A stretch of DNA of 64,000 nt from Candidatus Saccharimonadota bacterium (lineage in GTDB: Bacteria > Patescibacteriota > Saccharimonadia > Saccharimonadales > Saccharimonadaceae), in the NCBI GenBank assembly GCA_030529135.1, contig JAUMXO010000003.1:1-64000 (forward strand). Reading direction: 5' to 3'. The translations under genes and the position numbers were made by a program. The notes below the pieces were generated by a model, which was not told the DNA's origin, ran no database searches, and saw only the letters and a program-made list of their open reading frames with translations. Below are positions 1 through 64,000 of this stretch, in pieces; the stretch's first letter is position 1; every line of letters begins with the position of its first letter.

Positions 1-173
1 AAGGGAAGAAAAAAACAAAAACAGGATTTTCGACAAGTGCAAAAGTATTAGAAGCTAAAAAAGCTGAAGTAAAGAAAAAAGTGGAAGCTAAGAAGGCTGA
101 GACCGAGGAGAAAGTAGCCGCCGTCAAAAAAGCTGTGGCTCAAAAGAAAGCCGCTAAAAAGGAGGCTAAGTAA
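1..173 (+). CDS. 3' end of an upstream ribosomal protein gene, probably S5
   Basis: Only the last 56 codons are present, open at the left edge and ending at TAA 171-173. The visible tail is lysine/alanine/glutamate-rich (repeats of the form EAKKAEVKKK), the sort of low-complexity extension that CPR ribosomal proteins often carry. Its stop overlaps the rplO start by one base (TAATG), so the two genes are translationally coupled. In the spc operon L15 normally follows S5 and L30; L30 is absent from CPR genomes, so S5 is the likely identity, but the diagnostic domain is outside the window. Confidence 0.5.
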   Translation, partial: GKKKTKTGFSTSAKVLEAKKAEVKKKVEAKKAETEEKVAAVKKAVAQKKAAKKEAK

Positions 174-640
174 TGAAATACAATGATTTAAAGGTAGAAA
201 AAAATATTCGTCCAGTTCGTAAGGGTCGTGGTATTTCGGCTGGACAAGGTAAAACTGCTGGTCGTGGTACTAAGGGTCAGAAAGCTCGTGCTGGTCATAA
301 CAAAATGCCAGTTGGCTTTATGGGCGGTCAACGTGCTATTATGCAGGCCGTGCCAAAACTCAAAGGTTTTAAATCTTTTCATGCTAAAGCAGAGGTGGTC
401 TATACTGATAGACTCAATGATTTGAAGGGTAAGGTAGACAACCTGGTCTTAGCAGAGAAGGGATTGATTTCTAATCCTTATAATAAGGTAAAGATCATCA
501 CTAGAGGTGAACTTAAAGCTAAAATTGAGCTCGAGACTCAATTTGCATCAAAGACTGCAATTGAGGCTATTAAAAAAGCTGGTGGTAGCTTTAAGAAAGT
601 TGCTATCTTAAAAAGATCAGCAAAAAATAAAGAAGCTTAA
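173..640 (+). CDS. rplO: 50S ribosomal protein L15
   Basis: L15 is a large-subunit protein that wraps 23S rRNA during late assembly. The N-terminus has the family signature: a basic, glycine-rich stretch (GRGISAGQGKTAGRGTKGQK) followed by RAGHNKMPVGFMGGQ. At 155 residues it has the normal length. It is coupled to the upstream gene through a TAATG overlap. In most bacteria secY follows at once; here secY lies 20 kb downstream, so the spc operon ends at this gene. The last two codons and the stop already belong to the left arm of a long palindrome (632-807). Confidence 0.97.
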   Translation: MKYNDLKVEKNIRPVRKGRGISAGQGKTAGRGTKGQKARAGHNKMPVGFMGGQRAIMQAVPKLKGFKSFHAKAEVVYTDRLNDLKGKVDNLVLAEKGLISNPYNKVKIITRGELKAKIELETQFASKTAIEAIKKAGGSFKKVAILKRSAKNKEA

Positions 641-807
641 AATATATTTCTCAACGGCTAACTTCGCGCCAGGAAAATTTTTGAGATTTATTAACGAAAA
701 TTACTCTTGTCTCGCGGCTGTCTTCACGGCTCGCAAGAGATAATTTTCTAAAATCTCAAAAATCTTCTTGGGCTTGTTGGATGTTTCGAAATATTATTTT
801 AAGCTTC
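632..807. repeat. Long imperfect palindrome filling the rplO-FKBP spacer
   Basis: The spacer reads almost as one hairpin. GAAGCTTAAAATATATTT at the left edge matches the reverse complement of the right edge. Inside, AAATTTTTGAGATTT (about 674-688) pairs with AAATCTCAAAAATC near 750-765, and GAAAATTA-CTCTTG pairs with CAAGAGATAATTTTC. The left arm begins inside the last codons of rplO. No clear U-tract follows, so it is not a simple intrinsic terminator. Confidence 0.75.
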
Positions 808-824
808 TTTTTAGTTATCTGTGG

Positions 825-830
825 TATAAT
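825..830 (+). promoter_or_regulatory. -10 box for the FKBP gene
   Basis: TATAAT preceded by GTGG. The -35 region is weak and lies at the end of the palindrome. A GGAG ribosome binding site follows before the ATG at 855. Confidence 0.55.
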
Positions 831-854
831 TAAGAGAAATAAAGTGGAGTTTTT

Positions 855-1601
855 ATGGAAGAAAAACAATTAAAGACCAGTACCGGTCAGAGGGTGGCGA
901 TTGGGATCATTGCGGCGATTATGCTCGGTTCTATCATTGCTTCTTATGCAGCAATTATTGTAGGAAATAGCAATAAGTCTGACTCTTCTAATAAAGGTCT
1001 TTCAGAGGAGAGAATGACACACTACGAAGATAATTATGCGGAAAAATTGGCTGTTTTTAAAGAAGCTTCAAGGAGTGATTATGAGAAATTTGTACCTTAC
1101 GCTTCAGAGGTGAAGGCCTATAATGAAACTTCCGCGAATGAAAGTGGGGTAAGGTCGCGTGATTTACTTGCTGGCACGGGGCGTGAAATTGGTAATGATG
1201 ATAAAGACTATTTGGCTTATTATATTGGTTGGTGTGCTGACGAGTCGATTTTCGATAGTTCTTTTGATAGCAATACCAATCCTACCGCTTTTGCAAATGC
1301 GCTAGATGTTTCAGCGGGAGTGATTGAGGGCTGGTATCAGGGGATGACAGGGGCAAAGCTTGGCGGCGTACGCGAGATTACTATTCCGGGGGTGTTGGCT
1401 TATGGTGATAAAACTGAGATTTGTGGTGGATACAATAAACCTTTGAAATTTATTGTAATGCCAGTGGCCGCGGAAGAACCTCTAAAAACTGCAGCAGCAG
1501 ATGTGAATATGGCAACTATGATGCTCCAATATGCATCATACGGCATGGATTATGAGAAAGAAATGGCTTCTCAGAGCACTTCTGGTACTTCTGGACAATA
1601 A
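855..1601 (+). CDS. Membrane-anchored FKBP-type peptidyl-prolyl isomerase
   Basis: Predicted to catalyse proline cis-trans isomerisation and assist folding of exported proteins outside the membrane. Residues 14-38 form a single membrane anchor after a short cytoplasmic N-terminus. Residues 95-205 carry an FKBP fold with the recognisable series YIGWCADESIFDSS, VIEGWYQGMTGAKLGG, REITIPGVLAYGD and LKFIVM. The C-terminal 40 residues are low complexity. It has its own -10 box and a GGAG Shine-Dalgarno. At 248 residues it is a one-domain FKBP with an anchor. The substrate is unknown. Confidence 0.85.
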   Translation: MEEKQLKTSTGQRVAIGIIAAIMLGSIIASYAAIIVGNSNKSDSSNKGLSEERMTHYEDNYAEKLAVFKEASRSDYEKFVPYASEVKAYNETSANESGVRSRDLLAGTGREIGNDDKDYLAYYIGWCADESIFDSSFDSNTNPTAFANALDVSAGVIEGWYQGMTGAKLGGVREITIPGVLAYGDKTEICGGYNKPLKFIVMPVAAEEPLKTAAADVNMATMMLQYASYGMDYEKEMASQSTSGTSGQ

Positions 1602-1613
1602 GCGTAAGCTCTA

Positions 1614-1642
1614 TTGACTTTTTTTGTTGAGTATGGTATAAT
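1614..1642 (+). promoter_or_regulatory. Promoter for the 1716 membrane protein gene
   Basis: TTGACT at 1614-1619, a 17-base spacer and TATAAT at 1637-1642. It is followed by a 70-nt leader with a possible AGACAC/GTGTCT hairpin and a GGGGGGTGA ribosome binding site. Confidence 0.8.
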
Positions 1643-1715
1643 TGAAGTATAGACACACGTTGGGGGTGCGGACAATGGTGTCTCGCATGGTAATTCATTA
1701 CAGGGGGGTGAGAAT

Positions 1716-2117
1716 ATGTATTATCATGATTTAAAAGTGGGTTTTAATTTGTGGTTTCTTCTGGTGCCGCTACTTGCGGTGCTGATGGCCTTTTTAGGTT
1801 CTTTCCGTTATGGAAGAACTAAAAAAGGGCATCTGAGCGTTGTTAAACATGAAAAAGCTTTTAAAAAATTAGAAAGCTTTTTCGCAATATTAGCAACGTC
1901 ACTTACTGCTCTATGCTTTCTTGTTGAAAGCCATAGTGGTTACATACAATGGGTGATAAACCAATTCGACGGTGATCCGTCGTATCTGTGGTTTGTCATA
2001 CCATTTGACTTAGTAGTAATGGCTGCAATTGCGTATAATTTTTTCATATATGCATCAAAGATTGGTGAGAAAATAAAATATAAAATCCTCACCTATAGTC
2101 ATTATCACCACAGATAA
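1716..2117 (+). CDS. Small membrane protein, function unknown
   Basis: A 133-residue protein with three predicted membrane segments (about 12-30, 54-70 and 90-112) and a basic cytoplasmic loop after the first (RYGRTKKGH). No motif identifies a family. It is a single-gene transcription unit: a near-consensus promoter upstream, a strong Shine-Dalgarno, and a perfect intrinsic terminator directly after it. The insulation and strong signals suggest high or independent expression, but nothing points to a function. Confidence 0.65.
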   Translation: MYYHDLKVGFNLWFLLVPLLAVLMAFLGSFRYGRTKKGHLSVVKHEKAFKKLESFFAILATSLTALCFLVESHSGYIQWVINQFDGDPSYLWFVIPFDLVVMAAIAYNFFIYASKIGEKIKYKILTYSHYHHR

Positions 2118-2130
2118 GAAACCTACTTTA

Positions 2131-2160
2131 CCCCGGGGTTTAATCCCCGGGGATTTTTTA
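2131..2160 (+). terminator. Intrinsic terminator
   Basis: CCCCGGGG, loop TTTAAT, CCCCGGGG, then ATTTTTTA: an 8-bp GC stem with a U-tract. Confidence 0.93.
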
Positions 2161-2206
2161 TTAAAAAACATTGCTTTTTTAATTTGCTTGTGGTATTATA
2201 GGGGGT

Positions 2207-2815
2207 ATGAAGGCCAAACATATTATAACAACAACTTGCGGAATACTTTTAGGGGGAATCTTTGTGGCGCAGAGCGCAGGCGCTACGGTGACATATCAAG
2301 GTAGCTCGGATCTACAGTTTACTTGGGGAGCAGGGTCTCTAGATGTGTCTTTGAGTAGTAATAGTTTTGTGATTTCGGATTTAGCTCCGGGAACGTCAAA
2401 AAATAGTAACGAAGTAGTTGCTACTGTCACTACTAATAATGCTACTGGTTATACTTTGTATGCTACTGTGGGCAATTCGTCTAATAATAGTACTGAGTTG
2501 AGGAGAAATGGTACTGACACTGCTAATAAATTTCTAATGACTTCTGATAATGCCTCTAGTCTTGCTAGTGGAACCTGGGGGTGTAGATATAAGGTAGATA
2601 GTAGTAATTACGGAAATTACAGGGCTTTATCTACGAGTGAGCCTACGGGTGGGGGTCTTGTAGTGAATAAAACCGTAGATAACATCGGGACTGCTGCTAC
2701 TGGATATGCGGGTACGTCTAATACTACACTGCAGGTTGGTGCTAATGCGGCGAGTAATCAGAGCAGTGGCGAATATACGAACGCAATGAATTTTCAAGTA
2801 GTCGTCAACCCATAA
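2207..2815 (+). CDS. Secreted beta-rich protein, function unknown
   Basis: 202 residues with a Sec signal peptide (charged KAKH, hydrophobic 8-22, AGA-type cleavage near residue 26). The mature part is rich in Ser, Thr, Asn and Gly with alternating hydrophobics (LQFTW, LDVSLS, GYTLYATVG), typical of a small extracellular beta-sandwich. TMs are absent after the signal and no sorting motif ends the protein, so it is probably released or held non-covalently. The -10 box TATTAT (2194-2199) lies 7 nt before the ATG, pointing to a leaderless mRNA, although GGGGG also precedes the start. It is likely co-transcribed with sbcB 5 bp downstream. I do not recognise a named family. Confidence 0.7.
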   Translation: MKAKHIITTTCGILLGGIFVAQSAGATVTYQGSSDLQFTWGAGSLDVSLSSNSFVISDLAPGTSKNSNEVVATVTTNNATGYTLYATVGNSSNNSTELRRNGTDTANKFLMTSDNASSLASGTWGCRYKVDSSNYGNYRALSTSEPTGGGLVVNKTVDNIGTAATGYAGTSNTTLQVGANAASNQSSGEYTNAMNFQVVVNP

Positions 2816-2820
2816 TAGTC

Positions 2821-4164
2821 ATGAATCAAACATTTTTCTTCTACGATCTCGAGACTAGTGGCCTAAGGTCTCGAGATGATAGGTTGATGCAGTTTGCGGG
2901 TCAAAGGACTAATTTTGATTTAGAACCGGTGGAAGAGCCGGTGAATATTTTTGTGAAAATTAGTGACGATATATTACCATCACCTGCTGCAATTGGTGTA
3001 ACTGGTATTACACCCCAGAAAACTTTAGAGGAAGGTATTTTGGAGCCGGAGTTTTGTAAAAAAGCTGTAGAAGAAATTTTTACACCTGGAACGGTGGCAC
3101 TTGGCTATAATACGGTGCGATTTGACGATGAATTTATGCGGGCAACTTTTTGGCGAAACTTCTATGATCCTTATGAATGGGAGTGGAAGGATGGGCGGAG
3201 TCGTTGGGATATGCTAGATGTAGTAAGAATGACTAGAGCGCTTCGGCCAGAAGGAATTAACTGGCCTTTTACGGATGCTGGGAAGCCTACAAATAGCTTG
3301 GAGTATCTAACTAGTGCAAATGGATTATCTCATGAGCATGCGCACGATGCACTTTCGGATGTTTACGCTACAATCGAGGTAGCAAGGCTCATAAAAAGTA
3401 AGCAACCCGATTTGTTTAAATTTTTATTTGACAATCGTGGTAAAAAAGAGGCAATGCATCTAGCAAACCTTGAGAGACCCACCCCAGTGGTGTACGTTTC
3501 TGGAAGATATAGCAATGAGTTTAATAAGGCTACAGTGGTTGTGCCGATTGCGCCATCTAGAAATGGCAACGTGTTGGTGTACGATCTAAGATATAATTTG
3601 GAAGAGCTTTTGACTCAAGACGAAACTGAGGAAAAAACTTTTTATCCGATCGTAAAGGAACTTTGTTATAATAAATGCCCAGCTTTAGCACCGTTATCGG
3701 TGCTAACTAAAAAGGATGGCTGGAAGAAGCTTGGCTTGACCCCAGAAAGCGTGCAAAAAAATCTAGAAATTCTTTATAAACACCCAGATTTTATAGAGAG
3801 AATGCGAACTAAAAATGAAGAGAGACCGGAATTTCCACCAGCAGAAGACCCAGAGCAAGCAATTTATGATGGTTTTTTGAATGAGAGAGATAAAGTAAAA
3901 GTAGAGGCGGTAAGAAACGCCGATGTGAATAAATTGGCGGATTTCCATCCAGAATTCGATGATGCTAGGCTTCCGGAGCTACTTTTACACTATAAAGGTC
4001 GGAATTATCCTAGTACTTTATCTGAACATGAGATGGAACAATGGGAGAAATATCGTCACTTAAAGATACAAAAACAGATGGCGGGGTATTTGGAGGAATT
4101 AGAAAAAGTCAAAGATGATTTTATAAAAGAAGAATTAAGGCTATATCTAGAATCTTTATTTTGA
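2821..4164 (+). CDS. sbcB: Exodeoxyribonuclease I
   Basis: A 3'-5' single-strand DNA exonuclease used in mismatch repair and recombination. The DEDDh catalytic set is visible: FFYDLETSGL near the N-terminus (Asp and Glu), YNTVRFDDEFMR near residue 100, and HAHDALSDVYATIEVARL near residue 180. The RPEGINWPF segment and the long alpha/beta C-terminal region (200-447) match the ExoI SH3-like and C-terminal domains. Length 447 is close to the 475 of the E. coli enzyme. It starts 5 bp after the preceding stop with no clear Shine-Dalgarno, suggesting coupling. Confidence 0.92.
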   Translation: MNQTFFFYDLETSGLRSRDDRLMQFAGQRTNFDLEPVEEPVNIFVKISDDILPSPAAIGVTGITPQKTLEEGILEPEFCKKAVEEIFTPGTVALGYNTVRFDDEFMRATFWRNFYDPYEWEWKDGRSRWDMLDVVRMTRALRPEGINWPFTDAGKPTNSLEYLTSANGLSHEHAHDALSDVYATIEVARLIKSKQPDLFKFLFDNRGKKEAMHLANLERPTPVVYVSGRYSNEFNKATVVVPIAPSRNGNVLVYDLRYNLEELLTQDETEEKTFYPIVKELCYNKCPALAPLSVLTKKDGWKKLGLTPESVQKNLEILYKHPDFIERMRTKNEERPEFPPAEDPEQAIYDGFLNERDKVKVEAVRNADVNKLADFHPEFDDARLPELLLHYKGRNYPSTLSEHEMEQWEKYRHLKIQKQMAGYLEELEKVKDDFIKEELRLYLESLF

Positions 4165-4262
4165 TAATAAGTGTAATTATTGGCCGTTCTAAGAAATATG
4201 TTTTTGGTTGATAAATATATTTTTGATGTCTAAAATATTCCGCTTATGCTATAATTAATAGT

Positions 4263-5183
4263 ATGGATAATAATAAAATTATGATTGTCGGGACTGGCAA
4301 TGTAGGTGCTAGTATTGCTTTTGCCGCATTAAACCAGCGAACGGCAATAAATGAAATCATTCTTACGGATATTGTGGCCGATGATGCTGAAGGCGAAGCA
4401 ATGGATCTTCGTGATGCTTTGGCAGTGGTGCCTTCGCACGTAAAAATTTCTAATGGTACATATAAAGACGCGAAAGATTGCGATGTAGTAGTAATCACTG
4501 CTGGTGTAGCGCAGAAACCAGGTGAGTCTCGGATGGAACTTTTAAATAAAAATGTAAAAATTTTGAAGGGTATGATTAATGAGATTATGGCGAGCGGATT
4601 TGATGGTATTTTGCTGGTTGTCTCAAACCCAATGGATGTTTTGACGTATTATGCTTGGAAATTTTCAGGTTTGCCGGCGGAAAGAGTGATTGGCTCTGGT
4701 ACAGTACTAGATTCAGCAAGATTAAGGCAGAGAATATCGAATTATTTGAATGTGAATTCAAAGTCTGTGCATGCCTATCAGATAGGGGAGCACGGCGATT
4801 CAGAATTGACTTTATGGTCTTTAGCAGATTGCGGTGGCCAAAAAGTAGCTGAAATGTTACCAGAGGAGACTCTAAATGGAATTTCAGATTTTGTTAAAAA
4901 TGAAGCCTACGCGATTATTGAGAAAAAAGGTGCAACTTACTATGGAATTGCAGCTTGCGTAATTCAGATTCTTGAGTGTATTTTTAATGATGAAATGCGG
5001 GTTTTGCCGGTGTCATCATTTGATAACTTTTCTGGAGTATGTTTTGGCTGGCCGACTGTGGTAGGACGAATGGGAATAATCAGAAGACTCGATCTTGGTA
5101 TTTCGGAAAAAGAAGGAATGGAATTACAAAAGTCTATTAATACACTGAAGAAAGCGATTAATTCTGTGGAGATAAAAGTTTGA
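4263..5183 (+). CDS. ldh: L-lactate dehydrogenase
   Basis: Reduces pyruvate to L-lactate with NADH, the redox-balancing end of fermentative glycolysis. The Rossmann motif is IVGTGNVGASIAF. AGVAQKPGESR carries Gln at the lactate-specific position (malate dehydrogenases have Arg). The catalytic loop contains SNPMDVLTY, GTVLDSARLR and GEHGDSE (catalytic His near residue 178). Length 306 is normal. The -10 box TATAAT at 4250-4255 ends 7 nt before the ATG, with no Shine-Dalgarno, so the mRNA is probably leaderless. The stop is TGA, which supports the standard genetic code. Confidence 0.95.
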   Translation: MDNNKIMIVGTGNVGASIAFAALNQRTAINEIILTDIVADDAEGEAMDLRDALAVVPSHVKISNGTYKDAKDCDVVVITAGVAQKPGESRMELLNKNVKILKGMINEIMASGFDGILLVVSNPMDVLTYYAWKFSGLPAERVIGSGTVLDSARLRQRISNYLNVNSKSVHAYQIGEHGDSELTLWSLADCGGQKVAEMLPEETLNGISDFVKNEAYAIIEKKGATYYGIAACVIQILECIFNDEMRVLPVSSFDNFSGVCFGWPTVVGRMGIIRRLDLGISEKEGMELQKSINTLKKAINSVEIKV

Positions 5184-5253
5184 AAAAAATGGTAAAAAAG
5201 ATTATAATTAAAATTAAGCATTAGAAATAAGTAGATAATATAAAGGAAAAGAA

Positions 5254-6141
5254 ATGGATCCAACAAATATTACACCAACTCAACCAACCGATACTTCGGC
5301 TGAACCAGCGGCAGCTCCGGTACCTGATGTTCCAGTGTCTCCATCTTCGGAAGCGTCGGTAGCGCCGGAGACGCCGGTGGCTCCAGAAACCTCGGCAACT
5401 CCAGAGACGCCGGTAATGCCAGAAGTTCCGGCAGCTTCTGAGATGCCAGCGACGCTTGAGACTCCAGTAGCTCCTGCGACGCCAGCAATTTCGGAAGCTC
5501 CAGCAGCCGCTCCGATTTCTGAAACTGCTTCTGTGTCGGGAACACCAGTGGTTTCAGCTAGTCCGATTCCTAGTCCGGCTAGTCCAGTAGCGACCGATCC
5601 GACAGGTGCTCCTGCAGTTTCAGCTACACCAATATCTCCAATTAATCCAAATGTAGCAAATGCAGCACCGAATTCTTCTATTCCATCAGCGGCGGCACCA
5701 AATGCAGCTTCTGCGATGGGCGGAACGATGTCAATGAACCAGATGTTTCAGGCCCAACCGAGTGTTAATGCAGAAAAAATTGACGAAATGACCGCAATCG
5801 CTGTGCCGGAAGGTCCTAAACCACCAGATCCAGTTGAAGAAGAGTTGAAAGCTCCATTAAAAGCGGCTGGTCCGGTTCCTGGCTCGATTGGGAGCGCCGT
5901 TTCGATGCCTCCACAAGATGGATCTCAGCCTAATAACGTAGCTTTTAATGACCCAGCTAATCCAAATCCAATGAATGCTAACCCGACTGCGCCAGCTGGT
6001 AAAAAACCGAATATTTTCGATAAACTAATGACAAAGACCAAAATGAACAAAACTACTTTGATTTTGCTTTGCGTAGTAGCAGGTTTGGTGGTGTTAGTTC
6101 TAATCGTATTATTGGTGATGCTAGCAAATAATATGCTTTAA
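5254..6141 (+). CDS. Pro/Ala-rich tail-anchored membrane protein
   Basis: 295 residues. The first 170 are a degenerate repeat of Pro, Ala, Val, Thr, Ser and Glu (units such as APETPV and ATPETP), probably extended and unstructured. Residues 175-250 are mixed, and residues about 262-290 form a hydrophobic anchor after a KKPNIFDKLMTKTKMNK basic patch. With no signal peptide and a C-terminal anchor, the long Pro-rich part probably lies in the cytoplasm; the opposite topology cannot be excluded. A leader with AAAGGAAAAG precedes the start. Function unknown. Confidence 0.7.
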   Translation: MDPTNITPTQPTDTSAEPAAAPVPDVPVSPSSEASVAPETPVAPETSATPETPVMPEVPAASEMPATLETPVAPATPAISEAPAAAPISETASVSGTPVVSASPIPSPASPVATDPTGAPAVSATPISPINPNVANAAPNSSIPSAAAPNAASAMGGTMSMNQMFQAQPSVNAEKIDEMTAIAVPEGPKPPDPVEEELKAPLKAAGPVPGSIGSAVSMPPQDGSQPNNVAFNDPANPNPMNANPTAPAGKKPNIFDKLMTKTKMNKTTLILLCVVAGLVVLVLIVLLVMLANNML

Positions 6142-6186
6142 AGCTTGTTTCTTGAATAAAAAACGAAAATATTGTAAAATATAAAT

Positions 6187-7602
6187 ATGGAAAAAATCTA
6201 TATTACAACGGCAATTCCGTATGTAAATGGGACTCCGCATGTTGGTCATGCGATGGATTATTGTTTGGCTGATGTTTGTGCGCGCTATCAAAGAATGCTA
6301 GGAAATGAAGTACGTTTTCAGGCTGGTACGGATGAACATGGTAATAAAATTTTCCAAAAAGCCAAAGAACTTGATATTCCGGTAGGTGAATATGTTTCCG
6401 AAAATGCCAAAAAGTTTCAAGAATTTATCAAGCTTCTAGATGTAAAATATACAGATTTTATAAGAACTACAGATAAAGAACATGAAAAAAGGGTGCAGGA
6501 AATTTGGAAAAAGATTAAAGACCATATTTATTTAGCGAAGTATGATGGTTGGTACTGCAATGGATGCGAACGCTATGTAACGGAAAAAGAATATGCTGAG
6601 AACAATGGCGTTTGCCCGGATCATCAGAAGCCGTACGAGAAATTAGAAGAAGAAAATTATTATTTTAGAATTTCTGATTTTAAGGATCAAATAAGAGAAG
6701 CGATAGAATCTGGAAAAATGCTTATTTTGCCGGAATTTCGTAAAAAAGAAATTTTAAAACTTTTAGAAGAGTCGCCGGATGTTTCGATATCGCGTCCAAA
6801 GGCGCAATTGACATGGGGCGTGCCAGTGCCTGATGATGACGATCATGTAATGTATGTTTGGATTGATGCGTTAACTAATTATATTACAATATTAGGTTAT
6901 CCAGATACTGATATTTCTGATTGGTGGCCGGCCTATGCACAGTTTGTAGGTAAGGATATTTTGAGGTTTCATGCGATTATTTGGCCAGCGATGTTGATGG
7001 CTTTGGGATTAGAACTTCCGTATACGCTTGTTTCTCATGGCATGGTCTTATCGAATGGACAGAAAATGTCAAAATCAATAGGTAATGTGATAGATCCGAT
7101 TGAAGTGCTGAATAGACATGGTTCAGAAGCATTTAGATATTTCTTTTTGAGGCATATTGATACTTTTGCTGATTCGGATTTTACTTGGGAAAAATTTGAA
7201 GATGCATACAATAATGAACTTGCAAATGATTTAGGAAATTTAGTACAGAGACTTGCGACTTTGTGTTATAAGAATAAATTTGAACTAAAAGATGCACCGA
7301 AGCTTAACTTGTCAGAAGAATATACTGCATTTATGAATAATTTTGAGTTTTCTAAAGCCTTTGACTACATTTGGGAGAAAATCCAGGCGATTAATCGGCA
7401 AATTGATGAGGATAAGCCATGGACGTTAGCTAAGCAAAATGAGACTGAAAAATTACAAAAAGTTTTAGAGTCAGAAGTGACGACTCTGCTAAAAACTGCA
7501 AATTTACTTACGCCATTTTTGCCAGAGACTGTGGACAAAATACAAAGAATTTTTTCTGGCACAATTACCCCACCGGAAGAACCGTTATTCCCAAAAAAAT
7601 AA
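6187..7602 (+). CDS. metG: Methionyl-tRNA synthetase
   Basis: Charges tRNA-Met with methionine. The class I signatures are present: PYVNGTPHVGHAMDY (HIGH type) at the N-terminus and GQKMSKSIGN near residue 292. A zinc knuckle lies in the connective insertion (WYCNGCERY and later VCPDH). At 471 residues it is the short form with an anticodon-binding domain and no C-terminal dimerisation/tRNA-binding domain. The -10 box TAAAAT (6175-6180), with TTGAAT 17 bases further up, ends 6 nt before the ATG: leaderless. It converges on the aquaporin gene through a shared terminator. Confidence 0.97.
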   Translation: MEKIYITTAIPYVNGTPHVGHAMDYCLADVCARYQRMLGNEVRFQAGTDEHGNKIFQKAKELDIPVGEYVSENAKKFQEFIKLLDVKYTDFIRTTDKEHEKRVQEIWKKIKDHIYLAKYDGWYCNGCERYVTEKEYAENNGVCPDHQKPYEKLEEENYYFRISDFKDQIREAIESGKMLILPEFRKKEILKLLEESPDVSISRPKAQLTWGVPVPDDDDHVMYVWIDALTNYITILGYPDTDISDWWPAYAQFVGKDILRFHAIIWPAMLMALGLELPYTLVSHGMVLSNGQKMSKSIGNVIDPIEVLNRHGSEAFRYFFLRHIDTFADSDFTWEKFEDAYNNELANDLGNLVQRLATLCYKNKFELKDAPKLNLSEEYTAFMNNFEFSKAFDYIWEKIQAINRQIDEDKPWTLAKQNETEKLQKVLESEVTTLLKTANLLTPFLPETVDKIQRIFSGTITPPEEPLFPKK

Positions 7603-7608
7603 ATACAA

Positions 7609-7642
7609 AAACAAAATAAGCCCATTTGGGCTTATTTTGTTT
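7609..7642. terminator. Bidirectional terminator between metG and the aquaporin gene
   Basis: A perfect 15-bp inverted repeat (AAACAAAATAAGCCC and its complement) with an ATTT loop and A/T tracts on both flanks, so it can stop transcription from either side. Confidence 0.93.
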
Positions 7643-7650
7643 GAAACTCT

Positions 7651-8580
7651 TTAGGCTTCTTCGCCGGAGAGTCTAGCGTTGAAATCTGATAGGTAGAATC
7701 CGATAACGCCGCCAATCATTGGTAAGAATGCATATACTGAAAGCGCTTGGCAAATGCCTCCAAAGATCTCGCCAAAGTTTTCACCAGAAGTTGGGAAGAT
7801 CTGGAACATAAGGGCTACAGCTGGATTTACAATGAAATTACTGTTCAAGCTTAAGAAAGCTGCAGAGATTACGTAAGAAATTACCATTACAAGAGCGAAT
7901 CCGCCAGCTACGATAGCCGCAAAAGTAAAGACACTGCGTTTGTATTTGACGGCGCGAGCATAGAAGAATGCTATGATGATAGCGGCCATGAATTCAATCA
8001 TGGCAACAACCCAGAATTTTCCGTCGGCAATTTGAGACATGGTTGGGATGGCATACGCTTCGTCGCCGCCGGCTAAGTGGAACGAATTGAAGATTAACCA
8101 GCCAAGCCATGCGCCGATGATTTCAGCGATAATATACATAACACCACGAATTACAGATAGACGGCGAGTGGCCATCATGCCAGCAGTGATGATAGGGTTG
8201 AGGCAGGCGCCAGAAAATGCGTAAATGCCAATAAAAATGGCAACAACTGCAAATGCATAAGCAGCCATATTGTGTAAACCGATCAATGATAGCGAAAAGA
8301 GAAGCAGCGTAACAAGTGCGGTACCAATGATTTCGCCAAGTAGTGCACCATAGAATTTGTGGTTTTTAAAGATAGTGAGGATACCCTCATTTTCTTCGTA
8401 TTTTTTGGAAAAGAAGCCAGCAAAGATAGGCTTTTTCTCTTCCGATTTGCTAGTAATAGCTTCTGATTTTGTAACTGGAGCTTCAGACACGGACTTAACG
8501 GTGGTCGTGGAAGCAGCTTTTGATTTTGTCGACTTGGTAGTCTTAGACTTTGCAGTCGACTTTGGCTTCTTAGTTGCCAT
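7651..8580 (-). CDS. MIP-family channel (aquaporin/glycerol facilitator)
   Basis: A six-helix pore for water or small neutral solutes. The two half-helix motifs are GACLNPIITAGM (first NPA box reads NPI) and FIVNPAVALMFQ (second box intact). The first 65 residues are a soluble Lys/Ser/Thr-rich extension unlike the usual short N-terminus; residues 75-300 hold the channel. NPI in place of NPA occurs in some MIP proteins and can change selectivity. It has its own -10 box (8610-8615 on the minus strand), divergent from the next gene. Substrate not predictable by eye. Confidence 0.88.
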   Translation of the reverse strand: MATKKPKSTAKSKTTKSTKSKAASTTTVKSVSEAPVTKSEAITSKSEEKKPIFAGFFSKKYEENEGILTIFKNHKFYGALLGEIIGTALVTLLLFSLSLIGLHNMAAYAFAVVAIFIGIYAFSGACLNPIITAGMMATRRLSVIRGVMYIIAEIIGAWLGWLIFNSFHLAGGDEAYAIPTMSQIADGKFWVVAMIEFMAAIIIAFFYARAVKYKRSVFTFAAIVAGGFALVMVISYVISAAFLSLNSNFIVNPAVALMFQIFPTSGENFGEIFGGICQALSVYAFLPMIGGVIGFYLSDFNARLSGEEA

Positions 8581-8609
8581 TATTCCTCCTTTAATTGATA
8601 TTTAATTGT

Positions 8610-8637
8610 ATTATACCACAAAAATTTATGATATAAT
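8610..8637. promoter_or_regulatory. Divergent pair of -10 boxes
   Basis: On the minus strand, TATAAT (8610-8615 reversed) serves the aquaporin gene; on the plus strand, TATAAT at 8632-8637 serves the 8665 gene. The two promoters lie back to back in about 30 bp. Confidence 0.75.
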
Positions 8638-8664
8638 GAAAAAATAACTTATTTAGGAAAAAAT

Positions 8665-8907
8665 ATGGGTATAATGATTAATAAAGAAGATGACAAAAAT
8701 AATGATCTAGAGCAGAGGATTTCTGCAGATCTTAGGGCTAGAGCTGTAAAAACGGCTCCGGATACTGAAGTAACAGATTTTGAAAATGATTCTGAGTATG
8801 TCAGGGACACGAAAAAGACGGGGCGCTTTGCTTGGGTATGGATTGTGCTGGTAGTGCTAGCGATTATTTCACTAGTAATTATTTTTATGCCGGTGTCGAG
8901 GGATTGA
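8665..8907 (+). CDS. Small single-pass membrane protein
   Basis: 80 residues: an acidic and basic soluble N-terminus (1-52) and a hydrophobic segment (54-75) ending in a short tail. It carries an AGGA ribosome binding site at proper distance from the first ATG; a second ATG three codons later is possible. It lies upstream of the giant membrane protein at 8947, which has its own promoter. No family recognised. Confidence 0.6.
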   Translation: MGIMINKEDDKNNDLEQRISADLRARAVKTAPDTEVTDFENDSEYVRDTKKTGRFAWVWIVLVVLAIISLVIIFMPVSRD

Positions 8908-8946
8908 GTCTACAAAAAATAGCATAAGTGATATATAATATATAGT

Positions 8947-11943
8947 ATGGAAGATGATAATGGTTTGAGTGCCAATGATCCTTATCGGAATATGGATTCT
9001 GGAGAGTCGGAAATTCAGCCGGATTTTTCGAAGAATAATATAGCAAAAAAGGCACTTGGCGGAGTAGAAAAGGCGGCCAGCTTGGCGGCGGCAGTTGGTA
9101 CTGGCGGGGCTTCAGCGGGTGCTAGTGCTGGTGCGGCGGCAGGTGCAGCTGGCGAAGAGGCTGCAGCGAATGGGGCGAAAGCGGGTGCTTCAGCTGTTGG
9201 GGGTTCTGCTCAAGCTTTGAGGCCTGGAAGTATAGGAAAGGCAGTAAAAGATGGATTTAAATCTAGTGTAGCTAGCGCACAGGAAAACGAAACTAATCCT
9301 AGGGGTTTATATTCTGGTGGCGGTAACTCAGATGAGGATGATGATAGTAGTAAACCGGGCTTAAAAATGCCTGGTATTGTCAAGATGTTATTACCGATTC
9401 TCTTACTTCTATTTGGGCTAGTTGTGATTGTTTTTGTGATTATTGCTTGGCCAATTATGATGATTGGCGCAATAGACTATAATTTACAAGCAGCATTAGG
9501 GTTTACTGATACAGTAGGGATTTTGGAAAAAGTTGGCGAGGCAGTGACTGGAGAATTTCTGGCTAATGGTGAGGTGCCTCATGAGTATGCTTCGGATTTA
9601 GCCGATGCGGGAGTGCTAGTTGGGCAAGTGACCGCTAGCGGTGATTTCGTCCGAACGGATACTTACATTGCAGATATTGAATCTAAAAACGATTTAGTGG
9701 CGGCGGCGAGCGGTTTTTCTTACATTAGTCAAGAAGATGGAGAGCTGGCGGTATTATTTAACGGGAATGTGATAAAAGCAGATGATTTTATTGCGGCGGT
9801 AGAATCAGACCCAACTTTATATGCGGCTTATTCAAATGCGGCAGATATTTCGGCAAAATATTATTATGGTGAAGACGTGAATAACGTTTTTAAGGAGATG
9901 GGTATATCGCGTGGTGTGTTCAATGAGTGGGAATCTACGGGCGACTATGCTACAGACGAAGCGAGTTTTGTAGAGCTCTTGAATGGGAGCTTGAATGATG
10001 ATAGTGAGTTGGTGGTGGGTGGTGCAGATACACATAATCCAATCTATAACTTTTTGGCAGGACTTTTTCATGTCGAGAATGGGTCGTGGTGTATGGGTGG
10101 GGATGGAGAAGAATGTGAACCAAAAGATATTTCTGAACTTGATGCCAATGGAATAGTTTCTAAAACCGCAGAAGAAACAAAAGAACATCTTGTATCTTGG
10201 CATACGGGGGTCACTAATGGGGGAGAACGATTCATCGAACCGGAATATTCTGAAGATGCTACTACACGTGCAGTAGAGGTATTGAACTCGGCCGTATCAG
10301 CAAATGAACCATATTTAGCAACAAAAGTTTTTATGGCGATAGAAGAACCCATCCAAAGAGCGAGAGCCGGAGATAATGGGCCAATAAATCAGATGATGAA
10401 CGTGATTAGTAAATCGAATTCTGTTAGTTATCAGACTTCTACTGGTGGTACAGAAACAAAGAATACCTCAATTTTAGAAACGGTGAATTTTCAAGCAGCA
10501 GTGGGGGAGAAACCTTATGATGTAGATGAGGCGGCGAATTTCGGTAGAGATAGGGTGCTAAAAATTACTGATGAATGGGATGAAGAACATATTAAGGCTA
10601 ACGTTGTTAGTACTGATGGTGAAAAAAATTCTACTTCAGTGTCGAGAAATGGGACTCATGATTCGGCAAGCAAAGAAGTCTTAGGGAGAGCGACTCAAAC
10701 TTTTGATCTTGCAATATTAAAAAAGAATTCGGAGGTTTTTCAGAGTGCAATAGGTGCTAATAGATTACTTGAAGGTGGTTCGTTTTTATCTAACACTATT
10801 AACCAACGGACAATTGGTGCGATGCCTTCGGACGAGAAAAAAATTGCACAGTATGATAATGTTGTGGAGGAAACTATTGCAAGAAGAGCAGATGCGGATA
10901 GGGCCACCAAAAGTCCTTTTAATATTTCTTCACCGAATACTTTTTTAGGAAGTATAGTTCATACTATTGCTACTACAGCACTTGGTAATTCGAGTGGAGG
11001 TGGTATGATGACGGCGGCCAGCACAGCGGTTGGAGCGGCCGGTAGTGCAGTGGCAGGATTATTTAACAATACAGCCATGGCGGAAGCCTGGGATCAAAAA
11101 TTCACGACGTTGTCCGGGAATGACTGTAAAACAGTTGAAGCTACGAAAACTAAAGCAGATTTGTATTGTACTTCACATAATACAGTGGGGACTGATCATT
11201 TGGATTGGAAATTTAGTGATTGGAAAGCTAGTGAAATTGGCGGTTTTATAAACGAAGACGGTACTGTTAACGGGGAGTTAGAGAAATTTGTATTACTTGG
11301 TATGGATAGATATTCAACTGTAGGTGTGAGTAGTGCGGAAGTTTGCGACAAATATAATGATCTGTCTGGTAGTAAGTTCCGTAAATTTTTACGTATGTTT
11401 ACAGACATGATTGGCTTATATAATAAATGTAGAACTTATGAACCTGCCGGTGATCTCTTAAGTGGGTGGGTACAAGAAAATCTAGATGTACCTGAGACAA
11501 TCGCGACTGGAGCGGAGTATACTTTTGGGCCAGATGCTGGTACGGAAAACGGACTTGGTCAGGAGGGCGTAGAGCTATTTTCTGGCTACATGACTTATAA
11601 TCAGGTGAAATCCCTTCTAACGGGTACTAAAAGCGCCGTTGCGATTGCGAAAGACAATTATTATGCCGAACATCCGAAGGATGAATCAAGGGCAGGTAAA
11701 ATTGCTCGGATTTCCGGTTTAACAAAAGGTGAAGCGGAGATTGCTCTATCCTACGTAGACTATCTTAATACGATTGCAAACTATGACGCTTCAACTAGAT
11801 ACAAGTTTGGTGCGCCATTAGTGGCGATAGAAAAACCGATTCTAGAAGTACACAGTAATAAAATGACTGGGGATTTGTATGCCTGGCATCAAAAAGAGAT
11901 AGAATATAAAGCTCTTAGAAATCGTCAAGAAATTGTTTCCTAG
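8947..11943 (+). CDS. Giant membrane-anchored protein (998 aa), function unknown
   Basis: The N-terminal 140 residues are soluble and contain an Ala/Gly-rich stretch (about 38-90) of near-repeats GASAGASAGAAAGAAG. A strong hydrophobic segment follows at about 148-178. The remaining 800 residues are probably extracellular, with few cysteines clustered as possible disulfide pairs (GSWCMGGDGEECEP, NDCKTVE with DLYCTSH, EVCDKYN with LYNKCRTYE). A second weakly hydrophobic Ala/Gly-rich stretch lies near residues 670-710. The -10 box TATAAT (8934-8939) ends 7 nt before ATG: leaderless. In an episymbiont a protein of this size and topology could act at the host contact surface, but that is speculation. 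Confidence 0.7.
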   Translation: MEDDNGLSANDPYRNMDSGESEIQPDFSKNNIAKKALGGVEKAASLAAAVGTGGASAGASAGAAAGAAGEEAAANGAKAGASAVGGSAQALRPGSIGKAVKDGFKSSVASAQENETNPRGLYSGGGNSDEDDDSSKPGLKMPGIVKMLLPILLLLFGLVVIVFVIIAWPIMMIGAIDYNLQAALGFTDTVGILEKVGEAVTGEFLANGEVPHEYASDLADAGVLVGQVTASGDFVRTDTYIADIESKNDLVAAASGFSYISQEDGELAVLFNGNVIKADDFIAAVESDPTLYAAYSNAADISAKYYYGEDVNNVFKEMGISRGVFNEWESTGDYATDEASFVELLNGSLNDDSELVVGGADTHNPIYNFLAGLFHVENGSWCMGGDGEECEPKDISELDANGIVSKTAEETKEHLVSWHTGVTNGGERFIEPEYSEDATTRAVEVLNSAVSANEPYLATKVFMAIEEPIQRARAGDNGPINQMMNVISKSNSVSYQTSTGGTETKNTSILETVNFQAAVGEKPYDVDEAANFGRDRVLKITDEWDEEHIKANVVSTDGEKNSTSVSRNGTHDSASKEVLGRATQTFDLAILKKNSEVFQSAIGANRLLEGGSFLSNTINQRTIGAMPSDEKKIAQYDNVVEETIARRADADRATKSPFNISSPNTFLGSIVHTIATTALGNSSGGGMMTAASTAVGAAGSAVAGLFNNTAMAEAWDQKFTTLSGNDCKTVEATKTKADLYCTSHNTVGTDHLDWKFSDWKASEIGGFINEDGTVNGELEKFVLLGMDRYSTVGVSSAEVCDKYNDLSGSKFRKFLRMFTDMIGLYNKCRTYEPAGDLLSGWVQENLDVPETIATGAEYTFGPDAGTENGLGQEGVELFSGYMTYNQVKSLLTGTKSAVAIAKDNYYAEHPKDESRAGKIARISGLTKGEAEIALSYVDYLNTIANYDASTRYKFGAPLVAIEKPILEVHSNKMTGDLYAWHQKEIEYKALRNRQEIVS

Positions 11944-11979
11944 TTTTTATCTTAGAAATTGTGATATAATTGATATAGT

Positions 11980-12939
11980 ATGGAAGAGTTGGAAAAATTA
12001 AAACTTGAGCTCAAAAAATTAAATGCAGAATATGCAAAAATTAAAGAGATTCCGGCTGAAAAGCGTGGCGAGTTTGGACGAGATTTGAATGCTCGCAAAA
12101 TGAAAATACTCGATAAAATTATGAAGGCAGAAGAGGCACAATACGATGCAGAAGTTGTGCCACTTGATATTACTGCTCCTTGTGCACCGAACGAAAAATT
12201 ACCCGAATTATATTCGGTGCTTGATGGGTCGAGACATCCTTTAATGTCGGAGTTAGATAGAGTAATTTCGATCTATCAAATGATGGGTTTTGATGTAATG
12301 GAGAGTCGCCAACTTGACGATGAATACCATATGTTTGACTCTTTAAATTTTGCAAAAGAGCACCCAGCTCGCGATGGTTATGATACTTTCAGAACTGAAG
12401 AAGGTTATATTCCGCCGGCTCATACCTCGACGATGCAAAATCGAGTTTTAAGAGAATTTAAACATAGATTAGACGAAAATAAAGAAATCGCGGTAGTAGT
12501 CCCAGGTCGAGTCTATAGAAATGAAGATGTCGATGCTACACACGAGCATACTTTTTATCAATGCGAAGGTGTATATGTGTCGAAAGATTGCACGATGGGG
12601 CAGATGCTTGGAATTTTGCGTGAATTTTTTGAAAAATACTATGAACAAAAATTAAACATTAGGACTCAGCCAGGTTATTTTCCTTTTACGGAGCCCTCTT
12701 TAGAATTTATGATTGAAAAACCAAAATCACTTGGTGGTAAGAAAGGTGATTATCTTGAGATGCTTGGCTGCGGGATGATTCATCCAAACGTTTTAAAGAT
12801 GGCAGGAATTGATCCGGAAGTATATCATGGTTTTGCTTGGGGTGGTGGGATTGATCGTTTGGTGATGCTTAGATATGGATTGAAAGACGTAAGATATTTC
12901 GAGTCCGGGAATCTACAATTTTTAAGAGATTTTAAATAG
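11980..12939 (+). CDS. pheS: Phenylalanyl-tRNA synthetase alpha subunit
   Basis: Catalytic class II subunit of the alpha2-beta2 enzyme. Residues 1-60 are a short coiled coil. Class II motifs are seen as HTSTMQNRVLREF, PGRVYRNEDVDATHEHTFYQ (motif 2) and FAWGGGIDRLVMLRYGL (motif 3), plus EMLGCGMIHPNVL. Length 319 is slightly short because the N-terminal coiled coil is reduced. The -10 box at 11965-11970 is 9 nt upstream, so the mRNA has almost no leader. pheT follows 14 bp later. Confidence 0.97.
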   Translation: MEELEKLKLELKKLNAEYAKIKEIPAEKRGEFGRDLNARKMKILDKIMKAEEAQYDAEVVPLDITAPCAPNEKLPELYSVLDGSRHPLMSELDRVISIYQMMGFDVMESRQLDDEYHMFDSLNFAKEHPARDGYDTFRTEEGYIPPAHTSTMQNRVLREFKHRLDENKEIAVVVPGRVYRNEDVDATHEHTFYQCEGVYVSKDCTMGQMLGILREFFEKYYEQKLNIRTQPGYFPFTEPSLEFMIEKPKSLGGKKGDYLEMLGCGMIHPNVLKMAGIDPEVYHGFAWGGGIDRLVMLRYGLKDVRYFESGNLQFLRDFK

Positions 12940-12953
12940 GGGAAGGAGATTGC

Positions 12954-15302
12954 ATGAAAATTTCGCTTAATTGGATAAAAAAATATGTCAAGCCGCAAAT
13001 TTCCGATGATGAATTAATTCGGTTGAGTGGTGCAAGACTAGTAGAAGTTGAAGGAGTAATCGATGAGGCCAAAAAATACGATAACATATATGTAGTTAAA
13101 GTAGAATCAGCTGAAAAAATCCCTGACACACATTTGACACTTTGTCAAATAAATGATGGTAGCGAGGAGTTGGTGCAAGTAGTTTGCGGAGCGCCAAATG
13201 TAAGGGAGGGTATGTATGCAGTATGGATTAAGCCGGGTGCGATTGTGCCGGCTTCTGTACATGAAGATACGCCTTTTGTAATCGGCAAGCGCAAGATGCT
13301 CAATAAGTACGATTCTAATGGTATGCTGGCTGGTGCTGATGAGCTTGATTTTGGTGATGACCATTCGGGGATTGTGGAGATTGATCCGGGTATAGCAAAG
13401 CCAGGTGATTTATTGAAAGATATTTTCGAATTAGACGATAAAATACTAGAAATTGAAAATAAATCGTTGACCCATCGTCCAGACACTTTTGGAATCATTG
13501 GTTTTGCTAGAGAGGTGGCGGGAATACTTGGGGTAAGTTTTGACTATGAATATCAAGATACTACTCTAGTGCCTGGAAAAGATTTAAAAATTGAAATCAA
13601 AGATAAAAATATTGCTGCTCGCTATACGGCAGTAGTGTTAGAAAAACACGGCGAGATAAAGAAAAAATATTTGTCATGGATGGATACGATTTTATCAAAA
13701 TCTGGTATGAAGCCAATTAGTCCGATTGTGGATGTAACGAATTATTTGATGTTGCTTACTGGCCAGCCTTTACACGCATTTGATTATGATAAATTTATAA
13801 AAGTTGGCAAAACTGATAATCCAGAAATAGTAGTAAGGTTAGCTAAAAAGGGTGAAAAGATAATCTTATTAGATGATACAGAAATTATTTTAAATGAAAA
13901 CGATATCGTAATTTGTAGCGGAGAAATTCCAGTGGCTTTGGCTGGTGCGATGGGTGGAAAATCTACTATGATAGACGAAAATACGCGTAGTATTATTATA
14001 GAATCGGCTACGTTTAGCCTTTATAATATGCGAAAAACGCAGATGTCACACGGGATTTTTACAGAGGCAATTACGAGATTTACTAAAGGGCAGCCACCTT
14101 ATCAGTGCCTTAAGGTAGCGGAAGCGGCTTCAGAAATGTTGTCTGATGGATTTAGAGTGGCGGCAGTGGCTGATACCCAAAAATCTCCAGAGGCCTTGAC
14201 TAGAGTGTATGTTAGTGCAGAGGAAATCAATAATCTACTCGGTACTGATTATGACGAAAAGACAATTGCTAGGACTTTGGAAAATGTGGGATTTGGAATA
14301 AAGATAAAAAATGGAATCTTTGATGTGATTGTGCCATTGTGGCGAACGGATATTCATATCAAAGAAGACGTGATTGAAGAAGTAGGTAGATTGCTTGGAT
14401 ATGACAATATCAAGCCGGTTTTGCCACTGCATGATACAGCAGAGAAAGATAAACTTTTCTCGATAAAAAAAGAGGTGCGTGATATTCTTTCTAGTTTTGG
14501 CGCCAATGAAGTTTTGACTTATAGTTTCGTGAGCGGCAAATTAATAGAAAAAGCGGGGCAAGATACTAAGAAATCTTATAGAATTATTAATTCAATTTCG
14601 CCAGAATTGCAATACATAAGGCAATCTATTGTGCCGAGCTTACTTGATAAGGCTTATATTAATCAAAAAATACCAGTAGATAAATTTGCGATTTTTGAAA
14701 TCAATAAAGTTTATAATAAAGCATGGAGGCTGAATGCGGAAGGTGTTCCAGTGGAAAAAATGCGTCTAGGCTTTGTGCTGGCGGAGCGTAAAAATACTGG
14801 TACGGCTTTTTATGTTGCAAAAAAATTTGTTGATGAGTTCTTAAAGAGGCTAAATATTGTCGCAACATTTGAGGCTAAAGGACAAGAGACGGAAGTGAGC
14901 GAACCCTTTGAAACTAAGCGTTCGGCGGATATTATAGTAGATGGCGAGTGCATTGGTGTGGTGGGTGAGTTTAAGAATTCAGTGAGAAGAAATTTTAAAT
15001 TAGGGGATTTTCTTGCAGGGTTTGAGCTTGAATTTGATAAAATACTCGAAAAGGCTAAACCAACTAGCAGCATCGACGTTAGACCGGTAATAGAAAAACG
15101 TGATCTTACGGTTGAAACGGAAAAAACCTATGGTGAAATTATTACGAATATTGAAGATATATTAAAAAAGCATAATTTGGAGGCAGAGATTTCCCCACTG
15201 GCAATATATCAACCAGAAAATATTAAACATGTTTCGGTGCATTTAGAATTCAAACAAAAAATAAACGACGATTTGATGCAGGAATTAGAAAAGATTGCCT
15301 AG
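12954..15302 (+). CDS. pheT: Phenylalanyl-tRNA synthetase beta subunit
   Basis: Non-catalytic partner of PheS carrying tRNA-binding and editing functions. Domains in order: EMAP/OB-type tRNA-binding region (about 40-150), B3/4 editing domain (about 210-390, with ISPIVDVTNYLMLLTGQPLHAFD), B5 domain (about 405-475), the synthetase-like core with RQSIVPSLLD, and the C-terminal FDX-ACB anticodon-binding domain (about 690-782). Length 782 is normal. A clear GGAAGGAG ribosome binding site precedes the ATG; it is in operon with pheS. Confidence 0.97.
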   Translation: MKISLNWIKKYVKPQISDDELIRLSGARLVEVEGVIDEAKKYDNIYVVKVESAEKIPDTHLTLCQINDGSEELVQVVCGAPNVREGMYAVWIKPGAIVPASVHEDTPFVIGKRKMLNKYDSNGMLAGADELDFGDDHSGIVEIDPGIAKPGDLLKDIFELDDKILEIENKSLTHRPDTFGIIGFAREVAGILGVSFDYEYQDTTLVPGKDLKIEIKDKNIAARYTAVVLEKHGEIKKKYLSWMDTILSKSGMKPISPIVDVTNYLMLLTGQPLHAFDYDKFIKVGKTDNPEIVVRLAKKGEKIILLDDTEIILNENDIVICSGEIPVALAGAMGGKSTMIDENTRSIIIESATFSLYNMRKTQMSHGIFTEAITRFTKGQPPYQCLKVAEAASEMLSDGFRVAAVADTQKSPEALTRVYVSAEEINNLLGTDYDEKTIARTLENVGFGIKIKNGIFDVIVPLWRTDIHIKEDVIEEVGRLLGYDNIKPVLPLHDTAEKDKLFSIKKEVRDILSSFGANEVLTYSFVSGKLIEKAGQDTKKSYRIINSISPELQYIRQSIVPSLLDKAYINQKIPVDKFAIFEINKVYNKAWRLNAEGVPVEKMRLGFVLAERKNTGTAFYVAKKFVDEFLKRLNIVATFEAKGQETEVSEPFETKRSADIIVDGECIGVVGEFKNSVRRNFKLGDFLAGFELEFDKILEKAKPTSSIDVRPVIEKRDLTVETEKTYGEIITNIEDILKKHNLEAEISPLAIYQPENIKHVSVHLEFKQKINDDLMQELEKIA

Positions 15303-15351
15303 ATTGAAAGTATTTATTTGCATTTTATGATACTTATGCTAAAATAAAGAC

Positions 15352-16368
15352 ATGATTTTACTCGATTCGGTTACGAAACGATATCCTGGTGATGCCGATC
15401 CGGCACTTGATGACGTGTCTCTTCATATTGAACCGAATGAATTTGTGTTTTTGGTTGGAAAATCTGGAGCAGGGAAATCTACTCTCATTAAAATGCTTAC
15501 AAAAGAGGAAATCCCAGATTCTGGTAAGATTGTTGTAGGTGGTATAGATCTTGATTACGTGAAAAAACGTCATATCCCAGGGTATAGGAGGAGACTTGGG
15601 GTAGTATTCCAAGATTTTAAGCTCTTACCAAGAAGAACAGTTTATGAAAATGTTGCTTTTGCATTGGAAATCATTGGTATGAGTGGTAAAGATATTAGAA
15701 AGACTGTGCCAAAAGTACTGGAGCTGGTAGATTTGTTAGACCAAGCGAAAAAATTTCCTGATCAGCTATCTGGTGGGCAAAAGCAAAGAGTTTCGATTGC
15801 ACGTAGTGTGGCGAGACAGCCGAAAATTTTAATTGCGGATGAGCCGACTGGTCAGCTTGATAAATTGACTACAGCGGAAATCATTGATCTTTTAAGAAAA
15901 ATTAATGATTTTGGAACAACGATATTAGTAACGACTCATAATGAGAATATCGTAAACAATTTGCAAAAGCGTGTAGTGACTTTGAAAAATGGTAAAATTG
16001 TGAATGATCAAAAGAATAATGGTATTTATAAGCTTGATGAGTCTCCTGTTCCAGAAAAACCTGAGCGAATTATTCAAGCGCCTGGTCATGCTTTAAAGCA
16101 GCAGCCACCAAAACAGCAGTTTGTAAAGCCTCAACCACCGATTGTGATAAAAACTACTACGACCGAACTTAATACCATGAGGCCCGTGGACGAAAAAAAG
16201 ATGTCGGTAAAAAAGCCACCGATAACAAGGGCTCAATCGATTATGAAAGAAAGTCCGAAAACCGAAAAGGCCAAGGCGATTAGTAAAGCGAAAGCAAAAA
16301 CGATGCCAACCATAACAGAAAAACCGACGATTCAAAGAAAGAGAGTAACAAAAAGTAATGTAATTTAA
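15352..16368 (+). CDS. ftsE: Cell-division ABC ATPase FtsE with C-terminal tail
   Basis: ATPase that with FtsX couples the divisome to a wall hydrolase. Walker A is GKSGAGKST (about residue 38), the Q-loop region is VVFQDFKLLP, the signature is LSGGQKQRVSIARS, and Walker B is ILIADEPTGQLD; the switch His is in VTTHNENIV. The ATPase ends near residue 222. The remaining 115 residues are a Pro/Lys/Thr-rich tail not found in ordinary FtsE. The -10 box TAAAAT (15340-15345) ends 6 nt before ATG: leaderless. ftsX follows immediately. Confidence 0.93.
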   Translation: MILLDSVTKRYPGDADPALDDVSLHIEPNEFVFLVGKSGAGKSTLIKMLTKEEIPDSGKIVVGGIDLDYVKKRHIPGYRRRLGVVFQDFKLLPRRTVYENVAFALEIIGMSGKDIRKTVPKVLELVDLLDQAKKFPDQLSGGQKQRVSIARSVARQPKILIADEPTGQLDKLTTAEIIDLLRKINDFGTTILVTTHNENIVNNLQKRVVTLKNGKIVNDQKNNGIYKLDESPVPEKPERIIQAPGHALKQQPPKQQFVKPQPPIVIKTTTTELNTMRPVDEKKMSVKKPPITRAQSIMKESPKTEKAKAISKAKAKTMPTITEKPTIQRKRVTKSNVI

Positions 16369-16371
16369 TGG

Positions 16372-17418
16372 ATGAAAAAGATGGGCAGAGAAGAATTTAA
16401 AATGAAAGATGAAAAAAGTTTAAAGAAGGACTCTAAGCGCGGTCTTAAAGTGATGCATCGTTCGAAAAAATACCATCCAATCAGAAATGAGGGACGGGTT
16501 ATTAAATATGGAGCTAAGGGCTTTCTTAGAAATTTTTGGCTATCTAGTGCAGCGACTATCGTGATGGCGATTACGATGATCATTCTCTTTATAACGATTG
16601 TGGCGAGTGTGATTTTGACTAGTACTGCTGAAATGATGCGGGATAAAATTGATATTACAATTTATTTTAAGCCTAACACTTCAGATGAAACTTTGGCGGA
16701 ACTTTCAAATATTATCTCGAAGGATAGCAATATAAAAAGCGTAGTAGTGTCGAATTCTGAGCAGGAATATGAAAAATTTTTGAGCGAGAATGCTGAAAGT
16801 GAAGAAATTATCAATATTTTAGATGATGAAATGAAAAAATTGATGGTAGATAATATGCAGGCGACAATGCGGATAAAAGTTTATAACATTGATGACATCC
16901 AGAGTATAAAAGACATCGTAGAGAATGAAGAAACTTTTGTGGCGAATTTAGATGACGATTTTTCGCCGACCTATGATGTAAATCGAGCGGAAATTGCTAC
17001 CATTACGTCATGGGCGCAAATTGCACGAACTGGTGGTATTATTTTGGCTATAGTTTTCTTGGTAGTTTCGGTTTTGATTGTATTTTCTACGATCAGGATG
17101 GCAATCTTTTCGAGGCGTGAAGAAATTTATATGATGAAGCTAGTGGGTGCAGACAAGAGCTTTATTCGTGGTCCATTCTTAGTAGAAGCGGAGATTTGTG
17201 GGCTGATTGCGGGTGTAGTAGCGGCAACTGCGAGCTATTTTGGCTTTATGTTTCTAGCTCCTAAATTAACTGGATATGGAATTGATGTTAGTGTGATACT
17301 AGATGTTCTAGAATCAAACAAACTAATTATAGTTTATTTAGTATTTATTGCAGGCGGGCTTTTGATTGGCAGAATTTCAGCTGGACTTGCGGTATCAAAA
17401 TATTTGCACAAAGCATAA
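16372..17418 (+). CDS. ftsX: Cell-division permease-like protein FtsX
   Basis: Four-helix membrane partner of FtsE. A basic cytoplasmic N-terminus (1-60) precedes TM1 (about 62-85), a long extracellular loop (about 86-215, with the ITIYFKPNTS strand typical of FtsX), then three more helices in the FtsX domain (TM2 about 222-245, TM3 about 270-295, TM4 about 320-340). The start lies 3 nt after the ftsE stop without a clear Shine-Dalgarno, and a second in-frame ATG follows at 16381; coupling is likely. The extracellular loop normally binds the coiled coil of a wall hydrolase, encoded next. Confidence 0.93.
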   Translation: MKKMGREEFKMKDEKSLKKDSKRGLKVMHRSKKYHPIRNEGRVIKYGAKGFLRNFWLSSAATIVMAITMIILFITIVASVILTSTAEMMRDKIDITIYFKPNTSDETLAELSNIISKDSNIKSVVVSNSEQEYEKFLSENAESEEIINILDDEMKKLMVDNMQATMRIKVYNIDDIQSIKDIVENEETFVANLDDDFSPTYDVNRAEIATITSWAQIARTGGIILAIVFLVVSVLIVFSTIRMAIFSRREEIYMMKLVGADKSFIRGPFLVEAEICGLIAGVVAATASYFGFMFLAPKLTGYGIDVSVILDVLESNKLIIVYLVFIAGGLLIGRISAGLAVSKYLHKA

Positions 17419-17439
17419 AGCTTATGCTATAATATAAAT

Positions 17440-18585
17440 ATGACTAGAAAAAATAAAAACAGCTATAAAAGAATCTTTGGGTATAGTTTTATTATGACCT
17501 TAGTGGCACTCTTAACGATTTTTACAGTAAAGACGAGTGCGTATAATTGTAAACCTGGCGACACCGAGTGTGAAGCGGCTAAAGCTAATATGCAACAAAA
17601 CCAAGCCGCAGCGAATGAATTTTCGAATAAAGCGGATTCGGTGGCTGGAGTAATTGATCAGCTAAATTCCGAAATCGGTAGTCTGAACGGAGAGATTGCG
17701 GCTAGTGAAAATAAAATTAAAGAGCTTAAAGTACAAATTACAGAGACTGAGCAAAAATTATCAGAGACTCAAGCAGCACTTGCTGAAATGTTAGTGAATA
17801 TGCATTTTAGTGGTGATTCGGAACCAATTACGATTCTGGCTGGGAGTAAGTCTATTTCTGATTATGCTGAAAAACAAGCTCGTGAAGACGTAGCGAAGCA
17901 AGAAATTACTGCAGCGAGTGAGCGAGTGAAAACTATGAGAGAAGAATTGCAGGCCAAAAAAGATGAGGCCGAGCAGACCTTGGAGTCGCTTGAGGGCAAA
18001 CGTACTTTGGTGGCTTCAAAGCGTGAAACTCAAAAATCTTTAATGGCAGAGTATGAGAAGAATGCTGACGAAGCTTCTGCGTTAGCTTCTTATTGGGAAG
18101 AGCAATTAAAAGCGTTAGCTTGGACGCCGCCTTCTAATTCTGTCGGGAATGGTAGCCGTTCGTGGGGCGCTAATAATACTTATCCGTATCGCTATAATTG
18201 TCCACAAGATAATGTGCGTTACTCAGCGTATGGTGGTGCAGTTTGCCAGTGTACAAGTTATGCTAGCTATAAGGCGCAGGAAAGGTGGGGAATTGTAAAT
18301 ACTTGGGGCGGGCATGCTTATAATTATGTAAATGCGGTAGGCTATACAGTACCAAGTACCGGTATTAGAACTTATGTTGACAAAAATCCAGCGCCTAATA
18401 CGATTGCGATTCAACTAGGCGGTAGTTATGGTCACGTGATGTGGGTAGAGAGTGTGAATGCAAATGGCTCAATCAATGTGACTGAATATAACGTAAACTG
18501 GCCTTCAATTGGATGTTATCTTGGTGATTTCTGCTCTCGTAATAATGTAGGTTCTGCGGGAACCTGGTTCTTGCATTTCGATTAA
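17440..18585 (+). CDS. Coiled-coil CHAP peptidoglycan hydrolase (PcsB-like)
   Basis: Likely the FtsEX-activated septal wall hydrolase. A signal/anchor segment (13-33) is followed by a long coiled coil (about 45-225, heptads rich in Glu, Lys, Ala). A CHAP amidase/endopeptidase domain follows (about 245-381) with catalytic Cys in CQCTSYASYKAQ and His in YGHVMWVESV. This architecture and its place after ftsEX match streptococcal PcsB. The -10 box TATAAT (17428-17433) ends 6 nt before ATG, so it can be expressed separately as a leaderless mRNA. Confidence 0.9.
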   Translation: MTRKNKNSYKRIFGYSFIMTLVALLTIFTVKTSAYNCKPGDTECEAAKANMQQNQAAANEFSNKADSVAGVIDQLNSEIGSLNGEIAASENKIKELKVQITETEQKLSETQAALAEMLVNMHFSGDSEPITILAGSKSISDYAEKQAREDVAKQEITAASERVKTMREELQAKKDEAEQTLESLEGKRTLVASKRETQKSLMAEYEKNADEASALASYWEEQLKALAWTPPSNSVGNGSRSWGANNTYPYRYNCPQDNVRYSAYGGAVCQCTSYASYKAQERWGIVNTWGGHAYNYVNAVGYTVPSTGIRTYVDKNPAPNTIAIQLGGSYGHVMWVESVNANGSINVTEYNVNWPSIGCYLGDFCSRNNVGSAGTWFLHFD

Positions 18586-18612
18586 TAAAGTTAATGTGGT
18601 AGAATAGTAGAT

Positions 18613-19848
18613 ATGGGAAAAAAGAAAGATGAAATAATGGAGACAAAAAATCAGGGATCTGTAAATGAGCCTGAATGGAAAGAAAAAAAAGTAAGTCTCG
18701 GTAACGCAATTATTATTGGTGCAGTTTTGGCGGTGCTTGGGGTGCTGATTGGTGCAAATTGGCAAAATATGTTCCCGGGCATGTCGCAATATTTTGGAGG
18801 AGTAAATAATTCGCGTAATTGGTCTGAACTTGATGAAGTATATGATAAATTAAAATCTACTTATAATGGTGAAATTGACCAGTCATTACTTCTTGAAGGT
18901 GCTAAATCTGGTATGGTGGAGGCGGTTGGTGATATTTATACAGTCTACATGGACAAAGAGGAAAGCGCCAGTTATGTAAATACGACTCTCCATGGAAATG
19001 TGGGCGCTGGTATCGGTGTAGAAATGGGGCTTAGGGATGGTTATGTAAGGGTACTTAGAGTTTTACCTGATAATCCTGCTCTTAGAGCCGGAATTATGAC
19101 AGGTGATATTCTTTATAAGGTTAATGGTGAGGAAGTTTATACTTGGGACTCTAACCAAATTGCAAATGTGCTTAGGGGTGAAGCAGGAACTGAAGTTAAA
19201 GTAACGATAGTGCGAGACGGTTCAGAGATGGACTTTACAATGAAAAGAGAAGAGATTAACAACGTTTCTGTTTATGATAAGTATGAAGGGGACACCGCGA
19301 TTATTACAGTGACACGTTTTGACAATAACACTGGTACAGAAGTTCAAAAAATGGCTAATGGTTTTGCTAAAAAGGGTGTTAACAAAGTTATTTTAGATCT
19401 TAGGGGAAATGGAGGCGGATATGTCTCGGCAGCACAGGATCTTTTGAGTTTATGGTTGGATAATAAAGTCATTTTGACGCAAGAATCTTTGCATTTAGGA
19501 GAGGAAAAAACTTCAACTAATTCTGGAAAAGCTATCCTTAAGGATATGAAAACTGTAGTACTGGTTAACGATTCTACAGCTTCTGCTTCAGAAATTGCGG
19601 CGGCAGCCCTTAAAGAATATGGGAAGGCTACGATTGTAGGCAAGACTACTTATGGCAAAGGGGTAGTGCAAAAAATGTATGATCTTTCTAATGGGGGGAT
19701 GCTGAAAGTAACAGTAGCGGAATGGCTGACGCCAAATGGTAATTCAATCAACAATATTGGTGTTGAGCCAGATATTAAAGTAGATATAACTTCGGAAGAT
19801 ATTAATAAGATGCGAGATCCACAGATGGATAAGGCAAAATCTTTGTAG
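18613..19848 (+). CDS. ctpA: S41-family C-terminal processing peptidase
   Basis: Membrane-anchored serine protease trimming exported proteins. One TM at about 28-48, a PDZ domain (about 125-205, with GIGVEMGLRDGYVRVLRV), then the S41 core with VNDSTASASEIAAAALKE (nucleophile Ser) and GKTTYGKGVVQ (general base Lys). Length 411 is typical. The -10-like TAGAAT (18600-18605) ends 7 nt before the ATG. It follows the CHAP hydrolase by 27 bp; in other bacteria CtpA-type proteases control levels of wall hydrolases, so a regulatory link is plausible. Confidence 0.93.
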   Translation: MGKKKDEIMETKNQGSVNEPEWKEKKVSLGNAIIIGAVLAVLGVLIGANWQNMFPGMSQYFGGVNNSRNWSELDEVYDKLKSTYNGEIDQSLLLEGAKSGMVEAVGDIYTVYMDKEESASYVNTTLHGNVGAGIGVEMGLRDGYVRVLRVLPDNPALRAGIMTGDILYKVNGEEVYTWDSNQIANVLRGEAGTEVKVTIVRDGSEMDFTMKREEINNVSVYDKYEGDTAIITVTRFDNNTGTEVQKMANGFAKKGVNKVILDLRGNGGGYVSAAQDLLSLWLDNKVILTQESLHLGEEKTSTNSGKAILKDMKTVVLVNDSTASASEIAAAALKEYGKATIVGKTTYGKGVVQKMYDLSNGGMLKVTVAEWLTPNGNSINNIGVEPDIKVDITSEDINKMRDPQMDKAKSL

Positions 19849-19857
19849 GTATAAAAG

Positions 19858-21093
19858 ATGCGAATTTTAATTGCTACCCCAGTATTTTATCCGATGATAA
19901 ATGGGGTAGCAATGTTTTCTTATAATTTAGCTACTGGACTAGCGCGACGGGGAAATGAAGTCTTAGTGATTACACCTAGTCAGACTGGTAAACGACATAC
20001 TAAAATGCTAAATGGTGTAAAAATTTGCTATCTTGATTCAACAAGGGTAGGAGTTTATCCAGATCAGATTCACGATGTACCAAAGAAAAAACAATTTTTT
20101 TATAAAAATAGTCTAAGGGCTTCGGTTTTTCCAGCTAAACAGATTAAGAAGATATTCGATGATTTTAGACCTGAGGTAGTGCATGTGCAGGGATCTGATC
20201 CGATTGGCGTGGCTACTATTAAGTGGGCTAGAAAAAATCGAGTACCAGTAGTAACAACAGAGCATAATCAGCCTGAGGTCCTAACGGAATCATTAATGAT
20301 GCCAGGCGTTTTGAGAAAACCCACTAATAAGGCGTTAGCAAAGTATTTTGTAAGGAGGCAAAAGAAGAGTGACTATGTAACGATGCCGACCAAGCTTTCG
20401 ATCGATAAATTAATTGGTTCTAAAGATTTGGGTGTACCGGTAGTAGCAGTAAGTAACGGGGTAGATTTATCGTCTTTTACGCCTGGTGAAGCAGCAGACG
20501 AACTCTATGTTAAATATAATATACCCAGAAAAGTACCAATTATATTATATATAGGACGTTTGGACCCAGAGAAGAATGTGGGAGTGGTTCTCGCTGCTTT
20601 TGCGGATTTCTTGGATAAGCATAAACTTGACAGGCTGTCAAAAACATTATTTTTGGTGGCAGGTGATGGAGTGGATAAAAATCATTTAATTTCTGAGACG
20701 AAAAGATTAGGCATTGATGATTCTGTGAAATTTTTAGGTAGAATAATGCCGCCAGATTTATATGAAATATATAAGATGGGAGATGTATTTGTAACGGCTA
20801 GCGAGATCGAAACCCAGGGAATTGTGTTGATAGAAGCGGCAGCTAGTGGACTGCCTTTGATTGCGGTGGATGCTGGTGCGGTGGCGGAAGTTTGCAGAGA
20901 TGGTGTAAATGGATATCTTTTAAAGCCTGGCGACATGCAGGCGATAAGCGCAGCGATGGCGGATATCCTAACGGATGATAGCAAACGGTCAAAAATGGTT
21001 GAAGCCTCTATAAAAATTGCTGGTGAGCATTCACTTGAAAAAACTCTGGATAAGTTTCTAGAAATTTACAAAAAAGTGTGCTACAATAGTTGA
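19858..21093 (+). CDS. GT4-family glycosyltransferase
   Basis: GT-B fold transferase using a nucleotide sugar. The N-terminal domain opens with RILIATPVFYPMINGVA and ends near residue 180; the C-terminal domain has LYIGRLDPEKNV, FLGRIMPPDLYEIYKMGDVF and the E-x7-E motif in ASEIETQGIVLIEAAASGLP. This resembles diacylglycerol glucosyl- or phosphatidylinositol mannosyl-type enzymes, hence a glycolipid product is likely, but the acceptor is not determinable. It lies 9 bp after ctpA, in the same operon. Confidence 0.85.
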   Translation: MRILIATPVFYPMINGVAMFSYNLATGLARRGNEVLVITPSQTGKRHTKMLNGVKICYLDSTRVGVYPDQIHDVPKKKQFFYKNSLRASVFPAKQIKKIFDDFRPEVVHVQGSDPIGVATIKWARKNRVPVVTTEHNQPEVLTESLMMPGVLRKPTNKALAKYFVRRQKKSDYVTMPTKLSIDKLIGSKDLGVPVVAVSNGVDLSSFTPGEAADELYVKYNIPRKVPIILYIGRLDPEKNVGVVLAAFADFLDKHKLDRLSKTLFLVAGDGVDKNHLISETKRLGIDDSVKFLGRIMPPDLYEIYKMGDVFVTASEIETQGIVLIEAAASGLPLIAVDAGAVAEVCRDGVNGYLLKPGDMQAISAAMADILTDDSKRSKMVEASIKIAGEHSLEKTLDKFLEIYKKVCYNS

Positions 21094-21112
21094 TAGTAGT
21101 TATAGAGGTTTT

Positions 21113-22543
21113 ATGCATTTTTCAACAATTTTCCGAAGTTTCAAGAATAAAGACATGCTAAAGAGGATTCTTATTATCCTTGGTATTATTGTGGCTTATC
21201 GTTTGTTGGCTCAAGTGCCAGTGCCAATGGGCGATGCTTCTACTTTTAAAGAGGCAGTAACTAATTTACTAGAAAAGTCTGATTTTTCGAATTTCTTAAA
21301 CTTGATTTCTGGCGGTGGCTTGGCTTCTTTCAGTATTATTTTAGTAGGTCTTTCACCATACATTACCGGTTCGATTATAATGCAGCTTCTTTCTAAGGCG
21401 ATTCCACGTCTAGAAGAATTATCTAATGATGGTGAGACTGGAAGGCGAAAAATAAATCAGTGGACACGTATCTTGACTGTGCCGCTCGCAATTATTCAGT
21501 CTGTAGCTTATATTTTCATTCTGTATCAGTCGACGATTTCAGCAAATATTTCTACGGATTTTACGCCGTCTACGGGTGATTTTATATTATCTATCACGGC
21601 GATGACGGCTGGCTCTGTAATCTTGATGTGGATGGGTGAGCTTATTACGGAGCAAGGTATTGGTAATGGTATCTCTACTCTGATTTTTGCCTCAATTATT
21701 ACACAGTTGCCTCATACTATGGCTCAGCTTGGTTCGGCTTTGGGAGATACCAGTAGTGGTGCTTTGAACTTGTTTGGCATGGAATTTCCAGTAAACGCTA
21801 CGGTATTTTGGATTATCGTGGGCTTTGCAATAGCAATGCTAGTGGTGATTTATTGTTTGGTAAAATTAAATGAGGCGCAGAGAATCATCACAATTAATTA
21901 TGCTAAAAGGGTGCATGGGAATTCGATGTATGGTGGGATCAAATCGATTTTACCAATTAAGCTAATTGCAGCGGGAGTTATACCTGTAATTTTTGCGACA
22001 GCTTTCTTGTCTTTGCCGGCGTTAGTCGGTCAAGTAATTACGTCTTTTGATTCCGGTAATGAAATAGGTGCATGGCTTACTACGGTGTTTTCGGCTCCAT
22101 CGGCTTCGAATTTTGCTACGATGTATCCTGATGGTATTACTGGGCAATGGTTTATTTATCCGGTCATGTATTTCTTGTTAGTATTTGCATTTACTTATTT
22201 TTACACTTCAATTATTTTCAACACCAAAGAAATAGCTGATAATTTACAAAAACAGGGCGGTTTTATTGAAGGGGTAAGGCCTGGTGTAAAGACTGCAGAA
22301 TACTTATCAAAGGTAGTAAAAAGATTAGACCTCTTTGGAGCCTTGGCGCTAGGTATGATTGCAATGTTGCCTTTTGCTACAGATTATATATTTATTTTAA
22401 CGACTGGAGCACCGCTTGGACTTTCGATTTCGGGTACGGGGCTTCTGATCGTGGTAACGGTGGCGTTGGAGAATCTAAGGTCGGTGGATTCTAGGGCATT
22501 AATGATAACTTACGACGATTTTCAAAATGAGTCTAGAAATTAA
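21113..22543 (+). CDS. secY: Protein translocase subunit SecY
   Basis: Central pore of the Sec translocon with ten membrane helices. Recognisable segments: RLLAQVPVPMGD in the first loop, the plug region ISGGGLASFSIILVGLSPYITGSIIMQLL, GELITEQGIGNGISTLIF, and a large cytoplasmic loop with NEAQRIITINYAKR. Length 476 is slightly long. It is displaced from its usual place after rplO, and neither adk nor map lies between it and infA. A sortase gene overlaps its end by 17 bp. Confidence 0.97.
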   Translation: MHFSTIFRSFKNKDMLKRILIILGIIVAYRLLAQVPVPMGDASTFKEAVTNLLEKSDFSNFLNLISGGGLASFSIILVGLSPYITGSIIMQLLSKAIPRLEELSNDGETGRRKINQWTRILTVPLAIIQSVAYIFILYQSTISANISTDFTPSTGDFILSITAMTAGSVILMWMGELITEQGIGNGISTLIFASIITQLPHTMAQLGSALGDTSSGALNLFGMEFPVNATVFWIIVGFAIAMLVVIYCLVKLNEAQRIITINYAKRVHGNSMYGGIKSILPIKLIAAGVIPVIFATAFLSLPALVGQVITSFDSGNEIGAWLTTVFSAPSASNFATMYPDGITGQWFIYPVMYFLLVFAFTYFYTSIIFNTKEIADNLQKQGGFIEGVRPGVKTAEYLSKVVKRLDLFGALALGMIAMLPFATDYIFILTTGAPLGLSISGTGLLIVVTVALENLRSVDSRALMITYDDFQNESRN

Positions 22544-23204
22544 GAGTGGGCGAGCAGTAGCAAAGTGGGTCATAATTGGTATTTTGGTGACAATTATGGT
22601 GATTTTTGTGATAAAGACTGCAATATGGGAGCATCAATATTATTCTGAAAAAGAAGGTAGTGAACGTGCTATAGCTATGGATATGGGTGATGAATTGGTA
22701 GAAGTGGCGCCAACTGAGGACGAGGTGGCAGAATACACTGTCCCAGCGGATCGTCCGAGGTATCTTTCAATTGATAGATTGAAGATCAAAAATGCGAGAG
22801 TTTTGCCGATGGGGATAAATAGTGCAGGAGAGCTTTCTACGCCGAATAATATCTTCGATGTGGGATGGTATTATGATTCTGGCAAGCCAGGACAAGGTGG
22901 AACGCTGCTTATAGATGGGCATAATGGTGGGCCACATGTGCAGGGTGTATTCAAAGATTTACCGGCGCTTGGTGAGGGCGATATTATCGTAATTGAGCGC
23001 GGTGATGGTGCGATTTTCCGCTATTCTGTAGTAGAGAGTATGGCGGTATCACTTAGTGATTCAAATGACTATATGGCAACCGCTATAAAGACGCCAATGG
23101 CTGGAAAAGAATCAATTACCTTAATCTCTTGTACTGGAGAATGGTCACAGGCGCAAGGAACATACCTATCTCGCCAGTTTGTAAGAGGCATTTTGGTAGA
23201 ATAA
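22527..23204 (+). CDS. Sortase-family transpeptidase
   Basis: Cys transpeptidase attaching proteins to the wall or to each other. One N-terminal TM (about 13-33). The sortase barrel (about 70-225) has His in LIDGHNGGP, Cys in LISCTGEWS and Arg in YLSRQFVR. The absence of accessory domains and its 225 residues fit class D/E/F housekeeping sortases. The start overlaps secY by 17 bp with no good Shine-Dalgarno, so it depends on secY translation. Its last codons lie inside the palindrome at 23198. Confidence 0.88.
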   Translation: MSLEIKSGRAVAKWVIIGILVTIMVIFVIKTAIWEHQYYSEKEGSERAIAMDMGDELVEVAPTEDEVAEYTVPADRPRYLSIDRLKIKNARVLPMGINSAGELSTPNNIFDVGWYYDSGKPGQGGTLLIDGHNGGPHVQGVFKDLPALGEGDIIVIERGDGAIFRYSVVESMAVSLSDSNDYMATAIKTPMAGKESITLISCTGEWSQAQGTYLSRQFVRGILVE

Positions 23205-23346
23205 ACTAGACTATTTTTGCTTGCCTAAAAAGGCTGAAAAACTGAAAAATAGTGATGGAAAGCCGGTACTGAAATACCGGAAGGCTTCCATCAAATTATT
23301 TTTTCAGTTTTTCACCCAAGCAAGCAAAAATAGTCTAGTTTATTCT
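23198..23346. repeat. 149-bp palindrome with 27-bp perfect arms
   Basis: The outer arms 23198-23224 and 23320-23346 are perfect complements (AGAATAAACTAGACTATTTT...). Inside, TGAAAAACTGAAAAATA pairs with TTATTTTTTCAGTTTTTCA, and a tip GATGGAAAGCCGGTA / TACCGGAAGGCTTCCATC is capped by CTGAAA. It begins in the last codons of the sortase and ends at the infA -35 box. Confidence 0.93.
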
Positions 23347-23374
23347 TTACAAATACTTAAAACTGGTGTATAAT
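23346..23374 (+). promoter_or_regulatory. Promoter of the alpha operon (infA)
   Basis: TTTACA at 23346-23351, 17-base spacer, TATAAT at 23369-23374. The -35 box abuts the end of the palindrome. Confidence 0.85.
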
Positions 23375-23387
23375 AGAAGAGTAATTT

Positions 23388-23612
23388 ATGGCTAGTCAAA
23401 AGGAAGTGATTAAACTCACGGGCGTTGTCGTTGAGGCATTGCCTAATACTCAGTTTCGAGTAGAACTCGAGAATGGTCATATTATTGTTGCCCACATGAG
23501 CGGTAAGATGCGCAAAAATTACATTCGTCTCGTGCCGGGTGACAGAGTCGAAGTGGAACTTACGCCCTACGATCTTACAAAGGGTCGGATTTCCTTTAGG
23601 CTCAAAGATTAA
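23388..23612 (+). CDS. infA: Translation initiation factor IF-1
   Basis: Small OB-fold protein occupying the A site during initiation. The 74 residues align end to end with the family: [59 protein letters not shown]. First gene of the alpha operon here, 13 nt after the -10 box. Confidence 0.97.
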
Positions 23613-23621
23613 TATTAACCA

Positions 23622-23694
23622 TTGTAACTTACGTAATTAAACTGCGAGATAAAAGTCTTTTTATCTAGGTGGGGTAATAGATGTGGAGTTACAA
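23622..23694 (+). ncRNA. Structured mRNA leader between infA and rpmJ
   Basis: TTGTAACT (23622-23629) pairs perfectly with AGTTACAA (23687-23694), enclosing a second perfect hairpin AGATAAAA / TTTTATCT (23647-23654, 23659-23666, loop GTCT). The 109-nt spacer is unusually long for this tight operon, so it may be a ribosomal-protein autoregulatory site or an RNA processing site. Inference only. Confidence 0.45.
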
Positions 23695-23721
23695 TATAAT
23701 AGGAAAGGATATTTTGACACT

Positions 23722-23838
23722 ATGAAGGTACGTGCAAGTGTTAAAAAAATCTCCCCTGATGATATCATTGTCCGCCGGAAGGGTGTACTTAGAGTCATCA
23801 ATAAGAAAAAACCTAAGAATAAGCAAAGGCAGGGTTAA
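23722..23838 (+). CDS. rpmJ: 50S ribosomal protein L36, zinc-free form
   Basis: 38 residues beginning [10 protein letters not shown] and ending KPKNKQRQG, the L36 hallmarks. The zinc-binding Cys-x2-Cys...Cys...His set of the usual form is gone ([10 protein letters not shown] replaces the CRxCK region, and VINKKK the second half), so this is a C-minus L36. An AGGAAAGGA stretch lies upstream of the ATG and rpsM starts 2 bp after the stop. Confidence 0.93.
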
Positions 23839-23840
23839 AC

Positions 23841-24227
23841 ATGGCTAGAATAGCTAGTGTGGTAATTCCGTCCGATAAGCAAGTGTGGATTGCACTAACT
23901 TATGTTTATGGGATTGGACGCACCACTTCTAAAAAAATCCTTGCGGAGGCTAAAATCGAGCCTACCACTCGGGTGAAAGATCTCACCGAGGCTGACGAAC
24001 AAAAAATCAACGACATTATTTCCGCGAAATATCATGTTGAAGGTGATTTACGACGCCTCGTGAGCAATAATATTAAACGTTTAAAGGATATTAATTCCTA
24101 CAAGGGTATCCGCCACAAGGCTAAATTACCAGTCAACGGCCAGCGTACTCGTACGAATGCACGTACACGTAAGGGTAAGGCGATCGCGGTCGGTGGTACA
24201 CAACCAAAGGCAGCAAGTAAGACATAA
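23841..24227 (+). CDS. rpsM: 30S ribosomal protein S13
   Basis: Head protein of the small subunit contacting P-site tRNA and S19. [19 protein letters not shown], the [12 protein letters not shown] helix-hairpin-helix and the C-terminal basic tail with [13 protein letters not shown] are typical. Length 128 is normal. The gene follows rpmJ by 2 bp in the alpha operon. Confidence 0.97.
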
Positions 24228-24236
24228 GGATAGACT

Positions 24237-24710
24237 ATGGCAGAAGAAGAAGTAAAGAAAGCTACTAACGAAACTGAAGCAAAAGCTCCTGAAAAAGAAG
24301 CTACTGCTGAAGCTGCTACTTCAAAGGCAAGAGTTAGTAAAGGTAAAAAAGGTAAAAGAATAGTAAATGCTGGTTCCGTACATATCCAGGCTACTTTCAA
24401 TAACACTATTATTAGTGTAACGGATAAGACTGGCGCTGTGTTATCGAGCTCATCTGCTGGAGCGAATGGCTTCAGGGGCTCGAAGAAGGGGACGGCGTTT
24501 GCGGCTGGTGTAGCTGCAGAAAAAGCACTTGATATTGCAAAGAAAAATCATGCACTAAATTCTGTGGACGTATATGTTTCTGGAATTGGTTTAGGTCGTG
24601 ATGCGGCAATTAGAGCAATCTCTACAGTTGGCATTAGAATTGATAGTATTACAGATGTAACCCCGATTGCACACGGTGGTGTGCGACCAAAGGGAGAAAG
24701 GAAACCATAA
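24237..24710 (+). CDS. rpsK: 30S ribosomal protein S11
   Basis: Platform protein near the mRNA exit. Residues about 40-157 match S11 (GSVHIQATFNNTIISVTD, GFRGSKKGTAFAAGVAAE, ITDVTPIAHGGVRPKGERKP). The first 40 residues are an extra acidic then basic low-complexity extension. The stop overlaps the rpsD start (ATAATGG). Confidence 0.97.
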   Translation: MAEEEVKKATNETEAKAPEKEATAEAATSKARVSKGKKGKRIVNAGSVHIQATFNNTIISVTDKTGAVLSSSSAGANGFRGSKKGTAFAAGVAAEKALDIAKKNHALNSVDVYVSGIGLGRDAAIRAISTVGIRIDSITDVTPIAHGGVRPKGERKP

Positions 24711-25327
24711 TGGCAAGGGATCATTCTCCAATTGTTAAACAATCAAGGCGTGAAAGTTTTGCTTTGGCTCCAAAAGCCCATAAGATTATGGCTAAAAAGC
24801 CAGGAATTCCAGGCGAACACGGAGATAAAAGAGTGCGCGGCGGTAGTCTATATCTTACCCAGATGCGCGAAAAGCAAAAAGTACGTCGTATGTATGGGCT
24901 TCTTGAGAAGCAATTTGCTAAGGTAATGCGTGAGGCAACTAAAGCCGAAGGCCTTACTGGTGAGAAGTTATTAGAATTTTTGGAACGCAGAGCAGATAAC
25001 GTAGTGTTTAGAGCGGGATTTGCTACTACGCGTCGCCAAGCGAGACAGTTAGTCTCCCATGGACATTTTCTATTGAACGGTCACAGAATTGACGTTCCGT
25101 CGATTCGGTTGAACCCGGGTGATGTTCTAGAGGTTCGTTCAAAATCAAGTAAAACAGAATATTTCAAGAATCTTCCGAATATCATCAGCGCTGCAGGGGC
25201 TACACCGCTTTCATGGCTAAAGGTCGACGCGAAGAAAATGAAAATTGAAATTACCGGTCTTCCACCACGCGAAGAGGCAGAAGCTGGTATCAATGAACAA
25301 TTAATCGTTGAGTATTACTCACGCTAA
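24710..25327 (+). CDS. rpsD: 30S ribosomal protein S4, zinc-free form
   Basis: Primary 16S-binding protein of the 30S body and often the repressor of its own operon. The S4 RNA-binding domain is clear (LERRADNVVFRAGFATTRRQARQLVSHGHFLLNG). The N-terminus (MARDHSPIVKQSRRESFAL) lacks the four zinc cysteines of the C-plus form. Length 205 is typical. Confidence 0.97.
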   Translation: MARDHSPIVKQSRRESFALAPKAHKIMAKKPGIPGEHGDKRVRGGSLYLTQMREKQKVRRMYGLLEKQFAKVMREATKAEGLTGEKLLEFLERRADNVVFRAGFATTRRQARQLVSHGHFLLNGHRIDVPSIRLNPGDVLEVRSKSSKTEYFKNLPNIISAAGATPLSWLKVDAKKMKIEITGLPPREEAEAGINEQLIVEYYSR

Positions 25328-25339
25328 AGGAGAAAATAA

Positions 25340-26293
25340 ATGACTACAAAGAATATACATGAAGCAAATTTAGCCGAAGTAAAGAAAATTAGCGATACTA
25401 AAGCAGATTTAGTAATTCGTCCGCTTTACTATGGCTATGGCAATACGCTTGGTAACTCTTTTAGAAGAGTATTACTTTCTAGTGTAAAAGGTGCTGCAAT
25501 TACAGCATTTTCGATTGAAGGTTCTACGCATGAATTTGCAGCAATTCCGGGTATTCGTGAAGATGTAGTAGATATCATGCTGAATCTAAAAAATATTAGA
25601 TTCAAATTGCACACTGACAATCCAGTTGAACTTTCCCTCGAGATGAAAGGTTCTGACCAATCATCTGAAAAAGATGGGGAAAAACGGGTAGTGGCTGGTG
25701 ATATCAAACTTCCAGCAGATGTAGAAATTGCTAACCCGAATCAATTGATTTGTCATATTGATGATCCTAAATTCGTGCTCAAGATGCGTTTTGTGGTAGA
25801 GTCTGGTAGAGGCTATCTTACCATCGAGCGTAGTGCAGAAGAACGGGTTCATTCCGACATGATTGCCGTGGATGCAGTGTTTACCCCAGTTCTTAGAGTG
25901 CGCTACAAAGTAGAAAATACTCGTGTAGGTCAAGATACTAATTTGCAACAATTGACGCTTTCAATTGAGACTGATGGTACTATTTCGCCTGAGGATGCCT
26001 TTGAAGAGGCGGCGGCAATTTTAGTCAATCAATTCACCGCACTTGCTGGTAAAACTAGATTAGAATCTGCTCCAGCTCCTGGGCTTACAGAGGAAGACGA
26101 AGATAGTGGGCTTTCTATGCCAATCGAAGAGCTTGATTTGTCAGCAAGGACAGCTAATGCACTTCTGAATAACGACATTAAGACAATTCGTGATCTCGTG
26201 ACTTTGTCGGAGAGCGATTTGAAAGATCTTAAGGGATTTGGTTCAAAGGCATTAGACGAAGTAAAAGAAAAGTTAACGGAGTTAAATATTTAA
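25340..26293 (+). CDS. rpoA: RNA polymerase alpha subunit
   Basis: Assembly scaffold of RNA polymerase. The N-terminal dimerisation domain has YGYGNTLGNSFRRVLLSS and IPGIREDVVDIMLNLKN; the C-terminal domain (about 250-317) has the helix-hairpin-helix IEELDLSARTANALL and SDLKDLKGFGSKALDEVKEKL that bind UP elements. Length 317 is normal. A GGAGAAAATAA ribosome binding site precedes the start. Confidence 0.97.
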   Translation: MTTKNIHEANLAEVKKISDTKADLVIRPLYYGYGNTLGNSFRRVLLSSVKGAAITAFSIEGSTHEFAAIPGIREDVVDIMLNLKNIRFKLHTDNPVELSLEMKGSDQSSEKDGEKRVVAGDIKLPADVEIANPNQLICHIDDPKFVLKMRFVVESGRGYLTIERSAEERVHSDMIAVDAVFTPVLRVRYKVENTRVGQDTNLQQLTLSIETDGTISPEDAFEEAAAILVNQFTALAGKTRLESAPAPGLTEEDEDSGLSMPIEELDLSARTANALLNNDIKTIRDLVTLSESDLKDLKGFGSKALDEVKEKLTELNI

Positions 26294-26294
26294 T

Positions 26295-26738
26295 ATGCAT
26301 CGCCATAAGTTTAAAGGTCGAAAGTTCGGCCGAGAAACCGATCAGAGATTGGCCCTTAGCCGCGGTCTGATGTGTGCTCTGATCGAGTATCAAACTATTA
26401 CGACTACTCTGGCGCGTGCCAAAGAAATTCGGCGTGAGACAGAGAAACTCATTACGATAGCTAAGAAAGGTGGACTTAGTAATCGTAGATTAATATTATC
26501 GCGGCTTAATGATCAAAGAATTGCAAATCTTTTGGTAGACGTAATTGCTCCACAGATTTCAAGAAATTCTGGATATCTTAGGATTGAACATGCAGGGTAT
26601 CGCAGAGGTGATAACGCAGAAATGGGTACGATTAGTTTTGTAGATGAAATTAATTTTGAGACCCAAGAAGAGCCTAAGAAAACTGAGAAAAAAGCTGAAG
26701 GAAAAGCTAAAAAATCAGCTGGGAAGGAGAATAAATAA
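26295..26738 (+). CDS. rplQ: 50S ribosomal protein L17
   Basis: Large-subunit exit-tunnel rim protein. MHRHKFKGRKFGRETDQR, the RGLMCALIEYQTITTTLARAKE helix and YLRIEHAGYRRGDNAEM identify it. The core ends near residue 115, followed by a Lys/Glu-rich tail of about 30 residues. It starts 1 bp after the rpoA stop and its stop overlaps the rplM start. Confidence 0.97.
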   Translation: MHRHKFKGRKFGRETDQRLALSRGLMCALIEYQTITTTLARAKEIRRETEKLITIAKKGGLSNRRLILSRLNDQRIANLLVDVIAPQISRNSGYLRIEHAGYRRGDNAEMGTISFVDEINFETQEEPKKTEKKAEGKAKKSAGKENK

Positions 26739-27163
26739 TGAAAACTTATTCCCAAAAACAAGCAGAAATCAAGCGTGAATGGTGGGTAATTGACGCTTCG
26801 ACTATGCCACTTGGCAAACTCGCCGTGATTATTGCTGACAAATTGATGGGTAAAAGCAAAGTTACTTATACGCCACATATTGATAACGGTGATTATGTAG
26901 TAGTGATTAACGCAAAAAATATCGTGGTAACGGGTGATAAAATGCTTCAGAAGAAGTATTATCATCATAGTGGATTTCCTGGTGGGTTGAAGGAGCTAAC
27001 TCTTGAAGAAGTAGTCAAAAAGGATCCATCAAAAGTGGTCGAAACAGCAGTAAAGGGAATGCTTCCTAAGAATAAATTGGCTGCAGAGAGACTAAAGAGA
27101 CTTCATGTGTTTGAAGGCGCTGAGCATACTCATGCAGCACAAAATCCAAAGGAGATTAAATAA
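26738..27163 (+). CDS. rplM: 50S ribosomal protein L13
   Basis: Early-assembly 23S-binding protein. WWVIDASTMPLGKLAVIIADKLMGK, NGDYVVVINAKNIVVTG and KGMLPKNKLAAERLKRLHVF are family signatures. 141 residues. The AAGGAGAATAA ribosome binding site lies inside the end of rplQ; the rpsI start overlaps its stop. Confidence 0.97.
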   Translation: MKTYSQKQAEIKREWWVIDASTMPLGKLAVIIADKLMGKSKVTYTPHIDNGDYVVVINAKNIVVTGDKMLQKKYYHHSGFPGGLKELTLEEVVKKDPSKVVETAVKGMLPKNKLAAERLKRLHVFEGAEHTHAAQNPKEIK

Positions 27164-27561
27164 TGGCTGATAAGAAATACGTTTATGGCTTGGGCCGTCG
27201 CAAAGCGGCAACGGCTACAGCTAGACTTTATAAAGGTAAAGGTGAAATAACCATCAATGGTAAGCCGGCTTTAGAGTATTTGTCTGGTAATAAAACTATG
27301 CTTGCAGAAATTACTGATCCTTTAGCTATTGCCGAAAAGCAAAAAGAGTATGATATTACTATTTTGGTAAAAGGCGGTGGCTTGTCAGGTCAGGTGGACG
27401 CAATCAAATTAGCGATTTCTAAGGCACTAGTTTTGGAGGCGCCAGATCTTCGCCCAATGCTCAAGAAAGCGGGCATGATGAAGCGCGATCCTCGTGAGAA
27501 AGAACGTAAGAAATACGGTCTCCGCTCCGCGAGAAAGAAAGAACAGTTCTCTAAACGTTAA
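27163..27561 (+). CDS. rpsI: 30S ribosomal protein S9
   Basis: S9 reaches the P-site with its C-terminal tail. YGLGRRKAATATARLYKGKGEITING at the start and KAGMMKRDPREKERKKYGLRSARKKEQFSKR at the end, with the terminal Lys-Arg, are diagnostic. 132 residues. Last gene of the alpha operon; its final codon and stop are part of a long palindrome. Confidence 0.97.
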   Translation: MADKKYVYGLGRRKAATATARLYKGKGEITINGKPALEYLSGNKTMLAEITDPLAIAEKQKEYDITILVKGGGLSGQVDAIKLAISKALVLEAPDLRPMLKKAGMMKRDPREKERKKYGLRSARKKEQFSKR

Positions 27562-27712
27562 ATCTGTTTTATGTTCAGCGTTGAAACGCTCGTCTAATCA
27601 AAAATCTGGTTTTAGGCAGGCCTGTGCCGGAATTTCAGTTCCGCACTCGGCCTGTAAAACCAGATTTTTTGATTGGGAGGTTTCAAATGCTTCACAAAAA
27701 CAGATTTTGACG
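27556..27712. repeat. 157-bp palindrome between rpsI and thyA
   Basis: Outer arms CGTTAAATCTGTTTT and AAAAACAGATTTTGACG pair with one bulge; TTGAAAC pairs with GTTTCAA; AATCAAAAATCTGGTTTTA pairs with TAAAACCAGATTTTTTGATT; an inner AGGCC/GGCCT tip contains GCCGGAATTTCAGTTCCGC. It begins in the last codon of rpsI and covers the thyA -35 region. Confidence 0.9.
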
Positions 27713-27719
27713 CTATAAT
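27691..27719 (+). promoter_or_regulatory. Promoter of the thyA operon
   Basis: TTCACA (27691-27696), 17-base spacer, TATAAT (27714-27719). The -35 box sits in the right arm of the palindrome. Confidence 0.75.
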
Positions 27720-27740
27720 TATACTAGTTAGGAGGTACAA

Positions 27741-28706
27741 ATGAGCGTTTTCGATGATCAATACATTAATCTCTGTAAGAGAATTCTTGCTGATGGTGAA
27801 AAGGTTTTGAATTATAAGAAGACAGATTCTAGAAATGAGCAAGTTGCGAATGCGATTCCAGACCATACAGCGCAGGCGAAGTCTGAAGCAAGAACGATTC
27901 GGTTGCCGCATCAAGTTTTGCAATTTGATCTCGAGGAAGAATTTCCGATTTTGGTTTCTAAAAAAGTCGGCTTCAAGACTGCTACCTTAGAGCTTCTTTG
28001 GATTTACCAGCAGGCTTCGAATGACGTGCGTTGGTTACAAGAAAGAAATGTGAAAATTTGGAATGAGTGGGAGATTGACGAAGATGGAAATTATCAAGGA
28101 CGAAATATCAATCAGATTTTTAAAACAAATCATCCGAACGAGCCGGATACTGATTTTGCTCATACTATTGGTACGGCATATGGATGGATTGTGAAGCGTT
28201 ATCATTTGATCGAGAATTTGATAGAGACCCTCAAAACCAATCCAGGCAATCGGCGAATGGTGCTTTCTTTATGGCAAAATGAATGGTTGGAGACTGCAGC
28301 GCTCCCTAGCTGCGTGTGGAACAGCCAGTGGAACTTGATAGATGGTAAGTTGAATTTGCTCGTGACTTCGCGTTCTACGGATGTGCCGCTCGGCCTTCCG
28401 TTTAATATTGCACAATATGCGGTACTTGATTATATGGTGGCGCAGTGTGTGGGCGCAAAACCCGGCCAATTTACTTTTGTCACGAACGATGCACATATTT
28501 ACGAAAATCAGGTAGATGGAATCAAAGAGCAAATTGAAAAATATGAGCAAGCAATAAAAGACGGGACCTTGCCTGACGCACCAAAGATTTGGCTGAATCC
28601 TGAGATCAAAGATTTCTATAAGTTTGATTCATCTAAGGAACTTAAAGATATTAAATTATTAAATTATGAGAATCTTGGTACAATTAAAATGCCGGTAACG
28701 GAGTAA
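27741..28706 (+). CDS. thyA: Thymidylate synthase
   Basis: Methylates dUMP to dTMP with methylenetetrahydrofolate, producing dihydrofolate. The catalytic Cys is in ALPSCVWNSQW (the usual PPCH is varied to PSCV); the dUMP-binding segment is TSRSTDVPLGLPFNIAQYAVL. Length 321 exceeds the 264 of E. coli and matches longer Gram-positive forms with an insertion in the first half. An AGGAGG ribosome binding site precedes it. It shares an operon with folA and glyA, which close the thymidylate cycle. Confidence 0.95.
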   Translation: MSVFDDQYINLCKRILADGEKVLNYKKTDSRNEQVANAIPDHTAQAKSEARTIRLPHQVLQFDLEEEFPILVSKKVGFKTATLELLWIYQQASNDVRWLQERNVKIWNEWEIDEDGNYQGRNINQIFKTNHPNEPDTDFAHTIGTAYGWIVKRYHLIENLIETLKTNPGNRRMVLSLWQNEWLETAALPSCVWNSQWNLIDGKLNLLVTSRSTDVPLGLPFNIAQYAVLDYMVAQCVGAKPGQFTFVTNDAHIYENQVDGIKEQIEKYEQAIKDGTLPDAPKIWLNPEIKDFYKFDSSKELKDIKLLNYENLGTIKMPVTE

Positions 28707-28708
28707 AA

Positions 28709-28774
28709 ATGGACAAAATTACGGGAAAATTAAAGGCGCTTAGATTATTAAAAAACAGAGGTAAAAATGTTTAG
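28709..28774 (+). CDS. Possible 21-residue micro-ORF coupled to folA
   Basis: ATG 28709 with GGAG about 5 nt upstream encodes 21 basic residues (MDKITGKLKALRLLKNRGKN then V) and stops at TAG 28772-28774, overlapping the folA start by 8 bases. It could translate as a coupling leader that feeds ribosomes to folA, which has only GAGG in front. Could equally be chance. Confidence 0.35.
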   Translation: MDKITGKLKALRLLKNRGKNV

Positions 28775-29240
28775 TATAATTGCGGCGATTGGAAAAAATT
28801 GGGAGTTAGGGAAAGGTGGCAAACTAGTTTTTCGTATTAAGGATGATATGAAATTTTTTAAAGACACTACCTCGGGTCATAAGATTGTGATGGGGAGAAG
28901 AACTTGGGAATCTTTAGCTGGAAAGCTACCAAATCGTACTAATATTGTGCTGTCAACGCACGATATGGATGGTCCGGACGAGGTTGTCCACGACATGCAG
29001 ACTTTTATTGAAAATAACAAAGACACCGATGAGGAAATTTTTGTGATTGGTGGGGGTTCTGTCTATATGCAATTTTTACCATATGCTTCGAAAATCTATT
29101 TAACTGAAGTAGATGCGGAAGATTTAAAGGCGGATGCGTTTTTTCCGGAATTTGATAAATCTAAGTATGATAAAACGATAATAAGGGAAGGAAAGGAAAA
29201 TGATCTAGCTTTTAAAATTTCCTTATATCAGCTTAAATAA
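28767..29240 (+). CDS. folA: Dihydrofolate reductase
   Basis: Regenerates tetrahydrofolate with NADPH. FSIIAAIGKNWELGKGGKLVF at the N-terminus, the DDMKFFKDTTSGHKIVMGRRTWESL nucleotide-binding region, PNRTNIVLS, and IFVIGGGSVYMQFLP (GG motif) are all present. Length 157 is normal. It is placed between thyA, which consumes tetrahydrofolate, and glyA, which loads it. Confidence 0.96.
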   Translation: MFSIIAAIGKNWELGKGGKLVFRIKDDMKFFKDTTSGHKIVMGRRTWESLAGKLPNRTNIVLSTHDMDGPDEVVHDMQTFIENNKDTDEEIFVIGGGSVYMQFLPYASKIYLTEVDAEDLKADAFFPEFDKSKYDKTIIREGKENDLAFKISLYQLK

Positions 29241-29255
29241 TCTAAAGGAGGAAAA

Positions 29256-30638
29256 ATGAAAGACTTGGTATTTGACTTAATTTCGCAGGAAAAAATTCGA
29301 CAGAAAGAGGGCTTGGAGCTGATTCCGAGCGAGAACTATGTGTCGGCTGAAGTTCTAAAAGCTATGGGCTCGATTTTGACTAATAAATATTCGGAAGGCT
29401 ATCCATCTTTTGAAGGAATTGGCGACGTTGATTCTGAATGGAGTGAAAAGAAAATTACAGAGGAGGTTTTACCAAATTATCGCTATTATGGTGGGCAAAA
29501 AAATGTAGATCGGATTGAAAGATTAGCAATAGATAGAGCTTGCAGATTATTTCATGCAGATCATGCGAATGTACAGCCGCATTCTGGGGCTCAGGCTAAT
29601 ACTGCAGTGTATTATGCTTGGTGCGAACCAGGTGATAGAATTCTTGGAATGTCACTTCCAGCTGGGGGGCATCTTACGCATGGTGCGCCGGTGACTTTGT
29701 CTGCCCATATATATGATTTTGTAGGGTATGGGGTGGACTCGGATGGTGATATTGATTATAAAGATATGGAAGAAAAAGCGCTCGAAACAGATCCGAAGAT
29801 TATTCTGGTAGGATATTCAGCTTTTATGAAAATTCCAGATTTTAAAAGAGTTTCCGAAATCAGAAAAAAAGCCGAGAAAAAATTTGGTCATGAGATACTT
29901 TTGATGGCGGATATGGCGCATGTAGCAGGGTTAATTGCTGGTGGGGTGCACCCGAATCCTTTGGATTTTGGGTTTGACGTAATGACTACTACCACACATA
30001 AGACTTTGAGGGGTCCAAGAGGCGGATTAATTTTATCAAAAGGCAATGTAGCTTCTCCTCTCAAAAAACCAGCTAGAACTTTGGAAAATATCCCAATTCT
30101 GATTGATAGAGCGGTGTTTCCGGGCACACAGGGTGGCCCTTTGGAGCATATTATTGCAGCCAAAGCGGTGGCGTTCGGCGAGGCACTCCAGCCTTCGTTT
30201 AAAAAATATGCTGAGCAGATTGTAAAAAATGCTAAGGTTTTAGCGGAAGAATTAAAGGCGCTTGGATTTGTCTTGCAGGGAGGTGGAACGGAAAACCATT
30301 TAATTTTAATAGATTGTATGAAAAGTTTTGGTTTTGATGGAAAAATCTATGAAAAGGCGTTGGATATGGTGGGGTTAACCCTAAATGCCAATGCGCTCCC
30401 GACGGATAAGGGTGGCGCTTTTAGACCGTCAGGTGTGAGGTTAGGTACACCAGCGATTACTACTAGAGGTTTAAAAGAGGCGGAGATGAAAATTTTGGCT
30501 GGCTGGATGAAGGAAGTTGCAGATATTTGTAAAGAAACTGAAACTGAGGAAAAATTAGCAAATAGTATTGATAAATTTGATAAGATAGCGGAAAAAGTAA
30601 AAGCGTTAGCTTTGGAGTTTATGGTACCAGGAATTTAG
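29256..30638 (+). CDS. glyA: Serine hydroxymethyltransferase
   Basis: PLP enzyme converting serine plus tetrahydrofolate to glycine plus methylenetetrahydrofolate. The PLP lysine is in MTTTTHKTLRGPRGGLI; other markers are LIPSENYVSAEVL, NVQPHSGAQANTAVY and GTPAITTRGL. Length 460 is longer than the common 415-430 because of insertions in the first half. An AAAGGAGG ribosome binding site is present. Last gene of the thyA-folA-glyA unit. Confidence 0.97.
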   Translation: MKDLVFDLISQEKIRQKEGLELIPSENYVSAEVLKAMGSILTNKYSEGYPSFEGIGDVDSEWSEKKITEEVLPNYRYYGGQKNVDRIERLAIDRACRLFHADHANVQPHSGAQANTAVYYAWCEPGDRILGMSLPAGGHLTHGAPVTLSAHIYDFVGYGVDSDGDIDYKDMEEKALETDPKIILVGYSAFMKIPDFKRVSEIRKKAEKKFGHEILLMADMAHVAGLIAGGVHPNPLDFGFDVMTTTTHKTLRGPRGGLILSKGNVASPLKKPARTLENIPILIDRAVFPGTQGGPLEHIIAAKAVAFGEALQPSFKKYAEQIVKNAKVLAEELKALGFVLQGGGTENHLILIDCMKSFGFDGKIYEKALDMVGLTLNANALPTDKGGAFRPSGVRLGTPAITTRGLKEAEMKILAGWMKEVADICKETETEEKLANSIDKFDKIAEKVKALALEFMVPGI

Positions 30639-30679
30639 AAATATGATATAATATGGATATAGGGGATTCCGTATTATGT

Positions 30680-30755
30680 GGGGTGCTAGCTCATCTGGTA
30701 GAGCGCAACATTCGCATTGTTGAGGTGAGGAGTTCGAGTCTCCTGCACTCCACCA
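30680..30755 (+). tRNA. tRNA-Ala(CGC)
   Basis: Full cloverleaf: acceptor GGGGTGC / GCACTCC with the G3-U70 alanine identity pair, anticodon arm CAACA-TTCGCAT-TGTTG (anticodon CGC), T-arm with TTCGAGT loop, discriminator A and encoded CCA. Confidence 0.96.
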
Positions 30756-30891
30756 CATTTCATTTTGAAAAGTATTAAAAAAATGAGACTTGTTCTTCGA
30801 ATCGAGTCTCCTGCACTCCACCATATTTCATTTTGAAAAGTATTAAAAAAATGAGACTTGTTCTTCGAATCGAGTCTCCTGCACTCCACCA
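30734..30891. repeat. Three copies of the tRNA-Ala 3' tail at 68-bp period
   Basis: The last 22 nt of the tRNA (TCGAGTCTCCTGCACTCCAC plus CA) recur at 30802-30823 and 30870-30891, separated by two almost identical 46-bp spacers (CATTTTGAAAAGTATT...). The pattern resembles serial use of a tRNA 3' end as an attachment site, or a tandem slip duplication. Nothing else is seen in the gene-free stretch 30,756-31,014. Confidence 0.93.
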
Positions 30892-31014
30892 TATTTTAAA
30901 ATGCGCCAATATGTGAGATTCACTTTTTAGCTTGAGTCTTTTGAGCTTTATTATACTCGGAGTTTTTCAATATAAAATAATAAAATCAGTAAGGAGCTAG
31001 GTAGCCCCATTTTT

Positions 31015-31043
31015 TTGACAAAAATAAAAAAGTGTGGTAAAAT
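31015..31043 (+). promoter_or_regulatory. Promoter for the 31093 gene
   Basis: TTGACA (31015-31020), 17-base spacer, TAAAAT (31038-31043). Its position rules out upstream start codons for the following gene. Confidence 0.8.
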
Positions 31044-31092
31044 AATTTTTGATATCTTTTGGTGTTGTACTTTAAGAAAGGGGGTGTCTAGA

Positions 31093-31635
31093 ATGACACA
31101 TGAACAAATTTTTGAGATCCTGAAGTTATATGCTATCGATGATATAGCAGGCGCCTGGATGATAGAAAATGCTTTTTCTACCACGCTGTTTGGGCTATCG
31201 GAAAAAATTGCCGGGCAAATCGCTGATATCTCTGAATTTTCCGATCATTACGATATGGTTAAGAGAAGCGAAATGAATGATATCATTGAAGGTGTGGAGA
31301 GAATACTTGAGGATTTTGACGATATACAAACGTCCTGTGCAATGTTTCGTTTGGCAAAAATCACTCCAGGTCGCGCTAATGATTTGACTGGGGAAGTACT
31401 GAGAGTAATTTTTAAGAGCTTTGAGGAAAAACTTTCGATGGTCATTGCAAAAATACAGAAGGAACGTTCTGATGAAATGAAAGAAGATCGTGTAGCTTTC
31501 GAAATGACGCGATACGTAAGAACTGAACCGGTAGCAGAAATTATGGTTTGTTTATCAGAGATCAGCGCGGAAATTGCTAAGCTTGACAAAGATCTTACCT
31601 ACGCGATGGCACTGTATGGTAACCTCAAGATGTAG
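31093..31635 (+). CDS. Helical cytoplasmic protein, function unknown
   Basis: 180 residues from ATG 31093, chosen because an AAAGGGGGTG ribosome binding site precedes it and the promoter lies just upstream. The sequence is almost all predicted helix with charged heptads, no signal and no membrane segment; two lone cysteines. A single-gene unit with its own promoter and terminator. No family recognised. Confidence 0.65.
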   Translation: MTHEQIFEILKLYAIDDIAGAWMIENAFSTTLFGLSEKIAGQIADISEFSDHYDMVKRSEMNDIIEGVERILEDFDDIQTSCAMFRLAKITPGRANDLTGEVLRVIFKSFEEKLSMVIAKIQKERSDEMKEDRVAFEMTRYVRTEPVAEIMVCLSEISAEIAKLDKDLTYAMALYGNLKM

Positions 31636-31652
31636 TTTATGTGGTTTTAGAC

Positions 31653-31680
31653 AAAAAAGCTCCTAGAAAGGAGCTTTTTT
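31653..31680 (+). terminator. Intrinsic terminator
   Basis: AAAAAAGCTCCT, loop AGAA, AGGAGCTTTTTT. Confidence 0.93.
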
Positions 31681-31692
31681 GATTTTTGATAT

Positions 31693-32643
31693 TTAGATTT
31701 GGATTAAATCGGATTTGTCTAAATTGTGATCATTCATACAGACATGCATAATAGTGGGATTATCGTAAGTGTTATAATAATAAGTTTTGGAGGCAGTAGA
31801 ATATCCGCCAGTATAAATAGTTTTTTCGAAGCTATTTTCGTCCATATGGGCAGCACCTTCAATCATAGCGACGCCAGTTAAGGTATGAAACAAGCGTAAA
31901 ACATTTTCATCCTCTGTAGATTTGGTTGGGTAATGGGTATTAAGATAAGCCACGCGGACAAAGCGTGAAGTTGAATAATAATCGCCAGGAATTCCTCGCA
32001 TCATTGAGCCACTACCAAATGGAATGAGAGTTTCTTTTTCCCATTTGACTTCATGTGGGCGCTTAGGGCTTAAATTCATATAATTTCTTAGATTTTCTTG
32101 ATGCCAAGCGTAGCCAGGCTGATTAGTAAGGATATCGGCATTATTTTTGAAGATTTCCATGCCATTTTTGGTGTATTCTACTACAATAGACCGTTCTTTG
32201 TCGCCAATAATGTAATGGAGTTCGGATACGGGGTATTTTTCATTGATTGGCTTAGCTACGATGCAGGCATTTTTAAGAGCTTCTTCTACTTCATCTACGG
32301 ATGAAAAATTCATGGTAACCCAGAGCGGAAATTCATAAGCGGCAATATTAGTTTTTCCGTCGATGGCGTCTTCTTCGTATTTGGCATAACCAGGAAAATT
32401 GAGCCCAGCAACAGCGAGACCAGCTTCGTTGGCGCAATCAAAGTAAAGTGGAGTGTTTTCTTCTATAATTGCCATACCAATAATAGCCCCACCCTTGGTA
32501 GTCATTTCACCGAGAAATGCAGAATTATATTTGTATCCACGAGGGGTAATAACGACTTTTTCGCCGTAACCAGTCGTCCAGTCTAGGTTACGACCAAAAT
32601 ACATATTACCTTTATCATCACTAAAACGCACGCCTGTGCACAT
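31693..32643 (-). CDS. Choloylglycine hydrolase / penicillin V acylase-family amidase
   Basis: Ntn hydrolase that cleaves amide bonds, in characterised members of bile salts, penicillin V or N-acyl homoserine lactones. The start at 32643 is supported by a GGAG ribosome binding site and gives MCTGVRFSDDKGNMYFGRNLDW, so Met removal exposes the N-terminal nucleophile Cys2. The RNLDW motif and later NEAGLAVAGLNFPGY and GMEIFKNNADILTNQPGY fit the family. 316 residues is normal. No signal peptide. It has its own -10 box at 32671-32676. Substrate cannot be decided by eye. Confidence 0.88.
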   Translation of the reverse strand: MCTGVRFSDDKGNMYFGRNLDWTTGYGEKVVITPRGYKYNSAFLGEMTTKGGAIIGMAIIEENTPLYFDCANEAGLAVAGLNFPGYAKYEEDAIDGKTNIAAYEFPLWVTMNFSSVDEVEEALKNACIVAKPINEKYPVSELHYIIGDKERSIVVEYTKNGMEIFKNNADILTNQPGYAWHQENLRNYMNLSPKRPHEVKWEKETLIPFGSGSMMRGIPGDYYSTSRFVRVAYLNTHYPTKSTEDENVLRLFHTLTGVAMIEGAAHMDENSFEKTIYTGGYSTASKTYYYNTYDNPTIMHVCMNDHNLDKSDLIQI

Positions 32644-32702
32644 AAAACCACTCCTTTTTAAGATACTTTTATTATAGCACAAGCGGAATAAAAATGAAAT
32701 AA

Positions 32703-33368
32703 TTATATTTGGTCGGCGTAGACAACTAGACGGTGGGAGGCGTCGCCATTGCCATAGCTAGTACCAGTACAGGTCATAAATGCGACATCGTAATAATTAG
32801 CATAACGAGCTTGATTGATAATATCTATAAGGGAAGCATTGGCAATATTTCTCATATGGTCACCATTACAATCGTTATAGCCATTGTGACATAATTCCAA
32901 AGTGGTAGCACTGGTCTTTTTGAATATGCGGACATCTTTTACGAGGTAGGTAGTAGTAACTCCATTGTCATTTACAGAGATAGTGGAGCCGACACCATGA
33001 GTGCTGAGATTGCCAAAAAGATTAGATGAATTGTGAGCGTAAATAAGTTTATCGGTCTTATAGACGTCATTATAAGATAATGGAATGGCGTCAAAAGCCC
33101 CTTTGTGAACAGTAACACGATAATCGTAGCCAGCTGGATTAGAGGAAGTAGTAGAGATTTTAATATTTTTACCTCTGTAAGAAATGGTGGCGCTATCGGT
33201 TAAGTCGTTCAAATCGAGCTTGTTTACAGAATTTTTTTCTGATAAGAGTATTGTTTCTTCTTGCGTATCAGATTTTGGGACGATATCGGATTTAGTCTCA
33301 GAAATACCTCTGGAGGCAAAAAAACCGATAGCAAGTACAGATAATAAAACTAATAAATAATTTTTCAT
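32703..33368 (-). CDS. Second sortase-like protein
   Basis: Anchored by an N-terminal hydrophobic segment (3-20). The C-terminal half carries a sortase triad: His in LIYAHNSSNLFG, Cys in AFMTCTGTSYG and Arg in ASHRLVVYA. It is 221 residues and only distantly similar in sequence to the sortase after secY. It stands upstream of the choloylglycine-hydrolase-like gene on the same strand but each has its own promoter. A sorting role on surface proteins is likely; its targets are not obvious in this window. Confidence 0.75.
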   Translation of the reverse strand: MKNYLLVLLSVLAIGFFASRGISETKSDIVPKSDTQEETILLSEKNSVNKLDLNDLTDSATISYRGKNIKISTTSSNPAGYDYRVTVHKGAFDAIPLSYNDVYKTDKLIYAHNSSNLFGNLSTHGVGSTISVNDNGVTTTYLVKDVRIFKKTSATTLELCHNGYNDCNGDHMRNIANASLIDIINQARYANYYDVAFMTCTGTSYGNGDASHRLVVYADQI

Positions 33369-33396
33369 TAAATAACTCCCAACGTTATCTGTCTTT

Positions 33397-33425
33397 ATTA
33401 TATCATACTTATGCTAAAAAGTCAA
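33397..33425 (-). promoter_or_regulatory. Promoter of the second sortase gene
   Basis: On the minus strand TTGACT, 17-base spacer, TATAAT. Divergent from the -10 box TATAAT at 33458-33463 that serves the HD-domain gene. Confidence 0.8.
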
Positions 33426-33501
33426 CCTTTTGTCATTTACTTTTAGGGGAAATATGATATAATTGTGCAGAAGGTGGGAGTAGTTTAACAAGGAGGGGTT
33501 T

Positions 33502-34380
33502 ATGAATAAGTATGAGATATATCAGAAGTATCAGGCGATTATGAGAGAAGAAATCCGTGTCAGAGGTGTGAAAAACTGGATGATTCACTATAAAAAGGTA
33601 GTGGATAATCCTGAAGATTTCTATAATATGGTATGGAGAATATTCGAAGTAACGAAATTGGGGTTTCTCCCCAGATCGTACAACAAGTGTTATGGGCTGA
33701 CTGACGCAGATTTTATCTATGAGTCAGTTGGGGCACACACTAATCTGGCTTTAAGCATTCTGGAACATGCCATTAGTTTCCAGTTCGGGGAGCAGTTCTC
33801 TAGATATCACGATCTGCCGTTCTATACGCCCGATGGCTACTCTTACAGGGATATGGTTGAATGTATTTTAATGCACGATCTTGCCGAGAACGAAATTGGC
33901 GATATTCCTGACAATGGAGGTATGGACGCAGAAGAGAAGGATAAGCTCGAATATAAGTATTTTAGGGATTATATCGAGAGCTACCCTGGAAATCAGGCCG
34001 CGCGGAGGAATAATCTGTTGGCACTCTTTAGAAGTATGCAGCGGCATGATTCTCAGACTGGAAATCTTCTTTATCTGTCGGATAAAGTGTCTGCCTTGAT
34101 GGTGACCCTCTGTCTTGACTCTATTGAAAAATCTCCGATGATCTGCAAAGACAGCGAATATTTGTCTGCACGGGACTATGCGGAGATGAGTATGTGCGAC
34201 TTTACTACCGAGGATGGCAGGTGCAAGGCTTCAGAGATGTGGGCGATCGACTTTTTTGAAATGCGTCACATCGTAGATTTAGATAAGTCTTTCTTCTTTA
34301 CTGCCTTGATAGTGATGGCTACCTTGATAGTCAATAATTGTTGGTATAGCTGGAGAACGAAGGCTTATGTTTCTATTTAA
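33502..34380 (+). CDS. HD-domain phosphohydrolase, membrane-tailed
   Basis: Metal-dependent phosphohydrolase related by eye to the YfbR/HDDC2 group of 5'-nucleotidases: His in SVGAHTNLAL, the HD pair in ECILMHDLAENEIGDIPDN and a distal Asp in LLYLSDKVSALM. Residues about 265-285 (ALIVMATLIVNNCWYSW) are hydrophobic and could tether the protein. Shine-Dalgarno AAGGAGGGG. A single gene with its own promoter and terminator. Substrate unknown; nucleotide monophosphates are a guess from the family. Confidence 0.75.
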   Translation: MNKYEIYQKYQAIMREEIRVRGVKNWMIHYKKVVDNPEDFYNMVWRIFEVTKLGFLPRSYNKCYGLTDADFIYESVGAHTNLALSILEHAISFQFGEQFSRYHDLPFYTPDGYSYRDMVECILMHDLAENEIGDIPDNGGMDAEEKDKLEYKYFRDYIESYPGNQAARRNNLLALFRSMQRHDSQTGNLLYLSDKVSALMVTLCLDSIEKSPMICKDSEYLSARDYAEMSMCDFTTEDGRCKASEMWAIDFFEMRHIVDLDKSFFFTALIVMATLIVNNCWYSWRTKAYVSI

Positions 34381-34393
34381 CCCCACCTTTATG

Positions 34394-34420
34394 GCCCTGT
34401 TTTTAAAAACAGGGCTTTTT
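34394..34420 (+). terminator. Intrinsic terminator
   Basis: GCCCTGTTTTTAAAAACAGGGC then TTTTTT. Confidence 0.92.
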
Positions 34421-34441
34421 AATGTTTTTTGGACAAAAAAA

Positions 34442-34517
34442 TGGTGGAGTATAGGAGATTCGAACTCCTCACCTCTTCTATGCCATAGAAGCGCTCTACC
34501 AAATGAGCTAATACCCC
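34442..34517 (-). tRNA. tRNA-Ala(GGC)
   Basis: Acceptor GGGGTAT / ATACTCC with G3-U70, anticodon arm CTTCT-ATGGCAT-AGAAG (anticodon GGC), T-arm with TTCGAAT loop, encoded CCA. Confidence 0.96.
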
Positions 34518-34556
34518 GTGGTTTTATTTTACCATAAACTATGCTAAAATAAAAGT

Positions 34557-35567
34557 ATGAAGACGATTTTAACGGGGATTAGAGCGAATTCGGTACTAAC
34601 TTTAGGGAATTATCTTGGAGCGCTTTTGCCGATGGTGCGACTTTCGAATAAATATTCTAATGAATACAATATAAATATTTTCGTGCCAGATCTCCATTCG
34701 ATTATTTCGGAAGTGGATGGGGACCTGCAGGAAAATATTATTCGTACGCTTAAATATTATTTGGTGGCAGGTCTTAAAATAAATGAGAATGTGCATATTT
34801 ATAGGCAAAGTCATGTACCAGCACATTCGGAGCTCTGTTGGATTTTGAATTGCAATGCCACGATGGGTGAAATGGGTCGGATGACTCAATATAAGGAGAA
34901 ATCTGAGGGTAAGGCTAGTGCTAATGTTGGAGTATTCGATTATCCTGTACTGATGGCGGCGGATATTTTGCTTCACGATGCTGATTATGTGCCACTGGGT
35001 GAAGATCAATTCCAGCATATAGAACTGACTCGGAATGTTGCAGAGCGCTTTAATCATAGATACGGAGAAGTATTTACGGTGCCGGTGGAGACCGCTAAAC
35101 AGGTAGAATTTATGGGGGTAGAAAAGCCAATTCGGGTGCGCGATTTGGTGAATCCAGAGAAAAAGATGAGTAAATCTACAGCTTCGGAAAATTCCAAGAT
35201 TATGCTTGATGACACGCCGGAAAAGGCAGCAAAGAAAATTATGAGTGCGACGACGGATTCATTCTCGGATGTGCAATTTGATTTTGAAACTAGACCGGGA
35301 ATCTCTAATCTTCTTTACATTGAAGCTTTACTGACTGATACACCTCTGACAGAGGTAGTGGAAAAATGGCAAGGCGAGACTCGTTACGGTGAGCTGAAAA
35401 AGCAAGTAGCAGAGAGTGTTTCTGGGATGCTTTCGGAGTTTCAGGCTAAGTTAAGTGCGATTTCGGATGAAGAGGTATTAGAATTATTTACTGAGGGTGA
35501 GAAATATGCTAACGAAGTAGCAAACAAAAAATTACTAGCAGTTCAAAAAGCGGTGCATCTAAGGTAA
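34557..35567 (+). CDS. trpS: Tryptophanyl-tRNA synthetase
   Basis: Class Ic synthetase charging tRNA-Trp. TGIRANSVLTLGNYLGAL is the HIGH-type region, GEDQFQHIELTRNVAERFN binds tryptophan/ATP, and NPEKKMSKST is the KMSKS loop. 336 residues, normal for the short bacterial form. The -10 box TAAAAT (34545-34550) ends 6 nt before the ATG: leaderless. Confidence 0.96.
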   Translation: MKTILTGIRANSVLTLGNYLGALLPMVRLSNKYSNEYNINIFVPDLHSIISEVDGDLQENIIRTLKYYLVAGLKINENVHIYRQSHVPAHSELCWILNCNATMGEMGRMTQYKEKSEGKASANVGVFDYPVLMAADILLHDADYVPLGEDQFQHIELTRNVAERFNHRYGEVFTVPVETAKQVEFMGVEKPIRVRDLVNPEKKMSKSTASENSKIMLDDTPEKAAKKIMSATTDSFSDVQFDFETRPGISNLLYIEALLTDTPLTEVVEKWQGETRYGELKKQVAESVSGMLSEFQAKLSAISDEEVLELFTEGEKYANEVANKKLLAVQKAVHLR

Positions 35568-35579
35568 AAAGGTCTTCTG

Positions 35580-36458
35580 ATGATTCGGACGGGGAAAAAA
35601 TTCAGCAAGCCGGAAATGTCTAGAGTGATTAATGGCGACGTAGTACTTTCTGATGAGGCTAAAAAGATAGAGAAAACTCGACTAGACGTGATGATGTCTG
35701 GAATCTATAAGAGTTACAATCGCTCTACTTTGCAGAAATTCATCAAAAATGGTTTTGTAAAGGTGGATGGGGAGAAAGTTCTAAAACCGAATACACAGTT
35801 TGAAGACGGTGTAAAAATAGAATTAACCGTACCAGAAAAAATGAAAAATGCGGACGTCAAGCCCGAAACTATATACGAGGATGAAAATGTATTAGTGCTA
35901 GATAAGCCAGTGGGGCTACTTTCGATGGCAAAGGGTGAGTATTGCCCAGAGAAGACTTTAGAGGATTTTGGACTTTTGGTGCATCGACTAGATAGAGATA
36001 CATCTGGAGTGGTGATTTTGGCTAAAGACCCTAAAACTCAGACTTTCTTAAGAAGACAGTTTCAAGATAGAAGGGCGCACAAAACCTATTATGCGGTACT
36101 TACGGGGGTGCCAAGGTTAAAAGAGGCGCGCCTAGATCTTCCGATTGCAAGAGATTTGAAGCGCCCAACGACTTTCCGGGTGGATCCGAGAGGTAAAGAA
36201 TCTGAGACTTTTTATAAAGTTTTAAAATCCGATCAAAAGCACGCTTTAGTGGAGTTAAAACCGACTTCTGGCCGGACGCATCAACTAAGGGTGCATATGA
36301 AATATCTGGAGCATCCAATTTTGGGCGACGCTATATATGGGGTAGAGTCAGCAGATAGACTATATCTTCATGCTGGGGAGCTAGAAATTACGCTGCCGGG
36401 TGGAGTTAGAAAAACTTTTAAGGCGCCTCTTCCAAAGGAGTTTAACGATGTTTTTTGA
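35580..36458 (+). CDS. RluA-family 23S/tRNA pseudouridine synthase
   Basis: Converts specific uridines in rRNA or tRNA to pseudouridine. An S4-type RNA-binding domain (about 40-95) precedes the catalytic domain; the catalytic Asp lies in LVHRLDRDTSGVVILAKD. ELKPTSGRTHQLRVHMKYLEHPILGDAIYG is the second family block. 292 residues. The first 35 residues are an extra basic segment. Target site (RluD-type likely) is not certain. Confidence 0.9.
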   Translation: MIRTGKKFSKPEMSRVINGDVVLSDEAKKIEKTRLDVMMSGIYKSYNRSTLQKFIKNGFVKVDGEKVLKPNTQFEDGVKIELTVPEKMKNADVKPETIYEDENVLVLDKPVGLLSMAKGEYCPEKTLEDFGLLVHRLDRDTSGVVILAKDPKTQTFLRRQFQDRRAHKTYYAVLTGVPRLKEARLDLPIARDLKRPTTFRVDPRGKESETFYKVLKSDQKHALVELKPTSGRTHQLRVHMKYLEHPILGDAIYGVESADRLYLHAGELEITLPGGVRKTFKAPLPKEFNDVF

Positions 36459-37110
36459 TAACCTTTCGGAGATAGAAAAGATTAGTGGGCAGACGGGAAC
36501 GTCTGTTTTTGTTTTGCCAAAAAATGTTGATTTTGAAATTAAGGGAGCGCTTTATTTTAAACCGGAAGAAAAGGCTAGTATTACGATAGAACAGATGCGG
36601 AAAATGATGGCAATGCTTACTACTAAGCAGTTTAAGTCATGTTTTGTGATCATTAGGCCGGCGGATTTACTGGGGCTGGATGCTGAAAATGCAATTTTAA
36701 AAATCTTAGAAGAGCCCAATGAAAATGTGCATTTTTTATTAATAACAGATGATCCGTCAAAGCTTCTTCCTACGATTTTGAGTAGGGCGGCAGTATATGT
36801 CTGGCGAGGTGTTTTGACGCCCGTTGGTGAAATTTCGGCGGATGAGAAAGTGAAAGACATAGCCAAACGTTTACTAGTGGCACAGCCAGACAAACTGGTG
36901 GATTTGGTCGAGGAGATTGCTTCTAAGAAAGAGGGGGTGAGAGCTTATACGCTTGAGGTTTTGGCAGTAACGATTGAAATGGCTTATAAATCTTACTTTA
37001 TAACAGGGAAACCAGTATTTTTGGCTAAAATTCCGAAACTAATTTCGGCTTATGAAAATATCTTTCATAATGGGCATATTAAGCTTCATCTGGTAGCGGA
37101 TTTGATCTAG
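36448..37110 (+). CDS. DNA polymerase III delta-prime-like subunit
   Basis: Probable clamp-loader delta-prime subunit. ATG 36448 has an AAAGGAG site upstream and overlaps the pseudouridine synthase by 11 bp. The diagnostic block is DAENAILKILEEPNENVHFLLITDDPSKLLPTILSRA, shared by HolB and DnaX. The P-loop part of the AAA domain is absent, as in many delta-prime proteins, and the protein (220 residues) is shorter than the usual 300 or more, so it keeps little beyond the lid and a short collar region. Confidence 0.8.
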   Translation: MFFDNLSEIEKISGQTGTSVFVLPKNVDFEIKGALYFKPEEKASITIEQMRKMMAMLTTKQFKSCFVIIRPADLLGLDAENAILKILEEPNENVHFLLITDDPSKLLPTILSRAAVYVWRGVLTPVGEISADEKVKDIAKRLLVAQPDKLVDLVEEIASKKEGVRAYTLEVLAVTIEMAYKSYFITGKPVFLAKIPKLISAYENIFHNGHIKLHLVADLI

Positions 37111-37153
37111 ATTTTGATTTGATTTGAGTCGCTTTTTGTGCTACCATAGCTAT

Positions 37154-37954
37154 ATGATAGCAGTGTTAATCATAATTGCTTTTGCTGCGTTTATGGCGTT
37201 TTTCTTGCCTTTAGAAGTAAAGGAAAAACCAGAGGAAGAGAAATCGCCAAAATATAAAGCTCAGATGAAAAAGCTTTGGCAAGTAGCTCAGACTTCCATG
37301 AAAGAGCATAAGCCATCAAGGGCGGAAAAGGCACTCCTGACGATTTTAAAATTTGATGAAAAAAATGCGGCGGCATACAACCGTTTAGGAATTTTGTATG
37401 CTAAAAGTAAAAAATTTGATGAAGCGGTGGAATGTTTCGAGATTGCTCAGTCGCTTGATAACAATCCAGCTTCGATTCATAATGCCGGATTGATTTATCT
37501 AGAAACTGGTGCTTACGAAAAGGCAGAAATGGCTTTCCAGCAGGCGATCGAGTTAGAAGGTGACATTCCGGCAAGGTTTATTGCGTTAGCCAAAGCAGAA
37601 GAGAAGCTAGGCAATACCAAAAAAGCAATTGAAGCACTTGAGAATGCCTACGAGCTTGATCCAAATGTGGCTACGCTTCGACAGATTTTGGCAATTTATG
37701 AAGCGTCTGGTGATGCAGAGGCAGCGACGGCAACGACGGCGAGGATAGAGGAGCAGGTAGCAAGAGATAATGCTGCAAAACGGAAAAAGGCTAGACGCGC
37801 GGTTTCACGTCCTACGAGGAAGGTAATGGCAAGGCAGGCATCAAGAACAAAAGTGGCTAGACCCACTGCAAATAAAACTTCGACTGCTAAAACTGCTGCT
37901 CGTCGACGGATGGTAGTAAAGCAAAAACCAGCTACTAGACAAAAACGAATTTGA
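37154..37954 (+). CDS. Membrane-anchored TPR protein
   Basis: From ATG 37154: a hydrophobic anchor (1-18), a charged linker, then about four tetratricopeptide repeats (about 60-200; for example NAAAYNRLGILYAKSKKFDEA and PASIHNAGLIYLETGAYEKA). The last 50 residues are very rich in Arg, Lys, Ala and Thr and could bind nucleic acid or acidic polymers. No enzymatic domain. A scaffold role is inferred from the TPRs only. Confidence 0.75.
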   Translation: MIAVLIIIAFAAFMAFFLPLEVKEKPEEEKSPKYKAQMKKLWQVAQTSMKEHKPSRAEKALLTILKFDEKNAAAYNRLGILYAKSKKFDEAVECFEIAQSLDNNPASIHNAGLIYLETGAYEKAEMAFQQAIELEGDIPARFIALAKAEEKLGNTKKAIEALENAYELDPNVATLRQILAIYEASGDAEAATATTARIEEQVARDNAAKRKKARRAVSRPTRKVMARQASRTKVARPTANKTSTAKTAARRRMVVKQKPATRQKRI

Positions 37955-37965
37955 TTATGCTTATA

Positions 37966-37994
37966 TTGACTTTTTCGGTGTTTTGTGCTATAAT
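37966..37994 (+). promoter_or_regulatory. Promoter of the secreted-protein unit at 38 kb
   Basis: TTGACT, 17-base spacer, TATAAT (37989-37994), preceded by an extended TGTGC. It gives a leader of about 100 nt containing a small ORF. Confidence 0.85.
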
Positions 37995-38042
37995 TATAGT
38001 GTGAGTCGGTTTTTGGCTTACGATCTTTAACAGAGAGAGAAA

Positions 38043-38102
38043 ATGGAAATTGCTGACTACCCCTCTGGCAGGGGGGAATTCATGAAAGGAGAAAAGACAT
38101 GA
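38043..38102 (+). CDS. Possible 19-residue leader peptide
   Basis: ATG 38043 behind GAGAGAGA, reading MEIADYPSGRGEFMKGEKT and stopping at TGA 38100-38102, which overlaps the next ATG as ATGA. The hairpin CCCCT-CTGGC-AGGGG lies inside it. The arrangement suggests translational coupling to the secreted protein; the gene is too short to judge by composition. Confidence 0.4.
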   Translation: MEIADYPSGRGEFMKGEKT

Positions 38103-39256
38103 AGAAGATGGTAGCGAAAGTAATGCTTTTTGTAATGGCGGTTTTTTTGGTCGTCCCTATCACCACTTTGGCGACTGATAATACGGTGAGCGCCGATACT
38201 CTCGAGGCGGAGCCTCTGGAGTTTGCGGTGGAGGCAGGTATGGAAGAGCTGATCCCTGCGGGGACAATTCTTGTATATGCTGACCAGCCATCCTGGTATA
38301 TGGCCAGTGGTTATGATGCCATTGTCGCCTATATTACGGATGATACCGGTAAGTATGTGCAGAGATGTTTTTTCGTCACTGATGGTGGCGACTGGCTCCT
38401 GTACGATTACGGAGAACTGGCGGCGGCTGAATTTTTCTCCAAGACGGAGAAGAATGAAAAAGGGATGTATATTCCTGTACAGAAGTCGGCAACCCATAAG
38501 GATAACACCAAGACTCCAGGTATAGATGAGAGCAAAATTCCTCTTCTTACAAAAGAGGATTTTGCAACGATCATCTATGATTGGCGGGCGTTGTCGGATA
38601 TCCCTTTCACGAGGGACTCGTCGGGCAAGATTGAATATGCCTTGACGGAACAGAAGGAGGAGCCCACGCCCACTCCTACGCCTACTCCCACGCCGAGTGG
38701 TGAGCAGGTGAAGTACACTGTAACGGTTAACAACAACGTTTACGATGTGTACTGTACCAAGGAGGTGATCTATAATGGCAGGAAACATGTATTAAAATCT
38801 GCCAAGGCTACCAAAACCCAGTGTCCTGACCTTGCCATTTCGGTATATCGGAATGGTGAGGCGGTGAAGTTCGCTGTGAAATTTTTCAATAACGTGAACG
38901 TGAATGGATACGGCGGTAAAACGCCATTCTTCACGATCATGCCGGCGAACAAGGCCGATCGGAAGGTGATGGCAAAAAACAAGTTTACCTTCAATATCTT
39001 GCCGGTAGATATCGGTAAGGTTAATCTCTCCGTGAAGAGTGTCAAATTCTCTAGCGGAGCGATGACCTTAAACGGTGCTACCGCCAAGATTGATGGCTTG
39101 ACGTATAAGCTGTCGCCGATGACGCTAAAAAACAAAGCTGGTAGTTACGTCGCCAGCTACAAAGACGGAAGCGTAACCGTCTATGGTACTAACAATTACG
39201 CTGGAAGCACAGTGATCAGCTTATCATCTGCCAGGACGATTAGCTGGTCTTTCTAA
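38099..39256 (+). CDS. Secreted surface protein with Pro-Thr linker
   Basis: 385 residues: Sec signal peptide (1-26), a mixed N-terminal domain (about 35-200), a linker of alternating Pro and Thr (EEPTPTPTPTPTPSG, about 195-210), and a C-terminal all-beta domain (about 211-385, two cysteines in DVYCTKE and KTQCPDL). GC content and codon use are richer than the flanking genes, and the style resembles surface proteins of Firmicutes, so lateral transfer is plausible. No sorting motif ends the protein. An AAAGGAG site lies before the ATG. Confidence 0.7.
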   Translation: MKKMVAKVMLFVMAVFLVVPITTLATDNTVSADTLEAEPLEFAVEAGMEELIPAGTILVYADQPSWYMASGYDAIVAYITDDTGKYVQRCFFVTDGGDWLLYDYGELAAAEFFSKTEKNEKGMYIPVQKSATHKDNTKTPGIDESKIPLLTKEDFATIIYDWRALSDIPFTRDSSGKIEYALTEQKEEPTPTPTPTPTPSGEQVKYTVTVNNNVYDVYCTKEVIYNGRKHVLKSAKATKTQCPDLAISVYRNGEAVKFAVKFFNNVNVNGYGGKTPFFTIMPANKADRKVMAKNKFTFNILPVDIGKVNLSVKSVKFSSGAMTLNGATAKIDGLTYKLSPMTLKNKAGSYVASYKDGSVTVYGTNNYAGSTVISLSSARTISWSF

Positions 39257-39272
39257 ATTCTCTCTCTGTAAT

Positions 39273-39300
39273 ACCCCTGGGCAGAAGCCCAGGGGTAATT
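39273..39300 (+). terminator. Intrinsic terminator
   Basis: ACCCCTGGGC, loop AGAA, GCCCAGGGGT, then AATTTATT. Confidence 0.85.
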
Positions 39301-39304
39301 TATT

Positions 39305-39345
39305 GAAAAAATATAAGACCACCTAGAAGGTGGCCTTATTTTTTG
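39305..39345 (-). terminator. Terminator of the HD-GYP gene
   Basis: ATAAGACCACCT / AGGTGGCCTTAT with one mismatch; T-tracts on both strands make it bidirectional. Confidence 0.85.
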
Positions 39346-39362
39346 CCAAAATAAAATAGAAG

Positions 39363-40616
39363 TTAGATTATATTTTCGTCGAGAAATCCTATCATGATTT
39401 CTGCAAACTTTGGATCAAACTGAGTGCCGATACCTTTTTCGAGCTCATTTAAGATTTTTTCTTTCGAGAGTACATCTCGATAGCTTCTCTTAGAAGCCAT
39501 GGCGTCATAGGTGTCCGCGACGGCTATAATACGAGCGATTTCTGGTATTTCTTCGCCTTTCAATCCAAACGGGTAGCCTTTTCCATCGTAGCGTTCATGA
39601 TGGAAACTGGCCCCTATAGCAAGTTCTGGAGAAATACTGATTTTTGATAAAATTTCTCTTCCCACTGCCGGATGTTTTTTGATAATCTCATATTCTTCAT
39701 CCGTCAGTTTGCCTTTTTTGTTGATGATGGCATCGGGGATACCGATTTTTCCAACATCGTGGAGCAAGGCAATAAGATAGATGTCCTCTAGTTCTTCTTG
39801 TGACTTGCCGGCCTTTTTTCCTATCATTACTGAGTACTCCGCCACTCTTTTAGAATGGCCGTTAGTGTAGCTATCTTTGGCGTCGATAGCTTCAACTAGG
39901 GCAAAAGTGGTCTCTTTAATTAATTCTACTTCTTTTTCGTAAGCACTTCTTACCAGATCGTTAGCATCAAAGATAGAAAAACAGTATAATAATACTACCA
40001 TTCCTACTATAAAGATGTTAGAGATTGATATTTCATGCCTAAAAAGATGTAGAATGGATGAGGCCATCGGTGCGGTCGTAAAAAGTATAAATAATATAAA
40101 CAACCGCTTCCGTATGCTTTTGCGATATCTGATGATAGTGAATAATAGTACTAGGATTGCGCTACTTGGTAGTATGTAAGAGATAAAATATCCTGAAGAT
40201 CGGTGATATATATTGTGATTGTCGTAAGTATAGTACAATCCGGTGGATTGAGCTATAAACAGAAGAATGGTTCCGGCTATCAATATGTAATCTGCGACTT
40301 TCAGTGATTTTGGTAATCTCTGTACTTTTCCTTCGATTTCAAGTAAATCTTTCAAATATTGGCAAAATATGTAGCTAATCACTAAATTCATGCCATATTT
40401 TAAAAATCTACTAGTTCTAGCAATCAAAATTCCAGATAGGCTAGTATTTCCATCATAATAATTAGCTAGCTGTCCAGAAACCAGTAAAATCATTGCGGCA
40501 AATGTCATCAAGGAGAGCAAGAACTTCCGTTTTTTTGACAGAGAATCTGTGATAAACGAAAATAGTATCAAGATTGAACAAATTCCAACTAAAGCATAAA
40601 CTATGTATTCCTGCAT
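39363..40616 (-). CDS. Seven-helix HD-GYP domain protein
   Basis: Start 40616 follows AAGAAGGGGGG. Residues 1-215 hold about seven hydrophobic segments resembling a 7TM sensor module; residues about 235-417 are an HD-GYP domain with NGHSKRVAEYS, LLHDVGKIGIPDAI and HHERYDGKGYPFGL. HD-GYP proteins hydrolyse cyclic di-GMP or related dinucleotides. No GGDEF synthase is visible in this window, so the ligand is uncertain. Confidence 0.87.
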   Translation of the reverse strand: MQEYIVYALVGICSILILFSFITDSLSKKRKFLLSLMTFAAMILLVSGQLANYYDGNTSLSGILIARTSRFLKYGMNLVISYIFCQYLKDLLEIEGKVQRLPKSLKVADYILIAGTILLFIAQSTGLYYTYDNHNIYHRSSGYFISYILPSSAILVLLFTIIRYRKSIRKRLFILFILFTTAPMASSILHLFRHEISISNIFIVGMVVLLYCFSIFDANDLVRSAYEKEVELIKETTFALVEAIDAKDSYTNGHSKRVAEYSVMIGKKAGKSQEELEDIYLIALLHDVGKIGIPDAIINKKGKLTDEEYEIIKKHPAVGREILSKISISPELAIGASFHHERYDGKGYPFGLKGEEIPEIARIIAVADTYDAMASKRSYRDVLSKEKILNELEKGIGTQFDPKFAEIMIGFLDENII

Positions 40617-40747
40617 CTTTTGACCCCCCTTCTTATTTTGGCTGTAAAGGTACAAGTAATGTATATATTTTAACATAAAATATGGTAATCGTCAATTTCT
40701 ATTGCTGGTGTTTTTTGGAATGAGTAGTTTTGTTATATAATAAACTT

Positions 40748-41821
40748 ATGGCGTTAAAATATCAAGATAAAGCTAGGGGAATGTTGGTAGGGCTTGCTAT
40801 AGGTGATGCACTTGGTGCACCAGTAGAATTTTTACCTTCTCCCTCGGATGCTTATATAGAAGAATTAGATGAAGAAATTGCACATTTTCATGATAATACC
40901 AGGCTAGAAAAAGGTGCTTTTACAGATGATACTTCGATGGCTTTATGCATTGCAGATAGTTTGTTGGAGCGTGGTGGCTATGATTCTTATGATATAATGG
41001 ATAGATTCGTGCGTTGGATGGACGAAGGATATAGAACTTATGATTCTCGTCCAGCCGATGATGTGGGGAATCAGACGAGAAGAGCAATTGAAGCTTATAA
41101 AAAAGATCCGATAGTCTATGTATGTGATGATAGAACTGAAGCGGCAGGAAATGGTGCGATTATGCGCCTAGCGCCTATTATAATTGCGAATACTTTTGTG
41201 AATAAAAAATATCCGACATTAGATGAGGCGTATAGGGAAGGTAAACTAGTGGTAGATCCGCATGATAATGAGTCGGAATTCGTGGAGAAGGATGATATTT
41301 TGCCTACTCTAAAGATGGCGGAATTATCTTGTCTTGAGACACACAATTCGGTTGCGGCGGTAGCCACTACACAAATGTTTGCCACATGTTTATATTTAGC
41401 TTTACATGGCCTTTCGAAACAAAACATTGCCAACTATTCTTATCGCTTCGTTTTTGGCGAAGAATATGAAAAATTTGCGATCGATAGTTTGGATGATCTT
41501 CTGGGTAGGGCTTTTAAAAAACAAGATTATCAATTTCGAGATATCGGTGGGTATATAGTGGACACTTTTGCGATTTCGCTTTGGGGGCTTTTGGAATTTA
41601 AGAATTTCGAGGATGGGATGCTCGCAGTGATTAGACTAGGCGGTGATACAGATACTAACGCAGCTTGTTATGGCCAGTTAGCCGGAGCATATTATGGATA
41701 TACAAAAATTCCAGAAGAATGGAAAAAAGGCGTGATGCTGGCCGATGAATTACTGAAAATCTCGGATAAGTTATTGAAAATGAGCACCTGTCCAGTCTTA
41801 AAGACGCGATTTGAAAAATAA
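40748..41821 (+). CDS. ADP-ribosylglycohydrolase family protein
   Basis: Removes ADP-ribose from proteins or small molecules using two metal ions. Start 40748 (MALKYQDKARGMLVGLAIGDALGAP) is favoured because the -10 box TATAAT (40736-40741) ends 6 nt before it. Motifs: FTDDTSMALCIADSL (metal ligands), NGAIMRLAPI and LGGDTDTNAACYGQLAGAYYG near the C-terminus. 357 residues, typical for the DraG/ARH fold. Its target may be a self or partner ADP-ribosylation mark; no transferase is obvious nearby. Confidence 0.9.
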   Translation: MALKYQDKARGMLVGLAIGDALGAPVEFLPSPSDAYIEELDEEIAHFHDNTRLEKGAFTDDTSMALCIADSLLERGGYDSYDIMDRFVRWMDEGYRTYDSRPADDVGNQTRRAIEAYKKDPIVYVCDDRTEAAGNGAIMRLAPIIIANTFVNKKYPTLDEAYREGKLVVDPHDNESEFVEKDDILPTLKMAELSCLETHNSVAAVATTQMFATCLYLALHGLSKQNIANYSYRFVFGEEYEKFAIDSLDDLLGRAFKKQDYQFRDIGGYIVDTFAISLWGLLEFKNFEDGMLAVIRLGGDTDTNAACYGQLAGAYYGYTKIPEEWKKGVMLADELLKISDKLLKMSTCPVLKTRFEK

Positions 41822-41832
41822 TTAAAATAGAT

Positions 41833-42537
41833 TTATTCTTCTACTACTTCTTTATTCTCGTCTTCTTTTTGAATTTCTCCGTCTTTGATGATACGGACGA
41901 TTTCTCTACCGTCGCTTACGGTACCCCTTAGATTTTCTCTTGTGACAGCAGAAATAACTTCGATAATTCCTGCTACAGTGGTGAGTGCGCCCATGATTAC
42001 GTATCCCGGAATATCAATTGAATCGGAGTTGATAAGGAAAAATGGACCAAGAATAAGCTCGAATACCATTAAAATAATTCTAAATTTCCAACCAAAATCT
42101 TTGTTTTCGCGATTTTTGTATATGGTAAAGATATTGAATATGCCATTTAGAGTGGTAAAAAAACCTGACATGAGATTCAATACTTTGTTGGTGAAACCTT
42201 GATTTGAAAGAAGAAAAACTCCAAGCCCGGCTACAACCATGTAGATAAGGGTTTCGAGAATTTGGAAAAGTATTTCGCGTTTTTTGATTTCGATTTCGGT
42301 ATTTTTGGCATGATCATAGTTGCACTTAAGATAACCAAGTCGGTAAACCGACCAAAGAGTAAGAGTGGTGCCAAGCGTAGTAATTAAAATTGGTAGAGAA
42401 TAAACATCGTTACCTTTGCCTTGGAGTGCAGCAATAAACATCATAACGCCAGAGAAAAGCATCATAATGGATGCCACAAGCTTATTTTTTAAAAATATCT
42501 TATAGGCAGAGAAGCCACGTTTGACTAACTCGTTCAT
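41833..42537 (-). CDS. Multi-pass membrane protein (DUF308/HdeD-like)
   Basis: Start 42537 is chosen because TACAAT (42544-42549 reversed) ends 6 nt upstream, again a leaderless arrangement. 234 residues with six evenly spaced hydrophobic segments (about 20-185) and an acidic C-terminal tail ending EEDENKEVVEE-like. The repeated helix pairs resemble the HdeD/DUF308 family of acid-resistance membrane proteins; similarity is judged by eye only. Confidence 0.6.
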   Translation of the reverse strand: MNELVKRGFSAYKIFLKNKLVASIMMLFSGVMMFIAALQGKGNDVYSLPILITTLGTTLTLWSVYRLGYLKCNYDHAKNTEIEIKKREILFQILETLIYMVVAGLGVFLLSNQGFTNKVLNLMSGFFTTLNGIFNIFTIYKNRENKDFGWKFRIILMVFELILGPFFLINSDSIDIPGYVIMGALTTVAGIIEVISAVTRENLRGTVSDGREIVRIIKDGEIQKEDENKEVVEE

Positions 42538-42593
42538 ATTTATATTGTAGCATAAATCTAACAAGCTGGAACTTTTGGAATATCTTTATCGGC

Positions 42594-42857
42594 TTAGCTT
42601 TTGCGATATTTGATAGCGAGTGTAAGAATAACTACACAGAAAAAGAATTCTAGAAAGGAAGAAAAAATTAGCATTGGGTCTTTGCTAATAAGTATAGAAT
42701 ATAGAAGATAGGCAAGAGTACTGATGACCCAGATGGCCCAAGACATGATTGAAAGATCTTCGGATGATTTGGTCCTTAGAGTCTTAATGATTTGTGGTAG
42801 GTATGAGACAAAGGTACAGATTGCTACAATTGCAAGTAAAATGTCACCGAGATTCAT
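42594..42857 (-). CDS. SemiSWEET/PQ-loop transporter
   Basis: 87 residues with three membrane helices and the PQ motif in VSYLPQIIKTLRTKSSEDLS, the mark of half-size SWEET transporters that dimerise to move sugars or other small solutes. The -10 box TATAAT (42864-42869 reversed) ends 6 nt before the ATG: leaderless. Confidence 0.85.
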   Translation of the reverse strand: MNLGDILLAIVAICTFVSYLPQIIKTLRTKSSEDLSIMSWAIWVISTLAYLLYSILISKDPMLIFSSFLEFFFCVVILTLAIKYRKS

Positions 42858-42889
42858 ATTAAAATTATAACATATGAATTATCATAATA

Positions 42890-42905
42890 GTGCTGGAAGT
42901 AGGAC
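42890..42905 (-). repeat. Extra copy of the tRNA-Tyr 3' end
   Basis: GTGCTGGAAGTAGGAC is identical to 43068-43083, the 3' end of tRNA-Tyr (with most of its CCA). A further tRNA-Tyr fragment CGAACCTACG lies at 42997-43006. They look like remnants of duplication or of an old attachment site. Confidence 0.8.
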
Positions 42906-42949
42906 AGTAATTTCGCTAAAGCGAAATGACAACGCCGGGCGTCGACTCG

Positions 42950-43065
42950 AAAAATCCCAAACGAGTTTGGGATTTTTACTCGTCTCCTACGGCGTCCGAA
43001 CCTACGGTTCTCGTCCTACTTATCAATGTCAAGAAAAATAGCGAACGGATGTTCGCTGTTTTTCT
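42950..43065 (-). terminator. Two hairpins downstream of tRNA-Tyr
   Basis: AAAAATAGCGAAC / GTTCGCTGTTTTT (about 43035-43064) lies just after the tRNA-Tyr end on the minus strand with U-tracts; AAAATCCCAAAC / GTTTGGGATTTTT (about 42950-42977) follows. Both are terminator-like. Confidence 0.75.
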
Positions 43066-43150
43066 TGGTGCTGGAAGTAGGACTCGAACCTACGAAGGCC
43101 GAAGCCGAGAGATTTACAGTCTCTTGTCATTGCCACTAGACGATTCCAGC
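43066..43150 (-). tRNA. tRNA-Tyr(GTA)
   Basis: Acceptor GCTGGAA / TTCCAGC, anticodon arm AGAGA-CTGTAAA-TCTCT (anticodon GTA), long variable arm as expected for tyrosine, T-arm GTAGG-TTCGAGT-CCTAC, discriminator A and encoded CCA. Confidence 0.95.
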
Positions 43151-43158
43151 ATTTTTAA

Positions 43159-43202
43159 TGGAGCCGCCAACCAGGTTTGAACTGGTGACCTCATCCTTAC
43201 CA
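43159..43202 (-). pseudogene. Detached 3' half of tRNA-Thr(GGU), phage attachment site
   Basis: On the minus strand the sequence is tRNA from U33 to A76: loop TGGTAA (anticodon GGU), anticodon-stem 3' strand GGATG, AGGTC, T-arm ACCAG-TTCAAAC-CTGGT, acceptor TGGCGGC, U73, CCA. The matching 5' half (a GCCGCCA acceptor strand and a CATCC anticodon strand) is not upstream; unrelated sequence follows. It lies 8 bp from tRNA-Tyr and 1.5 kb from an integrase gene, as expected for attL or attR of a tRNA-integrated prophage. Confidence 0.8.
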
Positions 43203-43370
43203 TGGTTATCATCGACTCCTCGAAGATAAATAATAAGGGTAAAACACTTAACCCTAAGAACCGCAATTGATTTCTTAGTTATTAAGTGACAGGTCATGAC
43301 GGTATCATTCGCGGCGCTCTACATAAGTAGAACTACGTGAAAGCCGAAATGCTTCCATAAATTCATTATA
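43203..43370 (-). promoter_or_regulatory. Phage-side promoter and structured leader reading into tRNA-Tyr
   Basis: TATAAT (43365-43370 reversed) with a poor -35 starts a transcript of about 155 nt before the tRNA fragment. The leader folds into hairpins: GGAAGC-ATTTCG-GCTTTC, TCTAC-TTAT-GTAGA, and a long one CACTTAA..CTAAGAA / TTCTTAG..TTAAGTG. It could provide transcription of the displaced tRNA-Tyr. Confidence 0.5.
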
Positions 43371-43389
43371 CCATAAAAAACACAAAAAA

Positions 43390-43422
43390 GTGCGAATCCG
43401 GCCAAACTGACAAAATTCGCAC
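43390..43422 (-). terminator. Terminator of the Fic gene
   Basis: GTGCGAAT / ATTCGCAC inverted repeat followed on the minus strand by TTTTTTGTG. Confidence 0.85.
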
Positions 43423-43427
43423 TATTT

Positions 43428-44558
43428 TTAGCGATCCACTCGGATTGGAAGTAACCCGGCAAGATCCATTTGTTCTAAGGTAACGCGCGTAAGCTCGCTA
43501 TTCTCAAAGCTAATTTCATACTCGCGACCACCCTCTTTGGTAGGCTTGATGAGATTACGATCACGAAGCTTCTTGATCTGCTGAGCGATAGCGACGGAAG
43601 TAATCTCGCGTCCCCAAAGATCTTTAATATCGCTAGCCTTGATAGTATTAAGTCGGACAGCACGACCAAGAATATTGCTCTCAAGCCGAGAAATAATACC
43701 GGCTTTTTCCATACGATCAATAGCTGGAAGCAGAATCTTCTTATTGACGAAATCAGCGTCAGCAAGAGATTCAGACTTCTTAATTTCGTCGCGGACACCA
43801 GACAGGAAGTACTCGCACCATTCGAGGATATGCTCATCTTTGTAATCATCGGCGAGGGCTAACATATCATAATATTTATTACGATCGCCGGCAAAGACAG
43901 CCGTAGGATTGAATAGGCGCATTTTATTCGGTGCAATGTAGCCTCTCTTACAAAGAAGCGCGTAGGTAAGAAGACGGTCGGTACGACCATTACCATTGCC
44001 AAATGGGTGGATCCAGACGAAGCGATGGTTCGCAATAGCGATTTTAAGCAGATCGTACTGCTCGCCATCGTCACTATTAATATAATCGATAAGCTCACGC
44101 ATAAGATCCGGAACATCATATGGTTCAGGTGGCTGATGCTTTGCATTGGCAATATAGCGAGGCTCATCGCGCCAAGCACCGGCACGCTTATCGCCCTCAT
44201 GAGTTAGACCACCTACAACAACCTTATGAAGCTCCTTGATGAAATCGGCCGAAATCGGTACTTCCATGACATATTTATCAATGAAATCTAGGCCAGCAAT
44301 AAGATTAGAAATCTCTACAATCTGCTCGTCATTCTTGTGACTGTTATCATCGCGCTTCTCAATGTAGGAAGCGATGGTAGTATGGTTGCCCTCAATACGC
44401 GCAGAAGCAACCGCTTCTACGGCGTGGAGCAGGCTTTTGAGCTGCAAAAAGACATTCTCGCTTGTAGTATTGGCGAGCGGTCTATTTTTGAGATGCTCCA
44501 GCTCCAGAATAGTCTTCGTGAGGCCAGAATCAAATTTAGGGGTAGGTGTATTAATCAT
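43428..44558 (-). CDS. Fic-domain AMP-transferase-like protein
   Basis: Fic proteins usually transfer AMP from ATP to Ser/Thr/Tyr of a target. The active-site motif HPFGNGNGRTDR (about residues 198-209) is fully canonical. SARIEGN near residue 57 fits the inhibitory helix S/TxxxE-G/N, placed before the Fic core (class II, self-inhibited). A winged-helix-like domain occupies the last 90 residues. 376 residues. An AGGAG site precedes the start. Position at the extreme edge of the prophage suggests a lysogenic conversion or defence/toxin role; that is inference. Confidence 0.9.
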   Translation of the reverse strand: MINTPTPKFDSGLTKTILELEHLKNRPLANTTSENVFLQLKSLLHAVEAVASARIEGNHTTIASYIEKRDDNSHKNDEQIVEISNLIAGLDFIDKYVMEVPISADFIKELHKVVVGGLTHEGDKRAGAWRDEPRYIANAKHQPPEPYDVPDLMRELIDYINSDDGEQYDLLKIAIANHRFVWIHPFGNGNGRTDRLLTYALLCKRGYIAPNKMRLFNPTAVFAGDRNKYYDMLALADDYKDEHILEWCEYFLSGVRDEIKKSESLADADFVNKKILLPAIDRMEKAGIISRLESNILGRAVRLNTIKASDIKDLWGREITSVAIAQQIKKLRDRNLIKPTKEGGREYEISFENSELTRVTLEQMDLAGLLPIRVDR

Positions 44559-44593
44559 AATATTCTCCTATAATTATTCTACCATAAAAGGTA

Positions 44594-44689
44594 AATTATT
44601 TAAAGTTACGATTTTCAATTATTTAAAGTTGAGACACCACTATAACAGGGGTAATTATTTAAAGTAGTGATTTGGTATTATTTAAAGTT
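44594..44689. repeat. Four direct repeats ATTATTTAAAGT between fic and int
   Basis: AATTATTTAAAGTT at 44594-44607 and 44617-44630, AATTATTTAAAGTA at 44653-44666, and ATTATTTAAAGTT at 44677-44689. The start-to-start spacing is about 23, 36 and 23 bp. They could be integrase arm-type sites or operators for fic. Confidence 0.92.
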
Positions 44690-44690
44690 G

Positions 44691-45593
44691 CTATGCGTGG
44701 ATCACCGTATGTTTGAGGCGATGAATCTGATGAAGATCCTCGTCCACGACGTGGGTATAAGTCATAGTGACTTGAATACTTGCGTGGCCGAGAAGCTCCT
44801 TTACATAGACGATATTGGCATTATTCCGAAGTAGATCGGTCGCGAACGAGTGACGAAGCGTGTGAGGGTGGATATTCTTATCTAAACCAGCCTTAATAGC
44901 CGCATTTTTAACAACCATCTGAACAACGCCGGGATTGATTTTTTCGCGACCTTTTAGCTGTTCCGAAACAAAGAGAGCCGGATACGGATCATCGCGGAGA
45001 GCAAGATATTCATCGATATACTTATGAGTGACTGGATCAATGAAGCAGACACGAGGTTTATTACCCTTTCCGATCACCGTAAAGCTATCTACGCCTGGCT
45101 TAATCTGGCTACGCTCCATTTGACACAATTCACCATTACGCAGCCCAGCACTAAACATCAAAGCAATGATAGCTCGATTTCTATACCGCTTAAACCGCGA
45201 ATAGCCCGGCCCTTTCTGAAATACAGCATGAAGCATAGCTTCTACTTCTTCGACCTCGAGATAATCAACGACGCGAGAATCGCGCTTCGGGATTCCTACA
45301 GCTTCGGCATCGAGAACCTCATAGCCACGAGCCTTGAGGTGTTTCAAGACTACGCGAAGCTTGAGGATATACCCACGCACTGTATTCGAAGTGCGCGTCT
45401 TTCTAAGATCCGTCGTCCATTTACGGACTTGATCAAATTCTAATTCCGAGATCGGAATATCGCCGAGGAAATTGACGATGGATTTCATCGCACAAATATT
45501 CATTTCCTCCGTCTTGGCTGATTGGTTTTTGTAGACGATCACGTCCTTACGATAAAGCTCAAAAGCTTCCGAGAGAGTTAAATCTGGTTTCAT
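44691..45593 (-). CDS. Tyrosine recombinase (phage integrase, XerC/D type)
   Basis: Site-specific recombinase presumably inserting the prophage into tRNA-Thr. N-terminal SAM-like core-binding domain (about 1-95), catalytic domain with Arg in MFSAGLRNGELC, HTLRHSFATDLL (HxxR), LLGHASIQVTMTYTHV (His and nucleophile Tyr). 300 residues, the compact Xer-like form. Expressed leftward with the small 45635 gene; four direct repeats lie just after it. Confidence 0.93.
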   Translation of the reverse strand: MKPDLTLSEAFELYRKDVIVYKNQSAKTEEMNICAMKSIVNFLGDIPISELEFDQVRKWTTDLRKTRTSNTVRGYILKLRVVLKHLKARGYEVLDAEAVGIPKRDSRVVDYLEVEEVEAMLHAVFQKGPGYSRFKRYRNRAIIALMFSAGLRNGELCQMERSQIKPGVDSFTVIGKGNKPRVCFIDPVTHKYIDEYLALRDDPYPALFVSEQLKGREKINPGVVQMVVKNAAIKAGLDKNIHPHTLRHSFATDLLRNNANIVYVKELLGHASIQVTMTYTHVVDEDLHQIHRLKHTVIHA

Positions 45594-45634
45594 AACTTTC
45601 CTTTCTGCCAGCCATAGCCAGTTTTAACTCGGAA

Positions 45635-45934
45635 CTAACCTCGGCTAGCTCTTCTTATTTCGTTGGAAAGTAGCCAAGACAAATACTTCGCCGGATCCCT
45701 CCCTTTGCTCTGGGCTAATTCGTAAAGACGCCAGACTTCGTCCTCTGATAGTACATAGAATGCCTTGCAGTATAGCTTATACGCCACTCGGTTTTCCTCG
45801 TTGCCCATCTTCTCGCTCAAATGCTGAGCCTTTGCGTCAACCGATCGCACTCTATCATTGACATTGTCATAGACATTGATATTCTTCTTAGAAGAATTAC
45901 CAGTGACAATGTCATTGATGCTTGGATTTCCCAT
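45635..45934 (-). CDS. Small protein upstream of the integrase, unknown
   Basis: 99 residues from ATG 45934, behind CAGGAGCGG. The C-terminal half is helical (YKLYCKAFYVLSEDEVWRLY, then KGRDPAKYLSWLLSNEIRR), the N-terminal half Asn/Asp-rich. It may be an integration helper or regulator because it precedes the integrase in the same unit. No family recognised. Confidence 0.6.
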   Translation of the reverse strand: MGNPSINDIVTGNSSKKNINVYDNVNDRVRSVDAKAQHLSEKMGNEENRVAYKLYCKAFYVLSEDEVWRLYELAQSKGRDPAKYLSWLLSNEIRRASRG

Positions 45935-46152
45935 AAATACCGCTCCTGAAGAAGCTCGCAAAAATACACATACTCGTACCTCCACGAGAAATTAGATTAA
46001 TATTAATGCGTGTCTACCTCACCCGGGGAGGCCGGCACTGGAACCCTGAAAAAGCTCCTATTTTTTACATAGGAGCTCTTGGCTCCTACGCGGAGCCGCT
46101 AATCGCAATTTCTTCGTTAATTACATTATACCTCATACGGTTATAAAGTCAA
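45935..46152 (-). promoter_or_regulatory. Promoter and attenuator-like leader of the integrase unit
   Basis: The minus-strand promoter is TTGACT, 16-base spacer, TATAAT (46125-46152). The leader folds into GGCTCC-GCGTA-GGAGCC followed by AGCTCCTAT / ATAGGAGCT with TTTTTC after it (about 46050-46077), which reads as an intrinsic terminator ahead of the genes. A second -10 box (TATAAT on the minus strand) lies near 46254-46259. No gene is seen in 45,935-46,379. Confidence 0.6.
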
Positions 46153-46300
46153 CGATTTTTCGACTCGAACTCAGAACAGATGCTTTGTCCGGACGGAACA
46201 TTGCCTTGGTTACTATCAATATTTTGAGAATGCGACGCGCGCATTCTACTCTGTTATTATAACATATTTCTCTAAAGAAATAAATGGTAATAGAGGTAGC

Positions 46301-46331
46301 AAAAAGCCCCGACTGGCTGCCGGGGACTTTT
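46301..46331 (-). terminator. Terminator, copy 1 of a repeated type
   Basis: On the minus strand GTCCCCGGCAGCCAGTCGGG followed by GCTTTTTGC. Nearly identical hairpins occur at 47742 and 49378. Confidence 0.9.
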
Positions 46332-46379
46332 CGCTCTTAAAATAAGAACGATTATTTTAAGAAAGGAACTACATAAATA

Positions 46380-47426
46380 TTATTTCTCCTCCCTGAGGAA
46401 CCTACTGATGCGCTGGCTATCATAGCCATTGCTCTCGAAGTAGTCATACCAACTTCCGGCTTCACAATCGTCCAGCTGACTTGCATCAACTAAATCGAGA
46501 TATTTTGCCGGATCGATGATGTCGACAGATACACCCGCGTAAACAAGATCGAGTAAAGCACCAGAATCGGACGAATCGCTAGAATAGCCGATTTCGTTCA
46601 TGAACTTCTGCGCCAGATCGTTTATATCCTTGCCAGCTTTGAGATAATCAGCGATGAAGTCGTCAAAGGCGTATGGCCGACAATTCTCGATAATTTCCCT
46701 CATTGAAAAGAAGCTGATGAGTTTGTCTACGCTGATAGCATCAGGTAGGTCAGAGAGTTCTTCTTCGCTGAAGAATCGATAACCGTAACGCTCAAGCCAA
46801 TGGTCGATCATGTTATTATCCTCCATGCCGAACTTCTCATAAAAATCCGAACCAGATTCAATAATATAATCTTCCATGTAGCTATGTGCGTTCTTTGCGA
46901 GCCACTCCTTGACATCGTTTTTCGAAAGACCGTGATCATAGAGCCAAGTCAGAATTTCCACCTGCTCCTCCGGCCATTCTTCACGGATCTCAAGCCAACT
47001 CCTAACCAGCTCAAATGCCTTCGACATACTGACATTCTTACCGAGAAGATCTTCGAGATCTGTAGTGCTAGAAATGTCGCAATCGCCATAGCATCTGTCA
47101 GCCAGAAGGTCTGGTGAAACCCCACGATTGACTAATTCGTCCCAATGCTCTTTGGTGAAGTCCTCGTCAAAGAACCCTCCGCGAAAAGCATTGAACAGCT
47201 TAGTCATATCGATTTTAGCACCGTAGACAATAAGGTCGTCATAGTGCTCCCAGATATCTGCCGGAGACATCATTCTAACTACCGAAGCAACATCGAAACC
47301 AGCTTCCAGAAAATTCCGCCAGTTTTTGTGCATTTCGTAGTTAGCGTTCTCAACGCTAATTTCGTCGCCAGGATCGAAATCATCTGCTACCGTGTCAAAT
47401 CTAACCTGTAATTCTGCATTTGTCAT
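46380..47426 (-). CDS. Helical-repeat (solenoid) protein, function unknown
   Basis: 348 residues from ATG 47426 behind AAAGGAGATGAGG. It contains about seven irregular units of roughly 40 residues with the pattern (L/Y)xxxGxxxxx(L/I/V), for example LVNRGVSPDLLADRCYG, LYDHGLSKNDVKEWL, FLEAGFDVASVVRMM and LVYAGVSVDIIDPAKYL, suggesting an alpha-solenoid. Very acidic, no membrane segment. Driven by a perfect promoter with a leader peptide-like ORF upstream. A protein-binding role is inferred from the repeats. Confidence 0.65.
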   Translation of the reverse strand: MTNAELQVRFDTVADDFDPGDEISVENANYEMHKNWRNFLEAGFDVASVVRMMSPADIWEHYDDLIVYGAKIDMTKLFNAFRGGFFDEDFTKEHWDELVNRGVSPDLLADRCYGDCDISSTTDLEDLLGKNVSMSKAFELVRSWLEIREEWPEEQVEILTWLYDHGLSKNDVKEWLAKNAHSYMEDYIIESGSDFYEKFGMEDNNMIDHWLERYGYRFFSEEELSDLPDAISVDKLISFFSMREIIENCRPYAFDDFIADYLKAGKDINDLAQKFMNEIGYSSDSSDSGALLDLVYAGVSVDIIDPAKYLDLVDASQLDDCEAGSWYDYFESNGYDSQRISRFLREEK

Positions 47427-47531
47427 AATCCTCATCTCCTTTTCTGTGATGTGATTTTTCGTGCTATCGTTCAATTTTTTACTCAAAGTGTTCGCCCTCC
47501 ATAAACATTATTCAATAGAAATCTATGTGAA

Positions 47532-47614
47532 ATTTTAGGCATAGCCTAAAATGAAATAGGAAATAAGGGGCAAAAGCCCAAGAACAGAAAACTCTCCTTT
47601 CTTAAAATTTTCAA
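47532..47614 (-). CDS. Possible 22-residue leader peptide with hairpin
   Basis: On the minus strand CCAAGGAGGTGAGTACA precedes TTG 47614, which opens a 22-codon frame (MKILRKESFLFLGF...PISF) ending at TAG 47546-47548. The end overlaps the hairpin ATTTTAGGC-TAT-GCCTAAAAT (47532-47552). With a perfect Shine-Dalgarno and nothing else to serve, it looks like a translated leader controlling the 46380 gene. TTG start makes it uncertain. Confidence 0.4.
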
Positions 47615-47664
47615 TGTACTCACCTCCTTGGTGCTAGATTTAAGCCAAAAGGCTTAATACTTAT

Positions 47665-47693
47665 ATTATAGCACAAGCGTCTTAATTTGTCAA
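47665..47693 (-). promoter_or_regulatory. Consensus promoter of the 46380 gene
   Basis: Minus strand TTGACA, 17 bases, TATAAT with extended TGTGC. An AAGCC-TTTT-GGCTT hairpin begins the leader. Confidence 0.92.
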
Positions 47694-47741
47694 TATACAC
47701 TAGTATTTTCTTTCAAAAAAAGCAAATACTAACCCCTAAGT

Positions 47742-47772
47742 AAAAAGCCCCGACTGGCTGCCGGGGGCTTTT
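47742..47772 (-). terminator. Terminator, copy 2 of a repeated type
   Basis: GCCCCCGGCAGCCAGTCGGG then GCTTTTTAC on the minus strand. Confidence 0.9.
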
Positions 47773-47799
47773 AAGATGCTGCGTGAGCTAACAGTTGTC

Positions 47800-48423
47800 T
47801 CAATCATACTTTGAGGCGAGGTTAAAAGTCATCTGACTCGTAACTCCGTTTTCATAGTATGTCTTGACATAAGGCTCCTGTTTGTCGCTCTTGGTGTAGC
47901 CGATGAGATGTTTTTCAGAACCGTGACCTTTGACCATGACGCCAAATCTGGCTTCATCGAGATCACGGTTCAGGAGAAAACTTTCATCGACGCCAGCAGC
48001 CTTCAGCTCTTCAGAACATCTGAAATTGATTTCGATAATGCCGTCACCACCTTCAACGATACAGACATTGTCCGGTATCATATCAGGGTTTTTGCCGGCG
48101 AAAATCTCGTCAATAGAGTGTTCTGTCAGATACTTGACGGTTGGATCATTCTTGGGATCTTCGTAGAACGAAAGATCAAAAAGACTGATTTTCTCGTCAA
48201 GATCAGTGAAAAGCCGAATTGTTGCGCCATTACCGCCGAGCGTCCAGAATACCTTCGGCTCGTAGTAAAAAGCATCGAGAAGTCTTTCCTCGGGAGTCTT
48301 TGCATCGTCATCGACTCTCCTAGGAGTTTCCCTCGGTTCCAACTTCGGCAAGAGCCTCTTCTGGATCCAATAGTTGGAATCAGAAATTTCTTTTGCAGAC
48401 ATGTTGAAAATTTTCTCACTCAT
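47800..48423 (-). CDS. Phage accessory protein, function unknown
   Basis: 207 residues from ATG 48423 behind AAAGGAG. Acidic, no signal or membrane segment; mixed alpha/beta with TLGGNGATIRLFTDLDE and VEGGDGIIEINFRCS. Its single-gene unit has a perfect promoter and a long hairpin in the leader. I recognise no family. Confidence 0.6.
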   Translation of the reverse strand: MSEKIFNMSAKEISDSNYWIQKRLLPKLEPRETPRRVDDDAKTPEERLLDAFYYEPKVFWTLGGNGATIRLFTDLDEKISLFDLSFYEDPKNDPTVKYLTEHSIDEIFAGKNPDMIPDNVCIVEGGDGIIEINFRCSEELKAAGVDESFLLNRDLDEARFGVMVKGHGSEKHLIGYTKSDKQEPYVKTYYENGVTSQMTFNLASKYD

Positions 48424-48488
48424 AGGCTTTGATCTCCTTTCAATTAGATCAGCATTGTACAATGTATCACTACGGAAAAGAGCCACCC

Positions 48489-48543
48489 TTAACCGCAGAT
48501 ATCAGGGCTGAATTAAAGAATTAAGCCCTCAGATCTGCGGTTA
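48489..48543 (-). repeat. 55-bp hairpin in the leader of the 47800 gene
   Basis: TTAACCGCAGAT at 48489-48500 pairs with ATCTGCGGTTAA at 48532-48543, and AGGGCTGAATT with AATTAAGCCCT inside. No U-tract follows, so it may stabilise or regulate the mRNA. Confidence 0.75.
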
Positions 48544-48590
48544 AACAAGCACCTTTTTAAAATACGAAATCTTAACGATTCTATGTTTAG

Positions 48591-48619
48591 ATTATAGCAC
48601 AAACATTATAAAATGTCAA
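48591..48619 (-). promoter_or_regulatory. Consensus promoter of the 47800 gene
   Basis: Minus strand TTGACA, 17 bases, TATAAT. Divergent from the promoter at 48688. Confidence 0.92.
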
Positions 48620-48687
48620 TAGCAAAGCCGCCCTTAAAGGTTACCCGTATGGTTAAAATAATAGCTATTCAAAAAGCATAAAAATTA

Positions 48688-48716
48688 TTGACAAATAGTG
48701 TCAAGTATGCTATAAT
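48688..48716 (+). promoter_or_regulatory. Consensus promoter of the 48910 gene
   Basis: TTGACA (48688-48693), 17 bases ending TATGC, TATAAT (48711-48716). A leader of about 185 nt follows with no clear ORF. Confidence 0.94.
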
Positions 48717-48909
48717 GTGAATACTGCTCAAAACTGTGAGTGGTGCATCTTAAAATAATGTTTGCGGAGAATCTGAAAGTTTGTGTTGAAAAGATTTGGT
48801 AAAGAAGAGAATTGTCCTAGAAGAATCAAAAGCCTTTAGTCTATGAGAAGATTTATTTGAATCCAGAGAGAAAAATTACCAACAAACACAAACAAAAGGA
48901 GGTACCATT

Positions 48910-49374
48910 ATGGCACTCTACATCCACTACGGCTCCGCAAATTTCAACCCCCGTTACTTTAAGCAGGTCACCAACCGAGATCACTGGAACAAGCCTCATG
49001 GCGGACTCTGGGCCTCTCGCGTTGATGCAAAACACGGTTGGCGCAATTGGTGCGAAGGTGAAGAATTCAGGCTTGAAGACCTGAATACTCATTTTCGTTT
49101 TCTGATTACTCCTGCCGCAAAGGTCATTCATCTTTACACCAGTAAAGATTTAGACCGCCTGCTACGTCGTAACGACTGCTTTGATCGATGGGATGAATTC
49201 TATCCGGACTTTGAACAGATGGTGAAAGATGGCTGGGATGCCATCGAACTCCATCTTTCAAGTACGGATAAGAATTGGGATAACGATGGTCTGTATTGGC
49301 GACTTCATGGCTGGGATTGCGATTCAATCCTAATCATGAACCCAAAGATCATCTCACCCCTCACCCATATCTAA
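48910..49374 (+). CDS. Phage accessory protein, function unknown
   Basis: 154 residues behind AAAGGAGGT. Rich in Trp, His and Asp (NRDHWNKPHGGLWASRVD, HGWRNWCEGEEF, LYWRLHGWDCDSILIMNP). The compact, aromatic-rich alpha/beta look resembles small phage proteins of Firmicutes that remain uncharacterised; a nucleotide-transfer fold is conceivable but I see no diagnostic triad. Single-gene unit between a perfect promoter and a strong terminator. Confidence 0.7.
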   Translation: MALYIHYGSANFNPRYFKQVTNRDHWNKPHGGLWASRVDAKHGWRNWCEGEEFRLEDLNTHFRFLITPAAKVIHLYTSKDLDRLLRRNDCFDRWDEFYPDFEQMVKDGWDAIELHLSSTDKNWDNDGLYWRLHGWDCDSILIMNPKIISPLTHI

Positions 49375-49377
49375 GCA

Positions 49378-49410
49378 GAAAAGTCCCCGGCAGCTAGTCG
49401 GGGCTTTTTA
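49378..49410 (+). terminator. Terminator, copy 3 of a repeated type
   Basis: GTCCCCGGCAGCTAGTCGGG then GCTTTTTATT. One base differs from copy 1. Confidence 0.93.
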
Positions 49411-49435
49411 TTGTACTGAATTAATGCCGTACATA

Positions 49436-49464
49436 TTGACAAATCATAGCGTTTGTGCTATAAT
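49436..49464 (+). promoter_or_regulatory. Consensus promoter of the 49512 gene
   Basis: TTGACA, 17 bases ending TGTGC, TATAAT (49459-49464). Confidence 0.94.
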
Positions 49465-49511
49465 GAAATAGATTCGATAAGAAGGTACATTTTTAGAAAG
49501 GGGGTGGTTTT

Positions 49512-49865
49512 ATGAAGCAGGCACTTAATGATTTCATTCTTGACTGGAATAGGTCACATAATCGTTTCATCTTTTCGACTCAGGAAGCCCCTGCTACGGG
49601 CCGTCCTACCGAAGTAGAAATTCGCTATTCGGCGGCCAAGTATCAGAACTTCTTCTCCACTGACAAGTGGAACAAACTGAAAGATGTCGTCGAGGCAAAG
49701 TCGCACGGCACGATGTATGTCGTCACCGACGAATACCTCTTCGAAAGAGGAATTATTGAGATTAAAGTTGCGTCTTCAAACCACAATTATCAGGAACGAT
49801 TTATCGTTGGTGTCCTTAGATGGATCTGTGAGGAATTTTTCCCGAATGAGGATAAAAACGAATAG
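49512..49865 (+). CDS. Small phage accessory protein, unknown
   Basis: 117 residues behind AAAGGGGGTGG. Mixed alpha/beta with no signal, membrane segment or known motif; ends in an acidic tail (FFPNEDKNE). Single-gene unit with consensus promoter and terminator. Confidence 0.62.
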   Translation: MKQALNDFILDWNRSHNRFIFSTQEAPATGRPTEVEIRYSAAKYQNFFSTDKWNKLKDVVEAKSHGTMYVVTDEYLFERGIIEIKVASSNHNYQERFIVGVLRWICEEFFPNEDKNE

Positions 49866-49877
49866 TAAAATTCCTGC

Positions 49878-49905
49878 GGCTCGCCCACCCGGCGGGCCAT
49901 TTTTT
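49878..49905 (+). terminator. Intrinsic terminator
   Basis: GGCTCGCC, loop CACCC, GGCGGGCC, then ATTTTTT. Confidence 0.92.
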
Positions 49906-49948
49906 ATGTTATAATAGTAATAATAATTGTTCATTTGGAGGTATTTTA

Positions 49949-51052
49949 ATGTTAAATCCTAATCAAGCCAAGACGGTTTCAGATTATGAGCGCGTAGAAA
50001 ACACTCTAGCGGAACTAACGCCGGATCCGCGAGATTTTGAGGGGCGGACATATCCGGCAGAAGATGTAAAAAGCGACGTTAAACAACTTGACGATTTTAG
50101 ACATACTCCAGAATATAAAAAAGGCGAGGAACGGTCGGACGCCAAACTTCTCGAAAAAACTTTTACAGATATGGTAGAGCGGGGAGACTGGTTCGGCGAG
50201 GAAGAAGCCTATGGCGACGATCCAGATTATCTAGCGTTAGTCACATTCCCCACTGCCGATATTGACGATACTTTTAACCATATTGATGTGATTGGTATGA
50301 TTGGGAACGAAGTAACCGGGCATGAAACAATGCCGTTTGCGATTGATTTAACTTATAATACCGACAATGCAAAAATGACTCAAAAATTCAGATGGAAGCA
50401 CGTCTACGGAAAGAAAAAGACCGCACCAGAGGGGATTTCTGAATTTGGCGATAGCTATATGGATAAAGACTATTCCGGGCAAGATGTGTTAAAAACTCGC
50501 CCCTTGCCGCTTAAGTTCAGATACGGGCTTAAAATCCCAGGTTTTGCGTCAGCTAAATATTACGAAGATAAAAATAACCCGTGGGATTCAATGCACGAAA
50601 AAGGGCGAATCGACATTATGCCACGCTTTATAGTTGGCTATTCGACCGATATAGCCGATGTTCTATCTGCTGGAATGCCAACCGATGAATATCGAAAAAA
50701 GTACGGCGAGGGAGCCTATCAAAAGAAAAGAACAGAATACAAAAACGCCGAGCGCAGTGCGAAGTGGTGTACATTATTCGAGTGCCACGAGCAAGCGTCT
50801 GATATCCGTTTTATGCTGGAACATATGGACGAAGAAGAAATAAAATGGATGCGCCCCGAAGAACTGGAAAAGGCCAAGAAGCAGATTATCGCGATGGACA
50901 CTTATTTTACAAAAGCCGTTGAATTAGCCACCGAAAAAGCCCAAACCGATCCAGATGAAATGGCCGCCATGAAGTATGCCGACAGAGATATAGTCCGCCA
51001 AGCAATTATGCACCATAGCGACGATACTTACGTCGCGAAAAGTTGGAAATAA
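49949..51052 (+). CDS. Phage accessory protein (367 aa), function unknown
   Basis: A GGAGG site precedes the ATG, and TATAAT lies near 49908-49916. Acidic N-terminus, then a central region with DYLALVTFPTADIDD, HIDVIGMIGN and PFAIDLTYNTD, where spaced acidic residues on strands resemble a nuclease-like core without a clear catalytic Lys. The C-terminal third is helical (WMRPEELEKAKKQIIAM). No family recognised. It starts a two-gene stretch with the 51119 gene. Confidence 0.62.
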   Translation: MLNPNQAKTVSDYERVENTLAELTPDPRDFEGRTYPAEDVKSDVKQLDDFRHTPEYKKGEERSDAKLLEKTFTDMVERGDWFGEEEAYGDDPDYLALVTFPTADIDDTFNHIDVIGMIGNEVTGHETMPFAIDLTYNTDNAKMTQKFRWKHVYGKKKTAPEGISEFGDSYMDKDYSGQDVLKTRPLPLKFRYGLKIPGFASAKYYEDKNNPWDSMHEKGRIDIMPRFIVGYSTDIADVLSAGMPTDEYRKKYGEGAYQKKRTEYKNAERSAKWCTLFECHEQASDIRFMLEHMDEEEIKWMRPEELEKAKKQIIAMDTYFTKAVELATEKAQTDPDEMAAMKYADRDIVRQAIMHHSDDTYVAKSWK

Positions 51053-51118
51053 TGCCAAAATAGTGTATAATAAACATAAGCATTATCGTATATTATTTAA
51101 ACTAAAAAGGATGAAAAG

Positions 51119-53119
51119 ATGGCAGAAAAACTACCAAATCGTCCTGCTGGTGGTCGTGAGGGCGATTTCGGCGAGCTCAACGACTGGACTATAACAGATA
51201 TAGCTACGGCACCAAAAACAGCCCCAGAGGACAGAAAAAATGCCGAGGCAGAAATTGCAAGACGCGAAGAAGCGGGTACCTACAACCCAGACGAAGCGCC
51301 ACAAGAGGTACGTAGCGATTTATTGAGTCATGGATATGGCGTAGAAAATGGTAAGGTACTATATCCAAAACCAGAATATAAGTCTTGGCTCGAATCAGAT
51401 CGTAGTGAGCCAATTCCTCGTGGTATAGTTAGAGAATCAATTGAAGATAGGTTAGAGGCCGAAAGGCAGGAAGCAACTGAAGCTCGTGAAGCCATGAACG
51501 CCGAACGCCGGCGAGAGTTTAATCGGGCAGCTGGCGAAGCTACGATTAGAGCCTTTGAAAATACTCCTACTAGAGAAAAAATTAATCATCCACCTAGATT
51601 TACTACCGAAAAAGATGAAATAGCGAGAGGGCGCGAAGCAGAAAAGAAAGCCACCGATATAGAAATTGCTTCACGTCGCAAGACGAAAGAATTAAATAAA
51701 TACGATAATAGTTTCTTAAATTCAGAAAAAATAGCCGCTTCGGAAGCTAGGGCAAATATGCCGCTAACCGAAGTAACCGATCAACCGACCGAGCGTGTTC
51801 GTAACCCAGAATCCGTAGAGACAAAAGCCGAGAAACTTTATAATTTCTACGAGGAAAATTTCTCCAAAAACGCATCAAGATGGGTTTCGTTTGGCGTCTC
51901 TAGCTTACTAGAAAAAGGAGTAATCAATCCACCTACAGATTCATTACTTCGGAGTGGTTTTTGGTCGCGCGAAGAAGACAAAGTCCACGAGCGAATCGAT
52001 CCTGAAGATACATTCTCCACGGAAGCTATCGACGCTGAATCTGGTCTAAAAACTCGTGTAGCGAAAGATTTAATAGGCGATAGAGCCGATGAAATATCTG
52101 GCGATGAATTACGCAATGCAAAACGAGATGGGTTACTATATGCTATTTATTCTGGTGCTCGTGTAGATGACAGGAGCGGGAAGATATTTTACTCCATCCC
52201 ATCCGAAAAAAGTGACGAAGTTGTCGAATGTATGAAGGAAAATGGCGTAGATCCAGATTCTGAAAAAGTTCAACTTATGTCCCATAATGGTTTTATCGGT
52301 ATAGTTGAGGCTATCAAAGACGATAAAAAAGCAACCGAAAAGGGCTTCAGGGCCTTAGACTGGTACTTCGATACTTTTGGATACAAGAAGCATATGGATG
52401 AGTTTATCAACACGATGGACGCATATCAAGAGTTTGCCGATAAGTCATTTGGAGATAAGTTAGATGAATATCTCGCTCACAGAAAAGAGCTTGAGGAATG
52501 GCAAAAACAGCAATTACCAAAACAGGAAGAAGCTATCTCAGCATTAGCTGACGCCAAGAGCGTTACCCATGAAGAATTTGTTGCTTTCCTAAGAGAGAAT
52601 ATGGCCGACGAAAGCACAGATGAAGATGTGGATGTATTCCCGATACCAGATATGAATGACCGAAAAGGCAACCGTATAGCCACAACAAAAAGTGAACATC
52701 CTTCTAGCACCGAGAAATGTACAAAAGCCATGGAAGAATTGGAAAAAATCCGCGAAATTGATCCAAGCGTATCATACGCAATTGGCACAGTATTTGAACG
52801 TGATTCATCTGGCAATGGAAAACAAAAAGCGCAAGATTATGCGTTGATTCGTTTCGGAAATAATGGATTCAATAATGTTATAGCTGTCCATATCGGAAAT
52901 AGCTCCAAGGCTATGTTCTGTTGGAGAGGTAAAACCGGCGACGATGCAGATGGTTGGAGAGAGTATTTCAGGAATAGTAGTATTCGTAATCGTAGCACCG
53001 AAGTAAAAAGATTTGTCTGCCGTGGTTACGGCGAAAAAGGATTCTTAGCCCTAAATGACCAATGGGGTAGAATTTGGGATTATCTAAATAGCCCAGATAA
53101 AGAAAGTGAAGCCGCATAA
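51119..53119 (+). CDS. Large phage accessory protein (666 aa), function unknown
   Basis: The first 220 residues are highly charged and probably disordered or coiled (AEARREFNRAAGEATIRAFE-like). Residues 230-480 are mainly helical; residues 490-666 are mixed alpha/beta with a Gly/Asp-rich segment and end in WGRIWDYLNSPDKESEAA. No signal peptide or membrane segment. AAAGGATG lies before the start; terminator right after. Its size and lack of tail or head motifs suggest an early or lysogenic function, unproven. Confidence 0.6.
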   Translation: MAEKLPNRPAGGREGDFGELNDWTITDIATAPKTAPEDRKNAEAEIARREEAGTYNPDEAPQEVRSDLLSHGYGVENGKVLYPKPEYKSWLESDRSEPIPRGIVRESIEDRLEAERQEATEAREAMNAERRREFNRAAGEATIRAFENTPTREKINHPPRFTTEKDEIARGREAEKKATDIEIASRRKTKELNKYDNSFLNSEKIAASEARANMPLTEVTDQPTERVRNPESVETKAEKLYNFYEENFSKNASRWVSFGVSSLLEKGVINPPTDSLLRSGFWSREEDKVHERIDPEDTFSTEAIDAESGLKTRVAKDLIGDRADEISGDELRNAKRDGLLYAIYSGARVDDRSGKIFYSIPSEKSDEVVECMKENGVDPDSEKVQLMSHNGFIGIVEAIKDDKKATEKGFRALDWYFDTFGYKKHMDEFINTMDAYQEFADKSFGDKLDEYLAHRKELEEWQKQQLPKQEEAISALADAKSVTHEEFVAFLRENMADESTDEDVDVFPIPDMNDRKGNRIATTKSEHPSSTEKCTKAMEELEKIREIDPSVSYAIGTVFERDSSGNGKQKAQDYALIRFGNNGFNNVIAVHIGNSSKAMFCWRGKTGDDADGWREYFRNSSIRNRSTEVKRFVCRGYGEKGFLALNDQWGRIWDYLNSPDKESEAA

Positions 53120-53127
53120 AGAAATAA

Positions 53128-53152
53128 CCGCCCCAAACTGGGGCGGTTTTCG
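53128..53152. terminator. Shared terminator between convergent genes
   Basis: AACCGCCCC, loop AAACT, GGGGCGGTT, then TT. It stops the 51119 gene and may serve the minus-strand unit too. Confidence 0.88.
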
Positions 53153-53155
53153 ATT

Positions 53156-53434
53156 CTACAGCCAAAAAGGCTTTTGCCCTGTCCGAAGTTCATACATGGC
53201 CTCATTTGTGAGGTCTGGTAGCGTGCCATCTTCGGCAAGGATTCCTTTTTTGATGAGTAATTCTTTGACGCGATCATCGACCGCATTTCTTCGATCAAGA
53301 CAATAATCGTCAAGCTGATGCATTGCGTCAACATCTTGCCAGATCAAATTCTCCAACTCTGCGATGAGCCTCCGGCGTCGCTTTTCGACAACCGGGCCTT
53401 CTCTAATGGTTGGAAGCTCAATGATTTGGCCCAT
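53156..53434 (-). CDS. Small helical phage protein, unknown
   Basis: 92 residues from ATG 53434, which sits 8 nt after GGAGG; an ATG two codons upstream is too close to the site. Charged helix (EKRRRRLIAELENLIWQDVD) followed by a short hydrophobic end. Second gene of a leftward two-gene unit. Confidence 0.6.
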   Translation of the reverse strand: MGQIIELPTIREGPVVEKRRRRLIAELENLIWQDVDAMHQLDDYCLDRRNAVDDRVKELLIKKGILAEDGTLPDLTNEAMYELRTGQKPFWL

Positions 53435-53463
53435 ATTCATCACCTCCTTCATATAAAGATACA

Positions 53464-53889
53464 TTAAAGCGATTCGAGCGTTTCGATAGATTCTAAAAAC
53501 GCAGGTTCCATTGGCGGATTCAGTTTTCTCTCGATGAGAGTTTTGAGCATTTCGATCCGCTTTTCCTTGTAGGCTTTTCGCTCCGATTCCGGCATTGTCT
53601 GAATCAACATTTTGTCGATCAACCCACAACGCCTATTCGGACTGTCAGTAGCCGGTGCAAGATCCTCATATGGACCGCAACAGATACACTCGTGAATAGC
53701 CGCATACTTAGCGTACGAATCGCTTGCGCGTTCATCGACTGCAACCGTATTGGTGTCAGGATCGTACTTTACTAGACCATCGGTTATATCTTCCTCCGAC
53801 ACTCCAGGAAAGTAACTAGCCACCTCTTTTCTGAGATTACCCCTTACGAGGTTGAAAGCCATTTTGTTACCATTAAAATCTACTTGCAT
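53464..53889 (-). CDS. Phage protein with an HExxC motif, unknown
   Basis: 141 residues behind AGGAGGGGAAG. Residues about 62-72 read YAAIHECICCG, a His-Glu pair in a helix like that of zinc peptidases but with Cys where the second His should be; further Cys residues (CCGPYE, RRCGL) could complete a metal site. Metal binding is likely, catalysis unproven. First gene of the leftward unit. Confidence 0.6.
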   Translation of the reverse strand: MQVDFNGNKMAFNLVRGNLRKEVASYFPGVSEEDITDGLVKYDPDTNTVAVDERASDSYAKYAAIHECICCGPYEDLAPATDSPNRRCGLIDKMLIQTMPESERKAYKEKRIEMLKTLIERKLNPPMEPAFLESIETLESL

Positions 53890-53951
53890 ATCTTCCCCTC
53901 CTATATGAGATTTTGGCTAAATGTACTTATTTGCCCACGGAATATGAACTC

Positions 53952-53980
53952 ATTATAGCACATTTTTCTCTATTAGTCAA
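53952..53980 (-). promoter_or_regulatory. Promoter of the 53889 unit
   Basis: Minus strand TTGACT, 17 bases, TATAAT. Confidence 0.9.
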
Positions 53981-54020
53981 GATTAAGCATTTACGGTATT
54001 GATAATTTAGAGCAAAAATA

Positions 54021-54044
54021 AACCCCCAGTCGAAACTGAGGGTT
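54021..54044 (-). terminator. Terminator of the HD-domain gene
   Basis: AACCCCCAGT, loop CGAA, ACTGAGGGTT, with TTTATTTTTG downstream on the minus strand. Confidence 0.85.
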
Positions 54045-54060
54045 TGTGCTATTTTAAAGA

Positions 54061-54873
54061 TTAGTCGCAGAAAAGGGCGTGCCCTTTGGCGATATACTCT
54101 AAGATAGCTGGACTAAACTCCGTCACGCCATTATCGCATATTGCGAACCGGCAGATAAGGGAAAAGATACGGTCAGCAGACACCTTATCATTTTCGCAGT
54201 AACGAAGTAATTGCCCGTAGAAGTCTTGAGCGTAATCGACTGGTTCGCCAGTTTTCCAATGCTTTTTAACATTCCAACTGGTGACAGGGAGCATGTGAGC
54301 GTAAATAACCGCCACAATTTCCTTAGCCGATTTTTCGTCAAGAGAGGCTCTTAGCCAATGACCAGCAATAAAAGCCGATATCTCAGCATGATTATAGCAA
54401 CATATGCCCCCTACACTGTTGGTAGCAGAAGTATATTTTTTGCCTACATCATGTAAGACGGCCAGCTGAGTTGCTAATTCCTTGTCGACTTCGTTGTCAA
54501 CGAGGTAGGATGCGACCAGCTCGACATGCTGTTGCAGAGTTTCCTGATGATATTTAGAAGTCTGCGTCCCGATTGGGCCGGCGACCTCTTTGATATCTTC
54601 AGGAATTCGTTTCCCCGTAATAAATGGAAAAACGAACTGCTCTTCTTGATCGACAAAAGTTCCATCTCCGTAAATATCACGGAACAAAGGATCTTTTTCT
54701 ATCAAGAAGTCATAGACAGCTTTGGTATTCTCTGGGGCATTCTTGCAAATATCCATAAGAAGTTTTAACTGTCCAGGTGGCATGCCATTCATAGAGAGAA
54801 GACCGAAGTCTCCCTCCCAGGCCGCAGCTAGTGGCAGGTTCTTGAAGTAAGGTGTAAGTGTCTTATTTTCCAT
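54061..54873 (-). CDS. HD-domain phosphohydrolase of the prophage
   Basis: 270 residues. Metal-binding HD motifs: His in LQQHVELVASYL, LAVLHDVGKKYT, then NHAEISAFIAGHWL and IYAHMLPVTSW. The pattern resembles the HD domain of CCA-adding enzymes and small nucleotide phosphohydrolases. The N-terminal 90 residues are helical and unassigned. GGGAGGTAA lies before the start. A role in nucleotide or cyclic-nucleotide turnover, perhaps counter-defence, is inference. Confidence 0.75.
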   Translation of the reverse strand: MENKTLTPYFKNLPLAAAWEGDFGLLSMNGMPPGQLKLLMDICKNAPENTKAVYDFLIEKDPLFRDIYGDGTFVDQEEQFVFPFITGKRIPEDIKEVAGPIGTQTSKYHQETLQQHVELVASYLVDNEVDKELATQLAVLHDVGKKYTSATNSVGGICCYNHAEISAFIAGHWLRASLDEKSAKEIVAVIYAHMLPVTSWNVKKHWKTGEPVDYAQDFYGQLLRYCENDKVSADRIFSLICRFAICDNGVTEFSPAILEYIAKGHALFCD

Positions 54874-54945
54874 ATTTACCTCCCTTATGGTATGGATTAG
54901 AGACAGAGTTTTTTAAAACAACGTTGAAAAGTTCAACTGTTAGTA

Positions 54946-54974
54946 ATTGTATCATATATTTGGGAAAAAGTCAA
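54946..54974 (-). promoter_or_regulatory. Promoter of the prophage HD gene
   Basis: Minus strand TTGACT, 17 bases, TACAAT. Confidence 0.85.
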
Positions 54975-55002
54975 GAATAAGCAAGAAAATATGATTTTGC
55001 TA

Positions 55003-55031
55003 TTGACAATTTTAACATAGTATGCTATAAT
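55003..55031 (+). promoter_or_regulatory. Perfect promoter of the 55202 gene and large RNA
   Basis: TTGACA (55003-55008), 17 bases ending TATGC, TATAAT (55026-55031). The leader from about 55038 to 55201 contains short hairpins, such as one capped by CTTCGG near 55168. Confidence 0.94.
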
Positions 55032-55201
55032 GGATACAAGTTCGTGCGAAAAGCATGAATTGGGATTTTAACAAGCGAAGACGAATAACTATACCCTACC
55101 AATATATTTACCACTTTCCAAGTTTTAGAGTTGAGTTGAACGAAGGTTGATGGCCTATAAGTCGCTACCTTCGGGAGCGCTTGGCAGGAAAGGAGGTTAG
55201 C

Positions 55202-55540
55202 ATGGCTAACTTTGAGGTAAATTGGTCTGGGAGTCGTTATTGTCTTTGCTATGGTGAATGGACTATACGCCGTAATGGCGTAGATGTCTCTGATCTGATA
55301 CCAGATAATCTGAGAAATAACCATATGGATACTCGTAAAGAGTATTCAGCATGGCATTTCACAGAGGACTGGGACGAGGAATGGGAATACTACTTTGATG
55401 GTCTTTCGGCCAAAAAGTGGGTTCGCAAGAATCGTTATTGGATCAGTAAAATCTGCTCAAATAGGGAGGAAGAGTTCCAACTCTACCACGCGATCAATGC
55501 TCTCGACTGGAGACATAGTTCGTGCGGAGGTTGCATTTAG
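55202..55540 (+). CDS. Small conserved-type phage/Firmicutes protein, unknown
   Basis: 112 residues from ATG 55202 behind AAAGGAGG. Rich in Trp, Tyr and acidic residues (HFTEDWDEEWEYYFDGLSA) with the ending DWRHSSCGGCI, a style I associate with uncharacterised small proteins of Clostridia and their phages. The three Cys at the end could bind metal or form a redox site. The stop codon lies inside a 9-bp hairpin, and the same transcript should continue into the large RNA at 55582. Confidence 0.72.
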   Translation: MANFEVNWSGSRYCLCYGEWTIRRNGVDVSDLIPDNLRNNHMDTRKEYSAWHFTEDWDEEWEYYFDGLSAKKWVRKNRYWISKICSNREEEFQLYHAINALDWRHSSCGGCI

Positions 55541-55548
55541 CAACCTCC
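55526..55548 (+). other. Hairpin over the stop codon of the 55202 gene
   Basis: GGAGGTTGC, loop ATTTA, GCAACCTCC: a perfect 9-bp stem. No U-tract follows, so readthrough into the downstream RNA is expected. Confidence 0.85.
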
Positions 55549-55581
55549 TCCTATCTGGCGATTTTATTCACCTAGCAAACT

Positions 55582-56207
55582 CCTAGTGCGGGGGAGAAAA
55601 AACCGCACTCTGTAGGTTAGCTAGCCCTGAGAGGGTAAAAATAAGGGTTCAATTCCCTTACTAGTTTTGGACCGGGGTAAACCCCGGAGGTGGCTCCGCC
55701 ATGAGCCAGATAAGTGTGCGGATGAGGCACACATTGGCCGGAGGCTCCAGTCATGAGCCAATATAAGTGTATCGAGGCCTGCCATTGGGGACGGTGCGAA
55801 TAAGGCATCGTTGCAGCAGGGGCCCAGGAAATGAGGGGCCGAAGCCTATCTAGGAAATGGGATAGGGATACACATTGACCTGCTTCCCGTGGCAGTATCA
55901 CATACGGGAACCTGCAGATAAAGGCCAGTGCATATGAGGCACTGGTGACTCGCGGAGCGAAAGAGCCAAGAAGTGTTTGCCTTGGCGGACGCGCCGAGGT
56001 AAGACACTTACTTCTCGGCGGACGCGCTGAGAAGATGGCTTATAAGCAGCGAGTGCAGGTTGAGGACGAGTTTTGTAGATATTTTCCTGCCGAGGATGGG
56101 TGAGTGGAAAAATCTAAACGATCGCGGCCCCTTAGAGGGGATATCGGGAAAGGGAGAAATCCCCCGCGAAAGTCTGGGTAGGGCGAGATAAGGCCCACCC
56201 TAGTGCG
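55582..56207 (+). ncRNA. Large ornate structured RNA candidate (about 626 nt)
   Basis: This stretch lies between the 55202 gene and an intrinsic terminator and contains no credible gene. Perfect helices read by eye include CCGGGG-TAAA-CCCCGG (55672-55687), GTGTGC/GCACAC (55714-55732), ACGGTGC/GCATCGT (55791-55811), GTGTATC/GATACAC (55767-55773 with 55867-55873), TTCCCGT/ACGGGAA (55884-55910), CCAGTGC/GCACTGG (55925-55945), AAGTGT/ACACTT (55971-56009), two GACG-capped stems (55980-55999, 56011-56034), AGCCA/TGGCT (55964-56040), TCGCGG/CCGCGA (56122-56169) and GGGT-A-GGGC/GCCCACCC (56176-56200). Terminal loops repeatedly end AURAG. A T-arm mimic lies at 55643-55659. Size, prophage location and complexity match GOLLD/ROOL-type RNAs; I cannot assign a family by eye. 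Confidence 0.85.
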
Positions 56208-56212
56208 TATCT

Positions 56213-56593
56213 TTATCCCTCGACGATGTCGGGGGATTTTTCTTGTCTAACTGCCTTCCGATAAGCTTCCATAGCCTCGCGAACTCCACATTCTGGACAG
56301 ATCTCCGTCTCATTATCCTCACGTGAGAGTGCTGGATATTCCGTAAACTCCTTCTTGCATTTCGGGCAACGCTGAATCTCGAGGATTTTATAAGTTAGAA
56401 CCTTGGGTAGTTTTTCAAGTTCCCACCTCAACACATCCATATCATCATAGCGTTTGGCGTCAACCAGGAACGAAGAATAACGTTCATCGGTGCGGAGTCT
56501 CTTACCGTTTGAGTCTTTTTCGCCAACATAGTACCAGATATCCTTATCATGGATAACGCCAATCACATATTCTAAAATCCCAATATAACTCAT
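56213..56593 (-). CDS. Zinc-ribbon phage protein
   Basis: 126 residues. A zinc ribbon (RCPKCKKEFTEYP ... EICPECGVREAM, about residues 76-108) follows an alpha/beta N-terminal part. Nucleic-acid or protein binding is possible. The AGTTGTTATG context has only a weak Shine-Dalgarno. Its last codons form the terminator of the convergent RNA. Part of a leftward run with 56602 and 56916. Confidence 0.72.
   Translation of the reverse strand: MSYIGILEYVIGVIHDKDIWYYVGEKDSNGKRLRTDERYSSFLVDAKRYDDMDVLRWELEKLPKVLTYKILEIQRCPKCKKEFTEYPALSREDNETEICPECGVREAMEAYRKAVRQEKSPDIVEG
56215..56242 (+). terminator. Terminator of the large RNA transcript
   Basis: ATCCCTCGAC, loop GAT, GTCGGGGGAT: a 10-bp stem followed by TTTTC. 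It overlaps the last codons of the convergent minus-strand gene. Confidence 0.92.
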
Positions 56594-56601
56594 AACAACT
56601 C

Positions 56602-56907
56602 CTATAGATCAATCGAACACACTGTCGCCAGACCGAACTTTCGACCTAAGTCCTCCCACATACCATCGGGATAATCTTCTCCTAAAATATGCCAAACTGG
56701 ATAATTATACTCTAGAACGATTTTGGCCACGTCCTTAGGATCCACCATCATCTGGCAGAAATAACCAGCCGTGGTCTCGCCCTCAACCATGATAGGATCG
56801 CCCTCTTCTGTTTTGGCGATTTCTTCAATACGCTTATACTCGGCCATGATAGCGTCATTGACTAACTTTACGGCCTCATGAAGCTTGTCCTCATTGTTGT
56901 TGGTCAT
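56602..56907 (-). CDS. Small phage protein, unknown
   Basis: 101 residues behind AAGGAGGAAT. N-terminal helix (EAVKLVNDAIMAEYKRIEEIAK) and an alpha/beta C-terminal part with EYNYPVWHILGEDYPDG. No motif recognised. Its start lies just after the stop of the 35-residue gene upstream. Confidence 0.62.
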   Translation of the reverse strand: MTNNNEDKLHEAVKLVNDAIMAEYKRIEEIAKTEEGDPIMVEGETTAGYFCQMMVDPKDVAKIVLEYNYPVWHILGEDYPDGMWEDLGRKFGLATVCSIDL

Positions 56908-56915
56908 ATTCCTCC

Positions 56916-57023
56916 TTAAAACTCCACCTCATCATTAGCCAGAGCCTCAAAAAACTCGTCAGAAGCTCTAATATCCAACGGATCAGGCAGCGGATTATCT
57001 AATTGTTTTACTGATATTTCCAT
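56916..57023 (-). CDS. 35-residue acidic phage protein
   Basis: ATG 57023 behind AAGGAGATTT; reads MEISVKQLDNPLPDPL followed by an acidic helix and ends at TAA. The stop overlaps the ribosome binding site of the 56602 gene, typical of packed phage operons. Function unknown. Confidence 0.55.
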   Translation of the reverse strand: MEISVKQLDNPLPDPLDIRASDEFFEALANDEVEF

Positions 57024-57047
57024 AAATCTCCTTGGTTAAATTCACCA

Positions 57048-57121
57048 TGCGAGGCCGCGATACCACATCGAGAGGAGCGGCCTGCTCGACCGGTTCCAAC
57101 TAATCGCGGCCGGATCCTCGC
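57048..57121. repeat. 74-bp GC-rich hairpin between holin and accessory genes
   Basis: TGCGAGG-CCGCGAT on the left pairs with ATCGCGGCC-ggat-CCTCGCA on the right, with an inner GAGCGGCC/GGTCGAGC-type element. It may terminate or process the leftward lysis transcript. Confidence 0.65.
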
Positions 57122-57154
57122 AAGGTGTTTGTATTTAACCTTAATTTGAGATTT

Positions 57155-57376
57155 TTACAAGTCTTTTTCGGGGTTTTCTTTTCGGTCATAAATAACCTTA
57201 GAAATGCCGAAAATAGCGCCTAGAAACAGCTCAACGGCCGACAGGGTAGTCAAAATGGCCTCGGTCGGCAAATTCCAATGCCAAGCCTCTGCGAGCGTCG
57301 AGAAGAATACGCCAAGCGCCGGCATAAAGACCGCTACGAGCCAACGCAAGACCTCATATACTTTATCTGGCAGCAT
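57155..57376 (-). CDS. Phage holin
   Basis: 73 residues with two membrane helices (about 10-30 and 40-62) and a charged C-terminus (YDRKENPEKDL), the plan of class II holins that permeabilise the membrane for the endolysin. Its start overlaps the endolysin stop region, and endolysin and XhlA-like genes lie directly upstream. Confidence 0.83.
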   Translation of the reverse strand: MLPDKVYEVLRWLVAVFMPALGVFFSTLAEAWHWNLPTEAILTTLSAVELFLGAIFGISKVIYDRKENPEKDL

Positions 57377-58335
57377 TATTTAACCCTCACTCTCTGGCCT
57401 GGGAAGATTAAGTTCGGATTTTCGATACCGGAAAGCCGAGCGATTTCCTGATAAGTAGTGCCATACTTCTGCGCAATTCCCCACAGGGTGTCGCCTTTTT
57501 GGACGGTGTAATAGACTGCCGAGCAGTTCGCTGCCGCAGAATTATTGGATGAGCTGCCAAGCCGTTGGTTGACGATGCCCTGAACGGCATTGTAGTCGTA
57601 TCCAGCTGCAGTTAAGCGATTCTTGCGATCTTGTCCATTCCCCCAATCTCCACGAATAACCTCGGTAGCCAAATCCTCGTTTGACTTCCTTGCCGGAGCA
57701 GGCGCCGGAGCCGGAGTTGGAGTGACCGGCTGACCATTAACGGCCGCATATTTATCCCAAGCGGCACGATCGCCCATAAAGACATCGCGATCAAGACGAC
57801 CGCCAGAAGTAGTGTACTGCCAAATGGCATAAAACGGCCAAGGCTTTACATCCCAAATAAAACTTGGGATATCCCAGCTGTCGCGATTATCTGGATAACC
57901 GGCAACCCACAAACCATAATCCCCGGCAACGACCGAAGACCAATCGGCAGCTTTGATTACGCTGGCGCTCATATAGATAAGAGGCTTTACACCAGTAAGT
58001 TCCTTGACGCGATTTAGGAAGCGCAGACACCAAGAAGCGTGCTCATTATAGCGACCATTCTGATTTTTCTCCCAGTCGAGGATAAGGATGGCTTCGCCGA
58101 TATAACCTTTAATATTGCGGACGAAGAAGTCGGCCTCGGCGACCGGATCACCGCCAGAAGCGTAGTGATAAACGCCAAGCTTCAAACCCAGCCTTTTCGC
58201 GATTTGATAATGACGATCGCAACTTGAATCAACGAATGTCGTTCCCTGAGTTGCTTTACAAATCACAAACTCTGCACCGGTAGAGGCAATGTTAAGCCCT
58301 GCTTGCCAATGCGAAATATCAATACCTTTAAGCAT
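57376..58335 (-). CDS. Endolysin: GH25 muramidase with Cpl-7 and LysM domains
   Basis: Cuts peptidoglycan glycan strands at lysis. Start 58335 (MLKGIDISHWQAG) follows AAAGGAG. GH25 catalytic residues lie in GIDISHWQ and AILILDWEKN; the domain ends near residue 195. A Pro/Ala linker leads to a Cpl-7-type wall-binding repeat (EDLATEVIRGDWGNGQDR, about 220-262) and a C-terminal LysM (YTVQKGDTLWGIAQKYGTTY, about 275-319). No signal peptide, so it needs the holin. Confidence 0.95.
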   Translation of the reverse strand: MLKGIDISHWQAGLNIASTGAEFVICKATQGTTFVDSSCDRHYQIAKRLGLKLGVYHYASGGDPVAEADFFVRNIKGYIGEAILILDWEKNQNGRYNEHASWCLRFLNRVKELTGVKPLIYMSASVIKAADWSSVVAGDYGLWVAGYPDNRDSWDIPSFIWDVKPWPFYAIWQYTTSGGRLDRDVFMGDRAAWDKYAAVNGQPVTPTPAPAPAPARKSNEDLATEVIRGDWGNGQDRKNRLTAAGYDYNAVQGIVNQRLGSSSNNSAAANCSAVYYTVQKGDTLWGIAQKYGTTYQEIARLSGIENPNLIFPGQRVRVK

Positions 58336-58346
58336 ATAATTCTCCT

Positions 58347-58595
58347 TTAATTTAGTAGATCCGCGATCACATAACTGATGAGCGCGGTAATTATACAAGT
58401 TAGAGCCGTAGTGAGAAGTGTTCGCGCGAGCATACTCCTCTTAACCTCGGCCTTAAATTCATCTAGCTCTCTACGAGTGACACGATCTTCCATCAACTCG
58501 TCAAACTTGTGGTTGATAAGCGCGACGGTATCAATAATCGTGTCCATCTTCGTTTCGAGCTTTGCGACTTTAATCTCTATATCTTCAGATGTCAC
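58347..58595 (-). CDS. XhlA-like holin partner
   Basis: 82 residues from GTG 58595, favoured by AAAGGAG upstream. A coiled coil (about 5-55, IKVAKLETKMDTIIDTVALI) precedes one C-terminal membrane helix (about 60-80), as in hemolysin XhlA that assists holins. First gene of the leftward lysis unit. Confidence 0.78.
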   Translation of the reverse strand: MTSEDIEIKVAKLETKMDTIIDTVALINHKFDELMEDRVTRRELDEFKAEVKRSMLARTLLTTALTCIITALISYVIADLLN

Positions 58596-58694
58596 ATTTT
58601 GCTCCTTTGATTGTCGTTGAGCCAATAAAAAATCGGCCATATAAAGCCGCAATCTGGAGCAATAAGAGTATCCCTGAACTTACTGCTTATTTTT

Positions 58695-58718
58695 ATTATA
58701 TCATACTTATGGTATAAT
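58695..58718. promoter_or_regulatory. Overlapping divergent -10 boxes for lysis and packaging genes
   Basis: TATAAT on the minus strand (58695-58700) and on the plus strand (58713-58718). Neither has a good -35, suggesting activation by a phage factor. Confidence 0.65.
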
Positions 58719-58734
58719 TAAAGTAATCGATTGC

Positions 58735-58757
58735 GGCTCATAACGAGCCTCTTTTTT
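58735..58757 (+). terminator. Terminator-like hairpin just after the rightward start site
   Basis: GGCTC, loop ATAAC, GAGCC, then TCTTTTTT, only about 10-30 nt after the expected transcript start. A short stem, so it may act as a regulated attenuator of the packaging operon. Confidence 0.55.
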
Positions 58758-58782
58758 ATATCAACTAATCAAGGAATACGAA

Positions 58783-59196
58783 ATGAAAAACATTTCCCTC
58801 CGGGAGCTGGAGGTGCTGACGACGGCGCGTGTCGTCTGTGACCGCTTTGTTACCCACAGAAAACAATACATAACTAAATATCGGTATCTGGAAGTGCTGG
58901 AACAGGCAATGTACGCACTAGACGATATCTTAGTTGAACGAGGGCTGAATAAAGACTTTTGGGCGCGAGTACGCGGTAAGAGACTTTATCTCTTCTATCT
59001 GCCCTTGAATCGAATAGCCATTGAGGCCGGGATCGTAACCGACAAAGCCGAGAAAGACCTTAGGAAGCGATTCGAGATGCAGTTCATTGGATATCGTGGG
59101 AAGTTCCCACCAGAAACCATAGCCGACTTGATTGAGATTCTTGAAGAATCTAGTCGGAAATATAAGGAAAGGAGAAACTATGGTAGAAATCATTAA
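58783..59196 (+). CDS. First gene of the packaging operon, unknown
   Basis: 137 residues, basic and mostly helical (LEQAMYALDDILVERGL, RGKRLYLFYLPLNRIAIEAG). The Shine-Dalgarno is weak (AAGGAATACGAA). Position before the methyltransferase and terminase suggests a DNA-binding or late regulatory protein, without direct evidence. Confidence 0.62.
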   Translation: MKNISLRELEVLTTARVVCDRFVTHRKQYITKYRYLEVLEQAMYALDDILVERGLNKDFWARVRGKRLYLFYLPLNRIAIEAGIVTDKAEKDLRKRFEMQFIGYRGKFPPETIADLIEILEESSRKYKERRNYGRNH

Positions 59197-59386
59197 TGCT
59201 AAATCGGATAATAACGGCCGCGTCGTCGTTCACATTTACAAACAAGACATCGATGTAACCGAGAAAATAAAGGACGGCGAAGCCGACCTTAACCTCTATG
59301 GTAAAAATTACAAAGTCCGCGTGCAGGACGGAAAGGATATCAATGGAGTATCGAAAGCTCGAAGATTTAAGAAAACTAGAAAATAA
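59180..59386 (+). CDS. Small phage protein, unknown
   Basis: 68 residues from ATG 59180 behind GGAAAGGAG; overlaps the previous gene by 17 bp and the next by 44 bp. Beta-rich then basic C-terminus (SKARRFKKTRK). Confidence 0.6.
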   Translation: MVEIINAKSDNNGRVVVHIYKQDIDVTEKIKDGEADLNLYGKNYKVRVQDGKDINGVSKARRFKKTRK

Positions 59387-60644
59387 CCCTCGCAAGATTA
59401 GCAGCGAGGATTTTCAGATTCTCGTAAAATCCATCAAGGACAACCCGGACTACTTCGAGGCGAGACCGCTCCTGCTCTCCGATCGCACTGGCGAACTCGT
59501 GATTATAGCCGGCAACCAGCGTTACGACGCGGCGAAATACCTCGGCTTAAAGGAAGTGCCAACCTACCTTCTCAAAGGCTTAACTGAAGAACGCGAACGA
59601 GAAATCGTAATTCGCGATAACGTCAATAATGGCGAATGGGATATGGATAAGCTCGCCGAAGAATGGGGAGATCTAAACCTTGCCGACTGGGGTTTGGATT
59701 TAGAATTAGATGAGCCGGAAAAAGAAATCGAAGAAGATGTAGCACCGGAATTAGACGAAGAAAATCCACCACTCAGCCGACAGGGAGAAGTTTATCAACT
59801 CGGCGAACACCGCTTGATGTGTGGTGATTCAACGAAACTTGAGGATGTAGAAATGCTGATGAACGGTAAAATCGCAAGCCTACTTTATACCGATCCACCA
59901 TACGGCGTGAACTATAAGAGCAAGCGACGAGGTTCGATTAAAAACGATGATTTAACCGACCAAGTCCTCTATGATTTCCTCTTTGACGCATTTTCGGCGG
60001 CCGAGGGATTCGTCTCCCCGGAAGCGGCCGTCTACTGCTGGTTTGCTAGTAGCAACCATATTGAGTTCAGAAAAGCGCTCGAAGATGTTGGTTTCGTCTA
60101 CAAAGAGGAGCTGATTTGGAATAAAGGTATGACGCTCGGTCGCTACGATTACCATTACGCGCACGAAGCTTGTATGTATCTCTGGCGAAAAGACCATCAC
60201 GCTAAATGGTATGGCGGCCGCGACAAGAAGACCGTCCTAGGACTAAAACGTCGAGACCTCAATGAAATGAAAAAAGAACAACTCGTCAAAATGATCGAGA
60301 ATCTCCGAAATGAATCGACGGTCTGGGATTTTAATCGCGATAAAGTAACAACTTATGTCCATCCTACTCAAAAGCCAGTAACGCTCGGCGCGAACGCAAT
60401 GATGAACAGTTCAAAGCCAAACCAAATCGTGCTTGACCTATTCACCGGGAGCGGAAGCTCGATTATCGCTGCCGAACAAACCGGACGTATCTGCTACGCA
60501 ATGGAACTCGATCCGAAGTTCTGCGACGTGATTCGTAAGCGCTACTTCCACTTCATGAATAAGCTAAATTACGACGAAGACGACACGGGTTGGGAAGATT
60601 TTACGCCGAAAGTAGAGGCCAACCATGACAGCAAAAAAGACTAA
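59343..60644 (+). CDS. ParB-domain / DNA methyltransferase fusion
   Basis: 433 residues from ATG 59343 behind AAAGGA. Residues about 1-90 are a ParB/Srx-like domain (NNPRKISSEDFQILVKSIKD, IIAGNQRYDAAKYLG). Residues about 160-420 are an N6-adenine/N4-cytosine methyltransferase of the beta order: LLYTDPPYGVNY (motif IV, DPPY) before DLFTGSGSSIIAAEQTGR (motif I). Such fusions are common near phage terminases and protect or mark phage DNA. The last 20 bases overlap the next gene. Confidence 0.9.
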   Translation: MEYRKLEDLRKLENNPRKISSEDFQILVKSIKDNPDYFEARPLLLSDRTGELVIIAGNQRYDAAKYLGLKEVPTYLLKGLTEEREREIVIRDNVNNGEWDMDKLAEEWGDLNLADWGLDLELDEPEKEIEEDVAPELDEENPPLSRQGEVYQLGEHRLMCGDSTKLEDVEMLMNGKIASLLYTDPPYGVNYKSKRRGSIKNDDLTDQVLYDFLFDAFSAAEGFVSPEAAVYCWFASSNHIEFRKALEDVGFVYKEELIWNKGMTLGRYDYHYAHEACMYLWRKDHHAKWYGGRDKKTVLGLKRRDLNEMKKEQLVKMIENLRNESTVWDFNRDKVTTYVHPTQKPVTLGANAMMNSSKPNQIVLDLFTGSGSSIIAAEQTGRICYAMELDPKFCDVIRKRYFHFMNKLNYDEDDTGWEDFTPKVEANHDSKKD

Positions 60645-61095
60645 AAAATCAGCCAAAAAACAACAGAGGTCAACCGCTTGTACACAAGCGGACAAAAATA
60701 GAGATTCTAAAGGCCGATTCATCAAAGGAAATACACCAAAAACTAGCTTCCGCGACAGGCCACAAGATATCTATAATATCGCCGATGATAATAACTTTAA
60801 TCCAAAGCATTCGCCGCGTTTCCAGCTCCGAAAACTCTGGAGCGTTCCTACCGACGAAGTTGAGAAAAGGATCCAAAACGCCAAGACGAATAAGAAAACG
60901 CCCTACGGTGAATATCTAGCGCTTGCACAAGCTAGCCGAGCCGTACGAAGCACTAAAGATTTCGTAGAGACCATGAACCAAGCCGAGGGCGCTCCTGTAC
61001 AGCCAATAGACATGGAGATTTACGAAGAAAAGCCAAGTCCATACGATGATTTAACCGTAGAAGAGCTGCGTAAATTATTAGGAGAAGAAGAATAA
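60625..61095 (+). CDS. Probable terminase small subunit
   Basis: 156 residues. Very basic N-terminus (KKTKKSAKKQQR) and a segment GRFIKGNTPKTSF, then a helical domain and an acidic tail (VEELRKLLGEEE). Placed directly before the large terminase with overlapping stop/start, the usual site of the DNA-recognition subunit. Assigned by position; no clear motif. Confidence 0.6.
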   Translation: MTAKKTKKSAKKQQRSTACTQADKNRDSKGRFIKGNTPKTSFRDRPQDIYNIADDNNFNPKHSPRFQLRKLWSVPTDEVEKRIQNAKTNKKTPYGEYLALAQASRAVRSTKDFVETMNQAEGAPVQPIDMEIYEEKPSPYDDLTVEELRKLLGEEE

Positions 61096-62555
61096 TGTCA
61101 GTAATAGAGAGATTGCGACAAGACCAAAAGCAAGTTCGCGAGATGAGATTGTCTTTAGCTCGCAAGAGCTTTATTGGCTATTGTCGACTCCTCTACCCTA
61201 ATCATTACCAAAAGAGCCGGAAATACCTGACGGAAATCTGCAATAAGATTCAGAGTTTCATGAACCAAAATAAAAAGCACTTCCTTGTAATCAACTTACC
61301 TCCACGCCACTACAAGAGCTTTACAGCCACCTGCCTTGTAGAATGGCTATTCGGCCAAAATCCAGAGATAGCCGTAATGACCGGATCATATAACGAAATC
61401 CTCTCTACTTCATTCGCAAGAAAGGTTCGAGATACTATTTCGGAACGAAAAGCTGACAACGACCATATCGTCTATTCCGATATCTTTCCCCACACTCAAA
61501 TTAAACGCGGTCAAGCGAGCGCGAGCCTATGGGCGCTAAGTGGTAGTAGCAAAAACAATTACCTTGCGACCTCTCCAACTGGTACTGCAACTGGTTTTGG
61601 TGCAAATATAGTTTTAATTGACGATATCATCAAAAACGCCGAAGAAGCATACAACGAAGCAACGCTAGACAAGCACTGGGCATGGTTCACAAATACCATG
61701 ATTCAACGTCTCGAGGGTAACGACTGGAAAGTAATAGTCATCATGACGCGCTGGGCGCTTGGAGACCTCGCCGGACGGATCGTAAGCGCCTACGGAGATG
61801 ATGTGGAGACGATTACGATGAAAGCCGTTCAAGATAATGGCGAAATGCTCTGCGACGAAATACTGAGTCGGCATGACTATGAAATCAAAACTCGCGAGAT
61901 GAACCAAGATATCGTTGAGGCGAACTACAATCAACAACCAATTGACGTTGGCGGTAGACTCTACGGCGAGTTCAAAGAATGGGAGAAATTGCCACCGTAC
62001 TCCGAAGTGATTAACTTTACAGATACTGCCGACACCGGAACAGACTTCTTATGCTCCATAAACGGAGTGATCTACCAAAATGAGTTCTACATAACAAACC
62101 TCGTATTTACAGACGAAGCAATGGAAACAACCGAAAACCAAGTTGCTGACCTACTATTCTCCGGCGAGACCGCTACTGCCCAGATAGAAAGTAATAATGG
62201 CGGCCGAGGGTTTGCCCGAAACGTAGAACGCATACTGACGGAAAAATACAGTAGCAACCGATGCGACATCAGAGCCATTCCACAAACTCACAATAAAGAG
62301 TCCCGAATATTGGCTTCCTCCGCTTGGGTTCAGAATCATATTTATATGCCACTCGGATGGCGGCAACGCTTCCCGGAGTTCTATCGCCAAGTCATGAGCT
62401 ACCAGAAGAAAGGCAAGAACGCTCACGATGACGCGGTAGACGTGCTGGCGAGCATTTATGAATATGTCTCTGAGCCACGAGAGGTAGAACTCCTCGACAA
62501 ATCGATGCTAAGTTCGCCAAGAATGAGACATCGCAACCACTATTGGAAAGGATAG
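61095..62555 (+). CDS. Terminase large subunit
   Basis: Packaging ATPase and nuclease. The ATPase has an adapted Walker A (NLPPRHYKSFTATCL, about residue 72) and Walker B (ANIVLIDDIIKNAEEAYN). The C-terminal RNase H-like nuclease has acidic clusters in FTDTADTGTDFLCS and later GKNAHDDAVDVLASIYE. 486 residues is typical. Overlaps the portal gene by 13 bp. Confidence 0.94.
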   Translation: MSVIERLRQDQKQVREMRLSLARKSFIGYCRLLYPNHYQKSRKYLTEICNKIQSFMNQNKKHFLVINLPPRHYKSFTATCLVEWLFGQNPEIAVMTGSYNEILSTSFARKVRDTISERKADNDHIVYSDIFPHTQIKRGQASASLWALSGSSKNNYLATSPTGTATGFGANIVLIDDIIKNAEEAYNEATLDKHWAWFTNTMIQRLEGNDWKVIVIMTRWALGDLAGRIVSAYGDDVETITMKAVQDNGEMLCDEILSRHDYEIKTREMNQDIVEANYNQQPIDVGGRLYGEFKEWEKLPPYSEVINFTDTADTGTDFLCSINGVIYQNEFYITNLVFTDEAMETTENQVADLLFSGETATAQIESNNGGRGFARNVERILTEKYSSNRCDIRAIPQTHNKESRILASSAWVQNHIYMPLGWRQRFPEFYRQVMSYQKKGKNAHDDAVDVLASIYEYVSEPREVELLDKSMLSSPRMRHRNHYWKG

Positions 62556-63910
62556 TTATGAAATACACTATTGCCAAAGATACCGAAATAAACGCAACAG
62601 TAATTAAAGAAGCCATCGATTACAACGAGAAGCGCCGAGAGCGATTCGATACGCTAGATCGTTACTATATTGGAGATCAGGATATTCTCCACCGCGAGAA
62701 ACCAGACTTGCTCCATAACAATAAAGTAATGATTAACCACGCGAAGTATATCGTAGACACGAACGTCGGATACCTACTCGGAAACCCCGTTGAATATCAA
62801 GCAAGCGACAAAGTTAATATCGATGCCGTACTGGATTGCTATAAGAAACAAACGATGAACGATAATGATTCGGAAATTGCCAAGAACTGCGCAATTTTCG
62901 GGCTTCAATACGAATATGTCTTCGCCAACGAAGATGCGGAGCCGGAATCGGCAATTCTCGATGTCCGGAATACGATTATAGTCTACGATAATACCATCAA
63001 GCACAATAAGATGTTCGCCGTAAACTACCGGCCAATCTTTAAGAAACCGACAGATACGGATCCGGAATACTACGATGTAATATTCGTAGATAATAGGGTA
63101 GTTCGCAATTACAGGCTAAAAGGCGAAAATCTGATTCTAGATAAAGAGGACTCGCACGCATTCAAAGAAGTGCCGATGATCGAGTTCGTAAATAATAAGG
63201 ACTATCTCGGAGACTTCGAGACAGTAGTAAGTTTAATAGATGCTTACAACCTGATCCAGAGCGACCGCGTGAATGATCGCGAGCAACTCGTGGACGCAAT
63301 CCTTTGCTTCTATGGTATGAAATTCACGCCGGAACAGATGGCTGAACTTAAAGAACACCGGATGATCTCCAACATTCCGATGGACGGCAAAATTGAGTAT
63401 CTCATCAAGACGCTCAACGAATCAGATACCGACATTCTCCGCAAGAATATAGAGAATGATATTCATAAGATTAGTATGACACCGAACCTCGCTGATGAGA
63501 ATTTTGCGAATAACTCCTCCGGCGTGGCGATCAGCTACAAATTGCTCGCGTTCGACCAAAACATTAAAAACAAAGAGCGCTACTTTGAGCGTGGGCTTAT
63601 GGAACGCTTCCGCCTGTACAATAACTTCCTTAATACCAAGTCCAGTATGCCGATCGTGCCAACCGAAGAAGTGGATGCAATATTCAAGCGCAATCTACCA
63701 CGAAATGATTACGAGACATCGCAGATGATTCTTAATCTACAAGGCATAGTAGACAAGGAGCTTCTCGTGAGTCAGCTTTCTTTTGTGCGCGATTCCAAAG
63801 AGACCGTAGAGTTGGCCGCCAAAGAAGACGAGGCTACACTTGAATCGGCCGCAGAATTCGCTAAAAACGAAATAAAGGATGCGAATAACGATGCAGACGA
63901 GGTCGAGTAA
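62543..63910 (+). CDS. Phage portal protein, SPP1 gp6-like
   Basis: Dodecameric head entrance ring. The N-terminal third has RERFDTLDRYYIGDQDIL and VDTNVGYLLGNPVEYQ, the middle has DRVNDREQLVDAILCFYGM, and helices near residues 340-390 form the stem/crown. 455 residues matches the SPP1-type family. Followed by an overlapping minor head gene. Confidence 0.93.
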   Translation: MERIVMKYTIAKDTEINATVIKEAIDYNEKRRERFDTLDRYYIGDQDILHREKPDLLHNNKVMINHAKYIVDTNVGYLLGNPVEYQASDKVNIDAVLDCYKKQTMNDNDSEIAKNCAIFGLQYEYVFANEDAEPESAILDVRNTIIVYDNTIKHNKMFAVNYRPIFKKPTDTDPEYYDVIFVDNRVVRNYRLKGENLILDKEDSHAFKEVPMIEFVNNKDYLGDFETVVSLIDAYNLIQSDRVNDREQLVDAILCFYGMKFTPEQMAELKEHRMISNIPMDGKIEYLIKTLNESDTDILRKNIENDIHKISMTPNLADENFANNSSGVAISYKLLAFDQNIKNKERYFERGLMERFRLYNNFLNTKSSMPIVPTEEVDAIFKRNLPRNDYETSQMILNLQGIVDKELLVSQLSFVRDSKETVELAAKEDEATLESAAEFAKNEIKDANNDADEVE

Positions 63911-64000
63911 GTATTGGGATAAGCGCGCCATCGCGAGACTGACTGAAGCCGAGAAAAACTCGGAGTGGCACTTCCGCGAGATCAAGATACTTTATGAGGA
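63891..64000 (+). CDS. Start of a phage minor head protein (SPP1 gp7-like)
   Basis: Open at the right edge. ATG 63891 overlaps the portal stop by 20 bp; the visible part SKYWDKRAIARLTEAEKNSE and FREIKILYE matches the N-terminus of gp7-type head morphogenesis proteins, whose gene usually follows the portal. Confidence 0.75.
   Translation, partial: MQTRSSKYWDKRAIARLTEAEKNSEWHFREIKILYE

Follow-up and report, generated by a model that had tools for sequence, protein, structure and literature searches.

An apparently new family of large structured RNAs in ruminant-gut Saccharibacteria and its possible place in a putatively TrmB-controlled regulon

Results and discussion

What kind of RNA is encoded by the gene-free stretch at 55582-56207 of a contig from a tiny, parasitic member of the Saccharibacteria that lives in the gut, and what might it be for? 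The window analyzed here is a 64,000-nucleotide stretch of DNA (GCA_030529135.1, contig JAUMXO010000003.1), in which a first-pass annotation had proposed, at these positions, a large ornate noncoding RNA resident in a prophage. To our knowledge, very few classes of large structured RNA are known in bacteria, and the purpose of ornate RNAs is also the standing question for GOLLD and ROOL. With a fold proven by covariation, a defined operator, and candidates for the regulator and the enzymes, the RNA described below gives a direct handle on that purpose. The family also links two versions of one RNA, on the host chromosome and in a prophage.

Layout of the transcription unit

The stretch encodes the 3' half of a folded RNA that is large and conserved in evolution. 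It is gene-free and structured, as first annotated, but the 626-nt boundaries were drawn too narrowly; reading of the sequence predicts a transcription unit of about 1.2 kb that runs from a promoter through a 5' hairpin, an ORF and the structured RNA to a terminator. The promoter that had been said to frame the RNA (TTGACA, 17 nt, TATAAT; 55003-55031, + strand) is indeed a 12/12 match to the sigma-70 consensus, but it lies approximately 580 nt before the reported start, with a small ORF (55202-55540, +) in between. The predicted transcript start is near 55037 and is followed by a 9-bp hairpin (55039-55061, +) that, from folding, is likely to be stabilizing; of 11 transcripts that were folded, every one has a hairpin of this kind within about 1-5 nt of its inferred +1. 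Likewise, the intrinsic terminator (56215-56245, +) has the ten pairs claimed for it (56215-56237) plus a T-run, but it sits just beyond the reported 3' end. The extreme degree of structure is borne out: the window copy (55541-56245) folds at -297.7 kcal/mol, compared with -243.0 +/- 7.5 in 20 dinucleotide shuffles (z -7.29).

A conserved fold with a pseudoknot

Alignment of homologues proves a conserved RNA structure, pseudoknot included. In the 11-sequence alignment, the 102 pairs of 14 helices are 96.1% standard, and pairing falls to 39-46% when the partner strand is slid by one to three columns. Compensatory changes occur at 50 of the 102 pairs, whereas shuffles give 18.9 +/- 2.9 and none of 500 reaches 50. 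Changes among the relatives thus support 14 helices. Many of the dozen or more perfect helices first read from a single sequence were right, but the pairing near 55880-55916 belongs to a pseudoknot that such a reading could not show.

The family-conserved part of the window RNA spans approximately 55743-56240 and begins with a 5' domain of variable length (55743-55876, +), for which a separate alignment (A5), of fewer sequences than for the core, has 98.4% of cells paired and six pairs with double changes. The 5' hairpin module (GGCTC..GAGCC-ATAAG-GTGTGC..GCACAC) can be read a further time just upstream (55692-55741, +), and a similar tandem module is found in L004. The 5' domain is followed by an H-type pseudoknot (55880-55908, +), in which 55880-55883 pair with 55892-55895 and 55886-55890 with 55904-55908. 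Its stems, CUGC/GCAG and CCCGU/ACGGG, carry compensatory changes at eight of nine pairs, and they lead into an 8-bp helix, AACCUGCA/UGCAGGUU, that closes the core.

The core domain (55909-56061, +; closed by 55909-55916 with 56054-56061; models R1 and R2) is present in 12/12 RNA-positive genomes of the genus and in L012. Within it lie two hairpins with GACG caps, A (55971-56009) and B (56011-56034). Two of its strands, GGAGCGAAAG and UUAUAAGCAGCG, are strongly conserved and in the window read GGAGCGAAAGAGCC (55954-55967) and UUAUAAGCAGCG (56040-56051), all on the + strand. In genome G364 hairpins A and B are gone, while both motif strands and the flanking helix are kept; because the strands are retained without the hairpins, we infer that they form the functional centre of the RNA. 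The 3' domain (56062-56207, +), in which helices 10-13 covary, includes a conserved GNRA hairpin, GGGA-GAAA-UCCC (56152-56163, +), and helix 14, the terminator stem, covaries as well.

A conserved protein across the stretch, which would have contradicted the gene-free reading, was looked for in the alignment of homologues, and no conserved reading frame was found. Indels among homologues are mostly not multiples of three and substitutions lack strong codon periodicity, which excludes a conserved protein. Covariation and the lack of conserved coding, the general marks of a conserved structured noncoding RNA, are therefore both present.

Relation to known RNA classes

Rfam searches of the locus returned only chance matches at E<=10, with none to GOLLD, ROOL, OLE, HEARO or Y RNA, and those of the whole window returned three tRNAs and nothing else. 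These five classes also gave no match at the gathering score, and five homologues searched at E<=1 matched none of them either. There was also no raiA match in the Rfam search, although the raiA model may be missing from the Rfam set used, a custom profile having been employed in PMC12286853. The suggestion that the RNA is a divergent member of GOLLD or ROOL is thus unsupported by the covariance models, on the locus or on its homologues, and the other option raised at the outset, a new class, agrees with the lack of any matching Rfam family. By these models the RNA represents a new family of large structured bacterial RNAs that is distinct from GOLLD, ROOL, OLE and HEARO, and its identity as a conserved structured RNA of a new family is near certain. 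No earlier report of structured RNAs in Saccharibacteria was found in the open-access papers searched.

GOLLD RNAs are encoded in phages and prophages, often near tRNA islands, and form a homomultimeric cage, and ROOL RNAs have a conserved quaternary kissing loop. Several features of the new family recall them. Like GOLLD, the RNA is large and ornate, the window copy resides in a prophage, and a conserved 3' part is joined to a variable 5' part, with a tRNA-like piece in the 5' linker. That piece (55615-55667, +) lacks an anticodon arm, has the T-arm GGGTTCAATTCCC and scores 18.3 bits with the tRNA model, below the gathering score of 29 and with an E-value of 1.2 over all families; by eye, it was not seen in other copies of the RNA. 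Size, a multibranch fold, a pseudoknot, a conserved 3' and variable 5' region with a possible tRNA-like piece, and prophage residence have all been described for GOLLD (PMC12286853). Unlike GOLLD, however, the new RNA is about 500 nt long, has chromosomal copies in a host regulon and has no covariance-model match. Resemblances to ROOL include an origin in the rumen or ruminant gut, large size, a pseudoknot and proximity to phage genes, but the helices differ, no covariance-model match was obtained and the new family is patchy within one Saccharibacteria family. OLE and HEARO are likewise large structured bacterial RNAs associated with a small protein gene; they gave no covariance-model match at any threshold used, and the ORF partners of the new family are unrelated and interchangeable.

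These comparisons bear on whether the RNA could be a GOLLD- or ROOL-like RNA-only homomultimer, a cage or ring whose subunits are joined by kissing loops, in a CPR lineage. The size, the strong multibranch fold with its pseudoknot, the conserved 3' and variable 5' organization with a tRNA-like piece and the prophage residence would suit such an assembly, as would the palindromic hairpin loops UGCGCA and GUGCAC of the divergent copies L030, L031 and L033. The palindromic loops, however, lack conservation in the family as a whole, the majority of copies are outside any recognizable prophage, and neither sequence nor structure matches GOLLD, ROOL or OLE. We consider a homomultimer unlikely, though a serious contender.

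Distribution in ruminant-gut Saccharibacteria

Within the Saccharibacteria genus to which the window belongs, DNA searches and our own covariance models identified the RNA in 12 of 174 genomes, in agreement with the CPR host first proposed. The window's own genome (G000) has two copies, the second on contig C14 (2500-3080); G356 also has two, and G330 has a tandem duplication. One further copy occurs in a sister genus (G239), and a covariance-model search of the class gave no credible homologue in its other members. Weak matches from the DNA search (L015-L017) and from model R2 (L105, L106, L107, L114) were unrelated or coding on reading and were dropped. A sequence-pattern scan found 12 stretches in genome contigs, all from Candidatus Saccharibacteria metagenome-assembled genomes (MAGs) and most labelled sheep intestine; the same scan of a viral collection gave no match, and a phage nucleotide search with the locus gave chance matches of 30-40 nt only. 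As far as searched, the RNA appears to be confined to a single GTDB family of Saccharibacteria from the ruminant gut. All of these data are MAGs, and many RNA copies lie at contig ends.

Some copies have unusual arrangements. In L003 (reverse complement, about 1485-1510) a deletion joins the -35 element to the core, with loss of the -10 element and the 5' domain, and this copy is probably decaying. In L031 (1440-1830) the core hairpins occur in tandem and are followed by three copies of TTTCCTGCC..AAGTGGAAAA.

Small-protein cassettes upstream of the RNA

The small ORF of the window unit (112 aa from ATG, 119 aa from the upstream TTG) is a co-transcribed cassette belonging to phrog_20678, and relatives of it lie directly behind the tRNA clusters of T4-like Bragavirus phages; none was found in the viral contig collection. 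A 62.5% identical homologue occurs at L086/L013, and L013 thus combines the window-type ORF with one of the most divergent RNAs. Five other loci (L002, L004, L008, L009, L011) have an unrelated ORF of about 100 aa with its own structured leader, and L033 and L030 have yet other ORFs upstream of the RNA, that of L030 being proline-rich.

In the window, as in L002, L004, L008 and L009, a single unit comprises promoter, ORF, RNA and terminator, so that the RNA could be a cis-acting structured 3' UTR that controls the stability or translation of the ORF. In L006 and L014, however, the promoter leads straight to a standalone RNA with no ORF, the ORFs are mutually unrelated, and the family of about 100 aa is present without the RNA at L005, L074 and L078. 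This independent assortment of ORF and RNA argues against a simple 3' UTR, which we regard as quite improbable.

Two side observations concern these cassettes. The upstream ORF of L030 (about 1270-1470) has repeated PPPLPPRR motifs that are SH3-ligand-like. The leader of the ORF of about 100 aa is conserved and structured in L002, L008, L004, L005, L009 and L011, with the motifs GGGCCC..GTTCCGCCCA..TGGGTGCCG and GACTATAAG..GAAGGTC, and may be a separate RNA element.

Prophage and chromosomal settings

The prophage residence of the window copy, part of the initial proposal, is well founded. Near-identical repeats over the tRNA-Tyr gene (43077-43143 and approximately 77293-77360, contig C22) place the prophage at about 43.1-77.3 kb (approximately 34 kb), integrated in tRNA-Tyr, and its genes include an integrase (44691-45593), endolysin, holin, terminase and portal, with structural genes starting near 60.6 kb. 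The window copy has no adjacent tRNA genes, yet it lies in a tRNA-Tyr prophage. It is also the only clear phage copy. The others, that on C14 included, are outside recognizable prophage, being chromosomal or at undecided contig ends, and together with the empty scan of the viral collection this leaves a typically phage-borne RNA without support. Chromosomal copies adjoin a TrmB-type regulator, a MazG protein and a SpoU methylase, or follow the 16S rRNA gene; the second arrangement occurs in two species, with the RNA unit directly 3' of the terminated gene (L002:1-128, L008:1-130).

Such varied settings (behind 16S, near TrmB, in a prophage), the patchy distribution and the tandem copies in L030/L033 and L031 could be those of a selfish RNA that moves between chromosome and prophage as a mobile element or ribozyme, for instance an intron-like one. 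Every full copy, however, comes with a promoter and a terminator of its own, neither a target-site duplication nor an interrupted gene was observed, and nothing resembling a group I or group II intron was found with Rfam. Mobility of this kind is very improbable, and a self-splicing or ribozyme identity found no support.

The co-existence of a host copy (C14) and a prophage copy in one genome, 82% identical to each other, raises another possibility, namely that the prophage copy, made from a host-independent promoter, is an anti-defence decoy or host-takeover RNA that by mimicry draws the protein partner away from the host RNA. The prophage copy does lack the host operator (see below), and the flanking left arm is unusual in that six proteins near the RNA, besides the ORF, have homologues in RNA-bearing chromosomal islands that belong to the regulon. 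There is, however, no sign of antagonism, and the prophage copy, its conserved core being intact, could equally serve the host function. We consider a decoy improbable.

Two further elements were noticed at these loci. A short promoter-hairpin-terminator unit in the prophage (window approximately 46020-46250, - strand) is possibly another small RNA, and the ORF downstream of the RNA in L033, at 1845, looks like smpB by eye.

A shared operator and a candidate TrmB-like switch

Several chromosomal copies of the RNA are preceded by a fixed array consisting of TGTAAAA-N5-TTTTACA, approximately 22 nt, ACCYCTGTTA and then a TTTACT-17-TATAAT promoter. The window promoter is unlike this operator-linked TTTACT type; operator-like boxes in the window have one to three mismatches and lie mostly inside genes, and the prophage copy has no operator. 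A genus-wide search with the 45-bp operator found 19 sites (L135-L153) in 11 of 170 genomes, compared with one match for the reversed control, and the layout of the 19 sites is nearly always identical. The genes 3' of these sites encode the RNA, the small-ORF family, HD proteins, Csx3, a sigma-region-4-like protein and unknown proteins. The Csx3 assignment is above the Pfam cut-off and has a PADLOC value of 8e-17; the genes, Csx3-like ring-nuclease relatives, are under the operator in G338 and G057 (L137:1086-1391 and L148:1090-1395, both -). The operator-linked genes appear to make up a previously undescribed Saccharibacteria regulon.

The TrmB-like protein (in G025, C8:973-1758) matches the TrmB Pfam family, and its predicted model resembles TrmBL2, with a PLD-like carboxy-terminal part. 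Close orthologues occur in 12 genomes, nine of which are among the 11 with the operator (Fisher p 4e-11, a value inflated by relatedness), leaving three with the orthologue and no operator. The overlap with the 12 RNA-positive genomes is seven (p 6e-7, within the genus and likewise inflated by relatedness). Five genomes with TrmB have no model-detected RNA, and five RNA-positive genomes have no close orthologue, two of these having a distant one and G036, G356 and G393 none. From this co-occurrence we infer that the TrmB-like protein is the switch that binds the operator. The gene between TrmB and the RNA encodes two His-x-Thr/Ser motifs in what is predicted to be a CNPase-like 2H phosphodiesterase fold (pLDDT 67.9, low).

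These associations suggest an explanation that we favor at somewhat less than even confidence: the RNA would be a stable noncoding RNA of about 500 nt belonging to a stress regulon of the RNA-end or defence type, and captured by a prophage. The mechanism proposed is as follows. The TrmB-like protein would bind the operator on chromosomal copies and switch on, together, the RNA, the small proteins and a set of RNA-end or cyclic-nucleotide enzymes (the CNPase-like 2H phosphodiesterase, HD proteins and Csx3). Under RNA damage or phage stress, the RNA would then serve the machinery of the regulon in trans, as a scaffold or cofactor that persists for long. The prophage would have captured a copy and placed it under a consensus promoter that, lacking the host operator, may allow it to be made independently of the host regulator. 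Points that weigh against this reading are the RNA-positive genomes that have no close TrmB orthologue, the TrmB genomes in which the models detected no RNA, the low confidence of the CNPase-like model and the missing operator of the prophage copy. The more specific claim, that in CPR bacteria this new class of large RNA is the RNA part of a regulon for RNA repair or cyclic-nucleotide defence under a TrmB-like sensor, that its small-protein cassettes can be swapped and that the version captured by the prophage is free of the host switch, is doubtful enough to be offered only tentatively.

Bacterial Y RNAs provide an analogy for this role, as they accompany RtcB/RtcA RNA-repair operons (PMC7790460). 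As in the rsr-yrlBA-rtcBA operon, a noncoding RNA is apparently co-regulated with RNA-end enzymes, and one copy, that of the window, has a tRNA-like element. The new RNA differs in being much larger, with another fold and no Rfam match, and the partners differ also: a TrmB-like protein rather than RtcR, and CNPase-like, HD and Csx3 proteins rather than RtcB and RtcA. No Ro60/Rsr gene was recognized in the RNA neighbourhoods read.

The same operator also precedes a different, apparently structured transcript in two genomes (L119, - strand, promoter at 349; L121, - strand, promoter at 403). This transcript contains TATCAACGAAAT...CGTTGATAC and is perhaps a second RNA family.
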